From positions 2,046,001 to 2,110,000 of the forward strand of contig NZ_CP009832.1 in the NCBI RefSeq assembly GCF_000959525.1: a stretch of DNA of 64,000 bases. The letters run 5' to 3'. Shown here piece after piece: positions 1-64,000 of this stretch. The notes under the pieces were generated by a model that was given only the letters and a program-made list of their open reading frames with translations, was not told where the DNA came from and did no database searches. A program made the translations under genes and the position numbers. Position 1 is the first letter of the stretch. Each line of letters starts with the position of its first letter. The stretch is from Burkholderia multivorans ATCC BAA-247. Its GTDB lineage: Bacteria > Pseudomonadota > Gammaproteobacteria > Burkholderiales > Burkholderiaceae.

Positions 1-236
1 CGATGCGTATCGAGTGCGCGCAGCAGCAGCGTCGCGATGCCGGTGCGGTCGCGCAGCGTCAGCACGCGCTCGACGCCCATCGCGCCGAGGCCGGCCAGCA
101 GGCGCACGATCATGTTCGCCTTCTCGGCGGTCGGAAACACCGATGCATGCGTGGTGAGGCGGCGAATGTCGCGCCCCGAGGCGGGGTTCGCGATCACGCC
201 GACGGTAACGGGCGTCGTCACGGGCTTTGTCTCCAT
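1..236 (-). CDS. acoX: AcoX-like ATP-NAD kinase family protein (5' part; cut by window edge)
   Basis: Only the first 78 codons lie in the window. The start is the ATG at 236-234. The peptide opens with a glycine-rich nucleotide-binding signature, IANPASGRDIRRL, near residues 13-25, followed by a segment containing AEKANMIVRLLAGLGAMGVERV. This is the usual beginning of AcoX, an NAD-kinase-fold protein encoded with the acetoin dehydrogenase genes; its exact reaction is not settled in the literature. Divergent orientation to an AcoR-type sigma-54 activator and the sigma-54 promoter at 355-370 support the assignment. It is probably the first gene of an acetoin catabolism operon continuing to the left. 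Confidence 0.85.
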   Translation of the reverse strand, partial: METKPVTTPVTVGVIANPASGRDIRRLTTHASVFPTAEKANMIVRLLAGLGAMGVERVLTLRDRTGIATLLLRALDTH

Positions 237-354
237 CCAGTCGGCCGGCGCCGGCGCTGTCGCGCCCGCGGCGGCCCTGCGTTACGTCCGCGGCCTGCGA
301 AGGGCCGCGGATCGTCGTCGCCGACGCCATCGCGCCGGTCTTGCCCGTGATCTC

Positions 355-370
355 TGCAAGCGATGTGCCA
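355..370 (-). promoter_or_regulatory. sigma-54 (-24/-12) promoter for acoX
   Basis: Read on the minus strand the element is TGGCAC, five bases (atcgc), then TTGCA, which fits the sigma-54 consensus TGGCAC-N5-TTGCW at every constrained base. The -24 element is 365-370 and the -12 element 355-359. Transcription would start near 345, leaving a leader of about 110 nt before the acoX ATG at 236. The divergent gene encodes a sigma-54 activator, as expected for such a promoter. Confidence 0.85.
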
Positions 371-612
371 GCATGCGCGCGATCGGCGCGGCACCCGCGC
401 CGGCGCTGGCGCGGCGGCCGCGCGCGGCATGCGGATGCAACGCCGCGACCGCGCGTCGCGGCGCCGAGCGGCGCCGGCGTCTCACGCGCGCGCGACGCTG
501 TGCGCCTCGTCAGCGCACGCGCCGCGACGCCGGGCATCGCGCGCAAACCCGCGTGCGGCGCGGCTGTGCGCCGCATTACGCCGGCGCGCCGCCGGCCGAA
601 CGACGCGGCGAT

Positions 613-638
613 GCGCGTCTCAATCGCGCGAGACGCGC
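613..638. promoter_or_regulatory. palindrome, candidate AcoR upstream activating site 1
   Basis: Perfect inverted repeat GCGCGTCTC-N8-GAGACGCGC with 9-base arms. It lies about 270-290 bp upstream of the inferred acoX transcription start, a normal distance for an enhancer bound by a sigma-54 activator, and about 120 bp upstream of acoR. It shares the GTCTC/GAGAC half-site with the palindrome at 648-667. Binding by AcoR is inferred. Confidence 0.55.
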
Positions 639-647
639 GGCGGCGGC

Positions 648-667
648 CGTGAGACGAATGTCTCACG
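648..667. promoter_or_regulatory. palindrome, candidate AcoR upstream activating site 2
   Basis: Perfect inverted repeat CGTGAGAC-GAAT-GTCTCACG (8-base arms, 4-base centre), 10 bp from the first palindrome. The half-site GTCTCACGCG also occurs alone at about 479-488, nearer the acoX promoter. Two neighbouring sites would suit cooperative binding by activator oligomers and could also let AcoR act on its own gene, which starts 90 bp away. Confidence 0.6.
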
Positions 668-757
668 CGGCTCGCGTGCTGCGGCGCAATGTGATCCGCC
701 GAAACGGATGTGCTACAAGAGCATCGAATTCCCCGTCGTACGGAACCGGAGCCGACC

Positions 758-2674
758 ATGCCTTACGTCGTTCCCCAGGCCCAGCATGCGGACCGCGTGC
801 TCGGTGCGCTCGCCGGCCGTTTGCCGCCGCCGGCCGATTCGACGCGCCTCGTTTCGTCATGGCAGCGCTCGCTCGAGCGCTACCGGCTCGACCCCGCGTC
901 GTCGATCGGCCCGCGCGTGCTGACCGCGGCCGAGCTGCGCGAGGTGCGCGACAAGGAAGAAGCGTTTTTGCGCGCGTCGGGCCAGTGCCTGACGCGGCTG
1001 CACGAGATGATCCGCGTCGCCGATTACTGCGTGATGCTGACCGACGCGCACGGCGTGACGATCGACTATCGGATCGATCGCGAGCGTCGCAACGACTTCC
1101 GCCATGCGGGGCTGCACATCGGCTCGTGCTGGTCGGAGAGCGAGGAAGGCACGTGCGGCGTCGCGAGCGTGCTGACCGATCTCGCGCCGATCACCGTGCA
1201 CAAGACCGACCATTTTCGCGCCGCGTTCACGACGCTCACCTGCAGCGCGGCGCCGATCTTTTCGCCGGCCGGCGAGCTGATCGGCGTGCTCGACGCGTCG
1301 GCCGTGCAGTCGCCCGACAATCGCGACAGCCAGCGTCTCGTCTATCAGCTCGTGCGGCAGAGCGCGGCGCTGATCGAGGACGGCTATTTCGTGCACAGCA
1401 CGGCGCAGCACTGGATCCTGTTCGGGCATCCTAATCGTCACTACGTCGAGGCGCAGCCCGAATGGCTGATCGCGTTCGACGAATGTGGCAACATCGTCGC
1501 CGCGAACCGGCGCGCGCGCGACGCGTTGCCGGAGCTGCGCGAGCCGCGCCACATCGACGAGATTTTCGACGTGACCGACATGCCGCTGCGCGACGCCGCG
1601 CGGCTCGACGCGATCGTCGCGCTGCGGCTGCGCGCGACCGGTGCGACGCTGCATGCGCGGCTGCGCGCGCCGTTGCGCCGCGCGGGACGCGATGCCGGCA
1701 GCGCATCGCGCCGGCCGGGCGCGACCGAGCGCCACGTAGGCGCGCTGACGCCGTTCCTGCACAGCAGCGACGCGCGCGTCGCGCAGCAGGCCGAACTCGC
1801 GCTGCGCGTCGCGAGCAAGCGGCTGCCGATTCTCGTGCTCGGCGAAACCGGCGCGGGCAAGGAAGTGTTCGCTCGGGCGATCCACGATGCCGGCGCGCGA
1901 CGCACGCGGCCGTTCGTCGCCGTCAATTGCGGCGCGCTGCCCGAAGCGCTGATCGAGAGCGAACTGTTCGGCTACGCAGCGGGCGCGTTCACGGGCGCAC
2001 GCAAGCACGGCGCGCGCGGCAAGATCGCCCAGGCCGACGGCGGCACGCTATTTCTCGACGAAATCGGCGACATGCCGCTCGCGCTGCAAACGCGCCTGCT
2101 GCGCGTGCTCGCCGACGGCGAAGTCGTGCCGCTGGGCAGCGACACGCCGGTGCGCGTCGATCTCGACGTGATCTGCGCGACGCACCGCGACCTCGCGCAG
2201 ATGGTCGCGGCCGGCACGTTCCGCGAGGATCTGTATTACCGGCTCAGCGGCGTGACGTTCGAGCTGCCGCCGTTGCGCGAACGCGCGGACGTGCGCGACC
2301 TGATCGCAGCCGTGTTCGCCGAGGAAGCGCAGGCGACCGGCCACGTGCTGACGCTCGACACGACGCTCGCCGAGCAGCTCGCCGCCTATCCGTGGCCCGG
2401 CAACGTGCGTCAGTTGCGCAACGTGATGCGCTACGCCTGCGCGGTATGCGACGGCGCACGCGTGACGCGGCGCGATCTGCCGGCCGACGTCGCCGCGCAG
2501 CTCGGTGCGGATCCCGGAAGCGTGCTGCCCGACGACGAGCGCAGCCGCATCGTCGCGGCGCTGAGCGCGCACCGCTGGCGGCCCGATGCGGCCGCGCAGG
2601 CACTCGGCATGTCGCGCGCGACGCTGTACCGGCGCATCGCGAAATACCGGATCGTCGCGCCGCACCGCGTGTGA
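758..2674 (+). CDS. acoR: AcoR-type sigma-54-dependent activator of acetoin catabolism
   Basis: 638-residue bacterial enhancer-binding protein. The N-terminal half (roughly residues 60-200) is GAF-like, for effector sensing. The central AAA+ domain has Walker A GETGAGKE at 362-369, the sigma-54 contact loop GAFTGA at 409-414, a Walker B FLDEIGDM segment near 432, and the [10 protein letters not shown] motif. A Fis-type helix-turn-helix closes the protein (about 610-632, ending in [13 protein letters not shown]). The reading frame is open further upstream (ATG at 710), but the ATG at 758 gives the usual short N-terminus. It should activate the divergent acoX operon from the -24/-12 promoter at 355-370 in response to acetoin; the effector is inferred from family and context. 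Confidence 0.85.
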
Positions 2675-2705
2675 CACGCGTTGCGGTCCGCGCGCGCATG
2701 CCGTG

Positions 2706-3143
2706 TCAGGCGGTTTCGGCGGCCGCCGCGGGCGCGCCGTCGCGGGCCGCGCCCGCTGCTTCGTCGCGCTGCCGGAACACCTCGTGCGCGGCGAACAGCG
2801 CATTGAGCGCGGCCGGGAAACCGGCATAGACCGCCATCTGCATGAAGACCTCGACGATCTCGTCGCGCGTGCAGCCAACGTTCAGCGCGGCTTCGATATG
2901 CACTTTCAGTTGCGGCTGCGCATTGCCGAGCGCGGCGAGCGCCGCGATCGTCGCGATCTCGCGCGATTTGAGGTCGAGCTGCGGGCGGCTGTAAATCTCG
3001 CCGAACGGAAATTCGATGACCATCCGCGCAAAGTCCGGCGCGATCGGCGCGAGCGCGGCGATCACGCGCTCGCCCGCGTCGCCGTCGATTTCCGTGAGCT
3101 TGTCCCAGCCGCGCGCGTAGCGATCTTCAACGACTCGTTCCAT
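2706..3143 (-). CDS. carboxymuconolactone decarboxylase family protein
   Basis: 145 residues, all-helical CMD/AhpD-like fold. Family signs are the segment DLKSREIATIAALAALG near residues 56-72, then HIEAALNVGCTRDEIVEVFMQMAVYAGFPAA near 81-111. It has a single cysteine (in NVGC) and not the CxxC pair of AhpD, so a 4-carboxymuconolactone decarboxylase-like or unknown enzymatic role is more likely than peroxidase reduction. The substrate is not evident; no protocatechuate genes are nearby. An AGGA-type ribosome site precedes the ATG at 3143. It overlaps the 3' end of the MerR gene by 17 nt, so the two are translated from one transcript and the regulator probably controls it. Confidence 0.75.
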   Translation of the reverse strand: MERVVEDRYARGWDKLTEIDGDAGERVIAALAPIAPDFARMVIEFPFGEIYSRPQLDLKSREIATIAALAALGNAQPQLKVHIEAALNVGCTRDEIVEVFMQMAVYAGFPAALNALFAAHEVFRQRDEAAGAARDGAPAAAAETA

Positions 3144-3588
3144 GGTGTTCGTCCTGTTCCTTGAGTGAATGAGAAGGGCTCGCCTGTCGTTCCGACTCGC
3201 GCTCCAGCGCCTCGTAGTGCGCGATCTTTTCGCCGATCGCGTCGAGGCTCGCCTGCAGCTCCGCGAGATGCGCACGCACGGCATCGCGATGCGCGACCAG
3301 CAGCCGGCGCCGTGCGCCAAGCGTCGGCTCGCCCTGCACGCGCAGCGCCGCGAACTGCTGCATCTGCGCGATCGGCATCCCGGTCGACTTCAGACGCATC
3401 ACGAACGCGAGCCAGTCCAGATCGGCCGGCGCATAGAGCCGGTGCCCGGCCGCGTTGCGCGAAATCGCGTGCAGCAGCCCGGCCTGCTCGTAATAGCGCA
3501 GCGTGTGCGTCGACACGCGCATCAGCGCGGCGACTTCACCGATCGTCAGCGGACCGGCGGCGGAAGGTTTCGATTCGGTCATCGACAT
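3127..3588 (-). CDS. MerR family transcriptional regulator
   Basis: 153 residues. The N-terminal winged helix holds LTIGEVAALMRVSTHTLRYYEQAGLL (about residues 14-39), the MerR signature, followed by the GHRLYAPADLDWLAFVMRLKSTGMPIAQM recognition segment. The C-terminal coiled-coil has no metal-binding cysteines, so it is of the organic-effector or aldehyde-responsive type and not a metal sensor. It is first in a two-gene unit with the CMD-like gene, which it overlaps. A MerR-type operator-promoter with 19-bp spacing sits directly upstream (3599-3629), implying autoregulation. The start at 3588 could instead be the ATG two codons later (3582). Confidence 0.85.
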   Translation of the reverse strand: MSMTESKPSAAGPLTIGEVAALMRVSTHTLRYYEQAGLLHAISRNAAGHRLYAPADLDWLAFVMRLKSTGMPIAQMQQFAALRVQGEPTLGARRRLLVAHRDAVRAHLAELQASLDAIGEKIAHYEALERESERQASPSHSLKEQDEHHGTSR

Positions 3589-3598
3589 GGCACGCTCA

Positions 3599-3629
3599 AG
3601 CTTAGGAGTTAGAGTTCACTCTAAGTCAA
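3599..3629 (-). promoter_or_regulatory. MerR-type operator-promoter with 19-bp spacer
   Basis: On the minus strand TTGACT (3629-3624) and TAAGCT (3604-3599) are separated by 19 bp, the stretched spacing typical of MerR-controlled promoters. A perfect dyad TTAGAGT-GA-ACTCTAA (3624-3609) lies inside the spacer. The -10 ends only 11 bases before the ATG at 3588, so the transcript would have a leader of only a few bases. Confidence 0.75.
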
Positions 3630-3867
3630 GCGCCGTCGAACGGCCAGCATCGCTGCCCCCGACGCGGCAATACCGTAAAGAATCGTCAAAACGGCGCCGC
3701 CGCGGCGCATTCGCCCTTTACACGGGGCGCGCGCTTGAGCAAGATTCGTGCAGCCTGTCTTAAAAAGGGCACGCATTTGTCCTATGCTTAACGGCGACGC
3801 CCGGCCGTGTCGCCTCCGCCGTCCGTTGCAACAGCCATTCATCCGTCCGAACCAGGGAGCCCTTGCC

Positions 3868-4491
3868 ATGCTGAAAAAGCTGCTGATGCTGTTCGTCGCG
3901 TTATCGCTGTCGCTTGCTGCGGGCCTTGCCGCCGCCGTCGACGTCAACACGGCCGATCAGGCCGCGCTCGAATCGGTGAAGGGCCTCGGGCCCGTGAAGT
4001 CGAAGGCGATCATCGACGAGCGCACGAAGAACGGCCCGTTCAAGGATGCCGACGATCTCGCGACCCGCGTCAAGGGGCTCGGCACGAAGTCGGTCGGGCA
4101 TCTCGAGGAAAACGGGCTGACGATCGGCGGCTCGTCCGCCCCGCCGAAGGGCGTGAAGCTGTCGAAGCCGGCCGCGACGAGCTCGGCCACGACGTCGACG
4201 ACGACGTCCGCCGGTACGGCATCGACATCGACCACCGCGACGGCCGGCACCACGGCCGCCGCCCCGGCACCGGCGCCGGCGGCGAGCACGCCGGCCGCCG
4301 CAACCAAGCCGGCCAAGAGCAAGCGCGCCTCCAAGAAGGACAAGGCGGCGGCGGCGGCAGCGGCGTCCGCGGACGCGGGCGCAAGCGCGAGCGCGCCGGC
4401 TGCCGCATCGTCGACGAAGGCGGCGAAGGGTTCGAAGAAGAAGAGCAAGAAGGACAAGGCAGCCTCCGCCGCCGCGGCGTCGGGCGCCTGA
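3868..4491 (+). CDS. ComEA-like helix-hairpin-helix protein with Lys/Ala-rich tail
   Basis: 207 residues. A signal peptide (MLKKLLMLFVALSLSLAAG...) is followed by a helix-hairpin-helix DNA-binding domain (residues about 25-88) with VDVNTADQAALESVKGLGPVKS and a second GLGTKSVGHL hairpin. This resembles ComEA, the periplasmic DNA receptor of transformation, and related HhH proteins. The C-terminal 110 residues are low complexity: Thr/Ser/Ala-rich, then two lysine-rich blocks (SKRASKKDK and KGSKKKSKKDK). Such a tail could bind nucleic acid non-specifically; the function is inferred. The start at 3868 was chosen because it gives an intact signal peptide and follows GGGAGC. Other competence genes are not in view. 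Confidence 0.75.
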   Translation: MLKKLLMLFVALSLSLAAGLAAAVDVNTADQAALESVKGLGPVKSKAIIDERTKNGPFKDADDLATRVKGLGTKSVGHLEENGLTIGGSSAPPKGVKLSKPAATSSATTSTTTSAGTASTSTTATAGTTAAAPAPAPAASTPAAATKPAKSKRASKKDKAAAAAAASADAGASASAPAAASSTKAAKGSKKKSKKDKAASAAAASGA

Positions 4492-4536
4492 TGTGCGCCG
4501 CGCGCGCGACGGGCGCGTGCGCGGCATCCGTGCAAC

Positions 4537-4561
4537 GGGCGTCGCCTTGCGGCGCCCCTTT
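4537..4561 (+). terminator. weak intrinsic terminator after the ComEA-like gene
   Basis: Nine-pair stem GGGCGTCGC/GCGGCGCCC (one G-U pair) with a 3-nt loop, followed by CTTT. The T-tract is short, so read-through into the YidB-like gene at 4580 is likely. Confidence 0.35.
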
Positions 4562-4579
4562 CAGTGAAGGTGAAGAACC

Positions 4580-5011
4580 ATGGGTCTCCTCGACATCGTC
4601 GGCGGTCTGATCGGCGGCCAGGCCGGCGGCAACTCGCAAAGCGCGCTGATTACGACCGCGCTCGAATTCATCAACAACCAGCCGGGCGGCCTGAACGGCC
4701 TCATCGAGAAGTTCAAGGCTGGCGGCGCCGGCGAGATCATCGGCTCGTGGGTCGGCACCGGCGCGAATCAGCCGATCTCGCCCGACACGCTGCAGAACGT
4801 GCTGGGCTCCGACGTGGTCGGCTCGCTCGCGAGCAAGGTCGGCATCGACCCGGCACAGGCGTCGTCGATCCTCGCGCAGGTGCTGCCGCACGTCGTGAAC
4901 CATGCGACGCCGAACGGCGAAGTGCCGAGCGACGGCCAGGTCGACACGTCGAACGTGCTCGGCGCGCTGTCGCAGCTGGCCGGTATGTTCGGCGGCAACA
5001 AGCAGGCCTGA
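4580..5011 (+). CDS. YidB-like DUF937 family protein
   Basis: 143 residues beginning MGLLDIVGGLIGGQAGG, the usual opening of YidB/DUF937 proteins. The body is amphipathic helical with glycine-rich turns (GGLNGLIEKFKAGGAGEIIGSWVG), a family-typical ISPDTLQNVLGSDVVGSLASKVGID segment, and a C-terminal LGALSQLAGMFGG. There is no signal peptide, so it is probably cytoplasmic. Function is not established for the family. The ribosome site GAAGGTGA precedes the ATG, and a strong terminator at 5058-5090 closes the unit. Confidence 0.8.
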   Translation: MGLLDIVGGLIGGQAGGNSQSALITTALEFINNQPGGLNGLIEKFKAGGAGEIIGSWVGTGANQPISPDTLQNVLGSDVVGSLASKVGIDPAQASSILAQVLPHVVNHATPNGEVPSDGQVDTSNVLGALSQLAGMFGGNKQA

Positions 5012-5057
5012 GCGGTACGCGCGACGGCCCTGCGCCGTCGTGCGCGCCCCATAAGCA

Positions 5058-5090
5058 AACACCCCGCCGAGGCGGGGTGTTCGTTTTTTT
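5058..5090 (+). terminator. intrinsic terminator
   Basis: Stem AACACCCCGCC/GGCGGGGTGTT (11 bases each side) with a very tight centre, followed by TCGTTTTTTT. It ends the YidB-like transcript and lies between converging genes; on the minus strand the stem is followed only by TTTGCTTAT, so it may also slow read-through from clpB. Confidence 0.85.
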
Positions 5091-5133
5091 GCGCGCCCGG
5101 CGCGGGGCCGGGCAACGCAGCCGATGACGGCGA

Positions 5134-7731
<2,598 letters not shown>

Positions 7732-7764
7732 TTAGGTGAGACCTCCAATTTTCGATTAACACCA

Positions 7765-7792
7765 AAGTGAGGATGGTTATGCGGCTTTCAAG
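7765..7792 (-). promoter_or_regulatory. sigma-32 type heat-shock promoter of clpB
   Basis: On the minus strand CTTGAAA (7792-7786), 13 bp, then CCTCACTT (7772-7765). This fits the sigma-32 consensus CTTGAAA-N11-15-CCCCATNT with two mismatches in the -10. It ends 33 bp before the clpB start codon. Confidence 0.65.
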
Positions 7793-7918
7793 CGGAACTC
7801 GGGTCGATACAGCGCAAAAAAGTGTCGGCGGCGGCAGGCATGCGCATGCGCGGACTCGGGCCGCGAGCGCGGCGCGCTGCACGGCCGTGTCGGCCGGCGT
7901 GCCGAGCGCGGCCCCGGG

Positions 7919-8404
7919 CTACTCGGTCGAGCCTGCTGCGTGCGGCGCGCGCGCGACCGCGATCGGCCGGATGCCGAGCAGCGACACGAGCGCCGGAGCG
8001 GGCTCGGCCAGCTCGGCGAGCGTATGGCGCTCGAGCTCGGCGAAAAAGGCGTCGCGGGCGGCAGCCAGCACACCCTTCAGCCGACACTGCGGCTCGATCA
8101 CGCAGCCGCGCGTATCGTCGCCGGCTACGAAGCAGCCGACCAGCGCGAAGTCGGTCTCGGTCGCGCGCACGACTTCGCCGACCGTCAGCTTCAGCGACGC
8201 GGGAAAGAGCCGCAGCCCGCCGTTGCGGCCGCGGACCGTGTCGACCCAGCCGAGTTCGCCGAGCCGCTGCACGACTTTCATCAGATGATTCTTCGAGATG
8301 CCGTAGGCATCCGATATTTCCTGAATCGTCGCCAGCCCCTCGCCGCGGACGGCCAGGTAAAGCATCACGCGCAGCGAATAGTCGGTGTAGTCGGTCAGTC
8401 TCAT
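7919..8404 (-). CDS. nsrR: NsrR-type Rrf2 family nitric-oxide-sensing repressor
   Basis: 161 residues. The winged helix-turn-helix starts MRLTDYTDYSLRVMLYLA and includes the ISDAYGISKNHLMKVVQRL recognition helix. Three cysteines at 91, 101 and 107 match the [Fe-S]-ligating positions of Rrf2 regulators; the spacing C-x9-C-x5-C differs from the E. coli NsrR spacing (91, 96, 102) but is common among beta-proteobacteria. LVGCF and EPQCRLKGVL are the typical contexts. NsrR represses NO detoxification genes until NO destroys its cluster. It is divergent from a truncated haemoglobin gene with a matching operator between (8528-8550), which supports NsrR over IscR. Confidence 0.85.
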   Translation of the reverse strand: MRLTDYTDYSLRVMLYLAVRGEGLATIQEISDAYGISKNHLMKVVQRLGELGWVDTVRGRNGGLRLFPASLKLTVGEVVRATETDFALVGCFVAGDDTRGCVIEPQCRLKGVLAAARDAFFAELERHTLAELAEPAPALVSLLGIRPIAVARAPHAAGSTE

Positions 8405-8527
8405 GAGCCAATAGGATGATTGAAGATCGTGCCCCGATTACGCGGGCAGGACGGAAGGCGGCATGCGTCGGACCGGTTCTCCGCGCCGCTTGCGCTCGCC
8501 CGGTTGCCGGGATCGCGCGCAAGCAAT

Positions 8528-8550
8528 AAGATGCCTGATGTTTGCACGTT
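8528..8550. promoter_or_regulatory. candidate NsrR operator
   Basis: AAGATGC-N9-GCACGTT has the architecture of the NsrR site (AAGATGC-N9-GCATCTT, 23 bp). The left half-site is perfect and the right one matches five of seven bases. It lies in the 240-bp gap between nsrR and the haemoglobin gene. Confidence 0.5.
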
Positions 8551-8644
8551 TTTCATGGGTGAATGGACGCTATTTTGCGGCAAAATCGTGCCCGCGTCCC
8601 GTGCGCCGTCTTGCGCATCGCCCGGATTTCCGCCCCAGGTTCAC

Positions 8645-9199
8645 ATGACTGCCCCATCCGCCTTGCCCGATTCGGCACCCGCGCGCCTGCGCGACGCCGA
8701 GCCGACCGAAGACAATATCCGCGACCTCGTCTATGCGTTCTACGATCGTGTGCGCGCCGACCCGCTGCTCGGGCCGGTGTTCGACGCGAAGCTCGCGGGA
8801 CGCTGGGACGAGCATCTGCCGAAGATGGTCAGCTTCTGGTCGAGCCTCGTGCTCGGCACGAAGCGCTATCGCGGCAACGTGCAGCAGGCGCATCAGCCGC
8901 TCGAAGGCATCGAGCCCGCGCACTTCAGCCGCTGGCTGTCGCTGTTTCTGAACACCGTCGACACGCGCTATGCGCCCGCGGCGGCGATCCGCTTCATGGA
9001 GCCCGCGCTGCGGATCGCGCAGAGCCTGCAATTGAGTCGATTCGGCTGGGATTACCGGATTCCGCCCGAGCAGCAGGCGCTGCTCGACGCGATCGCACCG
9101 CGCCGGCCCGATGCCGGCGACGATCCGCATGCGTTGCCGTCGCGCGCGCGCGGCGAGCCGTTTCCGGCCAAGATCATCGGGCGCGGCGCCGACGACTAA
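8645..9199 (+). CDS. group III truncated haemoglobin
   Basis: 184 residues with a 2-over-2 globin core at about 20-150. Family marks are IRDLVYAFYDRVRADPLLGPVF, then YRGNVQQAHQPLEGIEPAHFSRW. His83 (in QQAHQPL) is the likely proximal haem ligand. Group III trHbs (for example Campylobacter Ctb) bind O2 and NO and are linked to nitrosative stress. Divergence from NsrR and the shared operator candidate support a role in NO dioxygenation or scavenging. The ATG at 8645 was chosen because upstream codons in the same frame run through the intergenic regulatory DNA. Confidence 0.85.
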   Translation: MTAPSALPDSAPARLRDAEPTEDNIRDLVYAFYDRVRADPLLGPVFDAKLAGRWDEHLPKMVSFWSSLVLGTKRYRGNVQQAHQPLEGIEPAHFSRWLSLFLNTVDTRYAPAAAIRFMEPALRIAQSLQLSRFGWDYRIPPEQQALLDAIAPRRPDAGDDPHALPSRARGEPFPAKIIGRGADD

Positions 9200-9323
9200 C
9201 GGCCGTGCGGGCCGATGCCGCCCCGCCGCGTTGGCCATCCGCGCCGCCCTCGTCGGCTTTCGGTGCAGCACCGCCCGCGCAAGGCCGGCCCGGCATCGCG
9301 CAGCCGCGGCCGCACAACTGCAC

Positions 9324-9800
9324 TCAGCGCGCCGCGTTGCGCGACTCGATCCCCCAGCGCGCCAGCGCCGCATCGTCGGTGCTGCGCGCGTCGACCCAGC
9401 GCTCGCCGTCCGGCGTCGTCTCCTTCTTCCAGAACGGCGCATCGGTCTTCAGGTAATCCATCACGAATTCGCATGACGCGAACGCGTCGCCGCGATGGGC
9501 CGCGACCGTCGCCACCATCACGATCTGGTCGAGCGGATACAGCTTGCCGACCCGGTGGACGATCGCCACGTCGATGCCCGGCCAGCGCCGGCCGGCCTCC
9601 GCCGCGATCTTCTCGAGCGCCCTCTCCGTCATGCCCGGATAGTGCTCGAGCTCCAGCGCCGCCACCGCGTCGCCTTCGTTCAGGTCGCGCACGGTGCCGA
9701 CGAAGCACGCGACTGCGCCGATCTTCGGATTGCGCGCGCGCAGCGCCGCCACCTCGGCGTTCAGATCGAAATCGTCGGTCTGCACTCGTACGGTCGCCAT
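9324..9800 (-). CDS. moaE: molybdopterin synthase catalytic subunit MoaE
   Basis: 158 residues. It carries the NPKIGAVACFVGTVRDLNEGD opening, LELEHYPGM, and the C-terminal catalytic DYLKTDAPFWKKE segment whose lysines act in sulfur transfer to cyclic pyranopterin monophosphate. With MoaD it makes molybdopterin. Two adjacent ATGs exist (9803, 9800); the second is better spaced from GGGAG. It is third in moeA-moaD-moaE, 50 nt after moaD. Confidence 0.95.
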   Translation of the reverse strand: MATVRVQTDDFDLNAEVAALRARNPKIGAVACFVGTVRDLNEGDAVAALELEHYPGMTERALEKIAAEAGRRWPGIDVAIVHRVGKLYPLDQIVMVATVAAHRGDAFASCEFVMDYLKTDAPFWKKETTPDGERWVDARSTDDAALARWGIESRNAAR

Positions 9801-9850
9801 CATTCGCTCCCTGCCGGCGCGCCGCCGGCCACCTGTACCGAACGCATCGC

Positions 9851-10108
9851 TCAGCCGCCCGTGACGGGCGGAAAGAACGCGACTTCGCAGCCGTCGGTGA
9901 TGCGCGTGCCGGCGTCGGTCATCTCGTGATTGCAGGCCATGCGCAACGCGCGCCCTTCGGCGAGCGTCTCAGCCCAGGCGCCGCCGCGCATGCGCAGCCA
10001 CGCGCGCACGTCGCCGACCGTCGCGATGCCATCCGGCACGTCGACCTGTTCGTCGGCGACGCCCAGCGCCTCGCGCACGCTCGCAAAGAATTTCAATTGA
10101 ATCTTCAT
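9851..10108 (-). CDS. moaD: molybdopterin synthase sulfur carrier subunit MoaD
   Basis: 85 residues, ubiquitin-like beta-grasp, ending in the diagnostic Gly-Gly (FFPPVTGG). That terminus is adenylated and thiocarboxylated by MoeB or a homologue and donates sulfur within MoaE. MKIQLKFFASVREALG is a typical start. It lies 17 nt downstream of moeA and 50 nt upstream of moaE, so the three are almost certainly co-transcribed. Confidence 0.95.
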   Translation of the reverse strand: MKIQLKFFASVREALGVADEQVDVPDGIATVGDVRAWLRMRGGAWAETLAEGRALRMACNHEMTDAGTRITDGCEVAFFPPVTGG

Positions 10109-10125
10109 GTCGGGAAGCGGTCGCG

Positions 10126-11373
10126 TTACGACAGCAGTTCGGAAAACGGAATGAAGCGCACGGTCTCGCCCGCGCTGATCGCGTGCTGCGGCGGATTGTC
10201 GATCAGCCCGTCGCCCCAGACGGTCGAGGTCAGCACCGCAGAGCTCTGGTTCGGGAACAGATCGAGACCGCCCGCCGCGTTGACGCGCGCGCGCAGGAAT
10301 TCGTTGCGCCGGTCGCCCTTGCTCTGCGAGAAGTCCGCGCGCAGCGACAGCGCGCGCGGCGCGACGTCGCGCACGCCGGACAGACGCAGCAGGAACGGCC
10401 GCACGAACAGCAGGAACGTGACGAAGCTCGACACCGGGTTGCCGGGCAGCCCGATGAAATGCGCGTCGGGCAGATCGTCGCCGCGCCGCACCGCGCCGAA
10501 CGCGAGCGGCTTGCCGGGTTTCATCGCGATCTGCCACAGCGCGAGCCGCCCTTCCGCCTCGACGGCCGGTTTCACGTGATCCTCGTCGCCGACCGACACG
10601 CCGCCGCTCGTCAGGATCACGTCGTGATCGCGCGCGGCTGCGCGCAGCGTGTCGCGCGTCGCCGCGAGCGAGTCGGGCACGATCCCGTAGTCGGTCACCT
10701 GGCAGCCGAGCCGCTGCAGCAGGCCGCGCAGCGTGAAGCGGTTCGAGTTGTAGATCGCGCCCGGCTTCAGCGGCTCGCCGGGCATCGTCAGTTCGTCGCC
10801 GGTGAAAAACACCGCGACACGCACGGGCCGTGCGACCGACAGCGTGGCGCAGCCGACCGACGCGGCGAGGCCGAGCGCCTGCGGCGTGAGCCGCGTACCG
10901 GCCGGCAGGATCACCGCACCGCGGCGGATGTCGGCGCCCTGCGCGGTGATCCATTCGCCGGGCTTCGGCGTATGCAGGATCTCGACCGCGTCGCCGTCGG
11001 CCGCGGCCTGCTCCTGCATCACGACCGCGTCGGCGCCGGGCGGCACCGGCGCGCCGGTGAAGATCCGCGCGGCGGTGCCGGCGGCCAGCGGCGCAGCCGG
11101 ATGGCCGGCCGGAATCCGCTGCGACACCGGCAGCCGCCGCTCGCCGTGCAGCAGATCGGCGACGCGCACCGCGTAGCCGTCCATCGCGCTCGTGTGCATC
11201 GGCGGCACGTCGAGCGGCGAGCTCACGTCCGCCGCGAGCACGCGTCCGAGCGCGTCGAGCGTCTCGACCGTTTCGGTTCCGGGCAGCGGCTTCGCGGCAT
11301 CGAGCAGCGCGGCGAGCGCCTCGGCCGTCGACAGCATCGGCGCGCGCGGCGCCGCGGGGTTCGGATTCGACAT
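10126..11373 (-). CDS. moeA: molybdopterin molybdenumtransferase MoeA
   Basis: 415 residues; inserts molybdate into adenylylated molybdopterin. It contains PPMHTSAMDGYAVR near residue 57, FTGAPVPPGADAVVMQE, and the MoCF-type GGVSVGDEDHVK motif followed by MKPGKPLAFG, with the FIGLPGNPVSSFVTF segment. An in-frame ATG at 11406 is less likely as the start because it falls inside a TACAAT -10-like element (minus strand, 11410-11405); the ATG at 11373 is used here. First gene of moeA-moaD-moaE; a terminator isolates it from thrC upstream. Confidence 0.93.
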   Translation of the reverse strand: MSNPNPAAPRAPMLSTAEALAALLDAAKPLPGTETVETLDALGRVLAADVSSPLDVPPMHTSAMDGYAVRVADLLHGERRLPVSQRIPAGHPAAPLAAGTAARIFTGAPVPPGADAVVMQEQAAADGDAVEILHTPKPGEWITAQGADIRRGAVILPAGTRLTPQALGLAASVGCATLSVARPVRVAVFFTGDELTMPGEPLKPGAIYNSNRFTLRGLLQRLGCQVTDYGIVPDSLAATRDTLRAAARDHDVILTSGGVSVGDEDHVKPAVEAEGRLALWQIAMKPGKPLAFGAVRRGDDLPDAHFIGLPGNPVSSFVTFLLFVRPFLLRLSGVRDVAPRALSLRADFSQSKGDRRNEFLRARVNAAGGLDLFPNQSSAVLTSTVWGDGLIDNPPQHAISAGETVRFIPFSELLS

Positions 11374-11523
11374 CGTGAAATCGGGGGATTGAACGCAATA
11401 CGTCATTGTAGCGACGCCGTCGCGCGCACGCGCGATATGGCCGGCATGCGGAAACTGTGATCGGCGCCGGCGCGCCGCACTGATGCTGCACTGAAGCGCC
11501 GGTGGCTATCGATCGAGCGGCGC

Positions 11524-11578
11524 CGCCAAACGAAACGGCCGGAACGCGATCCGTTGGACGAATCGGCGTTCCGGCCGT
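11524..11578 (-). terminator. intrinsic terminator after thrC
   Basis: Perfect 13-pair stem ACGGCCGGAACGC/GCGTTCCGGCCGT (11535-11547 with 11566-11578) with an 18-nt loop, followed on the minus strand by TTTCGTTT. It ends the alaA-hom-thrC transcript. Confidence 0.65.
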
Positions 11579-11612
11579 GCCGCGCTGCCCGGGCGTCGCG
11601 CCCGGCCGCCCG

Positions 11613-13064
11613 TCAGGCGCGCGTGTGCGCGGCGATGAAGTCCTTGACCTGCTGCGCGTCGGCCTTCACGACCTCGAAGCGCTGCGGCAGCGACTCGAGC
11701 CCGTCGAACGCCGCGGGCCGCTCGGGTTCGCGTTCGAGCGCCTCGCGGATCGTCTCGCCGAACTTGATCGGCTGCGCGGTCTCGAGCACGATCATCGGCA
11801 CGCCGGCATCGAGATGCTCGCGCGCGACCTTCACGCCGTCGGCCGTATGCGTATCGATCGTCGTGCCGTAGCGCGAGAACACGTCGCGGATCGTCGCAAT
11901 ACGGTCGGCGTGGCTGCTGCGGCCCGACACGAAGCCGAACTCCGCGACGCGCGTGAAATCGCCGCTCGCCGCGAGATCGAAGCCGCCCTTCTCCTCGACG
12001 TCGCGGAACAGCTGCATCACGCGCGCCGGATCGCGGCCGAGCAGGTCGAACACGAAGCGCTCGAAATTCGACGCCTTCGAGATGTCCATGCTCGGGCTGC
12101 TCGTGTGATAGGTGTTCTCCGCGCTGCGCACGCGGTACGCGCCGGTGCGGAAGAACTCGTCGAGCACGTCGTTCTCGTTGGTCGCGACGACGAGCTTCGC
12201 GATCGGCAGCCCCATCATGCGCGCGATGTGGCCCGCGCAGACGTTGCCGAAGTTGCCCGACGGTACCGTGAACGACACGCGCTCGTCGTTCGAGCGCGTG
12301 GCCGCGAAATAGCCCTTGAAGTAGTAGACGACCTGCGCGACGACGCGTGCCCAGTTGATCGAGTTCACCGTGCCGATCTTGTGCTGCGCCTTGAACGCGT
12401 GATCGTTCGACACGGCCTTCACGATGTCCTGGCAGTCGTCGAACACGCCCTCGACCGCGAGGTTGAAGATATTCGGATCCTGCAGGCTGTACATCTGCGC
12501 CGTCTGGAACGCGCTCATCTTCTTGTGCGGCGACAGCATGAACACGCGCACGCCGGCCTTGCCGCGCATCGCGTATTCGGCCGCGCTGCCCGTGTCGCCG
12601 GACGTCGCGCCGAGGATGTTCAGCGTCTCGCCGTGCTTCGCGAGCGTGTACTCGAACAGATTGCCGAGCAGTTGCATCGCCATGTCCTTGAACGCGAGCG
12701 TCGGCCCGTTCGACAGCTCCAGCAGCGCGAGCGGCGCACCGTGCTCGGTGCCGAGCGTCTTCAGCGGCGTGATGTCGTGCGCGTTCTCGCCGTGGCGCGT
12801 GTGGCGGTAGACGTCGGCCGTATACGTGCGGCGCGCGATCGCACGCAGATCGTCGGCCGGCACGTCGTCGCAGAACTTCGACAGGATCTCGAACGCGAGA
12901 TCCGCGTACGGCAGCGCGCGCCAGCGCGCGAGCTCGTCGGCCGACACCTGCGGATACTCGGCCGGCAGATAGAGCCCGCCGTCCTTCGCGAGACCGGCGA
13001 GCAGGATGTCGGAGAACGTGTGGCGCTCGCCGATGCCGGCGCCGCGCGTGGAGATGTAGTTCAT
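11613..13064 (-). CDS. thrC: threonine synthase
   Basis: 483 residues, type of E. coli ThrC. MNYISTRGAG opens the protein; the PLP-binding lysine is in PTLAFKDMAMQLLGN near residue 115, and GATSGDTGSAAEYAM binds phosphate. It converts O-phosphohomoserine to threonine in the cytoplasm. It starts 10 nt after the hom stop codon, so the two enzymes are translationally close. No thrB lies in this window; homoserine kinase must be elsewhere. Confidence 0.96.
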   Translation of the reverse strand: MNYISTRGAGIGERHTFSDILLAGLAKDGGLYLPAEYPQVSADELARWRALPYADLAFEILSKFCDDVPADDLRAIARRTYTADVYRHTRHGENAHDITPLKTLGTEHGAPLALLELSNGPTLAFKDMAMQLLGNLFEYTLAKHGETLNILGATSGDTGSAAEYAMRGKAGVRVFMLSPHKKMSAFQTAQMYSLQDPNIFNLAVEGVFDDCQDIVKAVSNDHAFKAQHKIGTVNSINWARVVAQVVYYFKGYFAATRSNDERVSFTVPSGNFGNVCAGHIARMMGLPIAKLVVATNENDVLDEFFRTGAYRVRSAENTYHTSSPSMDISKASNFERFVFDLLGRDPARVMQLFRDVEEKGGFDLAASGDFTRVAEFGFVSGRSSHADRIATIRDVFSRYGTTIDTHTADGVKVAREHLDAGVPMIVLETAQPIKFGETIREALEREPERPAAFDGLESLPQRFEVVKADAQQVKDFIAAHTRA

Positions 13065-13074
13065 TGCGTCGTCC

Positions 13075-14403
13075 TCAGTTCAGCGCTTCCATGCGCAGCT
13101 TCGTCACCTTCGACACGACCGTCGACAGGCTCTCGATACGCGCGATCGCCGCATTGACGTTCTTCTCGAGCGTCTCGTGCGTGATCAGGATGATGTCGGT
13201 TTCGCCGTTCGCGTCGTCGACCTGCTCGGATTCCTTCTGCAGCAGCGCGTCGATCGAGATGCCCGAATCGGCGAGGATGCGCGTGATGTCGGCGAGCACG
13301 CCGGTTTCGTCGGCAACGCGCAGACGCAGGTAGTAGCCGCTCGTCACTTCGTCGATCGGCAGGATCGGCGTGTTCGACAGGCTGTCCGGCTGGAACGCGA
13401 GATGCGGCACGCGATGCTCGGGATCGGCCGTATGCAGGCGCGTGACGTCGACCAGATCGGCGACGACCGCCGACGCGGTCGGCTCCGCGCCCGCACCCTT
13501 GCCGTAGTACAGCGTCGTACCGACTGCGTCGCCGTGCACGACGACCGCGTTCATCGCGCCCTCGACGTTCGCGAGCAGACGCTTCTCCGGAATCAGCGTC
13601 GGATGCACGCGCAACTCGATGCCGCGCTCGGTGCGGCGCGCGATGCCGAGCAGCTTGATCCGGTAGCCGAGCTCTTCCGCATAGCGGATGTCGGTCGCGT
13701 CGAGCTTGCTGATGCCTTCGACGTACGCGCGGTCGAACTGCACCGGCACGCCGAACGCGATCGCGCTCATGATCGTCGCCTTGTGCGCGGCGTCGACGCC
13801 TTCGATGTCGAAGGTCGGATCGGCTTCCGCGTAGCCGAGTTCCTGCGCGGCCTTCAGCGCGGTCGCGAAGTCGAGCCCGCGGTCGCGCATTTCCGACAGG
13901 ATGTAGTTCGTCGTGCCGTTGATGATGCCGGCGATGTACTGGATGCGGTTGGCGGTCAGCCCTTCGCGCAGCGCCTTGATGATCGGGATGCCGCCCGCGA
14001 CGGCCGCTTCGAACGCGACCATCACGCCCTTCTCGCGCGCGGCCTCGAAGATCTCGGTGCCGTGCACCGCGAGCAGCGCCTTGTTCGCCGTCACGACGTG
14101 CTTGCCGTTCGCGATCGCGCGCAGCACGAGCTCGCGCGCGATGCCGGTGCCGCCGATCATCTCGGCGACGATCGCGATCGACGGATCGTCGACGACCGCG
14201 TTGAAGTCGTCGGTGATCTGCGCGCCGCCGGCATCGCCGGCGAGCGCGGCCTGCGCCTTGGCCGGGTTGCGCACGGCGATGCGCGCAACCTCGATGCCGC
14301 GTCCTGCGCGTCGCTTGATTTCTTCCTGGTTGCGGCGCAGCACCGTGAAGGTGCCGCTGCCTACCGTGCCGAAGCCCAACAGGCCAACTTTGATCGGTTC
14401 CAT
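13075..14403 (-). CDS. hom: homoserine dehydrogenase
   Basis: 442 residues. The N-terminal NAD(P) fold has GFGTVGSG near residues 10-17; the catalytic domain contains AAVAGGIPIIKALREGLTANRI and NGTTNYILSEM; a C-terminal ACT domain (about 355-440, YYLRLRVADETGVLADITRIL) allows feedback control by threonine. It is monofunctional, without an aspartokinase domain. It lies between alaA (52 nt upstream) and thrC (10 nt downstream). Confidence 0.97.
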   Translation of the reverse strand: MEPIKVGLLGFGTVGSGTFTVLRRNQEEIKRRAGRGIEVARIAVRNPAKAQAALAGDAGGAQITDDFNAVVDDPSIAIVAEMIGGTGIARELVLRAIANGKHVVTANKALLAVHGTEIFEAAREKGVMVAFEAAVAGGIPIIKALREGLTANRIQYIAGIINGTTNYILSEMRDRGLDFATALKAAQELGYAEADPTFDIEGVDAAHKATIMSAIAFGVPVQFDRAYVEGISKLDATDIRYAEELGYRIKLLGIARRTERGIELRVHPTLIPEKRLLANVEGAMNAVVVHGDAVGTTLYYGKGAGAEPTASAVVADLVDVTRLHTADPEHRVPHLAFQPDSLSNTPILPIDEVTSGYYLRLRVADETGVLADITRILADSGISIDALLQKESEQVDDANGETDIILITHETLEKNVNAAIARIESLSTVVSKVTKLRMEALN

Positions 14404-14455
14404 GCTGCGTGTGGTCGATGAATGAAAAGTAATGAATGCCGTGCGATGGCGCCGC

Positions 14456-15694
14456 TCAGACCGAATGGCGCTTGCGATAGCCGTCGAGGAAGCGCGCGAT
14501 CCGGTTGATCGAATCGGTCAGGTCGTCGAGGTTCGGCAGGAACACCACGCGGAAGTGATCCGGCGCGGGCCAGTTGAAGCCCGTCCCCTGCACGAGCAGC
14601 ACGCGCTCCTCGAGCAGCAGGTCGAGAATGAACTGCTGGTCGTTCTGGATCGGATACAGCTTCGGATCGAGGCGCGGGAACATGTAGAGCGCGGCCTGCG
14701 GCTTCACGCAGGTGACGCCCGGGATCGACGTGAGCATGTCGTACGCGAGTTCGCGCTGCTTGTACAGGCGCCCGCTCGGCACGATCAGTTCGTTGATGCT
14801 CTGGTAGCCGCCGAGCGCCGTCTGGATCGCGAACTGGCCGGGCACGTTCGCGCAGAGCCGCATCGACGACAGGATGCCGAGCCCTTCGAGATAGTCCTTC
14901 GCGCGCCGGCGGTTGTCGCCGCCGAGGCCCGACACGGCCATCCAGCCCGCGCGGTAGCCGCACGACCGGTAGCTCTTCGACAGGCTGTTGAACGTGACCG
15001 TGATCACGTCCTCGGAGAGCGCGCCCATCGCCGTGTGCTCGAGACCGTCGTAGACGATCTTGTCGTACACCTCGTCGGCGAACACGATCAGCCCGTGCTG
15101 GCGCGCGATCGCGAGCAGCTCGAGCAGCAATTCGTCGGAATAGAGCGCGCCCGTCGGGTTGTTCGGGTTGATCACGACGATCGCCTTCGTGTTCGGCGTG
15201 ATCTTGCGGCGGATGTCGTCGAGATCGGGCATCCAGGCGTTCTGCTCGTCGCAGATATAGTGCACGGGCGTGCCGCCCGACAGGCTCACCGCGGCCGTCC
15301 AGAGCGGATAGTCGGGCGCGGGCAGCAGCACTTCGTCGCCGTCGTTCAGCAGCGCCTGGGTCGCCATCACGATCAGCTCGGACGCGCCGTTGCCGATGTA
15401 GATGTCGTCGAGACCGACGCCGACGACGCCCTTTTCCTGCGTGTAGTGCATCACCGCCTTGCGCGCGGAGAACACGCCCTTCGAGTCCGAATAGCCGGAC
15501 GACGTGGGCAGGTTGCGGATCATGTCCTGGATGATCTCGTCCGGCGCGTCGAACCCGAACGGCGCAAGGTTGCCGATGTTCAGCTTGATGATGCGGTGGC
15601 CTTCTTCCTCGAGGCGCTTCGCGTGCTCGAGCACCGGGCCACGGATGTCGTAGCAGACGTTGAGCAGCTTGTTCGACTTCTGAATCGGTTTCAC
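14456..15694 (-). CDS. alaA: PLP-dependent aminotransferase, AlaA type
   Basis: 412 residues, fold-type I aminotransferase. It contains KLNIGNLAPFGFDAPDEI, the NPNNPTGALYS substrate loop, FADEVYDKI, and the PLP lysine in SLSKSYRSCGYRAGW. It closely resembles E. coli AlaA (glutamate-pyruvate aminotransferase, YfbQ). The start is taken as the GTG at 15694, nine bases after AGGAA; the frame is open 16 codons further upstream without a better site. It precedes hom by 52 nt and is probably in the same transcript, placing alanine and threonine synthesis together. Confidence 0.85.
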   Translation of the reverse strand: MKPIQKSNKLLNVCYDIRGPVLEHAKRLEEEGHRIIKLNIGNLAPFGFDAPDEIIQDMIRNLPTSSGYSDSKGVFSARKAVMHYTQEKGVVGVGLDDIYIGNGASELIVMATQALLNDGDEVLLPAPDYPLWTAAVSLSGGTPVHYICDEQNAWMPDLDDIRRKITPNTKAIVVINPNNPTGALYSDELLLELLAIARQHGLIVFADEVYDKIVYDGLEHTAMGALSEDVITVTFNSLSKSYRSCGYRAGWMAVSGLGGDNRRRAKDYLEGLGILSSMRLCANVPGQFAIQTALGGYQSINELIVPSGRLYKQRELAYDMLTSIPGVTCVKPQAALYMFPRLDPKLYPIQNDQQFILDLLLEERVLLVQGTGFNWPAPDHFRVVFLPNLDDLTDSINRIARFLDGYRKRHSV

Positions 15695-16008
15695 GACGAC
15701 ACGGTTCCTGGGTTGGCCTCGCGGCCGGGGGGACGGGATCAAAACTGGAGAGCGGCCGGTCTGTGCGCGCTGTCTAGGCTGGGAAAAAGCGGCGGTCCGG
15801 ACGCGGCTTGTGGCGGCGCACGACGCAAGTGGCGCCCGCAGGCGACCAAAAAGTTATAATTTAGCGGATTTTGGCCGACTTTCGCAATGCACCAAAGCCG
15901 CGCCGGGCCCGCGCCGTCAGGCGTCCCGCGCGCGTCGGGCGCGAAACCGGCTGCCCGGGCCCGCGCGGCCCGACCCCATTCCCACTACGGAAACCGCGGA
16001 ATACCGAT
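15695..16008. other. intergenic region between alaA and the Mth938-like gene
   Basis: The divergent gap holds an AT-rich core with a perfect TATAAT on the plus strand (15854-15859) and a TATAAC-like sequence on the minus strand a few bases away. I could not match a convincing -35 to either, so both promoters are only placed approximately. No RNA structure or other gene stands out. Confidence 0.4.
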
Positions 16009-16383
16009 TTGAAACTGCACCAGGACGCGAGCGGCGCGCTCAACACCGTCACGGGCTACGGCCCCGATTATGTCGACGTCAACCTCGAACGCCACGAAAC
16101 GAGCGTCATCGTGCTGCCCGGCGCACCGGTCCGCGCCTGGCCGGTGTCGTCGTTCGACGCGCTCACGCCCGAGCATTTCGCGATGCTGCTCGACCCGGCG
16201 CCCGAGGTCGTGATCTTCGGCAGCGGCGCCCGGCTGCGCTTTCCGCACCCGCGGCTCGTCGCCGCACTCGCCGCACAGCGCATCGGCGTCGAGACGATGG
16301 ACTTCCAGGCCGCGTGCCGCACCTACAACATCCTGATGGCCGAAGGCCGCAAAGTCGCGGCCGCGCTCTTAATTGAACGTTAA
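16009..16383 (+). CDS. Mth938-like domain protein (NDUFAF3/DUF498 family)
   Basis: 124 residues. The conserved core includes GYGPDYVDVN, then VLPGAPVRAWP, EVVIFGSGARLRFP and GVETMDFQAACRTYNILMAEGR, the pattern of the Mth938 fold also found in the mitochondrial complex I assembly factor NDUFAF3. Bacterial function is unknown. I use the TTG at 16009 as start since conserved sequence begins there (LKLHQDASG); an ATG 46 codons earlier would add an unconserved Arg/Pro-rich stretch. It ends just before arnT and its last codons overlap the promoter and PmrA-like box proposed for the arn operon. Confidence 0.8.
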   Translation: MKLHQDASGALNTVTGYGPDYVDVNLERHETSVIVLPGAPVRAWPVSSFDALTPEHFAMLLDPAPEVVIFGSGARLRFPHPRLVAALAAQRIGVETMDFQAACRTYNILMAEGRKVAAALLIER

Positions 16384-16401
16384 GCGCCGATGCGGTAAAA
16401 C
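16368..16401 (+). promoter_or_regulatory. candidate arn operon promoter with PmrA-like box
   Basis: CTTAAT-N5-GTTAAG (16368-16384) is a hexamer direct repeat with 11-bp period like the PmrA/BasR box. It overlaps a possible -35 TTGAAC (16373-16378), 17 bp from TAAAAC (16396-16401). It sits about 90 bp upstream of arnT. Confidence 0.45.
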
Positions 16402-16491
16402 TCCGGCCGGTACGCCGGCCACCCCGGCAAGCCGCCTGCCGCGGCGCCACCCGCCGGCGGCCCATCACAACAACCAACAGGCTGAAACTCC

Positions 16492-18168
16492 ATGAACGAT
16501 ACGCCGTCGAGGCTACCGCTCAATCGCATCGTGCTCGTCCTACTGCTCGTCGTATTCGCGGTGATCTGGTTCACGCCGCTCGGCATGCGCCATCTGATCC
16601 CGAGCGACGAGGGCCGCTACGCCGAAATGGCGCGCGAGATGTTCGTGACCGGCGACTGGATCACGCCGCGCTACAACGGCTACAAGTACTTCGAGAAGCC
16701 GCCGCTGCAGACCTGGCTCAACGCGCTGACGTTCGCGTGGTTCGGTATCGGCGAATGGCAGGCACGCCTCTACACGGCGCTCGCGAGCTTCGCGGGCGTG
16801 CTGCTCGTCGGCTTCACCGGCGCGCGCCTGTTCAACCCGCTGTCCGGCTTCCTCGCCGCCGTCGTGCTCGCATGCTCGCCGTACTGGAACCTGATGGGGC
16901 ACTTCAACGCGCTCGACATGGGGCTCGCGTTCTGGATGGCGCTGTCGCTCTGCGCGCTGCTGCTCGCGCAGCGGCCCGGGCTGCGCCCCGCCGCCGTGCG
17001 CGGCTGGATGTGGGTGTGCTGGGCCGCGATGGCGTTCGCGGTGCTGTCGAAGGGGCTGGTCGGCGTAATCCTGCCCGGCGCGGTGCTCGTGCTCTATACG
17101 CTGATCGCACGCGACTGGGCGCTGTGGAAGCGCCTCTATCTGGTGAGCGGCCTCGTGATCTTCTTCGCGATCGCGACGCCGTGGTTCGTGCTCGTCCAGC
17201 AGCGCAACCCGGAATTCTTCAATTTCTTCTTCATCGTCCAGCAGTTCCGCCGCTACCTGACACCGGAGCAGAACCGGCCGGGCCCGTTCTACTATTTCGT
17301 GCCGGTGCTGCTGGTCGGCTTCCTGCCGTGGCTGTCGGTTGCGTGGCAGAGCGTGCGCCACGCGCTGCGCATGCCGCGCCAGCCGAACGGCTTCTCGCCG
17401 ATGCTCGTGCTGCTGATCTGGAGCGCATTCATCTTCCTGTTCTTCAGCGCGTCGCATTCGAAGCTGATCTCGTACGTGCTGCCGGTCGCGCCGGCGCTCG
17501 CGCTGATCATCGGCGCCTATCTGCCGCTGCTCGGCGCCGACCGGTTCCGGCGCCACCTGCTCGGCTATCTCGTGTTCTTCGTCGCCGCCGCGTTCGGAAT
17601 CATCTTCCTCGCATACCAGGGCGACGCGCGCACGCCGAACGCGCTGTATCGCGCGTTCCAGATCTGGCTCTACGTCGGCCTCGCGATCGCCGCCGTGCTG
17701 ACGCTCGTCGCCGCATGGCTGAACCGCCGCGCCGGCGTGACGGCCGCGCTCGCGGCGTTCGGCGCCGCGTGGCTGATCTTCGGCACGATCGGCGGCACGG
17801 GCCACGACGAGTTCGGCCGCTATAGCTCCGGGGCGCTGCTCGCGCCCGCCGTGCGCGCCGAGCTCGCGAAGCTGCCGCCCGACACGCCGTTCTACTCAAT
17901 CGAGATGCTCGACCACACGTTCCCGTTCTACGTCGGTCACACGACGATCATGGTGCATCGCCAGGACGAGCTGGCGTTCGGCATCTCGGTCGAGCCGAAC
18001 AAATGGGTTCCGACCGTCGACGAGTGGATCGCGCGCTGGAAGCAGGACACGCACGCGCTCGCGATCATGCCGCCCGGCGAATACGACGCGCTCGTCAAGC
18101 AGCAGGTGCCGATGCGCGTGATCGCGCGCGACAACCGCCGCGTGATCGTCGAGAAACCGCAATCGTAA
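16492..18168 (+). CDS. arnT: ArnT-like lipid A Ara4N transferase
   Basis: 558 residues, GT-C glycosyltransferase of the PMT family with about 12 membrane segments. The periplasmic first loop has the PSDEGRYAEMAREM acidic motif (Asp36-Glu37 region) that is catalytic in this family, followed by RYNGYKYFEKPPLQTWL. It moves 4-amino-4-deoxy-L-arabinose from undecaprenyl phosphate to lipid A or, in Burkholderia, also core Ko. It is first gene of the arn cluster, and the membrane-impermeable C-terminal domain ends at a stop 13 nt before the SMR gene. The weak ribosome site does not decide the start, which is taken at the ATG before DTPSRLPL. Confidence 0.9.
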   Translation: MNDTPSRLPLNRIVLVLLLVVFAVIWFTPLGMRHLIPSDEGRYAEMAREMFVTGDWITPRYNGYKYFEKPPLQTWLNALTFAWFGIGEWQARLYTALASFAGVLLVGFTGARLFNPLSGFLAAVVLACSPYWNLMGHFNALDMGLAFWMALSLCALLLAQRPGLRPAAVRGWMWVCWAAMAFAVLSKGLVGVILPGAVLVLYTLIARDWALWKRLYLVSGLVIFFAIATPWFVLVQQRNPEFFNFFFIVQQFRRYLTPEQNRPGPFYYFVPVLLVGFLPWLSVAWQSVRHALRMPRQPNGFSPMLVLLIWSAFIFLFFSASHSKLISYVLPVAPALALIIGAYLPLLGADRFRRHLLGYLVFFVAAAFGIIFLAYQGDARTPNALYRAFQIWLYVGLAIAAVLTLVAAWLNRRAGVTAALAAFGAAWLIFGTIGGTGHDEFGRYSSGALLAPAVRAELAKLPPDTPFYSIEMLDHTFPFYVGHTTIMVHRQDELAFGISVEPNKWVPTVDEWIARWKQDTHALAIMPPGEYDALVKQQVPMRVIARDNRRVIVEKPQS

Positions 18169-18181
18169 GGACGCCCGCCGC

Positions 18182-18553
18182 ATGAACCCGATTTCGTTCG
18201 TCTGCATCATCACCGGCGTGCTGCTCAACGCGTGCGCGCAACTTCTGCTGAAGGCCGGCGTCAACGCCGTTGGACACTTCGAATTCAGCCGTGCGAACAT
18301 CATCCCGGTCGGTCTGAAGATCGCGACGCAGCTGCCGATCATCGGCGGCCTCGGCTGCTACGTGCTGAGCGTCGTCGTCTGGATCGTCGGGCTGTCGCGC
18401 GTCGACGTGTCGATCGCGTATCCGATGCTGTCGCTCGGCTACGTCGTCAACGCGTTCGCGGCCTGGTATCTGTTCGGCGAGGTGCTGTCCGTCCAGCGGC
18501 TCGTCGGCATCGGCATCATCCTGGTCGGCGTGCTCGTGCTCGCGCGCAGCTGA
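18182..18553 (+). CDS. arnE: SMR-type Ara4N-phosphoundecaprenol flippase subunit
   Basis: 123 residues with four membrane helices, EamA/SMR fold. It starts MNPISFVCIITGVLLNACAQLLLKAGVN, as ArnE/ArnF subunits do, and ends with VLSVQRLVGIGIILVGVLVLARS. Position directly after arnT and before arnB fits a flippase for undecaprenyl-P-Ara4N. In Enterobacteria two subunits (ArnE and ArnF) form the flippase; here only one gene is present, so it may act as a homodimer. Calling it arnE and not arnF is by convention only. Confidence 0.75.
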   Translation: MNPISFVCIITGVLLNACAQLLLKAGVNAVGHFEFSRANIIPVGLKIATQLPIIGGLGCYVLSVVVWIVGLSRVDVSIAYPMLSLGYVVNAFAAWYLFGEVLSVQRLVGIGIILVGVLVLARS

Positions 18554-18561
18554 GCGCGGCG

Positions 18562-18625
18562 GCGTTAAGCGCCCGCCTACAAAAAATCACGCTACGAATC
18601 CGCCAACCGGTGTTTAATGCCGGTT
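18562..18625 (+). promoter_or_regulatory. possible second arn control region before arnB
   Basis: The 124-nt gap between the SMR gene and arnB begins with GTTAAGCGCC (18562-18571), identical to the sequence at 16379-16388 in front of arnT, and also holds AACCGG-N9-CCGGTT (18605-18625). This could be an internal promoter or processing site; no clear -10/-35 pair was found. Confidence 0.35.
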
Positions 18626-18677
18626 TCGGACGGATCGCCCGACCCTTTTATTACACGCCATTACAGGCTATGCGTTC

Positions 18678-19829
18678 ATGAGCCAGACTACCGCTCCGTT
18701 TCTGCCGTTCACCCGCCCCGAGATCGACGAGGAAACCATTCAGGGCGTCGTCGAGGTGCTGCGCTCGGGCTGGATCACCACGGGCCCGCAGTGCCAGAAG
18801 TTCGAGGCCGCGCTCTCCGAGTACTGCGGCGGCCGCCCGGTGCGCGCGTTCAACTCCGGCACCTGCACGCTCGAGATCGGCCTGCGCATCGCGGGCGTCG
18901 GCCCCGGTGACGAAGTGATCACGACGCCCGCGTCGTGGGTGTCGACGAGCAACGTGATCCTCGAGACCGGCGCGACGCCCGTCTTCGCCGACATCGACCC
19001 CGTCACGCGCAACATCGATCTCGACAAGCTCGAACAGGCGATCACGCCGCGCACGAAGGCGCTCATCCCCGTCTATCTGGCCGGCCTGCCGGTCGACATG
19101 GACCGGCTGTACGCGATCGCGCGCGCACACGGGCTGCGCGTCGTCGAGGATGCCGCGCAGGCGCTCGGCTCGACGTGGAACGGCAAGCGCATCGGCGCGA
19201 TCGGCGACATCGTGTCGTTCAGCTTCCACGCGAACAAGAACCTGACGACGATCGAAGGCGGCGCGCTCGTGCTGAACGACGAGGCCGAGGCGACGCTCGC
19301 GCAGAAATACCGGCTGCAGGGCATCACGCGCAGCGGCTTCGACGGCATGGACTGCGACGTGCTCGGCGGCAAGTACAACCTGACCGACGTCGCCGCGCGC
19401 GTCGGCCTCGGCCAGCTGCCGCACCTCGAGCGCTTCACCGCGCAGCGCCGCGCGCTCGCGCGCGCCTACTTCGCGGCATTCGACGGCGGCGCGGCGGTGC
19501 GGCTCGGCGTCGGGCTGCCGGTCGCCGATTTCACGAACAGCAACTGGCACATGTTCCAGATCACGCTGCCGCTCGACCGGCTGTCGATCTCGCGCGCCGA
19601 CTTCATGGCGCAGATGAAGGAACGCGGCATCGCCACGGGCGTCCATTACCCGGCGATCCATCTGTTCACGCTGTACCGCGCACGCGGTTTCCGCGAAGGC
19701 ATGTTCCCGCATGCGGAGCGCTACGGCGCATCGACCGTCACGCTGCCGCTGTTTACGCAGATGACGGAAGACGACGTGCGCCGCGTCGTCGATGCCACCA
19801 ACCAGATTTGCGAACAATACGGAAAGTAA
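18678..19829 (+). CDS. arnB: UDP-Ara4O aminotransferase ArnB
   Basis: 383 residues, DegT/DnrJ/EryC1 aminotransferase family. It has FNSGTCTLEIGLRIAGVGPGDEVITTPASWVSTSNVI, EDAAQALGS near 157, and the PLP Schiff-base lysine at Lys187 in SFHANKNLTT. It makes UDP-4-amino-4-deoxy-L-arabinose from the 4-keto sugar using glutamate. It is 6 nt upstream of arnC. Segment FTNSNWHMFQITLPLDRL near the C-terminus is characteristic of ArnB. Confidence 0.92.
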   Translation: MSQTTAPFLPFTRPEIDEETIQGVVEVLRSGWITTGPQCQKFEAALSEYCGGRPVRAFNSGTCTLEIGLRIAGVGPGDEVITTPASWVSTSNVILETGATPVFADIDPVTRNIDLDKLEQAITPRTKALIPVYLAGLPVDMDRLYAIARAHGLRVVEDAAQALGSTWNGKRIGAIGDIVSFSFHANKNLTTIEGGALVLNDEAEATLAQKYRLQGITRSGFDGMDCDVLGGKYNLTDVAARVGLGQLPHLERFTAQRRALARAYFAAFDGGAAVRLGVGLPVADFTNSNWHMFQITLPLDRLSISRADFMAQMKERGIATGVHYPAIHLFTLYRARGFREGMFPHAERYGASTVTLPLFTQMTEDDVRRVVDATNQICEQYGK

Positions 19830-19835
19830 GCGTAC

Positions 19836-20861
19836 ATGAATCACCTTGAAGCACGCGCCGGCCATCCGGGCGCGACGAGTCCGGAAGTGTCGGTCGTGAT
19901 CCCCGTGTATAACGAGGAAGACGGCCTCGCCGCGCTGTTCGCGCGGCTCTATCCGGCGCTCGACGCGCTCGGCACGTCATACGAAGTGATCCTGGTCAAC
20001 GACGGCAGCCGCGACCGCTCGGCCGCGATGCTCGCCGACCAGTTCCACGTGCGTCCCGACACGACGCGCGTCGTGCTGCTCAACGGCAACTACGGCCAGC
20101 ACATGGCGATCCTTGCCGGCTTCGCGCAGTCGCGCGGCGAGATCGTCGTCACGCTCGACGCCGATCTGCAGAATCCGCCCGAAGAAATCGGCAAGCTGAT
20201 CGCGAAGATGCGCGAGGGCTACGACTACGTCGGCTCGATCCGCAAGCAGCGTCAGGACAGCCTCTGGCGCCGCAAGGCCTCGCAGATGATGAACCGTCTG
20301 CGCGAACGCATCACGCGGATCAAGATGACCGACCAGGGCTGCATGCTGCGCGCGTACAGCCGCCGCATCATCGACACGATCAACGTCTGCGGCGAAGTCA
20401 ACACGTTCATCCCGGCGCTCGCATATACGTTCGCGCAGAACCCGACCGAAATCGAAGTCGCGCACGAGGAACGCTTCGCGGGCCAGTCGAAGTATTCGCT
20501 GTACAGCCTGATCCGCCTGAATTTCGATCTCGTGACCGGCTTCTCGGTCGTGCCGCTGCAATGGCTGTCGTTCATCGGCGTGATCCTGTCGCTCGGCTCC
20601 GCGGCGCTGTTCGTGCTGCTGCTCGTGCGGCGCTTCATCGTCGGCGCGGAAGTGCAAGGCGTGTTCACGCTGTTCGCGATCACGTTCTTCCTGCTCGGCG
20701 TGATCATCTTCGCGCTCGGGCTGCTCGGCGAATACGTCGGCCGCATCTATCAGCAAGTGCGGGCGCGGCCGCGCTACCTGATCCAGGCCGTGCTCGAGCA
20801 GCACGACGGCGTGCCGGCCGTGCCGGCCGGCGCGAAGGCGCGCACGGAGGCGAGCTCATGA
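19836..20861 (+). CDS. arnC: undecaprenyl-phosphate Ara4FN transferase ArnC
   Basis: 341 residues, GT2 glycosyltransferase. N-terminal GT-A domain with VIPVYNEEDGLAALF, VNDGSRDRS and LDADLQNPPEEIG; two C-terminal membrane helices (about 236-262 and 270-293) and a cytoplasmic tail. It transfers 4-deoxy-4-formamido-arabinose from UDP to undecaprenyl phosphate. The stop overlaps the next ATG (ATGA at 20858-20861), so translation to the formyltransferase is coupled. Confidence 0.92.
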   Translation: MNHLEARAGHPGATSPEVSVVIPVYNEEDGLAALFARLYPALDALGTSYEVILVNDGSRDRSAAMLADQFHVRPDTTRVVLLNGNYGQHMAILAGFAQSRGEIVVTLDADLQNPPEEIGKLIAKMREGYDYVGSIRKQRQDSLWRRKASQMMNRLRERITRIKMTDQGCMLRAYSRRIIDTINVCGEVNTFIPALAYTFAQNPTEIEVAHEERFAGQSKYSLYSLIRLNFDLVTGFSVVPLQWLSFIGVILSLGSAALFVLLLVRRFIVGAEVQGVFTLFAITFFLLGVIIFALGLLGEYVGRIYQQVRARPRYLIQAVLEQHDGVPAVPAGAKARTEASS

Positions 20862-21805
20862 AGCCGCGCGCGGTCGTTTTCGCGTATCACAACGTCGGCG
20901 TGCGCTGCCTGCAGGTCCTGCTCGCGCGCGGTGTCGACGTCGCGCTCGTCGTCACGCACGAAGACAATCCGAACGAGAACATCTGGTTCGGCAGCGTCGC
21001 GTCGGTCGCGGCCGAGCACGGCATTCCGGTCGTCACGCCGTCCGACCCCGCCGATCCGGCGCTGCGCCGCGCGGTATCGGACGCGCAGCCCGATTTCATC
21101 TTCTCGTTCTACTACCGGCACATGCTGCCGACCGACCTGCTCGCGATCGCGCCGCGCGGCGCGTACAACATGCACGGCTCGCTGCTGCCGAAGTACCGGG
21201 GTCGCGTACCGACGAACTGGGCCGTGCTGAACGGCGAAACGGAAACGGGCGCGACGCTGCACGAAATGGCCGCGAAGCCCGACGCCGGCGCGATCGTCGG
21301 CCAGACCGCGGTGCCGATCCTGCCCGACGACACGGCCGCGCAGGTGTTCGACAAGGTCACGGTGGCGGCAGAGCAGACGCTCTGGCGCGTGCTGCCCGCG
21401 CTGCTGGCCGGCGAGGCGCCGCATCTGCCGAACGATCTGGCCGCCGGCAGCTACTACGGCGGGCGCAAGCCCGAGGACGGCCGCATCGACTGGACGCAGC
21501 CGGCCGCACAGGTCTACAACCTCGTGCGCGCGGTCGCGCCGCCGTATCCGGGCGCGTTCACCGAGCTCGCCGGCACGCGCTTTATCGTCGCGCGCGCGCG
21601 CCCGGCGGCGCCCGGCAGCGCAGCCGCCGCGGCTGCGGCGAATTTGCCGCCCGGCCTGCACGTAAGCGATAATGCGCTATTCGGCGTCTGCGGCGACAGC
21701 CGCGCGCTATCCATTCTCGAACTGCGGCAACAGCGCGACGGCCGCGAAACCGTCGTGACGCCCGCGGAATTCGCGCAGTTCATTCATTCTTCCCGTCATT
21801 CATGA
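20858..21805 (+). CDS. arnA1: UDP-Ara4N formyltransferase (N-terminal half of ArnA as a separate protein)
   Basis: 315 residues equivalent to the N10-formyl-THF-dependent domain of ArnA. Catalytic Asn and His are in YNMHGSLLPKYRGRVP and the catalytic Asp in KPDAGAIVG. It formylates UDP-Ara4N, which drives transfer to the lipid carrier. In E. coli this is fused to the decarboxylase; here it is a stand-alone gene overlapping both neighbours by ATGA. An alanine-rich insert (AAPGSAAAAAAAN, around 250-262) looks like an interdomain linker. Confidence 0.88.
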   Translation: MKPRAVVFAYHNVGVRCLQVLLARGVDVALVVTHEDNPNENIWFGSVASVAAEHGIPVVTPSDPADPALRRAVSDAQPDFIFSFYYRHMLPTDLLAIAPRGAYNMHGSLLPKYRGRVPTNWAVLNGETETGATLHEMAAKPDAGAIVGQTAVPILPDDTAAQVFDKVTVAAEQTLWRVLPALLAGEAPHLPNDLAAGSYYGGRKPEDGRIDWTQPAAQVYNLVRAVAPPYPGAFTELAGTRFIVARARPAAPGSAAAAAAANLPPGLHVSDNALFGVCGDSRALSILELRQQRDGRETVVTPAEFAQFIHSSRHS

Positions 21806-22857
21806 AAGCAAAAAAAGTCCTGATCCTGGGTGTGAACGGCTTCATCGGTCACCACCTGTCGAAGCGCATTCTTGAAACCACCGATTGGGAAGTGTTCGGC
21901 ATGGACATGCAGACCGATCGGCTCGGCGATCTCGTCAAGCACGAGCGGATGCATTTCTTCGAAGGCGACATCACGATCAACAAGGAGTGGGTCGAGTATC
22001 ACGTGAAGAAGTGCGACGTGATCCTGCCGCTCGTCGCGATCGCGACGCCCGCGACCTACGTCCAGCAGCCGCTGCGCGTGTTCGAACTCGACTTCGAGGC
22101 GAACCTGCCGATCGTGCGTTCGGCCGTCAAGTACGGCAAGCACCTCGTGTTCCCGTCGACGTCGGAAGTCTACGGGATGTGCTCGGACGAGCAGTTCGAC
22201 CCGGACGCGTCCGCCCTCACCTACGGCCCGATCAACAAGCCGCGCTGGATCTACGCCTGCTCGAAGCAGCTGATGGACCGCGTGATCTGGGGCTACGGGA
22301 TGGAAGGCCTGAACTTCACGCTGTTCCGTCCGTTCAACTGGATCGGCCCGGGCCTCGACTCGATCTACACGCCGAAGGAAGGCAGCTCGCGCGTCGTCAC
22401 GCAGTTCCTCGGCCACATCGTGCGCGGCGAAAACATCAGCCTCGTCGACGGCGGCTCGCAGAAGCGCGCGTTCACCGACATCGACGACGGCATCAGCGCG
22501 CTGATGAAGATCATCGAGAATCCGAACGGCATCGCCTCGGGCAAGATCTACAACATCGGGAATCCGAACAACAACTTCTCGGTGCGCGAACTCGCGAACA
22601 AGATGCTCGAGCTGGCCGCCGAATTCCCCGAGTATGCGGATTCCGCGAAGCAGGTGCGACTCGTCGAGACCACGTCGGGCGCGTACTACGGCAACGGCTA
22701 CCAGGACGTGCAGAACCGCGTGCCGAAGATCGACAACACGATGCAGGAGCTCGGCTGGGCGCCGCAATCGACATTCGACGACGCGCTGCGCAAGATCTTC
22801 GAAGCGTATCGCGGCCATGTCGCCGACGCGCGCGCACTCGTCGAGCAACAAGGCTGA
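21802..22857 (+). CDS. arnA2: UDP-glucuronate decarboxylase (C-terminal half of ArnA as a separate protein)
   Basis: 351 residues, extended short-chain dehydrogenase/epimerase fold. NAD-binding GVNGFIGHHL lies near residues 9-18; the catalytic Tyr and Lys are in YACSKQLMDR; FNWIGPGLDSIYTPKEGSSRV matches the ArnA dehydrogenase. It oxidises and decarboxylates UDP-glucuronic acid to the 4-keto pentose used by ArnB. It starts within the formyltransferase stop (ATGA), and arnD follows after 12 nt. Confidence 0.92.
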   Translation: MKAKKVLILGVNGFIGHHLSKRILETTDWEVFGMDMQTDRLGDLVKHERMHFFEGDITINKEWVEYHVKKCDVILPLVAIATPATYVQQPLRVFELDFEANLPIVRSAVKYGKHLVFPSTSEVYGMCSDEQFDPDASALTYGPINKPRWIYACSKQLMDRVIWGYGMEGLNFTLFRPFNWIGPGLDSIYTPKEGSSRVVTQFLGHIVRGENISLVDGGSQKRAFTDIDDGISALMKIIENPNGIASGKIYNIGNPNNNFSVRELANKMLELAAEFPEYADSAKQVRLVETTSGAYYGNGYQDVQNRVPKIDNTMQELGWAPQSTFDDALRKIFEAYRGHVADARALVEQQG

Positions 22858-22869
22858 CGGGACGCTCGC

Positions 22870-23766
22870 TTGGCTCGCATCGTTCTCAAGATCGACGTCG
22901 ACACGCTGCGCGGCACGCGCGAAGGCGTGCCGAATCTCGCGCGCATCTTCGACCGCTTCAACGCGCGCGCGACCTTCCTGTTCAGCCTCGGCCCCGATCA
23001 CACGGGCTGGGCGCTGCGCCGCGTGTTTCGGCCCGGCTTCCTGAAGAAGGTGTCGCGCACGTCGGTGGTCGAGCACTACGGCGTGAAGCAGCTGATGTAC
23101 GGCGTGCTGCTGCCCGGCCCCGACATCGGCCGCCGCGCGATCGCCGACATGCGCGCGATCCACGAGGCCGGCTTCGAATGCGGCATCCATACGTGGGACC
23201 ACGTGTACTGGCAGGACAACGTCCGCATGCGCGACCGCGACTGGACGGTACGCGAGATGCAGAAGAGTCACGCGCGCTTCGCCGAGATCTTCGGCGCGCC
23301 GCCCGTCACGCACGGCGCGGCCGGCTGGCAGATGAACGATGCGGCGTTCGAGCAGATCGACGCATGGGGCATGCGTTATGCGTCCGACGGGCGCGGCCAC
23401 TCGCCGTATCTGCCGGTCGTCCGCGGCCGCACGCTGTCGCACGTGCAGATGCCGACCACGCTGCCGACGCTCGATGAAGTGCTCGGCGTCGACGGCGTCG
23501 ACACGCACAACGTCGCGGCGCACATTCTGCAGTTCACCGAAACCAATCCGCACGACCAGGTGTTCACGCTGCACGCGGAGCTCGAAGGCCAGAAGCTCGC
23601 GCCCGTGTTCGAACAGCTGCTCGCCGGCTGGCGTGCGCAGGGCCATACGTTTGCGACGATGGGCGACTACCACGCGACGCTGGACCGCGACTCGCTGCCA
23701 TCGTACCCTGTCACGTGGGGCGAAATCCCCGGCCGCTCCGGCGAACTGATCGTCCAGCCCGACTGA
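22870..23766 (+). CDS. arnD: 4-deoxy-4-formamido-arabinose-phosphoundecaprenol deformylase ArnD
   Basis: 298 residues, NodB-type polysaccharide deacetylase family. It begins MARIVLKIDVDTLRGTREGVPNL, with the metal-binding Asp in DVDT, and contains GIHTWDHVYWQDN with the second metal His. Removing the formyl group traps Ara4N on the lipid carrier before flipping. The start is a TTG at 22870; no in-frame ATG lies near, and homologous ArnD proteins begin exactly here. It is the last gene of the arn run. Confidence 0.9.
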   Translation: MARIVLKIDVDTLRGTREGVPNLARIFDRFNARATFLFSLGPDHTGWALRRVFRPGFLKKVSRTSVVEHYGVKQLMYGVLLPGPDIGRRAIADMRAIHEAGFECGIHTWDHVYWQDNVRMRDRDWTVREMQKSHARFAEIFGAPPVTHGAAGWQMNDAAFEQIDAWGMRYASDGRGHSPYLPVVRGRTLSHVQMPTTLPTLDEVLGVDGVDTHNVAAHILQFTETNPHDQVFTLHAELEGQKLAPVFEQLLAGWRAQGHTFATMGDYHATLDRDSLPSYPVTWGEIPGRSGELIVQPD

Positions 23767-23858
23767 GTTCGCGCGCGAGCCCGCGCTGCGTGCGGTGCGC
23801 GGCGCGCTCCGAATCGCGCCGCCGCGGCGGCGCCTTTCCATAACAACAGGAGAAACAC

Positions 23859-24320
23859 GTGTCCGTCGAAGTAGACCGTCAAGTTCCCGATTTCACCGCG
23901 CCGGCCACGGGCGGCGATATTTCGCTGTCCGACCTGCGGGGCAAGAAGCTCGTGCTGTATTTCTATCCGAAGGACAATACGCCGGGCTGCACGACCGAAG
24001 GGTTGCAGTTTCGCGATCTCTATCCGAAGTTCAAGAAGGCCGGCGCGGAAATCGTCGGCGTGTCGCGCGACAGCCTGCGCTCGCACGACAATTTCAAGGC
24101 GAAGCTCGAACTGCCGTTCCCGCTGATTTCCGATGCCGACGAAGCGCTGTGCACGCTGTTCGATGTCATCAAGATGAAGAAAATGTATGGCAAGGAAGTG
24201 CGCGGCATCGAGCGCTCGACGTTCCTGATCGACGCCGACGGCGTGCTTCGTCAGGCATGGCGCGGCATCAAGGTACCCGGTCACGTGGACGACGTGCTAA
24301 GTGCTGTACAAGCGCTTTGA
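23859..24320 (+). CDS. bcp: Bcp-type thioredoxin-dependent peroxiredoxin
   Basis: 153 residues. Peroxidatic Cys44 is in YPKDNTPGCTTEGLQF. The resolving cysteine found five residues later in E. coli Bcp (GCTVQAC) is Leu here; the only other cysteine is Cys98 (EALCTLF). The enzyme is therefore a 1-Cys type or uses an atypical partner. It reduces hydroperoxides in the cytoplasm with thioredoxin. The GTG at 23859 follows AGGAG. Its last codons contain the -35 of a candidate small RNA gene. Confidence 0.9.
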   Translation: MSVEVDRQVPDFTAPATGGDISLSDLRGKKLVLYFYPKDNTPGCTTEGLQFRDLYPKFKKAGAEIVGVSRDSLRSHDNFKAKLELPFPLISDADEALCTLFDVIKMKKMYGKEVRGIERSTFLIDADGVLRQAWRGIKVPGHVDDVLSAVQAL

Positions 24321-24333
24321 GGCGCGTTATATT
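24305..24333 (+). promoter_or_regulatory. candidate promoter within the 3' end of bcp
   Basis: TGTACA (24305-24310), exactly 17 bp, then TATATT (24328-24333): four of six and five of six matches to the sigma-70 boxes at ideal spacing. A transcript would start near 24340, after the bcp stop codon. Confidence 0.45.
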
Positions 24334-24339
24334 GGGCCG

Positions 24340-24462
24340 CAATGAATGCCAGTTCGCCCCATATTTCTCGTAGCTGCGCCGGTGCTTTCCGGCATCTGAC
24401 GCGCATCACGACGGTATCAGCCGAGCCGCATGTCCCTGTCCACGGGGCAGCGGCTTTTTTTA
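24340..24462 (+). ncRNA. candidate small RNA between bcp and phoH
   Basis: No reading frame of note. From the promoter at 24305-24333 the transcript would be about 120 nt, with a hairpin GCCGG-TGCTTT-CCGGC (24378-24393) and a strong intrinsic terminator: AGCCGC and GCGGCT (24424-24429, 24450-24455) enclosing TGTCCC/GGGGCA, followed by seven T. It could be an independent sRNA, a bcp 3'UTR-derived sRNA, or a premature-termination leader for phoH; the 175-nt gap between the terminator and phoH favours a separate RNA. Confidence 0.45.
24424..24462 (+). terminator. strong intrinsic terminator before phoH
   Basis: Composite stem AGCCGC-a-TGTCCC / GGGGCA-GCGGCT (one bulged A, one G-U pair) with a 7-nt loop, followed by TTTTTTT. 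It ends either bcp or the candidate small RNA. Confidence 0.85.
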
Positions 24463-24637
24463 TGGACTGCGCGCCGGCACTCGGTCCGGCCCCTACCCCG
24501 TCAAGGAGTTGATCGACACTTAGGCGAACCGGCTAGACGAAATTCCTGTGCGCCACCGCGCGCAAACTGCATGCGTCATCACGCAGGATGCGATCAGCGG
24601 CGCACGTCATGCGACACGATTCCTCCCGAGGGACACC

Positions 24638-26437
24638 ATGCCTTTGCCTACTGCCCCCAGCAAGCTCGGCAGCCTGCTGCCGCCCGATGAATACAAGGCG
24701 AAAGCGCGGCCCGCGAAAGCCGCGAAGAAAACCGCCGAAGGGGACGCATCCACATCCGCAGACTACGGCGCGGCCAGCGTGGCCCAGCCGATGACCGAAG
24801 CCGCGAACACCGCCGCGCCGCTGCGAGCCGTCGCGTCGGCGCAGGAAGCCGCGAGCGCGACCGCGCGCACGCGCAAGACGCGCCAGACCGCCGCGCTGCT
24901 GCAGCCGATGCCGGCCGCCGCGGAACCGGCGGCACCGGTCGTCGCACGCGACGAGCGGCCCGCCGCCGCCAAACCTGCTGCCGCACCGGCGCGCGACACG
25001 GGCGCGACGACCAAGGCGCGCGGGCGCAAGACCGCCGAAGCCGAACTGCAGAAGCTGTTCGTCCTCGACACGAACGTGCTGATGCACGATCCGAGCAGCC
25101 TGTTCCGGTTCGAGGAACACGACGTCTATCTGCCGATGATGACGCTCGAGGAACTCGACAACCACAAGAAAGGAATGTCCGAAGTCGCGCGCAACGCGCG
25201 TCAGGTGAGCCGCACGCTCGATGCGCTCGTCGCCGACGCCGGGCCGATCTCGGCCGGCATTCCGCTGTCGCGCCTCGGCAATCGCGATGCGCTTGGCCGC
25301 CTGTACTTCCAGACCAAGCTCGCCGATATCGCGCCCGTCGAAGGGCTGCCGGAAGGCAAGGCCGACAACCAGATCCTCGGCGTCGTGCGCGCGCTGCAGC
25401 GCGACCGGCCCGATCGTCAGGTCGTGCTGGTGTCGAAAGACATCAACATGCGGATCAAGGCGCATGCGCTCGGCCTGCCCGCGGAAGACTACTTCAACGA
25501 CCAGGTGCTCGAGGACAAGGATCTCCTCTACACCGGCGTACGCGAACTGCCGCAGGACTTCTGGACCCGCCATGCGAAAGGCATGGAGAGCTGGCAGGAC
25601 ACGAAGACGGGCACCACGTACTACCGCGTGACGGGCCCGCTCGTCGCGTCGATGCTCGTCAACGAGTTCGTCTATCTCGAGCCGCAGAACGGCGAGCCGA
25701 CGTTCCATGCGATCGTGCGCGAGCTGAACGGCAAGACGGCGCTGCTGCAGACGCTGCGCGACTACAGCCACCACAAGAACAACGTGTGGGGCATCACGGC
25801 GCGCAACCGCGAGCAGAACTTCGCGCTGAACCTGCTGATGAACCCCGACATCGACTTCGTCACGCTGCTCGGCCAGGCCGGCACCGGCAAGACGCTCGTC
25901 GCGCTCGCGGCCGGCCTCGCGCAGGTGCTCGACGACAAGCGCTACAACGAGATCATCGTCACGCGCGCGACCGTGCCGGTCGGCGAGGACATCGGCTTTC
26001 TGCCGGGCACCGAGGAAGAGAAGATGCAACCGTGGATGGGCGCCTTCGACGACAACCTCGAAGTGCTGCAGAAGACCGACGACGCAGCCGGCGAATGGGG
26101 TCGCGCCGCGACGCAGGAGCTGATCCGCTCGCGCCTGAAGGTCAAGAGCATGAACTTCATGCGCGGCCGCACGTTCGTCGACAAGTATCTGATCATCGAC
26201 GAAGCGCAGAACCTGACGCCGAAACAGATGAAGACGCTCGTCACGCGCGCGGGCCCCGGCACGAAGATCGTGTGCCTCGGCAACATCGCGCAGATCGACA
26301 CGCCTTATCTGACCGAAGGCAGCTCGGGCCTCACCTACGTCGTCGATCGCTTCAAGGGCTGGGGCCACAGCGGCCACGTGACGCTCGCGCGCGGCGAACG
26401 CTCACGCCTCGCCGACTACGCGTCCGACATCCTCTGA
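24638..26437 (+). CDS. phoH: PIN-PhoH family ATPase
   Basis: 599 residues. A low-complexity Ala/Thr-rich N-terminus (1-135) precedes a PIN-type nuclease domain (about 140-270, with VLDTNVLMHD, LEELDNHKKG) and a PhoH ATPase domain with Walker A GQAGTGKT at 412-419 and Walker B LIIDEAQNLTP. PIN-PhoH proteins are putative RNA nuclease/helicases. The ATG at 24638 is used (GAGGGA ahead of it); the frame is open 30 codons upstream. In E. coli phoH is Pho-regulated; no Pho box is visible here. Confidence 0.88.
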   Translation: MPLPTAPSKLGSLLPPDEYKAKARPAKAAKKTAEGDASTSADYGAASVAQPMTEAANTAAPLRAVASAQEAASATARTRKTRQTAALLQPMPAAAEPAAPVVARDERPAAAKPAAAPARDTGATTKARGRKTAEAELQKLFVLDTNVLMHDPSSLFRFEEHDVYLPMMTLEELDNHKKGMSEVARNARQVSRTLDALVADAGPISAGIPLSRLGNRDALGRLYFQTKLADIAPVEGLPEGKADNQILGVVRALQRDRPDRQVVLVSKDINMRIKAHALGLPAEDYFNDQVLEDKDLLYTGVRELPQDFWTRHAKGMESWQDTKTGTTYYRVTGPLVASMLVNEFVYLEPQNGEPTFHAIVRELNGKTALLQTLRDYSHHKNNVWGITARNREQNFALNLLMNPDIDFVTLLGQAGTGKTLVALAAGLAQVLDDKRYNEIIVTRATVPVGEDIGFLPGTEEEKMQPWMGAFDDNLEVLQKTDDAAGEWGRAATQELIRSRLKVKSMNFMRGRTFVDKYLIIDEAQNLTPKQMKTLVTRAGPGTKIVCLGNIAQIDTPYLTEGSSGLTYVVDRFKGWGHSGHVTLARGERSRLADYASDIL

Positions 26438-26476
26438 CGCACGGCGCCGGCCGCTCGGCCGGTTTCCGACGCCTGA

Positions 26477-26508
26477 CGGCGCTCCGCTTCCGGAGCGCCG
26501 TTTTGTTT
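26477..26508 (+). terminator. intrinsic terminator after phoH
   Basis: Perfect 10-pair stem CGGCGCTCCG/CGGAGCGCCG with loop CTTC, followed by TTTTGTTT. Confidence 0.85.
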
Positions 26509-26676
26509 CGAGGGTCGGATTCGTCGATAACGCGCCGTTACGAAAACGAGGACGATTTACGTGCGAAACTTCAAGTAAATTCTCAGGAATGGTTGCGCAA
26601 GCCCCGTCGGAGCGTCTACCATCGGGCCTATCCGTTGTCATACGAATCAGGGCGCGCCGCGCCCGTTGCGTCTTTC

Positions 26677-27786
26677 ATGCTTCGAATCTGGGTTCCCGTC
26701 GCCGTCGTTTCGCTGCTTGCGGCCTGCTCCGGCGTGCCGCCGCAGACGGCATCGCGCTCGTCCGGCATGACGATCAAGACGCCGCGCGCGTTCCCGCCGC
26801 CCGCCAACTTCCCGAAATTCGTCGATCACAGCGTCGGCCAGGAAGAAATCTCGATCCAGGCGATGAGCCTCGTCGGCGTACCGTATCGCTGGGGCGGCAA
26901 CACGCCCGCGAGCGGCTTCGACTGCAGCGGGCTCGTGCGCTACGTGATGGACCGCGCGGCCGACGTGAACCTGCCGCGCACGACGGCCGACATGAGCAGC
27001 CGCGGCGTGTCGATCGAACCCGACCAGATCGCGCCCGGCGACCTGATCTTCTTCAACACGACCGGCCGCCCGCATTCGCATGTCGGCATCTATGTCGGCA
27101 AGCTGCGCTTCGTGAATGCGCCGTCGACGGGCGGCACCGTGCGGCTCGATTACCTGACCAATCCGTATTGGGCGAAGCGCTTCGACGGCATTCGCCGCGT
27201 CGCGCCCCCGCGCGCGAAGCCGACGCCGTTCGATGCGCCGACGTACGAAGCGCGGCGCGACGAGTCGCGCACGCCGGCGGCCGCTGTATCGGCGCCGACG
27301 CCGGCCGCCCCCGCACCCGTCGTGACGGCTGCGGCATCGCAGCCGCCGGCTTATGCGGCGACGCAAGCACCACGCGTATCGGCAGCACCGTCCGCGGCCG
27401 TCGCCGCGGCAGCCGCGCCCGTCTCGACGGTATCGACTGTATCGACTGCGGCGGCCGCGTCTGCGGATCCGTACGAGCCGCCGCCGGCCCGCTTGTCCGC
27501 GGCCCGGCAACAGGCGGCGTCCGCAGGCAGCGATGCGATCGCCGCGACGTCGAACCCGATGCCGGCCGGCACACCGGAAGTCGGCACGCCGATTCCGACG
27601 ACGGCGCTGACCGCCGCAGAAGCCGCCGCATTCGATGCCGAACCGCCGGCCGCCGCCGCGCCGTCGCGCAACAGCGAGCCGGCCGCGGTTCAGGTGCTGC
27701 GCGCGTCGACGCAGTCCGCGCCGGTCGGCGCCCGCACCGGCACGGCCGACGACCCGATCGCCCGCTTCGCGAACGGCAGCTACTGA
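26677..27786 (+). CDS. NlpC/P60 family cell-wall hydrolase, lipoprotein
   Basis: 369 residues. Signal peptide ends in lipobox LLAAC (acylated Cys17). The NlpC/P60 domain spans about 50-165: catalytic Cys83 in SGFDCSGLVRYV, His135 in HSHVGIYVG, and a third polar residue, probably Asn147. Family members cut D-Glu-mDAP bonds in peptidoglycan. The C-terminal 190 residues are a low-complexity Ala/Pro/Thr/Ser tail without a domain I recognise, about half of the protein. The ATG at 26677 was chosen for the signal peptide; a TTG 14 codons upstream is also possible. Its own terminator is not visible. Confidence 0.87.
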   Translation: MLRIWVPVAVVSLLAACSGVPPQTASRSSGMTIKTPRAFPPPANFPKFVDHSVGQEEISIQAMSLVGVPYRWGGNTPASGFDCSGLVRYVMDRAADVNLPRTTADMSSRGVSIEPDQIAPGDLIFFNTTGRPHSHVGIYVGKLRFVNAPSTGGTVRLDYLTNPYWAKRFDGIRRVAPPRAKPTPFDAPTYEARRDESRTPAAAVSAPTPAAPAPVVTAAASQPPAYAATQAPRVSAAPSAAVAAAAAPVSTVSTVSTAAAASADPYEPPPARLSAARQQAASAGSDAIAATSNPMPAGTPEVGTPIPTTALTAAEAAAFDAEPPAAAAPSRNSEPAAVQVLRASTQSAPVGARTGTADDPIARFANGSY

Positions 27787-27980
27787 CGCCCTCGGGCCAG
27801 CACGCTGGGTTCACGTACGTCGAGGGATCCCCACACCATCGTGGCGCGCTGTCCGCATTGAGCGGCTTAAGCCGCCATCGTTTCACCTGCTTCCCGATCG
27901 CATCGGTGACCGGCTTCCCTGCCGATTCATCGTCTACGACCACGGACCGCTATGCTTCGCAGACACGCGCTGCCGCACGC

Positions 27981-28018
27981 AAAAAAAAAGCGCCGCAGCC
28001 TGTTCGGCATGCGGCGCC
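27981..28018 (-). terminator. intrinsic terminator after pit
   Basis: On the minus strand GCGCCGCA-tGCC-gaaca-GGC-TGCGGCGC is followed by nine T. It ends the DUF47-pit transcript. Between it and the NlpC/P60 gene (27787-27980) I see only a 14-bp palindrome GCGGCTTAAGCCGC at 27862-27875. Confidence 0.9.
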
Positions 28019-28054
28019 CTTTTCTCGAAGCGGCGACCGGATCGCGCGCCGGAA

Positions 28055-29065
28055 TCAGAAGATCCGGTGCCCGAGCCACCAGCCGCCGGCGGCGATCAGC
28101 GCGGATGCGGGAATCGTCAGCACCCAGGCCCACACGATGTTGCCGGCGACACCCCAGCGCACGGCCGACAGCTTCTGCGTCGCGCCGACACCGACGATCG
28201 CGCCGGTGATCGTGTGCGTCGTCGACACCGGAATGCCGAGGAACGACGCGACGAACAGCGTGATCGCACCGCCGCTCTCCGCACAGAAGCCGCCGACCGG
28301 CTTCAGCTTCGTGATCTTCTGGCCCATCGTACGCACGATGCGCCAGCCGCCGAACAGCGTGCCGAGGCCCATCGACAGATAGCAGGCGCCGATCACCCAG
28401 GCAGGCGGCGCATCGGACGTCGCCGACGCGTAGCCGGACGCGATCAGCAGCATCCAGATGATGCCGATCGTCTTCTGCGCGTCGTTGCCGCCGTGGCCGA
28501 GGCTATAGAGCCCGGCCGACAGCAGCTGCAGCCGGCGGAAGCGCCGGTCGACCTTGCTCGGTGCGGTACGGAAATACAGCCACGACACGCCGAGCATGAA
28601 CAGCGAGCCGAGAATGAAGCCGAGCAGCGGCGAAATGAAGATGAACGCGACGGTCTTCATCAGCCCGTCGACATTCAGTGCGCTCCAGCCCGATTTCGCG
28701 AGCGCGGAGCCGACCAGCCCCCCGATCAGCGCGTGCGACGAGCTCGACGGAATCCCGTAGTACCACGTGATCACGTTCCAGCCGATCGCACCGACCAGCG
28801 CGCCGAACACGACGTAGTGATCGACGATCTCCGGATCGATCGTGCCTTTGCCGACGGTCTGCGCGACTTTCAGGTGGAAGATGAAATACGCGATCACGTT
28901 GAAGGCCGCCGCGAACACGACGGCCTGCTGCGGCTTCAGCACCCCGGTCGACACGACGGTGGCGATCGAGTTCGCCGCGTCGTGGAAGCCGTTCATGAAG
29001 TCGAATACGAGCGCGACGAGCACCAGCGTCGCGACCATCCATAGGGCGAGTTGTATCGAATGCAT
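28055..29065 (-). CDS. pit: low-affinity inorganic phosphate transporter, PiT family
   Basis: 336 residues with about ten membrane helices. The duplicated PiT signatures are visible: FDFMNGFHDAANSIATVVSTG near the N-terminus (residues 21-41) and GHGGNDAQKTIGIIWM in the second half. It imports metal-phosphate with protons. It lies 10 nt after the DUF47 gene, its usual accessory partner. Confidence 0.93.
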   Translation of the reverse strand: MHSIQLALWMVATLVLVALVFDFMNGFHDAANSIATVVSTGVLKPQQAVVFAAAFNVIAYFIFHLKVAQTVGKGTIDPEIVDHYVVFGALVGAIGWNVITWYYGIPSSSSHALIGGLVGSALAKSGWSALNVDGLMKTVAFIFISPLLGFILGSLFMLGVSWLYFRTAPSKVDRRFRRLQLLSAGLYSLGHGGNDAQKTIGIIWMLLIASGYASATSDAPPAWVIGACYLSMGLGTLFGGWRIVRTMGQKITKLKPVGGFCAESGGAITLFVASFLGIPVSTTHTITGAIVGVGATQKLSAVRWGVAGNIVWAWVLTIPASALIAAGGWWLGHRIF

Positions 29066-29075
29066 CGTGATCCGC

Positions 29076-29702
29076 TCAGGCGTTTTCCAGCACGATGCCT
29101 TCGATGATGTTCGCGACGTCCTCGCACTTGTCGGTGATCTCCTCGAGCAGTTCGTAGATCGCCTTCAGCTTGATGAGCGTCTTCACGTCGTCTTCCTCGC
29201 GGAACAGCTTCGACATCGCCGCACGCAGCACGCGGTCGGCCTCGGACTCCCAGCGGTCGATTTCCTCGCACTGCTTGAGGATCTGCGCGGACTGCTTCAT
29301 GTCGGACAGCAGCGCGACGGCCTGCTGAACGTGCTGCGCCGACTGCGTGACGATGTGCGCGAGCTGGCTCGCTTCCGACGTGACGGACTGCACGTCGTAC
29401 AGCGACACGGCCGTCGCGACGTCTTCCATCAGGTCGAGGATGTCGTCCATCGTCGTGATCAGCTTGTGGATCTCGTCGCGATCGAGCGGCGTGATGAAGG
29501 TCTTGTGCAGCAGATCGATCGCTTCGTGCGTCAGCTTGTCGGCGGCTTTCTCCGCCGTCTGCACGTTTTGCTTGTGAATCTCGGCGTCGGCGAGATTGTC
29601 GATCAGCAGTTCGAGCTCGCGGCCACCGGAAACGATGTGCTTCGCGTGCGCATTGAAGAGTTCAAAGAACTTGCCCTCGGTGGGCATGAATCGACCGAAC
29701 AT
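29076..29702 (-). CDS. DUF47 (PhoU-like) Pit accessory protein
   Basis: 208 residues, all-helical, TIGR00153/DUF47 type, distant relative of PhoU. Marks are RFMPTEGKFFELFNAHAKHI, DRDEIHKLITTMDDILDLMEDVATAVSLYD (metal-binding acidic helix) and a C-terminal ITDKCEDVANIIEGIVLENA. In many bacteria this gene (pap/orfA) precedes pit and tunes phosphate uptake. The two share a transcript here. A Pho-box-like direct repeat lies 16-33 bp upstream of the start codon. Confidence 0.9.
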   Translation of the reverse strand: MFGRFMPTEGKFFELFNAHAKHIVSGGRELELLIDNLADAEIHKQNVQTAEKAADKLTHEAIDLLHKTFITPLDRDEIHKLITTMDDILDLMEDVATAVSLYDVQSVTSEASQLAHIVTQSAQHVQQAVALLSDMKQSAQILKQCEEIDRWESEADRVLRAAMSKLFREEDDVKTLIKLKAIYELLEEITDKCEDVANIIEGIVLENA

Positions 29703-29717
29703 GGGATTCCTGAGAGA

Positions 29718-29735
29718 TTGTCAAACGACTGTCAC
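29718..29735. promoter_or_regulatory. Pho-box-like direct repeat in the DUF47-pit leader
   Basis: Plus strand TTGTCAA-ACGA-CTGTCAC: two heptamers with 4-bp spacing, as in the PhoB box (CTGTCAT-N4-CTGTCAT). It lies between a TACAAT -10-like element (minus strand, 29754-29749) and the ATG at 29702, so binding would be expected to repress. Confidence 0.5.
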
Positions 29736-29839
29736 GAAAACGGGCGACATTGTACCGTTTCCGCTGACGGCGCGACGCGCGCATGCGCGCGCGCCGGACG
29801 GGATACAACGTTTGGCTAAATAGGGGTTTACATCCGGCG

Positions 29840-31222
29840 TTACTCGCCGTAGAAGTTCTGCGCCCCTGCAAAGTTGTCGAACTTCGTGTATTGGCCCAGG
29901 AACGTGAGCCGAACGGGACCGATCGGGCCGTTACGCTGCTTGCCGATGATGATCTCGGCCGTCCCCTTGTCCGGGCTGTCCGGATTGTAGACTTCGTCGC
30001 GATAAATGAACAGGATTACGTCCGCGTCCTGTTCGATAGCGCCCGATTCGCGCAGGTCGGACATCACCGGGCGCTTGTTCGGACGCTGTTCGAGGCCGCG
30101 GTTCAGCTGCGACAGCGCGATCACCGGCACGTCGAGTTCCTTCGCGAGACTCTTCAGCGAGCGCGAGATTTCCGAGATTTCGGTGGCGCGGTTTTCGCCC
30201 TGCGACGAGCCCGACATCAGCTGCAGATAGTCGACGATGATCAGCCCGAGCTTGCCGCACTGCCGCGCGAGACGCCGCGCGCGCGAACGCAGTTCCATCG
30301 GGTTCAGGCCACCCGTCTCGTCGATGAACAGCTGCGCTTCGCTCATCTTCTGCACCGCGTGCGTCAGCTTCGGCCAATCCTCGTCGGTGAGGCGGCCCGT
30401 ACGCATGCGGTGCTGATCGAGCCGGCCGATCGAGCCGAGCATCCGCATCACGAGCTGCGTGCCCGGCATTTCCATCGAGAACACCGCGACCGGCAGCCCG
30501 TACTCGACCGCGACGTATTCGCCGATGTTCATCGAGAACGCGGTCTTGCCCATCGACGGCCGCCCGGCGACGATGATCAGCTCGCCGCCGTGCATGCCCG
30601 ACGTCATCCGGTCGAGATCGACGAAGCCGGTCGGCGTGCCGGTGACGTCGCTCGGGTTCGCGGTGTGATAGAGCGTGTCGATCCGCTCGACGACCTGCGT
30701 GAGCAGCGGACCGATCTCGAGAAAGCCCTGATTGCCGCGTGCGCCCTCTTCGGCGATCGAGAACACCTTCGCTTCGGCTTCGTCGAGCAGCTGGCGGACT
30801 TCCTTGCCCTGCGGATTGAACGCATCGGCCGAGATTTCGTCGGCGACCGACACGAGCCGGCGCAGCACCGCACGGTCGCGCACGATCTCCGCATAGCGGC
30901 GGATGTTCGCCGCACTCGGCGTGTTCTGCGCGAGCGCGTTCAGATAGGCGAGGCCGCCGACTTCGTCGGCCTTGCCGGACGTCGTCAGCGCTTCGAACAC
31001 CGTCACGACGTCGGCCGGACGCGTGGCGGCGATCAGCCGGCCGATATGCTCGAAGATGATCCGGTGGTCGTAACGATAGAAGTCGCTCTGCGACAGGAAA
31101 TCGGCAATCCGGTCCCATGCCGCGTTGTCGAGCAACAGGCCGCCCAGCACCGACTGCTCGGCTTCGACCGAGTGCGGCGGGACTTTCAGCGATTCGATTT
31201 GTGGATCTTGCGGCGCGTTCAT
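29840..31222 (-). CDS. dnaB: replicative DNA helicase DnaB
   Basis: 460 residues. N-terminal domain PPHSVEAEQSVLGGLLLDN; RecA-like helicase domain with Walker A GRPSMGKTAFS near 210, Walker B LIIVDYLQLMSG, and the C-terminal RDEVYN...GTAEIIIGKQRNGP. It unwinds DNA at the replication fork in the cytoplasm. It lies downstream of rpsF-priB-rpsR-rplI as in many proteobacteria, but behind a terminator at 31284-31318, so it likely has its own promoter. Confidence 0.98.
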   Translation of the reverse strand: MNAPQDPQIESLKVPPHSVEAEQSVLGGLLLDNAAWDRIADFLSQSDFYRYDHRIIFEHIGRLIAATRPADVVTVFEALTTSGKADEVGGLAYLNALAQNTPSAANIRRYAEIVRDRAVLRRLVSVADEISADAFNPQGKEVRQLLDEAEAKVFSIAEEGARGNQGFLEIGPLLTQVVERIDTLYHTANPSDVTGTPTGFVDLDRMTSGMHGGELIIVAGRPSMGKTAFSMNIGEYVAVEYGLPVAVFSMEMPGTQLVMRMLGSIGRLDQHRMRTGRLTDEDWPKLTHAVQKMSEAQLFIDETGGLNPMELRSRARRLARQCGKLGLIIVDYLQLMSGSSQGENRATEISEISRSLKSLAKELDVPVIALSQLNRGLEQRPNKRPVMSDLRESGAIEQDADVILFIYRDEVYNPDSPDKGTAEIIIGKQRNGPIGPVRLTFLGQYTKFDNFAGAQNFYGE

Positions 31223-31283
31223 GGGTTGGGATTATCGCGAATTGCGGGCCGCGACGCCAGTTCGTCGCCGGCGATCGGCCAAC

Positions 31284-31318
31284 AAAAAAGGCAGGCCCCG
31301 GTTGCCCGGGCGCCTGCC
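31284..31318 (-). terminator. intrinsic terminator after rplI
   Basis: On the minus strand GGCAGGCGCCCGGG/CCGGGGCCTGCC-type stem with loop CAA, followed by TTTTTTG. It separates the ribosomal protein operon from dnaB. Confidence 0.85.
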
Positions 31319-31361
31319 CCTGTCCGGGCGGCGTGTGCCGCCCGGCAAGTGTTGCGTACGC

Positions 31362-31814
31362 TTACGCGTGGTCGCCGATCACGTTGATCGTGACGTCGAC
31401 GACGACGTCCGTATGCAGCGCGACCTGAACGCCGTGCTCGCCGATCATCTTCAGCGGGCCTTCCGGCATGCGAACCTGCGACTTCTCGACGTCGAAGCCG
31501 GCCTTCTTCAGCAGTTCCGCGACGTCCGCGTTCGTGACCGAGCCGAACAGACGGCCGTCCACGCCCGACTTCTGCGTGATTTCGAACGACTGGCCGTTCA
31601 GCTTCTCGCCGACAGCCTGCGAAGCCGCCAGCTTTTCAGCGGCGATCTTCTCGAGCTCTGCACGGCGCACTTCGAATTCGGCGATCGCTTCCTTCGTCGC
31701 ACGGCGAGCCTTGCGGTTCGGGATCAGGAAGTTGCGAGCGTAACCGTCCTTGACCTTGACGATATCGCCGAGGTTGCCCAGATTGGCGACTTTTTCCAAC
31801 AGAATGATTTGCAT
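31362..31814 (-). CDS. rplI: 50S ribosomal protein bL9
   Basis: 150 residues, normal bL9 length. [32 protein letters not shown] is the N-terminal globular domain, joined by the long charged helix KAREKEAIAEF-type region to the C-terminal domain. It binds 23S rRNA at the base of the L1 stalk. The ATG follows GGAG. Last gene of rpsF-priB-rpsR-rplI. Confidence 0.98.
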
Positions 31815-31841
31815 TCGAATTCTCCTTATTGCGTCGCCTGA

Positions 31842-32117
31842 TTACGCCTTGTGCTGATCGGTGTACGGCAGCAGCGCGAGGAAGCGTGCGCGCTTGATTG
31901 CCGTGTCCAGCTGACGCTGATAGTGCGCCTTCGTACCCGTCAGACGCGCCGGCGTGATCTTGCCGTTTTCGCCGATGAAGTCCTTCAGCGTTTCCGTGTC
32001 CTTGTAGTCGATCTGCTCGACGCCGGCTGCCGTGAAGCGGCAGAACTTCTTGCGCTTGAAGAGCGGGTTTTGTTGCTGACGACGCTTGTCGAATTTCTTA
32101 CCAGTGGGGCGGGCCAT
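31842..32117 (-). CDS. rpsR: 30S ribosomal protein bS18
   Basis: 91 residues, beginning [30 protein letters not shown] and containing [35 protein letters not shown], the bS18 signature. It binds with bS6 in the platform of the 30S subunit. It is 2 nt after priB and 27 nt before rplI. Confidence 0.98.
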
Positions 32118-32119
32118 GT

Positions 32120-32419
32120 TCAGTCCTTTCCAATGTCCTGCAATGCTGTGATGTGAAACACCAAGGTTCGCGCGTTGCGGCTTTTCTTTGCCAGGAAGCC
32201 CGTGAACAGCGTCTCGACGCCGAGTTCACATTGCTCCAGCCTGCCGCTCGCGTCGCCGGCCGCCACCGCCTCGATCGTCATTTCGACCTGGCGGGGAATG
32301 CCTGCTTCGACGACTTCCGTGCGGTGCTGCAACGTCGCGCTCGCGATCGGAACGCCGGCGGGCGTGTATCGCACCGCTGCGCGCTCGACGACGCTTGCCG
32401 TCAATTGCAACCTGTTCAC
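32120..32419 (-). CDS. priB: primosomal replication protein N (PriB)
   Basis: 99 residues, OB-fold single-strand DNA-binding protein. [27 protein letters not shown] and [11 protein letters not shown] are typical of PriB. It helps PriA reload DnaB at stalled forks. Its position between rpsF and rpsR is the usual one for gamma- and beta-proteobacteria and places two primosome genes (priB, dnaB) close together. Confidence 0.95.
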
Positions 32420-32458
32420 GTGAGTGGCGTGCTCCTTGGTGGCTTAATCGAGACGAGC

Positions 32459-32833
32459 TTAAGCCTGCGCTTCGGTCGGCTGAGCGGCAGCCGCCTTCTT
32501 GGCTTCTTCGCGCTGAACTTCCTTCATCATCGGCGACGGGCCGGTTTCGGCCTTCTTCATCTTGACGATGAGGTGACGCAGCACGGCGTCGTTGAACTTG
32601 AATGCGTGTTCGAGTTCGTCGAGCGTCGTCTGGTCGCACTCGATGTTCATGCAGACGTAGTGAGCCTTCGCGAGTTTCTCGATCATGTAGGCCAGCTGGC
32701 GACGGCCCCAGTCTTCGACACGGTGGATCTGGCCGCCGTGCGAGGTGATCGTGGTCTTGTAACGCTCGATCATCGCGGGCACTTGCTCGCTCTGATCGGG
32801 GTGCACGATGAAGACGATTTCGTAATGACGCAT
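32459..32833 (-). CDS. rpsF: 30S ribosomal protein bS6
   Basis: 124 residues. [25 protein letters not shown] and [29 protein letters not shown] are the bS6 core; the tail is Ala/Glu-rich. The ATG at 32833 is used; the frame is open nine codons further, but homologues begin MRHYEIVF and GGAGTG precedes this ATG. First gene of its operon, 39 nt before priB. Confidence 0.97.
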
Positions 32834-33172
32834 TACACACTCCTTGTGGATAGAAGCCACCCGGGCGTCTGAACCGGTGTGGCAAGTGAGAAGCCGAAGA
32901 TTCTAACCCGGATACGCGCCGCGTGCAATGCCGATCGACGATTTGCCGCCTGATTCGGCCGTATTTTCAATCACTTGAGCGGCTGCCGTGCCGCGCGGCG
33001 CTCGCGGCGCGCGTGCGTTCTGGAATATCGCGACGGAACGCGGCGTGCGTCGGTGCCGGGCTGCGTCGGCGCCGGGCTGCGGCGGTGCCGGGCTCCGGCG
33101 GTGCCGGGCTCCGGCGCGGGCGGGATGGTCGGGTGTCCGTCGTTCACCGCCCCGCCGCCTCGCCAACCGGCG
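32834..33172. other. intergenic region with tandem repeats
   Basis: Between rpsF and the anti-sigma gene. The left part should carry the rpsF promoter, which I could not place with confidence. The right part holds four tandem 16-bp units (33048-33111). No gene is evident. Confidence 0.5.
33048..33111. repeat. four tandem 16-bp repeats
   Basis: Four consecutive units with consensus CGKCGGYGCCGGGCTS: CGTCGGTGCCGGGCTG, CGTCGGCGCCGGGCTG, and two identical CGGCGGTGCCGGGCTC. They lie downstream of the anti-sigma gene. A 16-bp unit is not a codon multiple. It looks like a variable-number tandem repeat. Confidence 0.85.
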
Positions 33173-34078
33173 TCATTGTTCGCCGCCGGCCGCGCCGATG
33201 CGCGCCGATAGCGCTGCCCGGAACGCCGCGAGCGCCGACGGCTCCGCGTCCGTCACGGCCCACCAGGTCATGCCGGCCGCCGTCCAGCGATCGACCGCGT
33301 AGCCCTGCGACACGGTCGCGTACGGCGCGGCGCGTCCGTCGCCCGCCGGCGACACGTAGATGTCGATCACGTGCTGCCGGTAGCGGTACACGAGCACGGC
33401 GACGCGCCGTCGGTCGACATAGTCGAGCCGACCGCCGACGAGCACGAAGCCGTTCGCACTGAGATCCTCGACCGGCGGCGCGTAGTCGAGCCGCCCATTG
33501 AACCACGGCTTGACCGTGTGCCGATCGGTCGAGATCACGTCGATATCGCGCGCCGACAACCCCGCGCGCACGTGGCTCGCGACCAGTTCGTCGACCGTGC
33601 GGTCGGTCGCTGCGCGATGCGCGGACATCGCGATGCCGCCCGCTGCCGCCAGCGCGACGACGAGCGCAACGCCCCAGCCGCGCCCCGGCAGCGCCGGCGC
33701 GCGCGTGCCGGATGCCGCGGCAGCCGGGCGCGCGGACGCACCGCGACCGCCGCGCCATGAAAACCGCCGGCGGACGCGCGGCTGCGGCTGGGGCGGCGCC
33801 TGAAATTCGCCGTCGCGCGCCCGTTCCGCCCCCGTTCGCTCGCCCATCGGCGCAGTCGCGGCCTCCGGCTGCAGCGCGGCGATCCGCGCGCGCAGCGCGT
33901 CCGGCGCGCGATGATAGTCGGCTGCCCGCACGGCATGCGAGAGCGCGACGATCCGCTCGCGCTCTCGCCGGCACAGCTCGCATTCGTCGACGTGCTGCTG
34001 GACCCGCAGCGCATCCGGCGGCGACAGCTCGCGGTCGACGTCCGCATCCAGCAGCGCGCGCGCTTCGTTACAGTCCAT
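33173..34078 (-). CDS. zinc-binding anti-sigma factor (ZAS/zf-HC2)
   Basis: 301 residues. The N-terminal ZAS motif H29-x3-C33-x2-C36 (QQHVDECELC) coordinates zinc and binds the sigma factor. A proline/arginine-rich linker (75-133) leads to one membrane helix (about 135-153) and a periplasmic domain with DRHTVKPWFNGRLDYAPPVEDL and VDRRRVAVLVYRYRQHVIDIYVSP, a pattern common in anti-sigma factors of this class. It overlaps the sigma gene by 11 nt and is its presumed antagonist. The signal relieving it is unknown. Confidence 0.87.
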   Translation of the reverse strand: MDCNEARALLDADVDRELSPPDALRVQQHVDECELCRRERERIVALSHAVRAADYHRAPDALRARIAALQPEAATAPMGERTGAERARDGEFQAPPQPQPRVRRRFSWRGGRGASARPAAAASGTRAPALPGRGWGVALVVALAAAGGIAMSAHRAATDRTVDELVASHVRAGLSARDIDVISTDRHTVKPWFNGRLDYAPPVEDLSANGFVLVGGRLDYVDRRRVAVLVYRYRQHVIDIYVSPAGDGRAAPYATVSQGYAVDRWTAAGMTWWAVTDAEPSALAAFRAALSARIGAAGGEQ

Positions 34079-34709
34079 CGATAGCCTCCGATGCCGATCC
34101 GCCGGCCGGCGTGCGCGCCGCCCGCTCGCCGCGCGCCGGCACGGCTTCCTCGCCGAGCAGCGCGGCGAGCCGCCGACGGCCGCGCGCGAGCCGCGACATC
34201 ACGGTGCCGATCGGCACGTCCGCGATCGCCGCGATTTCGCGATAGCTGAGATCCTCCATCTCGCGCAGCACGAGCACCTCGCGGTACTCGGCAGGCAGCT
34301 TCGCGAGCGCCGCGTTGACGAGCCGGACGTTTTCGCCGCGCAGCAGCTGCGCGAGCGGATCGGTCGTCGCCGGCTGCCAGTCGTCGGGCACGTCGGCGTC
34401 CTCCAGCGTGTCGGGCGCGGCGACTTCGTGCGCATGCGTGCGCCGCCGCCATTCGCTGTACCACGTGTGCCGCACGATCGTCAGCAGCCACGGCCGCGCG
34501 TTGTCGCCGCGGCACGAATCGACGAAGCGCAGCGCACGCATGCACGCCTCCTGCACGACGTCGTCCGCGTCGCTCGCGCTGCCGCTCAGCCAGCGCGCGA
34601 GGTTGTACGCGGCATCGAGGTGCGGCAGCACGAGCGCGCGAAACCGCTCGCCGCGCGCCGCCGCATCGCCTGCTGTCTGCCCATCGACCGGCTGTCCGGC
34701 TTGCCCCAC
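34068..34709 (-). CDS. ECF RNA polymerase sigma factor
   Basis: 213 residues. Region 2 is HLDAAYNLARWLSGSASDADDVVQEACMRALRF; region 4 is LPAEYREVLVLREMEDLSYREIAAIADVPIGTVMSRLARGRRRL. No extra C-terminal domain. The start is the GTG at 34709 preceded closely by GGGAGG; an ATG at 34832 would add 41 residues encoded by repetitive DNA. It is followed by the membrane anti-sigma factor with an 11-nt overlap. No ECF-type autoregulatory promoter was recognised upstream. Confidence 0.87.
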   Translation of the reverse strand: MGQAGQPVDGQTAGDAAARGERFRALVLPHLDAAYNLARWLSGSASDADDVVQEACMRALRFVDSCRGDNARPWLLTIVRHTWYSEWRRRTHAHEVAAPDTLEDADVPDDWQPATTDPLAQLLRGENVRLVNAALAKLPAEYREVLVLREMEDLSYREIAAIADVPIGTVMSRLARGRRRLAALLGEEAVPARGERAARTPAGGSASEAIDGL

Positions 34710-34941
34710 ATGGCCTCCCTGATCCCGGCGGCCGAAGCCGCGCCCGCTGCGCGTGCGATGCCGGCCGCCCGAGGCCCGAGGCCAAACCCGAGCCCAGACC
34801 CGAGTCCCCGAAACCGGAGTCCCGAAGCCCAAAGCCAGCCGTCCGCCGCCGCACGCTCGACCACCTTACCGGCGTTGCGTCGAGTTTATTCCCGCCGCAC
34901 GGGCCCGAAACGAAAAAAACCGCGACCGGCGCGCCCGGCGG

Positions 34942-35853
34942 TTACGGCGATGTGCTCCAGTACCCCGGCTGCGCGTACGCATCGCGCAAGTAGTCGATGA
35001 AGTAGCGCACGCGCGCCGGCACGTAGCGCTGCTGCGGATAGACGGCGAGGATGTCGTAGTCGGGCAGCGCATACTCGTCGAGCACCGTTTCGAGCTCGCC
35101 CGTCTCGAGTTGCGCGGCGATTTCCCATGTCGAGCGCCAGCCGAGCCCGAGCCCCTCGGCAACCCAGCGGTGCAGCAGCTCGCCGTCGTTGCAGTCGAGA
35201 TTGCCGGTCACGCGCATCGTGACGATCTTGCCGTGACGCTGAAAGTACCAGCCGCGGTTCTGCCCGCCCTGCAGGTTGAACGCGAGGCAGTTGTGCTTGA
35301 GCAGATCGTCGAGCGACTTCGGCCGGCCGTGCCGGCGGAAATAGTCGGGCGTGCCGCACACGACGCGCCGGTTCGATGCGAGCTTCACCGCGACGAAGTT
35401 CGGATCCACCGCCCCGCCGATCCGGATCGACAGGTCGTAGCCTTCGCGCACGAGATCGACCACGCGATCGGTCAGGTTGAACGACAGCTGCATCTCGGGC
35501 TTGTCGGCGAGAAAGCCCGGCGCGTGCGGCGCGACGTGCTTGCGGCCGAACGCGGCCGGCGCCGATACGATCAGGTGACCGCTGACCGCGCGCCGCCCGG
35601 CGGCCAGCTCGTTCTCGGCCTGATCCCATTCGGACAGCAGCCCGCGGCAACGCTCGAGGAACGCGGCGCCCTCCTCGCTGACGACGAGCCGCCGCGTCGA
35701 CCGGTACATCAGCTTGACGCCGAGCCGCTTCTCGAGTGCGTCGATGCGCCGGCCCAGCACGACCGGCGACACGCCCTCCTCGAGCGCCGCCGCCGCGAGG
35801 CTGCCGGCGTCCGCGACGCGCACGAACGTCTCGATCTGCTTGAAGCGATCCAT
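34942..35853 (-). CDS. LysR family transcriptional regulator
   Basis: 303 residues. Winged HTH MDRFKQIETFVRVADAGSLAAAALEEGVSPVVLGRRIDALEKRLG; effector domain begins VSGHLIVSAPAAFGRKHVAPH. It is of the CrgA/DsdC-like group frequent in Burkholderia. Divergent from gcl-hyi-glxR with 172 bp between, it is the likely regulator of glyoxylate use; an inverted repeat at 35921-35944 may be its site. Effector unknown, perhaps glyoxylate or allantoin-derived metabolites. Confidence 0.88.
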   Translation of the reverse strand: MDRFKQIETFVRVADAGSLAAAALEEGVSPVVLGRRIDALEKRLGVKLMYRSTRRLVVSEEGAAFLERCRGLLSEWDQAENELAAGRRAVSGHLIVSAPAAFGRKHVAPHAPGFLADKPEMQLSFNLTDRVVDLVREGYDLSIRIGGAVDPNFVAVKLASNRRVVCGTPDYFRRHGRPKSLDDLLKHNCLAFNLQGGQNRGWYFQRHGKIVTMRVTGNLDCNDGELLHRWVAEGLGLGWRSTWEIAAQLETGELETVLDEYALPDYDILAVYPQQRYVPARVRYFIDYLRDAYAQPGYWSTSP

Positions 35854-35920
35854 CTCCCGTCTCCGTTCCGACGCCGGCGGAATGCCCGTCCGGCCGTCAT
35901 TCCATACTTTTAGTTTCGAA

Positions 35921-35944
35921 ATAAGCGACTTCGGCTGATCTTAT
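35921..35944. promoter_or_regulatory. inverted repeat, candidate LysR binding site
   Basis: ATAAG-N14-CTTAT in the AT-rich centre of the gcl/LysR gap, about 85 bp upstream of gcl. The size fits a LysR recognition site; assignment is inferred from position. Confidence 0.4.
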
Positions 35945-36025
35945 CAAACCTTTCCTGCATCCCTAAAGTGTCCTCAACAGACCGATTACCGAGATTCACC
36001 CCATTTCAGGTTCAAGGAGACATTC

Positions 36026-37801
<1,776 letters not shown>

Positions 37802-37843
37802 CGCGCGATATTTTTTGACTGACCGACCGAAGAGGCTTAGCTC

Positions 37844-38653
37844 ATGCCGAAGTTTGCTGCAAACCTGACCATGCTGTTCAACGAAGTGCCGTTCCTCGAC
37901 CGCTTCAAGGCGGCCGCGGACGCGGGCTTCGATGCCGTCGAGTTCCTGTTTCCGTATCCGTATGCGAAGGAGGAACTCGCCGAACGGCTCGACGCGCATC
38001 GCCTGCGCCTCGTGCTGCACAACCTGCCCGCCGGCAACTGGGATCAGGGCGAGCGCGGGATCGCGTGCCTGCCCGATCGCGTCGGCGAATTCCAGGAAGG
38101 CGTCGGCCGCGCGATCGAATACGCGAAGGCGTTGAAGGTGCCGCAGCTGAACTGTCTCGTCGGCATTCCGTCGGCGAGCACGCCGCGCGACAAGACGTTC
38201 GTCACGATCGTCGACAACCTGCGCTTCGCGGCCGATGCGCTCAAGCGCGAAGGCATCCGCCTGCTCGTCGAGCCGTGCAACAGCTTCGACATTCCGGGCT
38301 TCGCGCTGAACCGTTCGGCCGAAGGGCTCGACGTGATCCGCGCGGTCGGTTCGGACAACCTGTTCCTGCAGTACGACATCTATCACATGCAGCGCATGGA
38401 AGGCGAACTCGCCGCGACGATCGAACGCAACCTCGCCTCGATCGGCCACGTGCAGCTCGCGGACAACCCGGGCCGCCACGAGCCGGGCACCGGCGAGATC
38501 AACTACGCGTTCCTGTTCGCGCTGCTCGACCGGCTCGGTTACACCGGCTACGTCGGTTGCGAATACAAGCCCCGCACCACCACGACCGAAGGGCTCGGCT
38601 GGCTGCAAAGCGTCGCCGGCTGCACGTCGGGCGCCGCGCGCCGCGCCGCCTGA
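37844..38653 (+). CDS. hyi: hydroxypyruvate isomerase
   Basis: 269 residues, xylose-isomerase-like TIM barrel. MPKFAANLTMLFNEVPFLDRFKAAADAGFDAVEFLFPY is the Hyi opening; the metal-binding Glu residues are in LLVEPCNSFDIPGF and YVGCEYKPRTTT. It interconverts hydroxypyruvate and tartronate semialdehyde. Between gcl and glxR in one operon. Confidence 0.94.
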   Translation: MPKFAANLTMLFNEVPFLDRFKAAADAGFDAVEFLFPYPYAKEELAERLDAHRLRLVLHNLPAGNWDQGERGIACLPDRVGEFQEGVGRAIEYAKALKVPQLNCLVGIPSASTPRDKTFVTIVDNLRFAADALKREGIRLLVEPCNSFDIPGFALNRSAEGLDVIRAVGSDNLFLQYDIYHMQRMEGELAATIERNLASIGHVQLADNPGRHEPGTGEINYAFLFALLDRLGYTGYVGCEYKPRTTTTEGLGWLQSVAGCTSGAARRAA

Positions 38654-38692
38654 GCGCCCCTTCCGTCATTCGCCCCTATAGGAGACTTTCAC

Positions 38693-39583
38693 ATGGCAAC
38701 CATCGGTTTCATCGGCCTCGGCATCATGGGCGCGCACATGGCGCGCAACCTGCTCAAGGCCGATCATCAGCTCGTCGTGAACGGCGCGTATCCGGTGCCC
38801 GACGATCTGCGCGCGAGCGCGAAGGTCGTCGCGAACTCGAGCGAAGTCGCGAAGAACGCGGACATCATCATCTCGATGGTTCCGGACACGCCCGACGTGC
38901 GCAACGTGCTGTTCGCCGACGACGGCGTCGCGAAGGGCCTGACGCCGGGCAAGCTCGTGATCGACATGAGCTCGATCTCGCCGCTCGACACGCAGGAATT
39001 CGCGAAGCAGATCAACGCGCTCGGCTGCGACTATCTCGATGCACCGGTCTCCGGCGGTGAAGTCGGCGCGCGCGAAGCGTCGCTGACGATCATGGTCGGC
39101 GGCCCGGAGCAGGCGTTCGAGCGCGCCAAGCCGCTGTTCGAGAAGATGGGCAAGAACATCACGCTCGTCGGCGACAACGGCGCGGGCCAGACCTGCAAGG
39201 TCGCGAACCAGATCATCGTCGCGCTGAACATCGAGGCCGTCGGCGAAGCATTGCTGTTCGCCGCGCGCTCGGGCGCGGACCCGGAGCGCGTGCGTCAGGC
39301 ACTGATGGGCGGCTTCGCGGCATCGCGCATCCTCGAAGTGCACGGCGCGCGGATGACCAAGCGCACGTTCGATCCGGGCTTCCGCATCGAGCTGCACCAG
39401 AAGGATCTGAACCTCGCGCTCGAAGGCGCACGCAAGCTCGGCCTCGCGCTGCCGCACACCGCGAGCGCGCAGCAGCTGTTCAGCGTGTGCGCATCGCACG
39501 GCGGCAAGGCATGGGATCACTCGGCGCTCGTGCGTGCGCTCGAGATCATGTCGAACTTCGAGATCGAGAAGTCGGCAAGCTGA
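38693..39583 (+). CDS. glxR: tartronate semialdehyde reductase
   Basis: 296 residues, beta-hydroxyacid dehydrogenase family. N-terminal GFIGLGIMGAHMARNL binds the nucleotide; DAPVSGGEVGAREASL is the substrate motif; the catalytic Lys is in GAGQTCKVANQIIVALN. It reduces tartronate semialdehyde to glycerate, finishing the glycerate pathway from glyoxylate. AGGAG precedes the ATG. Last gene of the operon; no plus-strand T-rich terminator follows. Confidence 0.94.
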   Translation: MATIGFIGLGIMGAHMARNLLKADHQLVVNGAYPVPDDLRASAKVVANSSEVAKNADIIISMVPDTPDVRNVLFADDGVAKGLTPGKLVIDMSSISPLDTQEFAKQINALGCDYLDAPVSGGEVGAREASLTIMVGGPEQAFERAKPLFEKMGKNITLVGDNGAGQTCKVANQIIVALNIEAVGEALLFAARSGADPERVRQALMGGFAASRILEVHGARMTKRTFDPGFRIELHQKDLNLALEGARKLGLALPHTASAQQLFSVCASHGGKAWDHSALVRALEIMSNFEIEKSAS

Positions 39584-39749
39584 ACGCGGGCCGCGTCGGG
39601 CGGCTGCCATGACGCACTATCCGTCGCGATCGCGGCGGATGGTGCGCGAAATTCACGTGCGCCGGCCGCTGCCGGTGCATCGATGTGCGCGACACGCGCG
39701 CATCACGGTGGGGCGCCCCGCCGCGCATCGCGTCGATGCGTGCGCGGCG

Positions 39750-39867
39750 GGGCGAAAAACGCCGCTCTGGGCTGAGAGCGGCGTGGTGGGGTCCGCAGCG
39801 GCACCCGGCGACGCCGGGGAAGCCTTGGTCGGTCAGACGTCGTCGTCGGGTGTCCGCCTGTCGGATT
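39750..39867 (-). ncRNA. candidate minus-strand small RNA downstream of glxR
   Basis: On the minus strand TCGACG (39902-39897), 17 bp, TGTAAT (39879-39874) forms a plausible promoter; start near 39867. The roughly 118-nt RNA would have a CCCGGC-GUC-GCCGGG hairpin (about 39804-39818) and end at a good terminator, ACGCCGCTCT/AGAGCGGCGT (39784-39775 with 39768-39759) followed by TTTTT. No protein-coding gene on the minus strand needs this terminator, since the nearest neighbours on both sides are plus-strand genes. No Shine-Dalgarno-linked frame was seen. Confidence 0.5.
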
Positions 39868-39873
39868 TCGCGT

Positions 39874-39902
39874 ATTACATTTCTTTACGTTCGTACCGTC
39901 GA
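39874..39902 (-). promoter_or_regulatory. candidate promoter for the minus-strand small RNA
   Basis: TCGACG-N17-TGTAAT read on the minus strand: four and five of six matches to the sigma-70 boxes with ideal spacing. Confidence 0.4.
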
Positions 39903-40059
39903 TTTTTCATGCAATCGTCGCGACGAACGCCTACACTTTCGCCACGCCTTTCGAGAAAGCCGCCGCGCTCGCGTTCACCTTCGGTGGCCGCCCCCAGCGC
40001 GGTGTTTTTTTCGCCACTTCACGGCGCGTTTTCGTTTCAACCACCTAAGGAGTGCAACG

Positions 40060-40530
40060 ATGGGTCTTCTTTCGTTTATCAAAGAGGCGGGTGAAAAACT
40101 GCTGGGTCATGCCGACGCGCAAGCGGCGGAAAATCCGAATGCCGCGAACCAGACCGCGGCCGATGCAATCAAGAACTACATCAACACGCAGGGCCTCGAC
40201 ACGTCGAACCTGACCGTCGCGTTCGACGGCGCGTCGCGCACCGTGTCGCTGTCGGGCAGCGTGCCCGATCTCGACACGAAGGCGAAGGTCAAGGTCGCGG
40301 CCGGCAACGTGCAAGGCGTCGCGGGCGTCAACGACGACGGCCTGCAGCCCGACGATCCGGAAGTCCGGTACCACGACGTGAAGCCGGGCGACACGCTGTC
40401 CGCGATCGCGAAGGAAGTGTACGGCGACGCGAACAAGTACCCGGTGATCTTCGAGGCGAACAAGCCGATGCTGTCGAGCCCCGATCGCATCTATCCGGGT
40501 CAGAAGCTCGTGATTCCGCCGCAAGCCTGA
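40060..40530 (+). CDS. BON and LysM domain protein (Kbp/YgaU-like)
   Basis: 156 residues. MGLLSFIKEAGEKLLG opening, a BON domain (about 38-98, VAFDGASRTVSLSGSV...VKVAAGNVQGVAGV), and a C-terminal LysM (about 104-154, YHDVKPGDTLSAIAKEVYGDANKYPVIFEANKPML). This is the architecture of E. coli Kbp/YgaU, a cytoplasmic K+-binding protein, and of related LysM proteins. No signal peptide. AAGGAG precedes the ATG at 40060. A bidirectional terminator follows. Confidence 0.9.
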   Translation: MGLLSFIKEAGEKLLGHADAQAAENPNAANQTAADAIKNYINTQGLDTSNLTVAFDGASRTVSLSGSVPDLDTKAKVKVAAGNVQGVAGVNDDGLQPDDPEVRYHDVKPGDTLSAIAKEVYGDANKYPVIFEANKPMLSSPDRIYPGQKLVIPPQA

Positions 40531-40556
40531 GCGTTTGCACACGTCGACAATGAGAA

Positions 40557-40583
40557 AAGGCAGGCCGCTCGGCCTGCCTTTGT
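40557..40583 (+). terminator. bidirectional intrinsic terminator
   Basis: Perfect stem AAGGCAGGCCG/CGGCCTGCCTT with a two-base centre, TTTG on the plus side and a run of A on the other, so it serves both the BON-LysM gene and the convergent asparaginase gene. Confidence 0.85.
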
Positions 40584-40625
40584 CGTTTACGGCATCGATT
40601 CGGCCGGCACGCGGCCGCGTGTGGG

Positions 40626-41648
40626 TCAGCAGCGATCGAACAGCCGCTGCAACGCGTCGCGCTCGCGAATGCCGTTCGCCAGCGCGAGCATCAGCAGTAC
40701 GCGCGCCTTGAACGGGCTCAGCGAGCCGGCGCTGACGAAGCCGAACGCATCGTCGTTCGCGGCGCCGTTGCGCATCACGTGACCGGAACCGACGCGCGAC
40801 GCGCGCACCACCGCAACCCCGGCGTTCACCGCGTCGGCCAGCGCCGTCTGCAGCGTCGCATGGATCGAGCCGTTGCCCGTGCCCGCGACGACGAGGCCGC
40901 GCACGCCGGCCGCGACGAGCGCATCGACGGCCGTGCGCGTGACGCCCGCATAGCTGATCACCACGTCGACCGGCGGCCACGTCTCGGGAATCGTCAGTTG
41001 CGCATCGCGCGCACGCGTGACGCGGCGCGCGAATTCGACGCGGCCGTCCTGCACCCAGCCGAGCGCGCCGAGCTCCGGCGACTGGAACGCGTCGACCGCG
41101 TAGGTGCTCGTCTTCACGACGTCGCGCGCCGCATGGATCCGGTTGTTGAACGCGACGAGCACGCCCTGCCCGCGCGCGGCCGGATGTCCGGCGAGCGTCA
41201 CCGCGTTCAGCAGGTTCAGCGGCCCGTCCGACGACAGCGCGGTGGCCGGCCGCATCGCGGCAGTCAGCACGACCGGCTTGTCGCCGGTCACGACCAGATG
41301 CAGCGCATAGGCGGTTTCCTCGAGCGTGTCGGTGCCATGCGTGATGACGATGCCGTCGACGGCCGGATCGGCCATCAGCGCGTCGATCCGCGCGGCGAGC
41401 GTGTTCCAGAGCGGCAGCGCGAGATCCTTGCTGTCGATGCTGGCGACCTGCTCGGCATGAATGCGCGCGACCGACGCGAGCGCCGGTACCGCGTCGAGCA
41501 GGAAATTGACGCCGAGCGCGCCGGCCTGATAGCCGGCCGTGCTCGTCGCGTCGGGCGCGGCGCCGGCGATCGTGCCGCCGGTCGCGAGGACGGCAATGCG
41601 CGGCAGGTGCGCCGCGGAGGAAGAAGAAGCGGGAGTCAGCGTATTCAT
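40626..41648 (-). CDS. L-asparaginase, type II-like
   Basis: 340 residues. First catalytic threonine in VLATGGTIAG (Thr26); second triad in THGTDTLEETAYAL near 103. The C-terminal segment VVRASRVGSGHVMRNG and the bound AAMRPATALSSDGPLNL are type II features. It hydrolyses asparagine to aspartate and ammonia. The N-terminus (MNTLTPASSSSAAHLPR) is not a signal peptide, so despite type II similarity it may be cytoplasmic. Monocistronic. Confidence 0.9.
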   Translation of the reverse strand: MNTLTPASSSSAAHLPRIAVLATGGTIAGAAPDATSTAGYQAGALGVNFLLDAVPALASVARIHAEQVASIDSKDLALPLWNTLAARIDALMADPAVDGIVITHGTDTLEETAYALHLVVTGDKPVVLTAAMRPATALSSDGPLNLLNAVTLAGHPAARGQGVLVAFNNRIHAARDVVKTSTYAVDAFQSPELGALGWVQDGRVEFARRVTRARDAQLTIPETWPPVDVVISYAGVTRTAVDALVAAGVRGLVVAGTGNGSIHATLQTALADAVNAGVAVVRASRVGSGHVMRNGAANDDAFGFVSAGSLSPFKARVLLMLALANGIRERDALQRLFDRC

Positions 41649-41798
41649 GGCCGCGATTGTAATGGCTCGCGGCCCGGATTCGAGCGATTCGGTGCGAACA
41701 AACGCGCGCGACGCGCGCCGCTCATGGTTTATCCCGATCGCCGGCGCGTGTGCGACGTCAACGCACGGTGGCGCGACGGCGTTATAGGAAGTGCCGTT

Positions 41799-41827
41799 TT
41801 GGTGTTTTCACATTGGTTTGCCATAAT
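41799..41827 (+). promoter_or_regulatory. candidate promoter of the psiF-like gene
   Basis: TTGGTG (41799-41804), 17 bp, CATAAT (41822-41827); five of six at the -10. Start near 41834 would leave a leader of about 90 nt. No Pho box is recognised. Confidence 0.4.
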
Positions 41828-41922
41828 CGGAACGCGGCGCGATGCGACCCTACTCCGTATCGTGCTGCATCGGCTTCGTGACGGCGTCGATAAAACGCAA
41901 TTCACCCCATGGGAGTGTCAAA

Positions 41923-42213
41923 ATGAAAATCCAATCGCTCGTGGCCGCAGTGCTTCTCGGCGGCATGCTGGCTTCCCCCGCGTTCGCGGCGAACAGCCAG
42001 CAGGACAAGATGAAGGCCTGCAACACCCAGGCCGCCGGCAAGACGGGCGACGAACGCAAGGCGTTCATGAAGGACTGCCTGTCGGCGAAGCCTGCCAAGA
42101 AGATGACGCAGCAGGAAAAGATGAAGGCCTGCAACACGCAAGCCGCCGACAAGAAAGGCGACGACCGCAAGGCGTTCATGAAGAGCTGCCTGAGCAGCCA
42201 GCCGGCCGCCTGA
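41923..42213 (+). CDS. psiF: PsiF repeat protein
   Basis: 96 residues, secreted. Signal peptide MKIQSLVAAVLLGGMLASPAFA, then two PsiF repeats: QQDKMKACNTQAAGKTGDERKAFMKDCLS and QQEKMKACNTQAADKKGDDRKAFMKSCLS, each with a Cys pair that could form a disulfide in the periplasm. psiF is phosphate-starvation-inducible in E. coli; its function is unknown. GGGAG precedes the ATG at 41923. An upstream in-frame ATG (41842) would destroy the signal peptide. Confidence 0.88.
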   Translation: MKIQSLVAAVLLGGMLASPAFAANSQQDKMKACNTQAAGKTGDERKAFMKDCLSAKPAKKMTQQEKMKACNTQAADKKGDDRKAFMKSCLSSQPAA

Positions 42214-42232
42214 TTCCGGCACACCGGCCGCG

Positions 42233-42268
42233 AATGCCGCGCTCCGCTTCGGCGGGCGCGGCATTTTT
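42233..42268 (+). terminator. intrinsic terminator after psiF
   Basis: Stem AATGCCGCGC/GCGCGGCATT with an inner CCGC-TTCG-GCGG hairpin, followed by TTTG. Confidence 0.85.
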
Positions 42269-42458
42269 GCTTTCGTTGTACGCGCATCGACGCCGGCGCC
42301 GCGCGCGCCGCCCGGCGCGGCCGCCCGCGCGCGCACGCGGTGCGGCAATTCGCCGCGTTTTCTTCTATGATGGCTGCAACGCGGCCCATCCAAGTACAAG
42401 AAGCGCCATCGGGCCGCCCTCGACACGGACGCGCATGCCGCGTCAAACGGAGGCATGG

Positions 42459-42932
42459 ATGGCATGGAGACAACACCGCTGGTTCCGCCGCTGGGTGATC
42501 GTGGTCGCATTCTGGGCCGTGCCCGTCGCGATCGTCGCGGTGCGCGAGATTCGCGAGGAGATGGCCTACAACAAGGCCGATCTGCAGCTTGCGCTGACCA
42601 CCTGGCAACTGACCGATGCGCAGCAGGCCGCCGGCGCGGCCGCGAAGTGCCACGGCGACGCCGATGAAGCGCGTGCAGCCGGCTGCCCGGCCGAGGTGCT
42701 GGCCGCCAACGCGCCGCGCCAGCAGGCCGCGCGCGACGAATACGTGGTGCGCCGCAATACGCTCGCAAGCTATCTGTGGCATGCGTTCGTCGGCTACTGG
42801 GTCGTGCCGGCCGTGTTCCTGTTCGGCTGCGGCGTCGTGATCGCGCTGATCCGCCGCGCGCTGCGGCGGCCGCCGATCAAGCCGCCCGTCAAGCCACCGA
42901 TGGAGCCGCCGGTTCCGCCCGTTGCGCGCTGA
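42459..42932 (+). CDS. hypothetical two-helix membrane protein
   Basis: 157 residues, not recognised. It has a membrane helix near the N-terminus (WVIVVAFWAVPVAIVAV, about 13-29), a 75-residue polar segment with two cysteines (AAKCHGDAD, AAGCPAEV), a second helix (GYWVVPAVFLFGCGVVIALI, about 116-135), and a Lys/Pro-rich tail ending PPIKPPVKPPMEPPVPPV. The polar segment is probably periplasmic, where its cysteines could be disulfide-linked. GGAGG five bases before the ATG at 42459 decides the start over the ATG at 42435. Confidence 0.6.
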   Translation: MAWRQHRWFRRWVIVVAFWAVPVAIVAVREIREEMAYNKADLQLALTTWQLTDAQQAAGAAAKCHGDADEARAAGCPAEVLAANAPRQQAARDEYVVRRNTLASYLWHAFVGYWVVPAVFLFGCGVVIALIRRALRRPPIKPPVKPPMEPPVPPVAR

Positions 42933-43061
42933 CGCCCCGCCCTTTTCCCCAGCCGCGCCCCGACGCCGCACGCGACATCGGTGCCGCGTTGGCATGCCGC
43001 GACATCGGCACGCGATTTGACGCTTTTTCACGTCCGAACGAAAAGCCGCTGCATGTCGCTG

Positions 43062-43070
43062 TGATATAAC
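43062..43070 (+). promoter_or_regulatory. extended -10 promoter of the YSC84-like gene
   Basis: TGATATAAC is an extended -10 (TGn-TATAAT type) 63 bp upstream of the start codon; no good -35 at 17 bp. Confidence 0.4.
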
Positions 43071-43132
43071 TGCCGACGTGGGCCGCTCTCTGAGCGAGAC
43101 TCACTCCGAACATCATCCGATGGAGAAGAACG

Positions 43133-43720
43133 ATGCAAAAACGGACTCTCGCGCTGAAACTGGCCGCTGCGCTCGTCGTCGGTAGCCTCGCGCTCACCGG
43201 CTGCACCACTACCCCCGACAAACCCGACAACGCCGCGACCAACGCGTCGAAGCGTCAGGCGATCGATTCGAGTGTCGACGCGACGCTGTCGCGCCTGTAT
43301 TCGACGGTCAAGGGCTCGCGCGAACTCGTCGCGAAGTCGCGCGGCGTGCTGGTGTTCCCTGAGGTGCTGCAGGCCGGCTTCATCGTCGGCGGCCAGTCCG
43401 GCAACGGCGCGCTGCGCGTCGGCGGCAGCACCGTCGGCTACTACAACACGTCGTCGCTGTCGGTCGGCCTGCAGGCCGGCGCGCAGTCGAAGGCGATCGT
43501 GTTCCTGTTCATGACGCAGCAGGCGCTCGACGAATTCCGCAACTCCGAGGGCTGGGCCGCCGGCGCGGGCGCGTCGGTCGCGCTCGTGAAGATGGGCGCG
43601 AACGGCGCGGTCGACACGAACACGGCGACCGCACCGGTTCAGGTCATCGTGCTGACCAACGCCGGCCTGATGGGCGACGTGTCGATCAACGGCACGAAGG
43701 TCACGAAGCTCAAGCTCTGA
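43133..43720 (+). CDS. YSC84/SYLF domain lipoprotein
   Basis: 195 residues. The lipobox is LTGC (Cys24) after a signal peptide. The SYLF (YSC84) domain spans about 45-193: ATLSRLYSTVKGSRELVAKSRGVLVFPEVLQAGFIVGGQSGNGALRVGG, ending LMGDVSINGTKVTKL. SYLF domains bind lipids in eukaryotes; the bacterial lipoproteins are abundant envelope proteins of unknown role. A strong terminator follows. Single-gene transcript. Confidence 0.87.
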   Translation: MQKRTLALKLAAALVVGSLALTGCTTTPDKPDNAATNASKRQAIDSSVDATLSRLYSTVKGSRELVAKSRGVLVFPEVLQAGFIVGGQSGNGALRVGGSTVGYYNTSSLSVGLQAGAQSKAIVFLFMTQQALDEFRNSEGWAAGAGASVALVKMGANGAVDTNTATAPVQVIVLTNAGLMGDVSINGTKVTKLKL

Positions 43721-43766
43721 CGCTGCGGCGTCCTGCCCGTCCGCGCGTGCTGCGCGGACGATGTGC

Positions 43767-43803
43767 AAACGGCGATGTCCTTGCGGAGCATCGCCGTTTT
43801 TTT
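43767..43803 (+). terminator. intrinsic terminator
   Basis: AAACGGCGATG/CATCGCCGTTT stem with an 11-nt loop, then seven T including the stem end. Confidence 0.88.
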
Positions 43804-43823
43804 ATGCGCGTCGCGCGCATGCG

Positions 43824-44888
43824 TCATGTCGTCGAGTCGATCACCTTGAAGCGCGAGCGCTTCTGCGCGCGGATCATCGACTGATAGATGTCGACGTACT
43901 GCTGCGCCATCCGGCGCGACGTGAAACGCTCCTCGAAGCGCCGCCGCACGCGTGCACGCGGCAGCAGGTGCAGCCGGTTCACGGCCGCCACCGCGCTGAT
44001 CTCGTCCTCGACGATGAAGCCCGACACGCCTTCGTCGATCACTTCCGGCACCGCGCCGCGATTGAACGCGATCACGGGCGTGCCGCACGACATCGCCTCG
44101 ATCATCACGAGCCCGAACGGCTCCGGCCAGTCGATCGGAAACAGCAGCGCATGCGCGCCCGACAGGAATTCGGCCTTCTGATGATCGGCGATCTCGCCGA
44201 TGTACTCGACGTTCGGCAGCGCGAACAGCGGCTTGATCTCGCGCTCGAAGTACTCCTGATCGGCCGAATCGATCTTTGCGGCGATCCGGATCGGCAGCCC
44301 GCACTGCTGCGCGATGCGAATCGCGGTATCGACGCGCTTTTCCGGCGAGATGCGGCCGAGAAACGCGAGGTAGCGCGGCTCGACCGGCTGCGGCATGTAC
44401 AGCGTCTCGGGCAGCCCGTGATAGACGGTCGTCATCCACTTCGCCTGAGGCAGCGGCTGCCGCTGCGCGTTCGAGATCGACACGACGGGCGCGCGGCTGA
44501 ACGTGTCGAACACCGGCTGCTGTTCGGGCAGATCGAGCCGGCCGTGCAGCGTCGTCACGTACGGCGTCTCCTGCCGGTCGAACACCGAAAACGAGTAGTA
44601 GTCCATGTGGAAATGAAGCACGTCGAAGTCTTTCGCACGACGCGCGACGGTTTCCATCAGCAGCATGTGCGGCGCGACGCGGTCGCGGATCGACGTGTCG
44701 AGCCGCAACGCGCGCGGCCACACGGGCTCGAGCGTCGCACGCGTCGTCGAATCGCCGCTCGCGAACAGCGTCACGTCGTGTCCGAGGTCGACGAGCGCCT
44801 CGGTGATGTAGGACACGACGCGCTCCGTACCGCCGTACAGTTTCGGCGGCACCGATTCGGTCAGCGGGGCGATCTGGGCAATCCTCAT
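43824..44888 (-). CDS. GT4 family glycosyltransferase
   Basis: 354 residues, GT-B fold. N-terminal MRIAQIAPLTESVPPKLYGGTERVVSYITEALVDLGHDVTLFASGD; C-terminal nucleotide-sugar site with WPEPFGLVMIEAMSCGTPVIAFNRGAVPEVI (E-x7-E). Of the type that makes trehalose or polysaccharide precursors; the acceptor is unknown and no cluster gives a clue. The ATG at 44888 follows GGAG. It is last in a minus-strand run of nine genes but separated by 305 nt. Confidence 0.87.
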   Translation of the reverse strand: MRIAQIAPLTESVPPKLYGGTERVVSYITEALVDLGHDVTLFASGDSTTRATLEPVWPRALRLDTSIRDRVAPHMLLMETVARRAKDFDVLHFHMDYYSFSVFDRQETPYVTTLHGRLDLPEQQPVFDTFSRAPVVSISNAQRQPLPQAKWMTTVYHGLPETLYMPQPVEPRYLAFLGRISPEKRVDTAIRIAQQCGLPIRIAAKIDSADQEYFEREIKPLFALPNVEYIGEIADHQKAEFLSGAHALLFPIDWPEPFGLVMIEAMSCGTPVIAFNRGAVPEVIDEGVSGFIVEDEISAVAAVNRLHLLPRARVRRRFEERFTSRRMAQQYVDIYQSMIRAQKRSRFKVIDSTT

Positions 44889-45193
44889 GGTCCACGTCTC
44901 CTTGGTCGGCGTGCGTGAGCGCGTCGGTGCGCGGCGGCTGCCGAGGCGGCGTGCAGGCGGCACGCGCGGCCCGGTCCGTCCCCCGGTGCGGGGCGACCGT
45001 CGCCGGTGCGCGGCGCTGCCCCGGCGTGGCACAGCGCCGGCGCGCTATCCCGCCATTATTAGCGATTCCGCCGCCCGGCACGGCGCGGTCTTGCATTTTA
45101 TGGGCGATGTTACAGACCGATACACTCGTCGCGCGCAAGCGAGCGCCGCGCGCCGCCGCGCAGCGGCATCCGCCGGCAGCGGCCGCGTCCGCA
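44889..45193. other. intergenic region between the AAA ATPase gene and the glycosyltransferase
   Basis: About 305 bp. Several AT-rich spots (TAATAATGG and CATAAAAT on the minus strand) could hold the glycosyltransferase promoter, but I could not pair a -35 with them. No RNA gene or repeat stands out. Confidence 0.4.
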
Positions 45194-46372
<1,179 letters not shown>

Positions 46373-46397
46373 GATGGGATCGTCGCGCGCGCGGCGC

Positions 46398-47573
46398 TCA
46401 GTGGCGGCCGTCGTTGGCCTTCGGGTCAGCCGCGGTGTTCGCGGCGGTGCTGCCGGCCGGCGCCCGCGCATGCGGACGTTCGGGGCTCGGCTCCTTCGGC
46501 GCCGCGTCGTGCGGATACAGCTCCATCCGGCTGCGCGGCAGGCACTGCGGATAGTGCGTCTGCAGATACGCGATCAGGCCTTCGCGCACGCGGCAGCGCA
46601 GGTCCCAGCACAGCGACGAATCGGCCGCGCTGACGAGTGCGCGCAGCTGCATCGTGCGCTCGGTCGCGTCGGTGACCTGCAGCACCTGCACGCGGCCGTC
46701 CCATTCCGGCGCCGCGTGCACGAGGCGCGCCAGTTCCTCGCGCAGCGGCGCGAGCGGCGTGCGGTAATCGACCGACAGAAACACGGTGCCGATGATCTCG
46801 GAGCTGCTGCGCGTCCAGTTCGCGAACGGGTTCTCGATGATCCACTGCAGCGGCACGACGAGACGCCGCTGATCCCAGAGCCGCACCGACACGAACGAGC
46901 CCGTGATCTCCTCGATGCGGCCCCACTCGCCCTGGATCACGACGACGTCGTCCAGCCGGATCGGCTGCGTGAGCGCGATCTGCAGCCCCGCGATCAGGTT
47001 GCCGAGCACGGGCCGCGCGGCGATACCGGCGACGAGGCCCGCGACGCCGGCCGACGCGAGCAGGCTCGCGCCGATCTGCCGCACGTTCGGGAACGTCATC
47101 AGCGCGGCACCGGTGCCGATGATCACGATCAGCACCATCACGGTCCGCACGAGGACCTTCGCCTGCGTGTGGACGCGGCGTGCGTGCAGGTTGTTTGCGG
47201 TATCGAGCGGATGCGCGCGGATGATCGCGTCCCCGACGCCGGCCGCGAGCCGCACGAGCAGCCACGTCAGCGAGGCGATCGAGCCGACCGCAGCCGCCGT
47301 GCGCATGCCGCGTACGAAGGCCATGCCGTCGTCGGCCTGCAGCCACACGAATTCGAGCGCGAGCAGCACGAGCGCGACGAGCGACGGCTTGTCGATGTAG
47401 CGCAGGATCGCGCTCGTCAGCGGATACGGCTGCGCGATGCGCTTGACGATCCGCGCGCCGAGACGATGCCCGATGGTGACGACGAACACGACGGCAATCG
47501 ACACGAACAGCGTGCCGAGCCATGAATGCAGCGGCGCATCGGCGATGCGCTGAAACTCCTCGATTGAAATCAT
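46398..47573 (-). CDS. MscS family mechanosensitive channel
   Basis: 391 residues. Four membrane segments precede the pore helix and beta domain: MTFPNVRQIGASLLASAGVAGLVAGIAARPVLGNLIAGLQIALTQPIRLDDVV is the TM3-beta region, with WGRIEEITGSFVSVRLWDQRRLVVPLQWIIENPFANWTR typical of MscS-like proteins. It protects against osmotic downshock. Tail of about 50 residues is Pro/Ala-rich. It is 109 nt downstream of the Rap1a-like gene and 25 nt upstream of the ATPase gene. Confidence 0.9.
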   Translation of the reverse strand: MISIEEFQRIADAPLHSWLGTLFVSIAVVFVVTIGHRLGARIVKRIAQPYPLTSAILRYIDKPSLVALVLLALEFVWLQADDGMAFVRGMRTAAAVGSIASLTWLLVRLAAGVGDAIIRAHPLDTANNLHARRVHTQAKVLVRTVMVLIVIIGTGAALMTFPNVRQIGASLLASAGVAGLVAGIAARPVLGNLIAGLQIALTQPIRLDDVVVIQGEWGRIEEITGSFVSVRLWDQRRLVVPLQWIIENPFANWTRSSSEIIGTVFLSVDYRTPLAPLREELARLVHAAPEWDGRVQVLQVTDATERTMQLRALVSAADSSLCWDLRCRVREGLIAYLQTHYPQCLPRSRMELYPHDAAPKEPSPERPHARAPAGSTAANTAADPKANDGRH

Positions 47574-47682
47574 CGGCGCCCGGGATGCTTCGGTTAGGAG
47601 GCGCGTGCGCCTCGTCCTGAATGCGTCGGGAACGTCCGGGCGCCGCGCGGCACACGCGCAGGCCCGAACACGGTCCGGTCGG

Positions 47683-48039
47683 TCAGTTGCCGCCCCGGCA
47701 CGGGAAGGCCTTGCCGAGACCGAGCGACACGGCGGTGCTCGCGTTGTAGTCGGCGAGCTTCGGATTTTCGGCGATGTACTTGCGCACCGCGTCGGTCATC
47801 TGCTGCGCCTTGATGTCGGGCGGCAGGCAGAAATACTGGCCGACACGCGGCCCCGTCGTGCCGCCGATCGCGTCGATGGTGTTGTAGACGCCGTCGGCGG
47901 CGCCTTCGATGTAGGCCGCGCACGACGCTCGCGACTTGATGTCCGTCTTCGCGCACAGACGGTCGAGATCCGCGCCCGTGAAAGCCGCCGCCGACAACGG
48001 CACGGCAAACGCCGCGGCACAAAACATAGCCCGCAACAT
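47683..48039 (-). CDS. Rap1a/Tai-like secreted protein
   Basis: 118 residues with signal peptide MLRAMFCAAAFAVPLSAAAF. The mature part has the Rap1a/Tai pattern: LCAKTD, SRASCAAYIEGAADGVYN, YFCLPPDIKAQQMTDAVRKYI, ending GKAFPCRGGN, with cysteines paired in the periplasm. Tai/Rap1a proteins are immunity proteins to type VI amidases, but this family also includes stand-alone members. No T6SS effector is in view. AAGGAA precedes the ATG. It is last in a run with an ankyrin gene. Confidence 0.75.
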   Translation of the reverse strand: MLRAMFCAAAFAVPLSAAAFTGADLDRLCAKTDIKSRASCAAYIEGAADGVYNTIDAIGGTTGPRVGQYFCLPPDIKAQQMTDAVRKYIAENPKLADYNASTAVSLGLGKAFPCRGGN

Positions 48040-48126
48040 GGTGTTCCTTATGTCAATGCGGCCCGCAACGGCCCACTGCCGTGACGGGCCAGACACGGCC
48101 GGGCTGGCCGGCCGCGCCGAAAACCG

Positions 48127-48834
48127 TCATTTTGCACTCTTTTGCGCGTCTGCCGGTGCCGATGCGCCGACGCGCACCGTACGCTTGCTGAGGATGTCGA
48201 TCGCGTCCGGCGCCTTGTAGTGCTTCGCGAAGTCGAGCGCGGTCAGCCCGAGCTGGTTCTTCACCTGCGGATCGGCGCCCTGGTCGAGCAGCAGATTGAC
48301 GGTCGTCGCGTGGTTGCCGCGCGCGGCCATCATCAGCGGCGTCGTGCCGTTCGGCGAGGCGGTGTCGATGTACGCGTCATGATCGAGCAGCACCTTGACG
48401 ACCGCGTCCTGACCGTTCGTCGCCGCGTAGTGCAGCGGCGCCCAGCCCTTCTTGCTGACTTCCGCGCCCTTGTCGATCAGCAGCTTCACGAGCGCGACGT
48501 CGCCGTTCAGCGACGCGAGCATCAGCGCGTTTTCGCCGGCCTTGTCTTCCTTCTCGAGATCGACGTTCGCGGCCGACGCCAGCGCCGCCGCGACCTTGTC
48601 GGACTTCTCGCGCGCGGCGATCACGAGCAGCGGATCGCCGTTCGGCGCGACCGTGTTCGGATCGAGGCCGTTCTTCAGCTGCTTGCCGATGTCGGCGATG
48701 TCGTCGAACTTGACCGCCTTCACGATCGCGTCCAGCGACTCGGCGTGCGCGCCGGCGGCGCCGAGCAGGCCGCTCGCGACGAGCACGGCGGCGGCGAGCG
48801 CGCGTTTCGGCAAATGTTTGGTCGGCTTCGTCAT
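48127..48834 (-). CDS. secreted ankyrin repeat protein
   Basis: 235 residues. Signal peptide to about 31 (AAGAHAES). Five or six ankyrin repeats follow (about 45-205), for example KAGENALMLASLNGDVALVKLLIDKGAEV and PNGTTPLMMAARGNHATTVNLLLDQGADP. Such periplasmic ankyrin proteins bind partner proteins; the partner is unknown. It lies 41 nt downstream of tatD and 87 nt upstream of the Rap1a-like gene. Confidence 0.85.
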   Translation of the reverse strand: MTKPTKHLPKRALAAAVLVASGLLGAAGAHAESLDAIVKAVKFDDIADIGKQLKNGLDPNTVAPNGDPLLVIAAREKSDKVAAALASAANVDLEKEDKAGENALMLASLNGDVALVKLLIDKGAEVSKKGWAPLHYAATNGQDAVVKVLLDHDAYIDTASPNGTTPLMMAARGNHATTVNLLLDQGADPQVKNQLGLTALDFAKHYKAPDAIDILSKRTVRVGASAPADAQKSAK

Positions 48835-48875
48835 TGTTGTGGGCTCCTTCCCTGGGTTGTCGGCTGTGCGGCGCG

Positions 48876-49655
48876 TCAGCGGGCGATCTTGAACAGCCGG
48901 AAAAAGTTTTGTGTCGTTGCGTCGGCAAGCGTCTCGACCGCGATGCCGCGCTCCGATGCGATAAAGCGTCCGACATGGCTCACGTACGCAGGTTCATTCG
49001 GCTTGCCGCGATACGGCACCGGCGCGAGGTACGGCGAGTCGGTCTCGATCAGCAGCCGGTCGAGCGGCACGCGGCGCGCGACGTCCTGCACGTCGGTCGC
49101 GTTCTTGAACGTGACGATGCCCGACAGCGAGATGTGGAAATTCTGCGCGAGCGCCTGCTCGGCGACGGCCCACGGCTCGGTGAAGCAGTGCATCACGCCG
49201 CCGGGCACGTCTGCGCGCTCCTCGGCCATGATCCGCAGCGTGTCCTCCGACGACGCCCGCGTATGGACGATCAGCGGCTTCATCGTCGCGGCCGCGGCCC
49301 GGATGTGCGTGCGAAAGCGCTCGCGCTGCCACTCCATGTCGGCAATCGAGCGGCCTTCGAGGCGGTAGTAGTCGAGGCCCGTCTCGCCGATCGCGACGAC
49401 CTTCGGATGCGCGGCCAGTTCGACGAGTTCGGCGAGCGTCGGTTCCCGCGCCTCCTCGTGATCGGGATGCACGCCGACCGACGCATAGACGTTGTCGTGC
49501 GCCTCGGCGATCGCGAGCACGTCGGGCAGCGTCTCGAAATCGACGGACACGCACAGCGCGTGCGTGACGTCGTGCTCGCGCATGTTCTCGAGCACCGCCG
49601 GCAGGCGATCCGCGAGACCCTTGAAATTGATGTGGCAATGAGAGTCGACGAACAT
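48876..49655 (-). CDS. tatD: TatD family metal-dependent hydrolase
   Basis: 259 residues, amidohydrolase-like TIM barrel. Metal motifs DSHCHINF (residues 4-11), GETGLDYYR, HTRASSED, HCFTEPW and ETDSPYL are all present. TatD proteins are DNases, in E. coli also 3'-5' exonuclease in DNA repair. Upstream in-frame codons are not conserved; the ATG at 49655 follows AGGAACC. Part of mltG-tmk-holB-tatD. Confidence 0.93.
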   Translation of the reverse strand: MFVDSHCHINFKGLADRLPAVLENMREHDVTHALCVSVDFETLPDVLAIAEAHDNVYASVGVHPDHEEAREPTLAELVELAAHPKVVAIGETGLDYYRLEGRSIADMEWQRERFRTHIRAAAATMKPLIVHTRASSEDTLRIMAEERADVPGGVMHCFTEPWAVAEQALAQNFHISLSGIVTFKNATDVQDVARRVPLDRLLIETDSPYLAPVPYRGKPNEPAYVSHVGRFIASERGIAVETLADATTQNFFRLFKIAR

Positions 49656-49751
49656 CGTGGTTCCTGAATACGTAAAGCCGGCCGCGACGCGCGCGTCGCC
49701 TCGCGGCAGGTGTCGGTCATCGTTTCGCAACCCGACGGAAACAATCGAGGA

Positions 49752-50780
49752 TCATGCGAACATTTCGCGATAACCGAGAAACAATTCCTCGAAGACGAGC
49801 CGCGCATTGAGCGGATGGTTCTCGACCGTGCGCTGCCGCGTGACGGCCTTCATGAAGCGCGCGAACGTGTTCGCGTCGACCGTCTGCGCGCAGCGCGCGA
49901 GTGCCGCCGCGTGCGCGGGGAAATAGCGCGGCGCGCCCGCCATCCGCTGCGCCAGCAGATCGTACAGCCAGCGCTGCAGCCAGCCGAGCACGAGCGGCAC
50001 CGGCAGCTTCTGCAGCGTCTCGCCGCACGCGAACGGATCGCAGGCCGCGCCGGCCGCGAGCTGGTTCAGCGTGAAGTCGCGCAACGGGCGGTTCTCGTCG
50101 CTCGCGAGCGCCAGCGCGGCGAGCGGCGCGCCGCCGGCTTCGGCGAGCAGCGCGCGCGCGTCGTCGACGCCCTGCGTCGCGAGCCACGCGGCGGCCGCCT
50201 CGGGCGCCGGCACGCTCATCGGCCACTGCCGGCAGCGGCTGACGATGGTCGGCAGCAGACGGTCGATGCGCGCCGACACGAGCAGGAACACGACGCCCGG
50301 CGGCGGCTCCTCGAGCGTCTTCAGCAACGCGTTGGACGCGGCGACGTTCAGCGCTTCGGCCGGATACAGCACGACGACGCGCAGGCCGCCGCGATGCGAG
50401 CCGACGCCGCAGAAATCGAGCAGCGCACGCACCTGCTCGATCTTGATCTCCTTGCTCGGCGTGCGCGTCTTCTTGCCGCTGTCGTCCGCGTCGGCCGGCT
50501 TCGCATCGTCCGCGGCGCCCGGCGCTTCGCCGGCGAGCGCTTCGGGCAGCACGATCCGGTAGTCCGGATGGTTGCCCTGCGCGAACCACGTGCAAGCCGC
50601 GCAGGTGCCGCACGGCTCGCCGTTCGGCTGCGGCGACTCGCAGAGGAAACCCCGCGCCAGATGCTGCGCGAACTGCAGCTTGCCGATGCCGGCCTGCCCG
50701 TGCAGCAGCAGCGCATGCGGCCATTGCGCGCGCAACTGCTGCAGGCGGTTCCAGTCGTCGGTCTGCCACGGATAGATCAT
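49752..50780 (-). CDS. holB: DNA polymerase III subunit delta'
   Basis: 342 residues. N-terminal AAA+-like fold with LHGQAGIGKLQFAQHL; the zinc module has CGTCAACTWF with an upstream Cys (CESPQPNGEPC), and NALLKTLEEPPPGVVFLLVS is the SRC-adjacent segment. It is a clamp-loader subunit without ATP hydrolysis of its own. An acidic insert (APGAADDAKPADADDSGKK) lies near residues 88-106. 19 nt after tmk. Confidence 0.95.
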   Translation of the reverse strand: MIYPWQTDDWNRLQQLRAQWPHALLLHGQAGIGKLQFAQHLARGFLCESPQPNGEPCGTCAACTWFAQGNHPDYRIVLPEALAGEAPGAADDAKPADADDSGKKTRTPSKEIKIEQVRALLDFCGVGSHRGGLRVVVLYPAEALNVAASNALLKTLEEPPPGVVFLLVSARIDRLLPTIVSRCRQWPMSVPAPEAAAAWLATQGVDDARALLAEAGGAPLAALALASDENRPLRDFTLNQLAAGAACDPFACGETLQKLPVPLVLGWLQRWLYDLLAQRMAGAPRYFPAHAAALARCAQTVDANTFARFMKAVTRQRTVENHPLNARLVFEELFLGYREMFA

Positions 50781-50799
50781 GAGGTGCGTTCCTTGCGGG

Positions 50800-51420
50800 T
50801 TACAGCGCGGCGAGTACGCGCTCGAGCTGCTGACGGATCTCGTCGATCGACTGCGTCGCGTCGACGATCGCGAAGCGATGCGGCGCTTCTTCCGCACGCC
50901 GCAGATATTCGCCGCGCGTGCGCGTGAAAAACGCGTCCGACTCGCTCTCGAACTTGTCCGGCATGCGCACGGCGCCGCGGCGCTCGCTCGCGACGTGCGG
51001 CGCAACGTCGAACAGCACGGTCAGGTCCGGCTGAAAGCCGCCCTGCACCCAGCGTTCGAGCGTCTCGAGCTTGTCGCGCGGCAGCCCGCGGCCGCCGCCC
51101 TGATACGCGAAGGTCGCGTCGGTGAAGCGGTCCGACACGACCCAGTCGCCGCGCGCGAGCGCCGGCTCGATCACGAGCGCGAGATGCTCGCGGCGCGCGG
51201 CGAACATCAGCAGCGCCTCGGTTTCCAGATCCATCGGCTGGTTCAGCAGGATCTCGCGCAGTTTCTCGCCGAGCTGCGTGCCGCCCGGCTCGCGCGTCAC
51301 GACGACCTGCCGGCCGGCGCCGGCCAGCTTGTGCTGCAGGCGTTCGCAGAACCATTGCAGGTGCGTCGTCTTGCCCGCCCCGTCGATGCCCTCGAACGTG
51401 ATGAATTTACCGCTCGCCAT
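50800..51420 (-). CDS. tmk: thymidylate kinase
   Basis: 206 residues. P-loop [13 protein letters not shown] (about 8-20), DRF motif in [20 protein letters not shown], and the LID region [14 protein letters not shown]. It phosphorylates dTMP to dTDP. Two adjacent ATGs (51423, 51420) overlap the mltG stop codon (TGATG); the second is better spaced from GAGG. Translation is coupled to mltG, and holB follows after 19 nt. Confidence 0.95.
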
Positions 51421-52439
51421 CATTGACCTCGTATGTACTTGTCCACGGCCTTGTTGTGATCGCCGAGCGTATCCGAGAACACGCTCGTGCCGTCGCCCTT
51501 CGCGACGAAATAGAGCGCGTTCGTCTGCGCCGGATTGATCGCCGCCTGCAGTGCGGCGACGCCCGGCAACGCGATCGGCGTCGGCGGCAGCCCGCGTCGC
51601 GTGTAAGTATTGTAAGGAGTGTCGGCCTGCAGGTCGCGCTTGCGCAGACGGCCGTCGTACGCGTCGCCGAGCCCGTAGATCACCGACGGATCGGTCTGCA
51701 GCGGCATGCCGATGCGCAGCCGGTTCGCGAATACGGCCGCGACGAAGGCGCGATCGGCCGCATGCCCGGTTTCCTTTTCGACGATTGACGCGATCGTCAG
51801 CGCTTCGTAAGGCGTCTTGTACGGCAGGCCGGGCGCACGCGCGGCCCACGCCTCGTCGAGGCGCGTCTGCATCAGCCGGTAGGCGCGCCGGTAGATGTTC
51901 ACGTCGCTCGTGCCCTTGTCGAACAGATAGGTATCGGGAAAGAACAGCCCTTCGCCGCTGCCGCGCTCGATCGCGCTGTCGGACGCGCCGATCGCGCGCA
52001 GCAGTTCGGCGTCGCTCATCCCGGCCGTCGTGTGGACCAGATCGGGGTTCGCATCGAGTTCCGCGCGCATCCGCTTGAAGGTCCAGCCCTCGATCACCGT
52101 CGCGACGTACTCGTTCACGTCGCCGCGCGCGATCTTCTGCAGCACTTCGTACGGCGTGACGCCCGTCTTGAATTCGTAGTTGCCGGACTTCAGCCGGCTC
52201 GACAGGCCGAGCAGCCGCGTCATCGCGACGAAGCCGAACGGCTCGACCGGTACGCCGCCGCGCTTCAGTTGCAGCGCGACACTCTTCACGCTGCTGCGCG
52301 GCTTGATCGTGACGTCGAGCGACGCCGCACCGAGCAGCAGCGGGCGGGTCGCCCAGTAATACGCGCCGCCCGCGCCGGCAGCGGCCACAACGACGGCCAG
52401 CGCCGCCACCGTCGCGGCGCATTTCTTCAGTAGGGACAT
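51420..52439 (-). CDS. mltG: endolytic transglycosylase MltG
   Basis: 339 residues. One N-terminal membrane helix (about 9-31) and a periplasmic YceG domain with a LysM-like subdomain, followed by [41 protein letters not shown]; the catalytic Glu is in EKET. It cuts nascent glycan strands near the inner membrane. First gene of the run mltG-tmk-holB-tatD. The stop overlaps the tmk start. Confidence 0.93.
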
Positions 52440-52461
52440 GGAACGTGACTCAGGTAAGACC

Positions 52462-52488
52462 CATATAATACTTGCTCGCCTCCGTCAA
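52462..52488. promoter_or_regulatory. divergent promoter region of mltG and ygfZ
   Basis: An AT-rich core has TATAAT on the plus strand (52464-52469) facing ygfZ, and on the minus strand TTGACG (52488-52483) with TATATG at 15-bp spacing facing mltG. Spacing is imperfect on both sides, so assignment is tentative. Confidence 0.3.
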
Positions 52489-52515
52489 AGTCAGGGTTGA
52501 CTGTTCCCTCATTCC

Positions 52516-53553
52516 ATGAGCACACCGTTCGCTTCACCGGCTGCCCAGGCTGCCGCATCCGCCCCGCTCCCCGTTTTTCCCCGTCCGTCCGCCGCCGATT
52601 TCGATGCGCCGGGCGCGTGCATGCCGCTCGCGCAGTTCGGCGTGATCGACGTGGCCGGCGACGATGCGGCAACGTTCCTGCACAGCCAGCTCACCAACGA
52701 CATCGAGCATCTGGACGCCGCCAGTGCGCGGCTCAGCGGCTACTGCTCGCCGAAGGGCCGGCTGCTCGCGTCGTTCCTCGCGTGGCGCGCGGGCCACGAC
52801 GTGCGCCTGCTGGTGTCGAAGGACATTCAGGCCGCGGTGCAGAAGCGGCTGTCGATGTTCGTGCTGCGTGCGAAGGCGAAACTGACCGACGCGAGCGAGG
52901 CGCTTGCGGTGGTGGGCTTCGCCGGCGACGTGCGCGACGCGCTGTCGGGCATCTTCGATGCGCTGCCGGACGGCGTCCACGTGAAGGTCGACGGCCCTGC
53001 CGGTGCGCTGATCCGCGTGCCGGACGCGGCCGGGCGCAAGCGTTACCTGTGGATCGGCCCGCGCGCGGAAGTCGACGCGCGCCTCGCCGCGCTTGGCGGC
53101 AAGCTCCCGGTCGTGTCGCCGGCCGTGTGGGACTGGCTCGACGTGCGTGCCGGCGAGCCGCGTATCACGCAGCCGGTCGTCGAACAGTTCGTCCCGCAGA
53201 TGGTGAATTTCGACGTGATCGGCGCGGTCAACTTCCGCAAGGGCTGCTATCCGGGCCAGGAAGTCGTCGCGCGCAGCCAGTATCGCGGCACGATCAAGCG
53301 CCGCACCGCGCTCGCGCACGTCGCGGCCGACACCGACACCGTGCGTGCCGGCGCCGAGCTGTTCCACAGCGACGATCCGGGCCAGCCCTGCGGCATGATC
53401 GTCAATGCGGCGGCGGCGCCCGCGGGCGGCGTCGACGCGCTCGTCGAGATCAAGCTCGCCGCGCTCGACAGCGGCAGCGTGCACGTCGGCTCGGCCGCCG
53501 GGCCCGCGCTCGCGTTCGACGCACTGCCGTACGCGTGGCCGACCGACGCATGA
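52516..53553 (+). CDS. ygfZ: folate-binding protein YgfZ
   Basis: 345 residues, GcvT-like fold. The YgfZ motif is FRKGCYPGQEVVARSQYRG with Cys244 in KGCYPGQE. It is needed for maturation or repair of some Fe-S enzymes with tetrahydrofolate. N-terminal part carries an unconserved Pro/Ala-rich lead of about 35 residues. Divergent from mltG; 76 nt upstream of an NRDE gene which may be co-transcribed. Confidence 0.92.
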   Translation: MSTPFASPAAQAAASAPLPVFPRPSAADFDAPGACMPLAQFGVIDVAGDDAATFLHSQLTNDIEHLDAASARLSGYCSPKGRLLASFLAWRAGHDVRLLVSKDIQAAVQKRLSMFVLRAKAKLTDASEALAVVGFAGDVRDALSGIFDALPDGVHVKVDGPAGALIRVPDAAGRKRYLWIGPRAEVDARLAALGGKLPVVSPAVWDWLDVRAGEPRITQPVVEQFVPQMVNFDVIGAVNFRKGCYPGQEVVARSQYRGTIKRRTALAHVAADTDTVRAGAELFHSDDPGQPCGMIVNAAAAPAGGVDALVEIKLAALDSGSVHVGSAAGPALAFDALPYAWPTDA

Positions 53554-53629
53554 CGCACTGACAACCCGTTCGCGCGCCGCAGCGCCTTGTGCGCCGGCCG
53601 CGCGACGTTTCCTGCGAGAGATTCGCCCG

Positions 53630-54475
53630 ATGTGTCTGATTGCCTTCGACTGGCAGCCCGATGCCGCCGCCGGTCCCGTATTTACGCTGGCCGCCAACCG
53701 CGACGAATTCTTTCGCCGCACGAGCGCGCCGCTGTCGTGGTGGGAAGACGTGCCGGGCGTGCTCGCCGGCCGCGATCTCGAGGCGGGCGGCACCTGGCTC
53801 GGCGTGTCGCGCGACGGCCGCTTCGCCGCGCTGACCAATTACCGCGCGCCGTTCGACATCCGTGCCGGCGCGCCGACGCGCGGCAAGCTCGTGTCCGACT
53901 ATCTCGGCGGCCCGGCCGTCGCGCCGCTCGACTATCTCGCGCAGCTCGCCGAGCATGCGGCCGTCTACAACGGCTTCAACCTGCTCGTCGGCGACTGGAA
54001 ACGGCGCGAACTCGCATGGTTCTGCAATCGCGCGCCCGAAGGCGAAAGCCGCGCGGCGCCGCCGGTCGCGGTCGGCGCCGGCGTGCACGCGCTGTCGAAC
54101 GCGCGGCTCGATACGCCCTGGCCGAAAGTCGTGCGCAAGCGCGCCGAGCTCGGCACGCTGCTGACCGACAACCCGACACCGTCGCTCGACGAGCTGATCG
54201 CGCTGATGCGCGATACGCGCGTGGCCGACGACGACGCGCTGCCGCACACCGGCATTCCGCTCGAGCGCGAGCGCGCGCTGTCCGCCGCGTTCATCGAGAC
54301 GCCCGAATACGGCACGCGCGGCACGACCGCGCTGCGCGTCACGATGAAGGAAGGCGTGCGGCTCACCGTCGAGATCAAGGAGCGCAGCGACGACGACGGC
54401 TCGCATCGCACCGTGCGGCCCGGCGAGTTCGAGCGCGCGTTCGCCTTCGACATCGACGTCACGACGCCGCGCTGA
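53630..54475 (+). CDS. NRDE family protein (TANGO2-like)
   Basis: 281 residues. MCLIAFDWQP begins with Cys2, typical of TANGO2/NRDE proteins and potentially N-terminal nucleophile after Met removal. The defining Asn-Arg-Asp-Glu is in AANRDEFFRR near 23-31. GRDLEAGGTWLGVSRDGRFAALTNYR and GKLVSDYL follow. In eukaryotes TANGO2 is tied to lipid or haem handling; bacterial role unknown. It follows ygfZ and ends 9 nt from the convergent acetyltransferase gene. Confidence 0.85.
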   Translation: MCLIAFDWQPDAAAGPVFTLAANRDEFFRRTSAPLSWWEDVPGVLAGRDLEAGGTWLGVSRDGRFAALTNYRAPFDIRAGAPTRGKLVSDYLGGPAVAPLDYLAQLAEHAAVYNGFNLLVGDWKRRELAWFCNRAPEGESRAAPPVAVGAGVHALSNARLDTPWPKVVRKRAELGTLLTDNPTPSLDELIALMRDTRVADDDALPHTGIPLERERALSAAFIETPEYGTRGTTALRVTMKEGVRLTVEIKERSDDDGSHRTVRPGEFERAFAFDIDVTTPR

Positions 54476-54484
54476 CGCGCCGCG

Positions 54485-54925
54485 TCACGGCACGCGCGTC
54501 ATCTCGACGTGCGGCACGCCGGCCTCGACGAACGGCGCGCCGGCTGCCGAGAACCCGTGCCGCAGATAGAACGGCACCGCCGCCTCCTGGGCATAAAGCC
54601 GTACGAGCGGTTCGCCGCGCCGGCGCGCGGCATCGAGCAGCGCGTTCAGCACGGCCGAGCCGATGCCGCGGTTGCGTGCCTCGGCCAGCACGGCGACGCG
54701 GCCGATCGTGCCGGACGGCAGCAGCCGCCCCGTCGCGACCGCGCGGCGCGCGCCGGTCGTCGCGTCGATCCGGTACGCGACCGCATGCAACGCGAGCGGA
54801 TCGTCGTCGTCGAGTTCCCATTCGGGCGGGATGCGCTGCTCGCGCACGAACACCGCGTCGCGAATGCGCGCCGCATCGCCGCCCAGCGTCGTCCAGTCGC
54901 CGGTTTCCACCACGCCGTCCGTCAT
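54485..54925 (-). CDS. GNAT family N-acetyltransferase
   Basis: 146 residues. Acetyl-CoA binding motif A is VLAEARNRGIGSAVLNALLDAARRRGE; the C-terminal FYLRHGFSAAG is motif B. ElaA/YjcF-like with the opening RDAVFVREQRIPPEWELDDDDPLALH. Substrate unknown. It is preceded by the HSL-type esterase with 39 nt between and they may be co-transcribed. Confidence 0.87.
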   Translation of the reverse strand: MTDGVVETGDWTTLGGDAARIRDAVFVREQRIPPEWELDDDDPLALHAVAYRIDATTGARRAVATGRLLPSGTIGRVAVLAEARNRGIGSAVLNALLDAARRRGEPLVRLYAQEAAVPFYLRHGFSAAGAPFVEAGVPHVEMTRVP

Positions 54926-54964
54926 CGCTGCCCTCCTCGCGCGCGGCGCCGTCGCCGCCCGCCG

Positions 54965-55924
54965 TCAAACGTCGTCGAACGCGGCCCTCAGCGCCGCGAC
55001 CGCATCGGCATGCGCGGCCTTCACCTCGGGCACGTAGCCGCCCATCTTGAAGAATTCGTGGATCATGCCCGGATAGCAGACCAGCGTGACCGCGTTGCCG
55101 GCCGCGCGCAGCTTGTCCGCATAGGCGGCGCCTTCGTCGCTGAGCGGGTCGTACTCGGCCGTCGCGATCCACGCGGGCGCGACGCCCGCGAACGACGGCG
55201 CGCCGCGCCGGCCGTCGAGCGGCGCGAAGCGCCAGTCGTCGCGATCCGCCGCGTCGCGCACGTATTGCGCGAAGAACCACTGGATCGTGTCGCGCGACAG
55301 CAGGTAGCCGTTCGCGAGCCGCGCATGCGAGGCGGTGTCCTGATGGCCCGTGACGCCCGGGTAAATCAGCAGCTGCAGCGCAAGATCGATGCCCGCATCG
55401 CGTGCGAGCACCGCGCAGACCGTCGCGAGCGTGCCGCCCGCGCTGTCGCCGCCGACCGCGAGCCGCGACGCGTCGAGGCCCAATGCGGGCGCCTCGCGAT
55501 GCAGCCAGCGCAATGCATCCTCGGCATCGTCGACGGCGGTCGGGAACCGGTGCTCGGGCGCGAGCCGGTAGCCCACCGACAGCACCGCGCAGCGCGCGTC
55601 GCGCGCGAACATCCGGCACAGCGCGTCGTGCGTGTCGATGCTGCCGACCGTGAAGCCGCCGCCGTGATAGTAGACGAGCGCGGGCAGCGGCTCGGCGAGG
55701 CTCGGTTCGACCGGCAGATACAGCCGCGCGGCAATCGCATGGCCGTCGCGCGTCGGAATCGTGCACGCGTCGACCGCATGCATCGGCGCGGGCGGCACGT
55801 CGAGGATCGGCGCGCTCTTCTCGTAGGCGGCGCGCGCCTGCTGCGGCGTCTGGCGATGATAAGGCGGGCGTTTCGCGCGCTCGACCATGTCGAGCACCTG
55901 GGCGATCTTCGGATTCAGCGGCAT
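54965..55924 (-). CDS. HSL-type alpha/beta hydrolase (esterase)
   Basis: 319 residues. Oxyanion HGGGFTVGS, nucleophile GGDSAGGT, acid in YDPLSDEG and base in GMIHEF: the full triad of the hormone-sensitive lipase family. An upstream in-frame ATG at 55972 would add 16 residues; MPLNPKIAQVLDMVE is the commoner family opening. It is 63 nt downstream of the oxidoreductase gene. It probably hydrolyses short-chain esters. Confidence 0.85.
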   Translation of the reverse strand: MPLNPKIAQVLDMVERAKRPPYHRQTPQQARAAYEKSAPILDVPPAPMHAVDACTIPTRDGHAIAARLYLPVEPSLAEPLPALVYYHGGGFTVGSIDTHDALCRMFARDARCAVLSVGYRLAPEHRFPTAVDDAEDALRWLHREAPALGLDASRLAVGGDSAGGTLATVCAVLARDAGIDLALQLLIYPGVTGHQDTASHARLANGYLLSRDTIQWFFAQYVRDAADRDDWRFAPLDGRRGAPSFAGVAPAWIATAEYDPLSDEGAAYADKLRAAGNAVTLVCYPGMIHEFFKMGGYVPEVKAAHADAVAALRAAFDDV

Positions 55925-55987
55925 CGGGGTGAACGGCGCGTGCGTGGCGCCGGGAACGAACAAGCGCCACATGATGCCACGCCTGCG

Positions 55988-56986
55988 TCACACGAGCTGG
56001 ACGAGCTGCTTGCCGAAATTACGGCCCTTCAGCATCCCGATGAACGCTTCCGGCGCACGCTCGAGCCCGTAGGCGATCGTCTCGCGGTAGTGCAGCTGCT
56101 TCGTCGCGACGAGCTCGGCCAGTTCGGCGAGCGCCGGCGGCCACGCGTCCGCGTGCTCGAACACGATGAAGCCCTGCATCGTCAGCCGCGAGCGCAGGAT
56201 CAGCGCCGGATTCGCGAGCGGCGCCGCGGCGCCGTCGTAGGCGGCGATCATCCCGCACACCGCGATCCGGCCGAACGCGTTCATCCGCGCCATCGTCGCA
56301 TCGAGCACCGCGCCGCCGACGTTCTCGAAGCAGCCGTCGACGCCGTCGGGCGTCGCGGCCGCGAGATCGTCGACGAGCCGGCCGGCCTTGTAGTCGACGC
56401 ACGCATCGAAGCCGAGCGTATCGACCACGTAGCGGCATTTGTCGGGGCCGCCCGCGATGCCGACCGCGCGGCATCCGGCGCGCTTCGCGAGCTGGCCGAC
56501 GACGCTGCCGACCGCCCCGCTCGCCGCACTGACGACGATCGTGTCGCCGGCCTTCGGCTTGATGATGCGGTTCAGCCCGACCCACGCCGTCACGCCCGGC
56601 ATGCCGGTCACGCCGAGCCACGCGGACAGCGGCACGCGCGACGTGTCGACCTTGCGCAGCCCGGCGCCATTCGACGTGCCGTATTCCTGCCAGCCGAACT
56701 GGCCGACCACGCGATCGCCGACGGCGAAGTCCGGATGGCGCGACTCGATCACCTCGCCCGCCGTCCCGCCGATCATCACTTCGTCGAGCGGCTGCGGCGG
56801 CGCATACGATTTCGCGTCGTTCATGCGGCCGCGCATGTACGGATCGAGCGACAGAAAATGATTGCGCACGCGCAGTTCGCCGTCGGCCAGCGGCGCGAGC
56901 GGCGTCTCGACGAGCCTGAAATTGTCGACGCTCGCCGCCTGCTGCGGGCGCGACACGAGCAGCACCTGACGGTTGATCGTATTCAT
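55988..56986 (-). CDS. zinc-independent MDR NADP-dependent oxidoreductase (CurA-like)
   Basis: 332 residues. NADP-binding SAASGAVGSVVGQLAKRAGCRAVGIAGG near 150-178, preceded by YMRGRMNDAKSYAPPQPLDEVMIGGTAGEVIES. It lacks zinc ligands, as in the prostaglandin reductase/CurA group that reduces alpha,beta-unsaturated ketones. First gene upstream is the thioesterase; a weak hairpin at 57053-57085 lies between. Confidence 0.88.
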   Translation of the reverse strand: MNTINRQVLLVSRPQQAASVDNFRLVETPLAPLADGELRVRNHFLSLDPYMRGRMNDAKSYAPPQPLDEVMIGGTAGEVIESRHPDFAVGDRVVGQFGWQEYGTSNGAGLRKVDTSRVPLSAWLGVTGMPGVTAWVGLNRIIKPKAGDTIVVSAASGAVGSVVGQLAKRAGCRAVGIAGGPDKCRYVVDTLGFDACVDYKAGRLVDDLAAATPDGVDGCFENVGGAVLDATMARMNAFGRIAVCGMIAAYDGAAAPLANPALILRSRLTMQGFIVFEHADAWPPALAELAELVATKQLHYRETIAYGLERAPEAFIGMLKGRNFGKQLVQLV

Positions 56987-57052
56987 CGCTGTCTCCGGTT
57001 CGCGGCCACCGCGTAACGCGGCGCCGCCGGCGCGGCTGCGCGCCGTCCTGCA

Positions 57053-57085
57053 AAGGAAACGGCCCTGCCGTCGCCGACAGGGCCG
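57053..57085 (-). terminator. weak terminator-like hairpin
   Basis: On the minus strand GGCCCTG-N10-CAGGGCC then GTTTCCTTT. The T-run is broken, so only partial termination is expected between the thioesterase and the oxidoreductase. Confidence 0.45.
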
Positions 57086-57097
57086 CGCGTGCGCCGC

Positions 57098-57577
57098 TTA
57101 CGCGTCGCTCGGGCCGGGCTGCGCGTCCGGCGCCGTGCGTGTGCGTTGCCGCTTGATGTCGCGGCCGACCGCGAGCCGCCGCATGTACTTGAACGTGCCG
57201 AGCGCCTTCGCGACGAAATTGCCGTCGCTGTCGCGCACCTCGCCTTCGCAATACGCCATCGTGGTCGAGCGGTGCATCACGCGGCCGTAAGCGCGCAGCT
57301 CGCCGCGGCCCGGCTGCATGAAGTTGACCTTCATCTCGACCGTGACGACGCCGACGCCGTCGTCGGTCAGGCTGCGCGCGGCCATCGCGAGCGCGATGTC
57401 CGACAGCGTCATCGTCACGCCGCCGTGCGCGATGCTCCAGGTGTTCATGTGCCGCTCGTCGAGCGCGAGCGCGATCTCGCTCGCACCGTCCTTCGCGGAC
57501 ACGAGGCGCACGCCGAGCAAGTCGACGAACGGGCTCTCGATCGACGGGCCGTCCGTCCGGGTTCCCGCGTCGCTCAT
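57098..57577 (-). CDS. PaaI family thioesterase
   Basis: 159 residues, hotdog fold. IAHGGVTMTLSDIALAMAAR is the catalytic helix motif; VTVEMKVNFMQPGRGELRAYGRVMHR forms the following beta strands. It hydrolyses acyl-CoA thioesters. Arg/Thr-rich tail of 20 residues. The ATG at 57577 overlaps the Dabb stop (ATGA), so translation is coupled. Confidence 0.87.
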   Translation of the reverse strand: MSDAGTRTDGPSIESPFVDLLGVRLVSAKDGASEIALALDERHMNTWSIAHGGVTMTLSDIALAMAARSLTDDGVGVVTVEMKVNFMQPGRGELRAYGRVMHRSTTMAYCEGEVRDSDGNFVAKALGTFKYMRRLAVGRDIKRQRTRTAPDAQPGPSDA

Positions 57578-57888
57578 CGCGTACCGTCGACCAGATAGTC
57601 GAGGCATTGCCGCCCTTCGACCACGTTGACGACGAACTTCTTCACTTCCTGGTGAACCGGATGCACCTGGTACGCATCGAGCGCCGCCTGATCCGCGAAA
57701 TCGGACACGAGCACGACGTCGCAGGTGGCTTCGAGACCCGGCGTCGCCACGCCGACGTCGAGCTGCAGGATGCCCGGCACGATGTCGCGGCAGCCTTCGA
57801 GCTTTTCCTTCAGCTTCAGCGCGTTCTGCGCGCGCGTCGCGCCCTCCGCCGATTCCTTCAGCTTCCACATGACAATATGTCTAATCAC
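57574..57888 (-). CDS. Dabb (stress-responsive A/B barrel) domain protein
   Basis: 104 residues. IRHIVMWKLKESAEG opening with DVVLVSDFADQAALDAYQVHPVHQEV, the dimeric alpha-beta barrel pattern. Function unknown for most bacterial members. The GTG at 57888 with GGAG nine bases ahead is used; the frame is open ten codons upstream. Its stop overlaps the thioesterase start, giving a two-gene unit. Confidence 0.85.
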   Translation of the reverse strand: MIRHIVMWKLKESAEGATRAQNALKLKEKLEGCRDIVPGILQLDVGVATPGLEATCDVVLVSDFADQAALDAYQVHPVHQEVKKFVVNVVEGRQCLDYLVDGTR

Positions 57889-58331
57889 TTCGTTCGCTCC
57901 GGTTCGTGAGAATCGCAAAGCCGGCGTCGGTGCGCCGGCTCGTCATGTCGGTCTGCCTGCCGCGCGCGCATCGCGGATCGCGCGCGATCCGCGGCCGGCG
58001 CAGGCAGACTCCAAGCCTACCAAACTTGCCGCATGCGGGTGCGCGCATGCGCGGTGATGCGGCGCGATGGCCGAGCCGCGCGGTCGAGCGCGGGTATGCC
58101 GATTGCTCGCGACGGCGCTTCATCGGGACGCGCTGCGAGCGGGGCACGCGCAGACTTCAATGAAGCATCGACACCATTGCATGTCGCCCTGACATCGAAT
58201 CGGCGATACCGGCGTTCATTGCCGTTCCATTTTTCCCAAATCGCATCGCTGCGCGCGGATCGGTTCCGTCAAATTTTCGTATTTTGCCGATTCGTCAGGA
58301 AATAATTACAGGAATTTTTTAACCACCATTA

Positions 58332-58347
58332 TTCGAATTCATTCGAA
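58332..58347. repeat. 16-bp palindrome TTCGAAT-TC-ATTCGAA
   Basis: Perfect 7-base arms with a two-base centre, in the AT-rich island. Dimension and symmetry are right for a dimeric regulator; which one is unknown. Confidence 0.6.
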
Positions 58348-58432
58348 ACCGATATTGACTGCCGCTTTATCCGACTCCTAGAATTCGTACGACGGATTAC
58401 ATTCCGTTATCGGCTGCATTGGCTTGGCGTGT

Positions 58433-58450
58433 ACGTTGCGCCCGCAACGT
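58433..58450. repeat. 18-bp palindrome ACGTTGCG-CC-CGCAACGT
   Basis: Perfect 8-base arms with a two-base centre, about 200 bp upstream of the lipoprotein gene. Only TT follows, so it is more likely an operator or RNA hairpin than a terminator. Confidence 0.6.
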
Positions 58451-58651
58451 TTATTCGAACAACCGCATTTGCGCATTCTGAATCATCTCGTTCTACCGAT
58501 CCATTAAAAGGCCTCCCGTCATTCTCATTCGATTTCCATCGCTTCTCCTATCGCCCGATTAACGTAAAGACGCAATTTCGCACCCGACAAAAAACAAGCC
58601 GCGCGCCGATCGCCCCATAACAACGACGTCAGTCATCAGGAGGGATATGAC

Positions 58652-60790
58652 ATGCATCGCTTCGCGAAGTCGCTCTGCATCGGTGTCGTCTGCGCCGCGC
58701 TGCTCGCCGCGTGCAACGACGACATTCAGCCCGCCACCGCGCCGTCGAATCAGGCCGCGCTGTCGTTCCGGATGGACACCGGCGGACAGATCAACGCATT
58801 CTTCCGCCAGGACAAGGTGGCCGCGCATCTACTGATGCGCTCGTCGACGAAGCCGCGCCTGCTCGTCGTCTTCCCGGCCGGCAACAGCGGCACCGGGCTG
58901 TGGTTCGACGATACCGCGCAAGCGGTGAACTGGAGCCTCGATACGCCGCCGGCCGCGCTGTCGGCGCCCGACGCGCGCGGCCGTCCGCTGTACGGCATCG
59001 GCGCGGACGTCTCGGTCGATACGGACACGCTGACGATCCGCGAGGCCTTGCTCAGCAACGTGCGCTTTCTGCGCGACTTCAACGGCGGCGCATCGATTCC
59101 GCCGGACATCGTCGTCGCGCCCGCCGTGCAGGGCGGCACCGCGCAATGGCAGCGCGACCGGATCGACGGCGCGCCCGGCTACGCGCTGCGCATCACGCTG
59201 CGCGACGGCGGCAGCATCGCGACCGCGTCGGGCGGCAAGCTGGTGCTGCGCGCGGCCGCCGGCTCGCACGTGCTGAAGCTGCACATCGATGCGCTGTCGG
59301 GCGAGACCCCGCTGTCGCCGATCACGCACGCCGATCTGCTGACCTCGTCCGCGAACCCCGATCCGGTGAGCCAGAACGTCCTCGAGTTCCTGAGCTTCCA
59401 CGACAAGCTGCTCGCCGGCTCGTGGCAATACGACACCTACTTCGGCCGCGACACGCTGATCTCCGTGCGCATGTTGATGCCGGTGCTCGAAGCGCCGGCA
59501 ATCGAGGCCGGGCTGTCGTCGGTGCTCGAGCGGCTGTCGAGCGACGGCAAGGTCGCACACGAGGAAGGCATCGGCGAATTCGCGCTAATCGACAACCGGA
59601 AGAACGGCCGCCCCGACGATGCGACGCCGACCTACGACTACAAGATGATCGACAGCGACTATCTGCTCGCGCCGATCGCCGCGGCATGGCTGATCGACGA
59701 TCCGCGCGGCCAGGCGCGCGCGGCCGCGTATCTCGCGCAGCGCGGCAGCGACGGACGGACGAACGGCAGCCGTCTCGTCGCCAACCTGCTGCACGTCGCC
59801 GACACCGCGCGGCCGTTCGCGCAGCAGCCCGCGGTCGCGAACCTGATTCATCTGCGACCGGGCGAGATCGTCGGCAACTGGCGCGACAGTACCGACGGGC
59901 TCGGCGGCGGCGTGTACCCGTACGACGTCAACGCGGTGCTCGTGCCGGCCGCGCTGCGCGCGGCGAACGCGTTCCTCGCGCGCGGGCTGCTCGATCCGTA
60001 TCTCGATGCGAACCAGCGCGCTTCGCTCGCGGACACCGCGAACGAAGCGGCGGTATGGGAGCAGCAAGCGCCGCCGCTGTTCGAAGTCGGCGTACCGGCC
60101 GCGCAGGCGGCGGCCGACGTAGCCGCGTATGCGCCGACGGCCGGCGTGCCGGCCGGCACCGCGCCGAGCGCGCCGCTCGCGTTCTACGCGCTGTCGCTCG
60201 ACGAACAGGGCCATCCGATTCCGGTGATGAACTCGGACGGCGGCTTCGCGCTGCTGTTCGGCACACCGCCCGAGGCGCAACTGCAGCGGATCGTCGCCGA
60301 CGCGATCCGGCCGTTCCCGACCGGCCTCGTCACCGACGTCGGGATGCTGATCGCCAACCCCGCGTATGCGAATCCGTCGCTGTGGCCGAAGTTCACGAGT
60401 TCCGCGTATCACGGCACCGTGATCTGGTCGTGGCAACAGGCGATGTGGGTGGCCGGACTCGATCGGCAGCTCGCGCGCCAGGACCTCTCCGATACGACAC
60501 GTGCGCTGCTCACGCAGGCGCGGCAGACCGTGTGGCAGGTCATCGCGAACGGCCGGGACATGCGCACCTCGGAGATGTGGACGTGGTCCTACGCGAACGG
60601 GCAGTACCACGCCGACGCATTCGGCACGCGCAGCGCCGATGCGACCGAGGCGAACGCCGCGCAGCTCTGGAGCACGACGTATCTCGCGATCCGCGATCCG
60701 CAGCTGCGCGCGGGCAGGTACTGGTGGCAGGCGTCGCAGCGGCTGCAGGATGATGGCGCGACGCACATCGCAGCGGCCGCGTCGCGCTAG
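58652..60790 (+). CDS. large lipoprotein resembling (alpha/alpha)6 glycosidases
   Basis: 712 residues. Signal peptide with lipobox LLAAC (Cys21), so probably anchored in the outer membrane. An N-terminal beta-rich domain (30-230) leads to a helical domain (about 250-700) with WQYDTYFGRDTLISVRML, HEEGIGEFALID, DYLLAPIAAAWL, GGGVYPYDVNAVLVPAAL and WSWQQAMWVAGLDRQL. The YFGRDT and HEEGIGE acidic motifs recall six-hairpin glycosidases such as glycogen-debranching or trehalase-like enzymes; this is fold-level inference and the substrate is unknown. AGGAGGG precedes the ATG at 58652. It stands alone next to an unusually AT-rich upstream region. Confidence 0.65.
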   Translation: MHRFAKSLCIGVVCAALLAACNDDIQPATAPSNQAALSFRMDTGGQINAFFRQDKVAAHLLMRSSTKPRLLVVFPAGNSGTGLWFDDTAQAVNWSLDTPPAALSAPDARGRPLYGIGADVSVDTDTLTIREALLSNVRFLRDFNGGASIPPDIVVAPAVQGGTAQWQRDRIDGAPGYALRITLRDGGSIATASGGKLVLRAAAGSHVLKLHIDALSGETPLSPITHADLLTSSANPDPVSQNVLEFLSFHDKLLAGSWQYDTYFGRDTLISVRMLMPVLEAPAIEAGLSSVLERLSSDGKVAHEEGIGEFALIDNRKNGRPDDATPTYDYKMIDSDYLLAPIAAAWLIDDPRGQARAAAYLAQRGSDGRTNGSRLVANLLHVADTARPFAQQPAVANLIHLRPGEIVGNWRDSTDGLGGGVYPYDVNAVLVPAALRAANAFLARGLLDPYLDANQRASLADTANEAAVWEQQAPPLFEVGVPAAQAAADVAAYAPTAGVPAGTAPSAPLAFYALSLDEQGHPIPVMNSDGGFALLFGTPPEAQLQRIVADAIRPFPTGLVTDVGMLIANPAYANPSLWPKFTSSAYHGTVIWSWQQAMWVAGLDRQLARQDLSDTTRALLTQARQTVWQVIANGRDMRTSEMWTWSYANGQYHADAFGTRSADATEANAAQLWSTTYLAIRDPQLRAGRYWWQASQRLQDDGATHIAAAASR

Positions 60791-60832
60791 CGCAGCGCGC
60801 GTCGATTACGCGGCGGTCGACCACGCGATGGC

Positions 60833-60860
60833 GCCCCGGCACGGCTTCGCCGTCCGGGGC
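60833..60860. other. strong hairpin between convergent genes
   Basis: GCCCCGG-c-ACGGC-TTC-GCCGT-CCGGGGC: a nearly perfect stem of 12 pairs with one bulge and no T-tract. It could slow transcription from both the lipoprotein and the cyclase gene without being a full intrinsic terminator. Confidence 0.5.
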
Positions 60861-60919
60861 GACGCACGGGACGGCACGCTCTCGCAGCGGTCCGCGCCAA
60901 CGTATTGCCCCGCAAAGCG

Positions 60920-62317
60920 TCACCGCGCGACGACGCGATTGCGTCCTTCCCGCTTGGCCTGATACAGCCGTTCGTCGACGACGCGCAACAGCGCGTCCAC
61001 CGTGCTGCCGTCGACGCCGTACTGCGCCACACCGACACTGACCGTGACCTGCACGCGCTTGAAGTCGAGGCCGAACGGCGCAGTGGCGATCGACGAACGC
61101 ACGCGCTCGGCCGTCATCCGTGCCCCCTCGAGCGGCATCTCGGGCAGCAAGGCCATGAACTCCTCGCCGCCGACGCGCGCAAGCGCGCCGCTCGGCCGGA
61201 TCGCGTCGAGGCACTGGCGCACGACGCCACGCAGCACCTCGTCGCCGATCTGATGGCCGTACGCATCGTTGATGTGCTTGAAATTGTCGAGGTCGAGCGC
61301 GAGCAGGCAGAACGGCATGCCGTCGCGCTCGGCGCGACCGATCTCGCGTTCGACCTGCGCGATGAATTGCCGGCGGTTCGACGCGCCCGTCATCGGATCG
61401 GTCGCGGCCATGTATTCGAGCTTCTGGTTCGTGCGTCGCAGTTCGAGCAGCGCGCTCTCGGTGCGCGCCATCGATTCCGCGAGGCGGCTCATCAGATCCT
61501 GCTGGCTGTAGATCGCCGAGAACGAGCGCGTCGTCTGCAGCGCCTGCACGACGCCGTAGCTGAGCAGAAAGAAGCCGCCGGCGAAGATCGCGTGCGCGAG
61601 CCACCACATGTGGTTCCACGGCTTGCCGAGCAGGAACGCGAGCGACGACAGCGCGAACGCCGTGATCGACACGCCGTAGATCACCATCAGAGGCGAGCGG
61701 ATGCGTCGCGCGAGCAGTACGGCGACGTTCAGCAGCGAGAATACGAGCGCGCCGCCCTCCATCGCGAGCCGCGTGCCGAGCGCGCCCGCGATCGGCGAAT
61801 AGGCGAGATACGCGACCGCGACGTCGACGAGCGCGAAGCCGACGAGCCACGACAGCCACGTGCGCGCGCTCGTGCGCTTGTCGGCGCGGTCGGGCGGGCG
61901 CGAATACGACAGCAGGCCGGTCAGCAGCAGGATCGCCATCACGAGCCGCGACGCGGGCCCGTAGAGCAGAAACAGCCAGATGTTGTGATGCGCGGCGCCG
62001 GTAAACACGCCGTGCAGCGCGTAGATCGTCGCGAAGCCGAGAAAGCCGAGCGTCAGCCAGCGCAACAGCGGTTCGCCCGACGATCGATAGCAGACCCAGG
62101 TGACGTACGTGACGAACGCGCCCTCGACGGTCGCGGCCGCAATCGCGATTTCATGGAACGCGTGGTTTTCGAAGATCGCGCGCGGATCGGCGAAGAACCA
62201 CAGGTAGGCGATCAGATAGGCCGGCAGCAGCGCGAATCCGACCAGCAGGCATTTCGCGTAAATCCGCGCAGCCGCGCTCACGACGCGGGGCGGTTCCCCG
62301 GCTGCAAAGGTCGTACT
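60920..62317 (-). CDS. membrane diguanylate cyclase (GGDEF)
   Basis: 465 residues. Seven to eight membrane helices in the first 280 residues form a sensor region. The GGDEF domain (about 300-465) has DPMTGASNRRQF, DLDNFKHINDAYGH and an intact active site GGEEF. The inhibitory I-site position (four residues, five before GGEEF) reads RPSG and not RxxD, so product inhibition is probably lost. It makes cyclic di-GMP. I take the TTG at 62317 as start, preceded by CGGGGAACGAA; a TTG at 62419 is also open but would follow the promoter by only a few bases. Confidence 0.82.
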   Translation of the reverse strand, partial: STTFAAGEPPRVVSAAARIYAKCLLVGFALLPAYLIAYLWFFADPRAIFENHAFHEIAIAAATVEGAFVTYVTWVCYRSSGEPLLRWLTLGFLGFATIYALHGVFTGAAHHNIWLFLLYGPASRLVMAILLLTGLLSYSRPPDRADKRTSARTWLSWLVGFALVDVAVAYLAYSPIAGALGTRLAMEGGALVFSLLNVAVLLARRIRSPLMVIYGVSITAFALSSLAFLLGKPWNHMWWLAHAIFAGGFFLLSYGVVQALQTTRSFSAIYSQQDLMSRLAESMARTESALLELRRTNQKLEYMAATDPMTGASNRRQFIAQVEREIGRAERDGMPFCLLALDLDNFKHINDAYGHQIGDEVLRGVVRQCLDAIRPSGALARVGGEEFMALLPEMPLEGARMTAERVRSSIATAPFGLDFKRVQVTVSVGVAQYGVDGSTVDALLRVVDERLYQAKREGRNRVVAR

Positions 62318-62430
62318 CAATTCGTTCCCCGATCGATTTGCCGCCGATTCGCGTGTCGCAGCCGCATGCGCGCGACCCGGCCATGGCGCGCGCGTCGGCC
62401 CCTCTGTTCCGAAAGGCAAATGTCAGAGCA

Positions 62431-62458
62431 AGTATAGGAGCGGCGATTCGTTTGACAA
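62431..62458 (-). promoter_or_regulatory. sigma-70 promoter of the cyclase gene
   Basis: On the minus strand TTGTCA (62458-62453), 16 bp, TATACT (62436-62431): five of six at both boxes. Start near 62424 gives a leader of about 107 nt to the TTG at 62317. Confidence 0.65.
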
Positions 62459-62571
62459 GTGAGGGGAAACGGCATTACGGCCGGCATGCCGCATGCAGGC
62501 GGCGGCCGTCGTGAAGAGCGCCGTGCCGCGCGCGCCGCAGTCGCGCGGCGGCCGGCACGGCAGGCGAAACG

Positions 62572-63750
62572 TCAGACGATTTCGAACAGGCCGGCCGCGC
62601 CCTGCCCGCCGCCGATGCACATCGTGACGACCGCGTACTTGACGCCGCGCCGTTTGCCTTCGATCAGCGCGTGGCCGGTCAGCCGCGTGCCCGACACGCC
62701 GTACGGGTGGCCGACCGCGATCGCGCCGCCGTTCACGTTCAGGCGATCGTCAGGGATCCCGAGCGTGTCGCGGCAATAGAGCACCTGCACCGCAAATGCT
62801 TCGTTCAGCTCCCAGAGCCCGATGTCGTCGACGCTCAGCCCTGCCTGCTTCAGCAGCTTCGGCACCGCGAACACGGGGCCGATGCCCATCTCGTCCGGCT
62901 CGCAGCCGGCCACCGCGAAGCCGCGGAACACGCCGAGCGGCTGCAGCCCTTCGCGCTGCGCGGCCGCGGCGCTCATCACGACGCACGCGGCCGCGCCGTC
63001 GGAAAACTGGCTCGCATTGCCGGCCGTGATCACGCCGCCCGGCACGGCCGGACGAATCTTCGACACGCCGTCGAGCGTCGTGTCCGGACGGATCCCCTCG
63101 TCGGCCGACACCGTCACTTCCTTCGTGAACAGGCGGCCGGTGGCCTTGTCCGCGATGCCGGCGCGCACGGTGATCGGCACGATCTCGTCGCGAAAGCGCC
63201 CCGCTTCCTGCGCGGCGGCGGCCTTGAGCTGCGAGTTCACGCCGTATTCGTCCTGACGCTCCTTCGAGATCCCGTAGCGCTTCGCGACGTTCTCGGCCGT
63301 CTGCAGCATCGTCCAGTAGATTTCCGGCTTGTGTTCGAGCAGCCAGCCCTCGTACGCCATGTGCCGGTTCATTTCATTCTGCACGCACGAGATCGATTCG
63401 ACGCCGCCCGCGACGTAGACGTCGCCCTCGCCCGCGATGATCCGCTGGGCGGCGAGTGCGATCGTCTGCAACCCCGACGAGCAGAAGCGGTTCACCGTCA
63501 TGCCCGGCACGCTGACCGGCAGCCCCGCGCGCAACGCGATCTGCCGCGCGATGTTGCCGCCTGTCGCGCCTTCCGGATTCGCACAGCCGATGATCACGTC
63601 CTCGACGCGCGCCGGGTCGAGCTTCGCGCGCTCGAGCGCCGCCGCGACCACGTGGCCGCCGAGCGTCGCGCCGTGCGTCATGTTGAAGGCGCCGCGCCAC
63701 GATTTCGCGAGCGGCGTGCGTGCGGTCGATACGATTACGGCTTCGGTCAT
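62572..63750 (-). CDS. acetyl-CoA C-acyltransferase (thiolase)
   Basis: 392 residues. Catalytic Cys90 in [11 protein letters not shown]; His in [14 protein letters not shown]; second Cys in [16 protein letters not shown]: the complete thiolase triad. EALVTSAMDE-type tetramer loop is not obvious. It could act in fatty-acid beta-oxidation or ketone metabolism; sequence [25 protein letters not shown] is like FadA-type thiolases. The ATG at 63750 follows AGGAG. It precedes pncA remains by 53 nt in the reverse order (pncA lies upstream). Confidence 0.92.
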
Positions 63751-63802
63751 GCGAGTCTCCTTCGTTCCTGCCTGATGTGCTGAATCGAGTGGAAAGGCGG
63801 CG

Positions 63803-64000
63803 CTATGCGCTGGCGCGCACGCCATCGGACGTCACGCGTGCGACGCCCGCCGCCTGCATCTGCTGCCATGCCTGCGCAAGCGAGCCGTTCAGGTCGATCG
63901 CGCGGCACGCATCGTCGATCACCGCGGCGTCGAAGCCTGCCGCGCGCGCGTCGAGCGCCGACCACGCGACGCAGTAGTCGGTCGCGAGCCCGCAGCACCA
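63803..64000 (-). CDS. pncA: nicotinamidase (C-terminal part; cut by window edge)
   Basis: The last 65 codons, running [23 protein letters not shown] to a TAG at 63803. The CGLATDYCV segment holds the nucleophilic cysteine of nicotinamidases in the isochorismatase fold, and [23 protein letters not shown] is the usual C-terminus. It deamidates nicotinamide to nicotinate for NAD salvage. The 52 nt to the thiolase start make co-transcription possible. The 5' part is outside the window. Confidence 0.85.

Follow-up and report, generated by a model that had tools for sequence, protein, structure and literature searches.

An RNA from the 3' untranslated region (UTR) of glutamine synthetase, reportedly named GlnZ, is one of the small RNAs (sRNAs) that come from the 3' ends of metabolic mRNAs. 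The consulted excerpts of the literature describe this RNA (PMC9731577), SdhX, which derives from the 3' end of sdhCDAB-sucABCD and acts on ackA (PMC9438474), and OppZ and CarZ of Vibrio cholerae, which are operon 3' UTR RNAs pairing with their own transcript (PMC7398697; PMC9438474). Few sRNAs of the Burkholderia group have been functionally characterised, according to the consulted part of PMC10987360. The ncS RNAs of Burkholderia cenocepacia are conserved, and several are predicted to act over ribosome-binding sites of carbon-metabolism genes (excerpts of PMC5688073 and PMC4603805); Table 1 of the former gives 15 candidates by genome position only, 14 of them independently transcribed with a terminator.

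Here, a window of 64,000 nucleotides (the whole stretch of DNA analysed) from Burkholderia multivorans ATCC BAA-247 was studied around the gcl-hyi-glxR operon, the mRNA of which probably ends in a base-pairing regulator that acts on aceB in trans and on hyi in its own operon. The first-pass annotation had placed a minus-strand sRNA at 39750..39902, between glxR and the BON-LysM gene, both of which do lie on the plus strand. A conserved non-coding RNA is present there and is probably trans-acting, but not on the minus strand: judged from comparative sequence data, the locus looks like a conserved RNA structure on the plus strand, in the 3' UTR of gcl-hyi-glxR, rather than an antisense sRNA. The conserved unit spans about 39708-39869 and thus begins ahead of the annotated interval and ends within it. 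The features are as follows, with CM denoting the covariance model and SL a hairpin:

36026..37801, plus strand: gcl, glyoxylate carboligase (TIGR01504, 1204.8 bits)
37819..37828, plus strand: predicted hyi target site CTGACCGACC, gcl-hyi intergenic, 25-16 nt before the hyi ATG, complementary to the seed
37844..38653, plus strand: hyi, hydroxypyruvate isomerase (TIGR03234, 382.9 bits)
38693..39583, plus strand: glxR, tartronate semialdehyde reductase (TIGR01505, 401.9 bits)
39708..39869, plus strand: the whole structured 3' UTR element of gcl-hyi-glxR (CM matches in 183/398 family genomes; 3' of glxR and on its strand at 36/36 picked loci)
39708..39715, plus strand: unpaired motif GUGGGGCG preceding SL0 (GUGGGGCG or a close form in 41/51)
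39714..39754, plus strand: SL0, a hairpin variable in sequence and length (fold and alignment)
39755..39759, minus strand: five-T tract, equal to the plus-strand A-rich linker (TTTTT in 49/64 genus sequences; 0-6 T in 8 in 51 relatives)
39759..39784, plus strand: SL1 hairpin, read on the minus strand as a terminator stem by the first-pass annotation (6/8 modelled pairs changed on both sides)
39786..39795, plus strand: GUGGGGUCCG at the base of SL2, a second occurrence of the GUGGGG motif (sequence and alignment)
39788..39869, plus strand: SL2, a long seed-bearing hairpin (covarying stem, fold)
39823..39836, plus strand: seed CCUUGGUCGGUCAG in the SL2 loop/apex (14-mer in 50/51, GGUCGGUCAG in 51/51; complementary to the aceB and hyi sites)
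39874..39902, minus strand: promoter-like pair TCGACG-N17-TGTAAT, outside the RNA element (-35 in 1/64, -10 in 51/64)
40060..40530, plus strand: BON-LysM gene, for context (NF008399, 184.1 bits; missing in four element-keeping genomes)

No Rfam match was found at the glxR-BON-LysM locus at gathering score, with nothing convincing at E <= 10, and by the gathering-score test the element is not a member of a known Rfam family. Elsewhere in the window, positions 24342-24461 (plus strand) match a previously described sRNA family of Burkholderia, BcKCsr2 (RF02883, 107.3 bits). Between the BON-LysM gene and asnB, a hairpin at 40556-40585 with an A-run before it and a T-run after it was seen by eye and resembles a bidirectional terminator.

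The distribution of the element was assessed with covariance model R1, built from 20 genus sequences. Of 22 distinct bodies, 20 were used in alignments A1 and A2 (L062 and L064 were left out; the window represents the commonest T form). R1 found the element in 183 of 398 family genomes, spread over 5 of 25 genera, with one element match per genome among the matches listed, while an order-wide draw of 399 genomes gave five matches, four in the same family and one weak one outside it (G619, E 0.007). At all 36 loci chosen in four other genera, the element shares its strand with gcl-hyi-glxR and sits 3' of glxR, 20-316 nt from the end of the glxR alignment, and is followed by BON-LysM, a convergent asnB or other DNA.

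Element and glxR (ortholog cut-off E <= 1e-145) occur together in 179 of the 398 family genomes, glxR alone in 13, the element alone in four and neither in 202. All 13 glxR-only genomes belong to genus g24, and in the four element-only genomes glxR is in pieces or at a contig end. The unfiltered CM reached at best 21.6 bits (E 0.0042; L262, more than 1 kb past glxR) at the glxR loci of element-less genomes and 12.0 bits at those of genus g24, both of which are taken as chance matches. Seven non-Burkholderia loci (L141, L154, L164, L171, L176, L180 and L202), part of a CM run covering 29 loci and L135, gave at best 20 bits (E 0.08). In some reduced Caballeronia-like genomes, represented by L128, L137, L285 and L286, gcl or glxR is found only as broken pieces beside a still recognisable element, which may reflect either recent decay or a function independent of the enzymes.

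Four genus genomes (G014, G015, G027 and G050) keep the element body and have no BON-LysM match at 1e-20. When 39584-40062 was used as the query, the best match was confined to about 39758-39867 in G014 and G050 and to 39745-39867 in G015. The converse is seen in G040, which has BON-LysM and a related upstream block, no glxR match at 1e-60 and no element; the body thus travels with glxR and not with BON-LysM. A BON-LysM leader was therefore rejected, as the element persists without the gene in four genomes and is missing where the gene is present in G040. Upstream of BON-LysM, block TATTACATTTCTTTACGTTCG (39872-39893) is kept in most genus sequences having the gene and occurs in altered form in G040, where the RNA element is absent; it looks like a BON-LysM regulatory site.

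The structure is supported by alignment A3, consisting of 51 element matches (50 distinct rows) fitted to the plus model. In A3, 18 of 38 pairs changed on both sides and 96.8% of cells are paired; none of 500 shuffles was as good, and slid controls gave 2-5 both-side-changed pairs. The consensus pairs hold 299 G-U cells on the plus strand versus 10 A-C cells, the latter corresponding to G-U on the minus strand, and the alifold energies are -52.0 (plus) versus -20.7 (minus). SL0 has no strand preference in the 51 relatives. Because A3 was fitted to the plus model, the strand test was repeated with 48 distinct sequences in a neutral MAFFT alignment from which L062 and L134 were left out. Here the plus fold (-87.4) has 10 of 39 pairs changed on both sides, with 310 G-U and 13 A-C cells, and the best minus fold (-71.0) has 7 of 33, with 33 G-U and 41 A-C cells. 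The earlier choice of the minus strand as the coding strand of the RNA is therefore not borne out, as the comparative evidence favours plus. The z-scores of single-sequence folds fail to distinguish the strands and slightly favour minus, at -4.16 (minus) versus -3.31 (plus) over 115 nt and -7.05 versus -6.19 over 162 nt (39709-39870).

SL2 seems to be the core of the element. In a Caballeronia-like subgroup (L134, L286, L287 and L288), the usual SL0 and SL1 are missing and SL2 is kept, followed by a U-rich tract seen by eye; terminator-like hairpins, likewise seen by eye, lie farther down in L058-L060 and L063. In the window, the terminator scan listed no intrinsic terminator on the plus strand immediately following SL2, and plus-strand terminators are not uniform among the loci. 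A small protein gene was ruled out by indels of 1-2 nt inside the element among relatives. The GUGGGG motif was considered as a second seed and set aside, as it gave only a weak match near glxR.

The 14-mer CCUUGGUCGGUCAG at the SL2 apex is present in 50 of the 51 matches and GGUCGGUCAG within it in all 51, the sole change being in L060 (G015), a genome without an aceB match. As the seed is nearly invariant, seed-target covariation gives no test of pairing. When the loop was compared with the starts of seven window genes, hyi stood out at -32.2 kcal/mol, a value reached by 0.75% of 400 random segments. This signal is due to CTGACCGACC, to which GGUCGGUCAG of the loop is complementary. Thus hyi, which the earlier annotation had named for target prediction, carries a conserved complementary site.

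The site is found 22-30 nt before hyi, within one mismatch, at 65 of 69 element-bearing loci (54 exact, 11 with one mismatch), comprising all 34 sequences of the genus (exact in 29, one mismatch in 5) and 31 of the 35 from other genera (exact in 25, one mismatch in 6), and at none of five loci from element-less genomes. By chance, CTGACCGACC within one mismatch occurs in random 78-nt window segments at a frequency of 0.017. As a control, non-overlapping 10-mers between -66 and -10 of hyi recur in 0-2 of 36 other-genus loci, except for one at the gcl stop codon (10/36). The four loci missing the site are L101, L102, L106 and L256; it is also missing in L278, which was uncounted as its first hyi alignment does not start from the N terminus, and L277 was dropped as a duplicate of L128. 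With opening costs, the hyi duplex scores -12.5, and 2 of 600 background window segments are as good (known window sites removed; mean 1.3, sd 5.4, best -15.2).

Further targets were sought by scanning the genome itself for CTGACCGACC placed 4-26 nt before an ATG, which returned 22 rows versus three for the backward control. Of these rows, 15 fall within long open frames, where they are read in phase as Leu-Thr-Asp, one lies in a frame interior in another phase, two (one place) follow a stop, and four are at gene starts, namely those of hyi, aceB, ureE and an adenosine deaminase gene. Besides the element, no stretch of the genome was found within 3 mismatches of the complement of the loop's 20 nt. 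The ureE match (L303 and L335; G000:C3:971457-971480, minus strand) is at the gene start and overlaps the stop of the preceding frame, and the adenosine deaminase match (L304 and L336; G000:C3:1174322-1174345, minus strand) lies 21 nt before the gene start. By complementarity, both genes are possible further targets.

The product of aceB is malate synthase A by NCBIfam TIGR01344 (662.8 bits, cut-off 594.5). Its site, CTGACCGACCAAGGAG, offers 14 nt complementary to the seed and lies over the likely Shine-Dalgarno sequence; CTGACCGACCAAGG in this ribosome-binding region is the complement of the 14-nt seed. Once opening costs are included, the aceB duplex reaches -20.3, a value that none of the 600 background segments equals. 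The site was surveyed in 30 chosen genomes, 24 of which have an aceB match at 1e-80. Leaving G000 aside, 18 element-bearing genomes contributed 19 copies, of which 15 carry the exact 14-mer and 18 carry CTGACCGACC within one mismatch, the copy without it being one of two in G016. None of the six copies from element-less genomes (G040, G408, G087, G195, G089 and G066) has the site, and other upstream 10-mers not overlapping it recur in at most 2 of 19. The match extends to about 17 nt in G306 and G377, and in G040 two single bases are missing from the site, the flanks of which resemble those of G000.

The two sites are not always kept together. G143 and G200 retain the aceB site with one mismatch and lack the hyi site (2 and 4 mismatches), while G027 and G050 have an exact hyi site and no aceB match. 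At 1e-80, aceB was not found in five element-bearing genomes (G015, G027, G050, G073 and G255), and neither target was found in G073.

The letters on which an independent minus-strand sRNA of about 113 nt was proposed, running from a promoter at 39902-39874 to T5 at 39755, are real. A 10-bp hairpin at 39759-39784 with a loop of 6 is followed on the minus strand by T5 (39759-39755), TCGACG and TGTAAT are 17 nt apart, and both minus-strand hairpins were confirmed. The sequence is also conserved beyond chance, as 64 of 65 genus genomes gave a match to 39584-40062, but this is not the mark of a minus-strand gene. TGTAAT is kept in 51 of 64 aligned genus sequences, with the hexamer 7 nt from the body in 51, and TTTTT is kept in 49 of 64; this part of the conservation expected for the proposal stands, and the minus-strand z-scores given above are in its favour. 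In contrast, the -35 TCGACG is found in only one of the 64 sequences (TCGCAC in 31, TCGCGC in 9), so that the promoter is not a conserved one. Hexamer and T-tract are both missing from G014, G015, G027 and G050, in which the RNA body is 88-98% identical. The T-tract does not hold up as a terminator, being the reverse reading of the A-rich linker that separates two plus-strand hairpins. A conserved promoter of its own together with a terminator was thus not found for a minus-strand intergenic sRNA at this locus, and simple terminator and promoter scans listed neither feature; in our reading, stem extension consumes the first T, leaving T4, and the promoter scan demands an A at position 2, which TGTAAT lacks. 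The G-U cells point to plus, and the seed/target logic functions on plus only, because a minus transcript has the same letters as the target sites and would be unable to pair with them. On conservation, G-U cells and targets we rejected the minus-strand sRNA as the main reading, z-scores and conservation among close relatives not speaking against it, and we regard it as very improbable. An extra minus-strand transcript in the closest relatives is possible. Interference with read-through from glxR, suggested earlier, is not supported.

An element working only in cis, as an mRNA stabiliser, a protein-binding site or a partner of hyi alone with aceB unaffected, would fit its position in the glxR 3' UTR, its strong hairpins and the hyi site on the same mRNA. 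It would leave unaccounted for the exact 14-nt aceB match in 15 of 19 copies and its absence from 6 of 6 copies without the element, as well as a loop more constant than stability alone requires, and is thus unlikely. It is more improbable still that another RNA or protein binds the hyi and aceB sites, with the SL2 loop as a decoy or mimic of the partner's site. The direction of regulation is not constrained by the present results, which leaves room for a decoy, but the loop is the complement of the sites and not a copy, and the sites are missing from the tested element-less genomes; we give this reading hardly any weight. Regulation by a plus-strand 3' UTR that pairs with aceB and hyi is the reading retained here. 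It agrees with what is expected of a 3' UTR-derived trans-acting sRNA, as the element lies on-strand at the 3' end of an operon and has a conserved seed complementary to the translation starts of its targets.

Two glyoxylates are joined by Gcl into a product that GlxR reduces towards glycerate, while malate synthase condenses acetyl-CoA with glyoxylate. As one constant loop matches the ribosome-binding sites of aceB and of the operon's middle gene, it may steer glyoxylate between two competing pathways. When the gcl operon is transcribed, the structured 3' UTR would accumulate and probably be processed to a small RNA, whose production, size, processing and any chaperone are inferred. The seed CCUUGGUCGGUCAG at the SL2 apex would then pair with the aceB ribosome-binding region elsewhere in the genome and lower its translation, diverting glyoxylate away from malate and towards tartronate semialdehyde and glycerate. 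In addition, this apex may pair with the 10 nt just upstream of hyi and dampen hyi as feedback. The competing malate synthase branch would thus be closed whenever the carboligase route is on. Trans action would require a released, or at least accessible, 3' end. Repression of aceB and hyi, rather than activation, is suggested by the positions of the target sites in the sequence.

A broader version can be put forward tentatively, in which the mRNA tail is a flux switch: one constant loop would shut off malate synthase in trans, trim hyi and perhaps touch nitrogen and purine genes (ureE, adenosine deaminase), and it might do so from the intact structured mRNA end, having itself neither promoter nor terminator, in Burkholderia, Paraburkholderia, Caballeronia and Trinickia alike.

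If the proposal is true, a group with few characterised sRNAs gains a conserved regulatory RNA for which a concrete role is predicted. It would act post-transcriptionally as a switch where glyoxylate enters either the glycerate route or malate synthase, and would extend beyond Vibrio and enterobacteria the case of an operon acting through its 3' end on itself and on a competing pathway. The prediction is sharply testable, as it comprises two target sites, one 14-nt seed and one genome in which the element and an intact site are both missing.

In the literature, considered by title and start of abstract, no report of a glxR 3' UTR RNA was found. Nor was one found by term look-up in the searched parts of PMC4035088, PMC5719362, PMC3521395, PMC10175445, PMC4603805, PMC10987360, PMC12322963 and PMC5760752. 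As supplementary tables were outside this scope, the RNA may have been sighted earlier as an unnamed transcript.

Several described RNAs resemble the element, as far as the consulted excerpts go. The L17 downstream element (RF01708; PMC2864571) is likewise a conserved structured 3' UTR RNA, often with no gene directly after it, whose strand was argued from G-U pairs; it belongs to another gene and clade, and the consulted part of its description has no trans target. The ncS RNAs, like the element, are conserved Burkholderia RNAs with predicted ribosome-binding-site targets, but 14 of the 15 are independently transcribed with a terminator, a comparison made by description since they are listed by position only. 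OppZ, as described in the excerpts, pairs with the oppA-oppB intergenic region, much as the site here lies in the gcl-hyi intergenic region; it differs in being 52 nt long, RNase E-dependent and in need of Hfq, whereas the element here is predicted to be about 160 nt with three hairpins. Unlike in the excerpted accounts of OppZ and CarZ, the second predicted target here, aceB, is outside the operon. SdhX and the glutamine synthetase type offer a parallel: in the consulted portions, an RNA derived from the tail of a metabolic transcript acts on an enzyme gene of a connected pathway, as predicted here for a different operon, target and clade. SdhX is described there as variable outside a short seed, whereas here the hairpins and the 14-nt seed are conserved over several genera.
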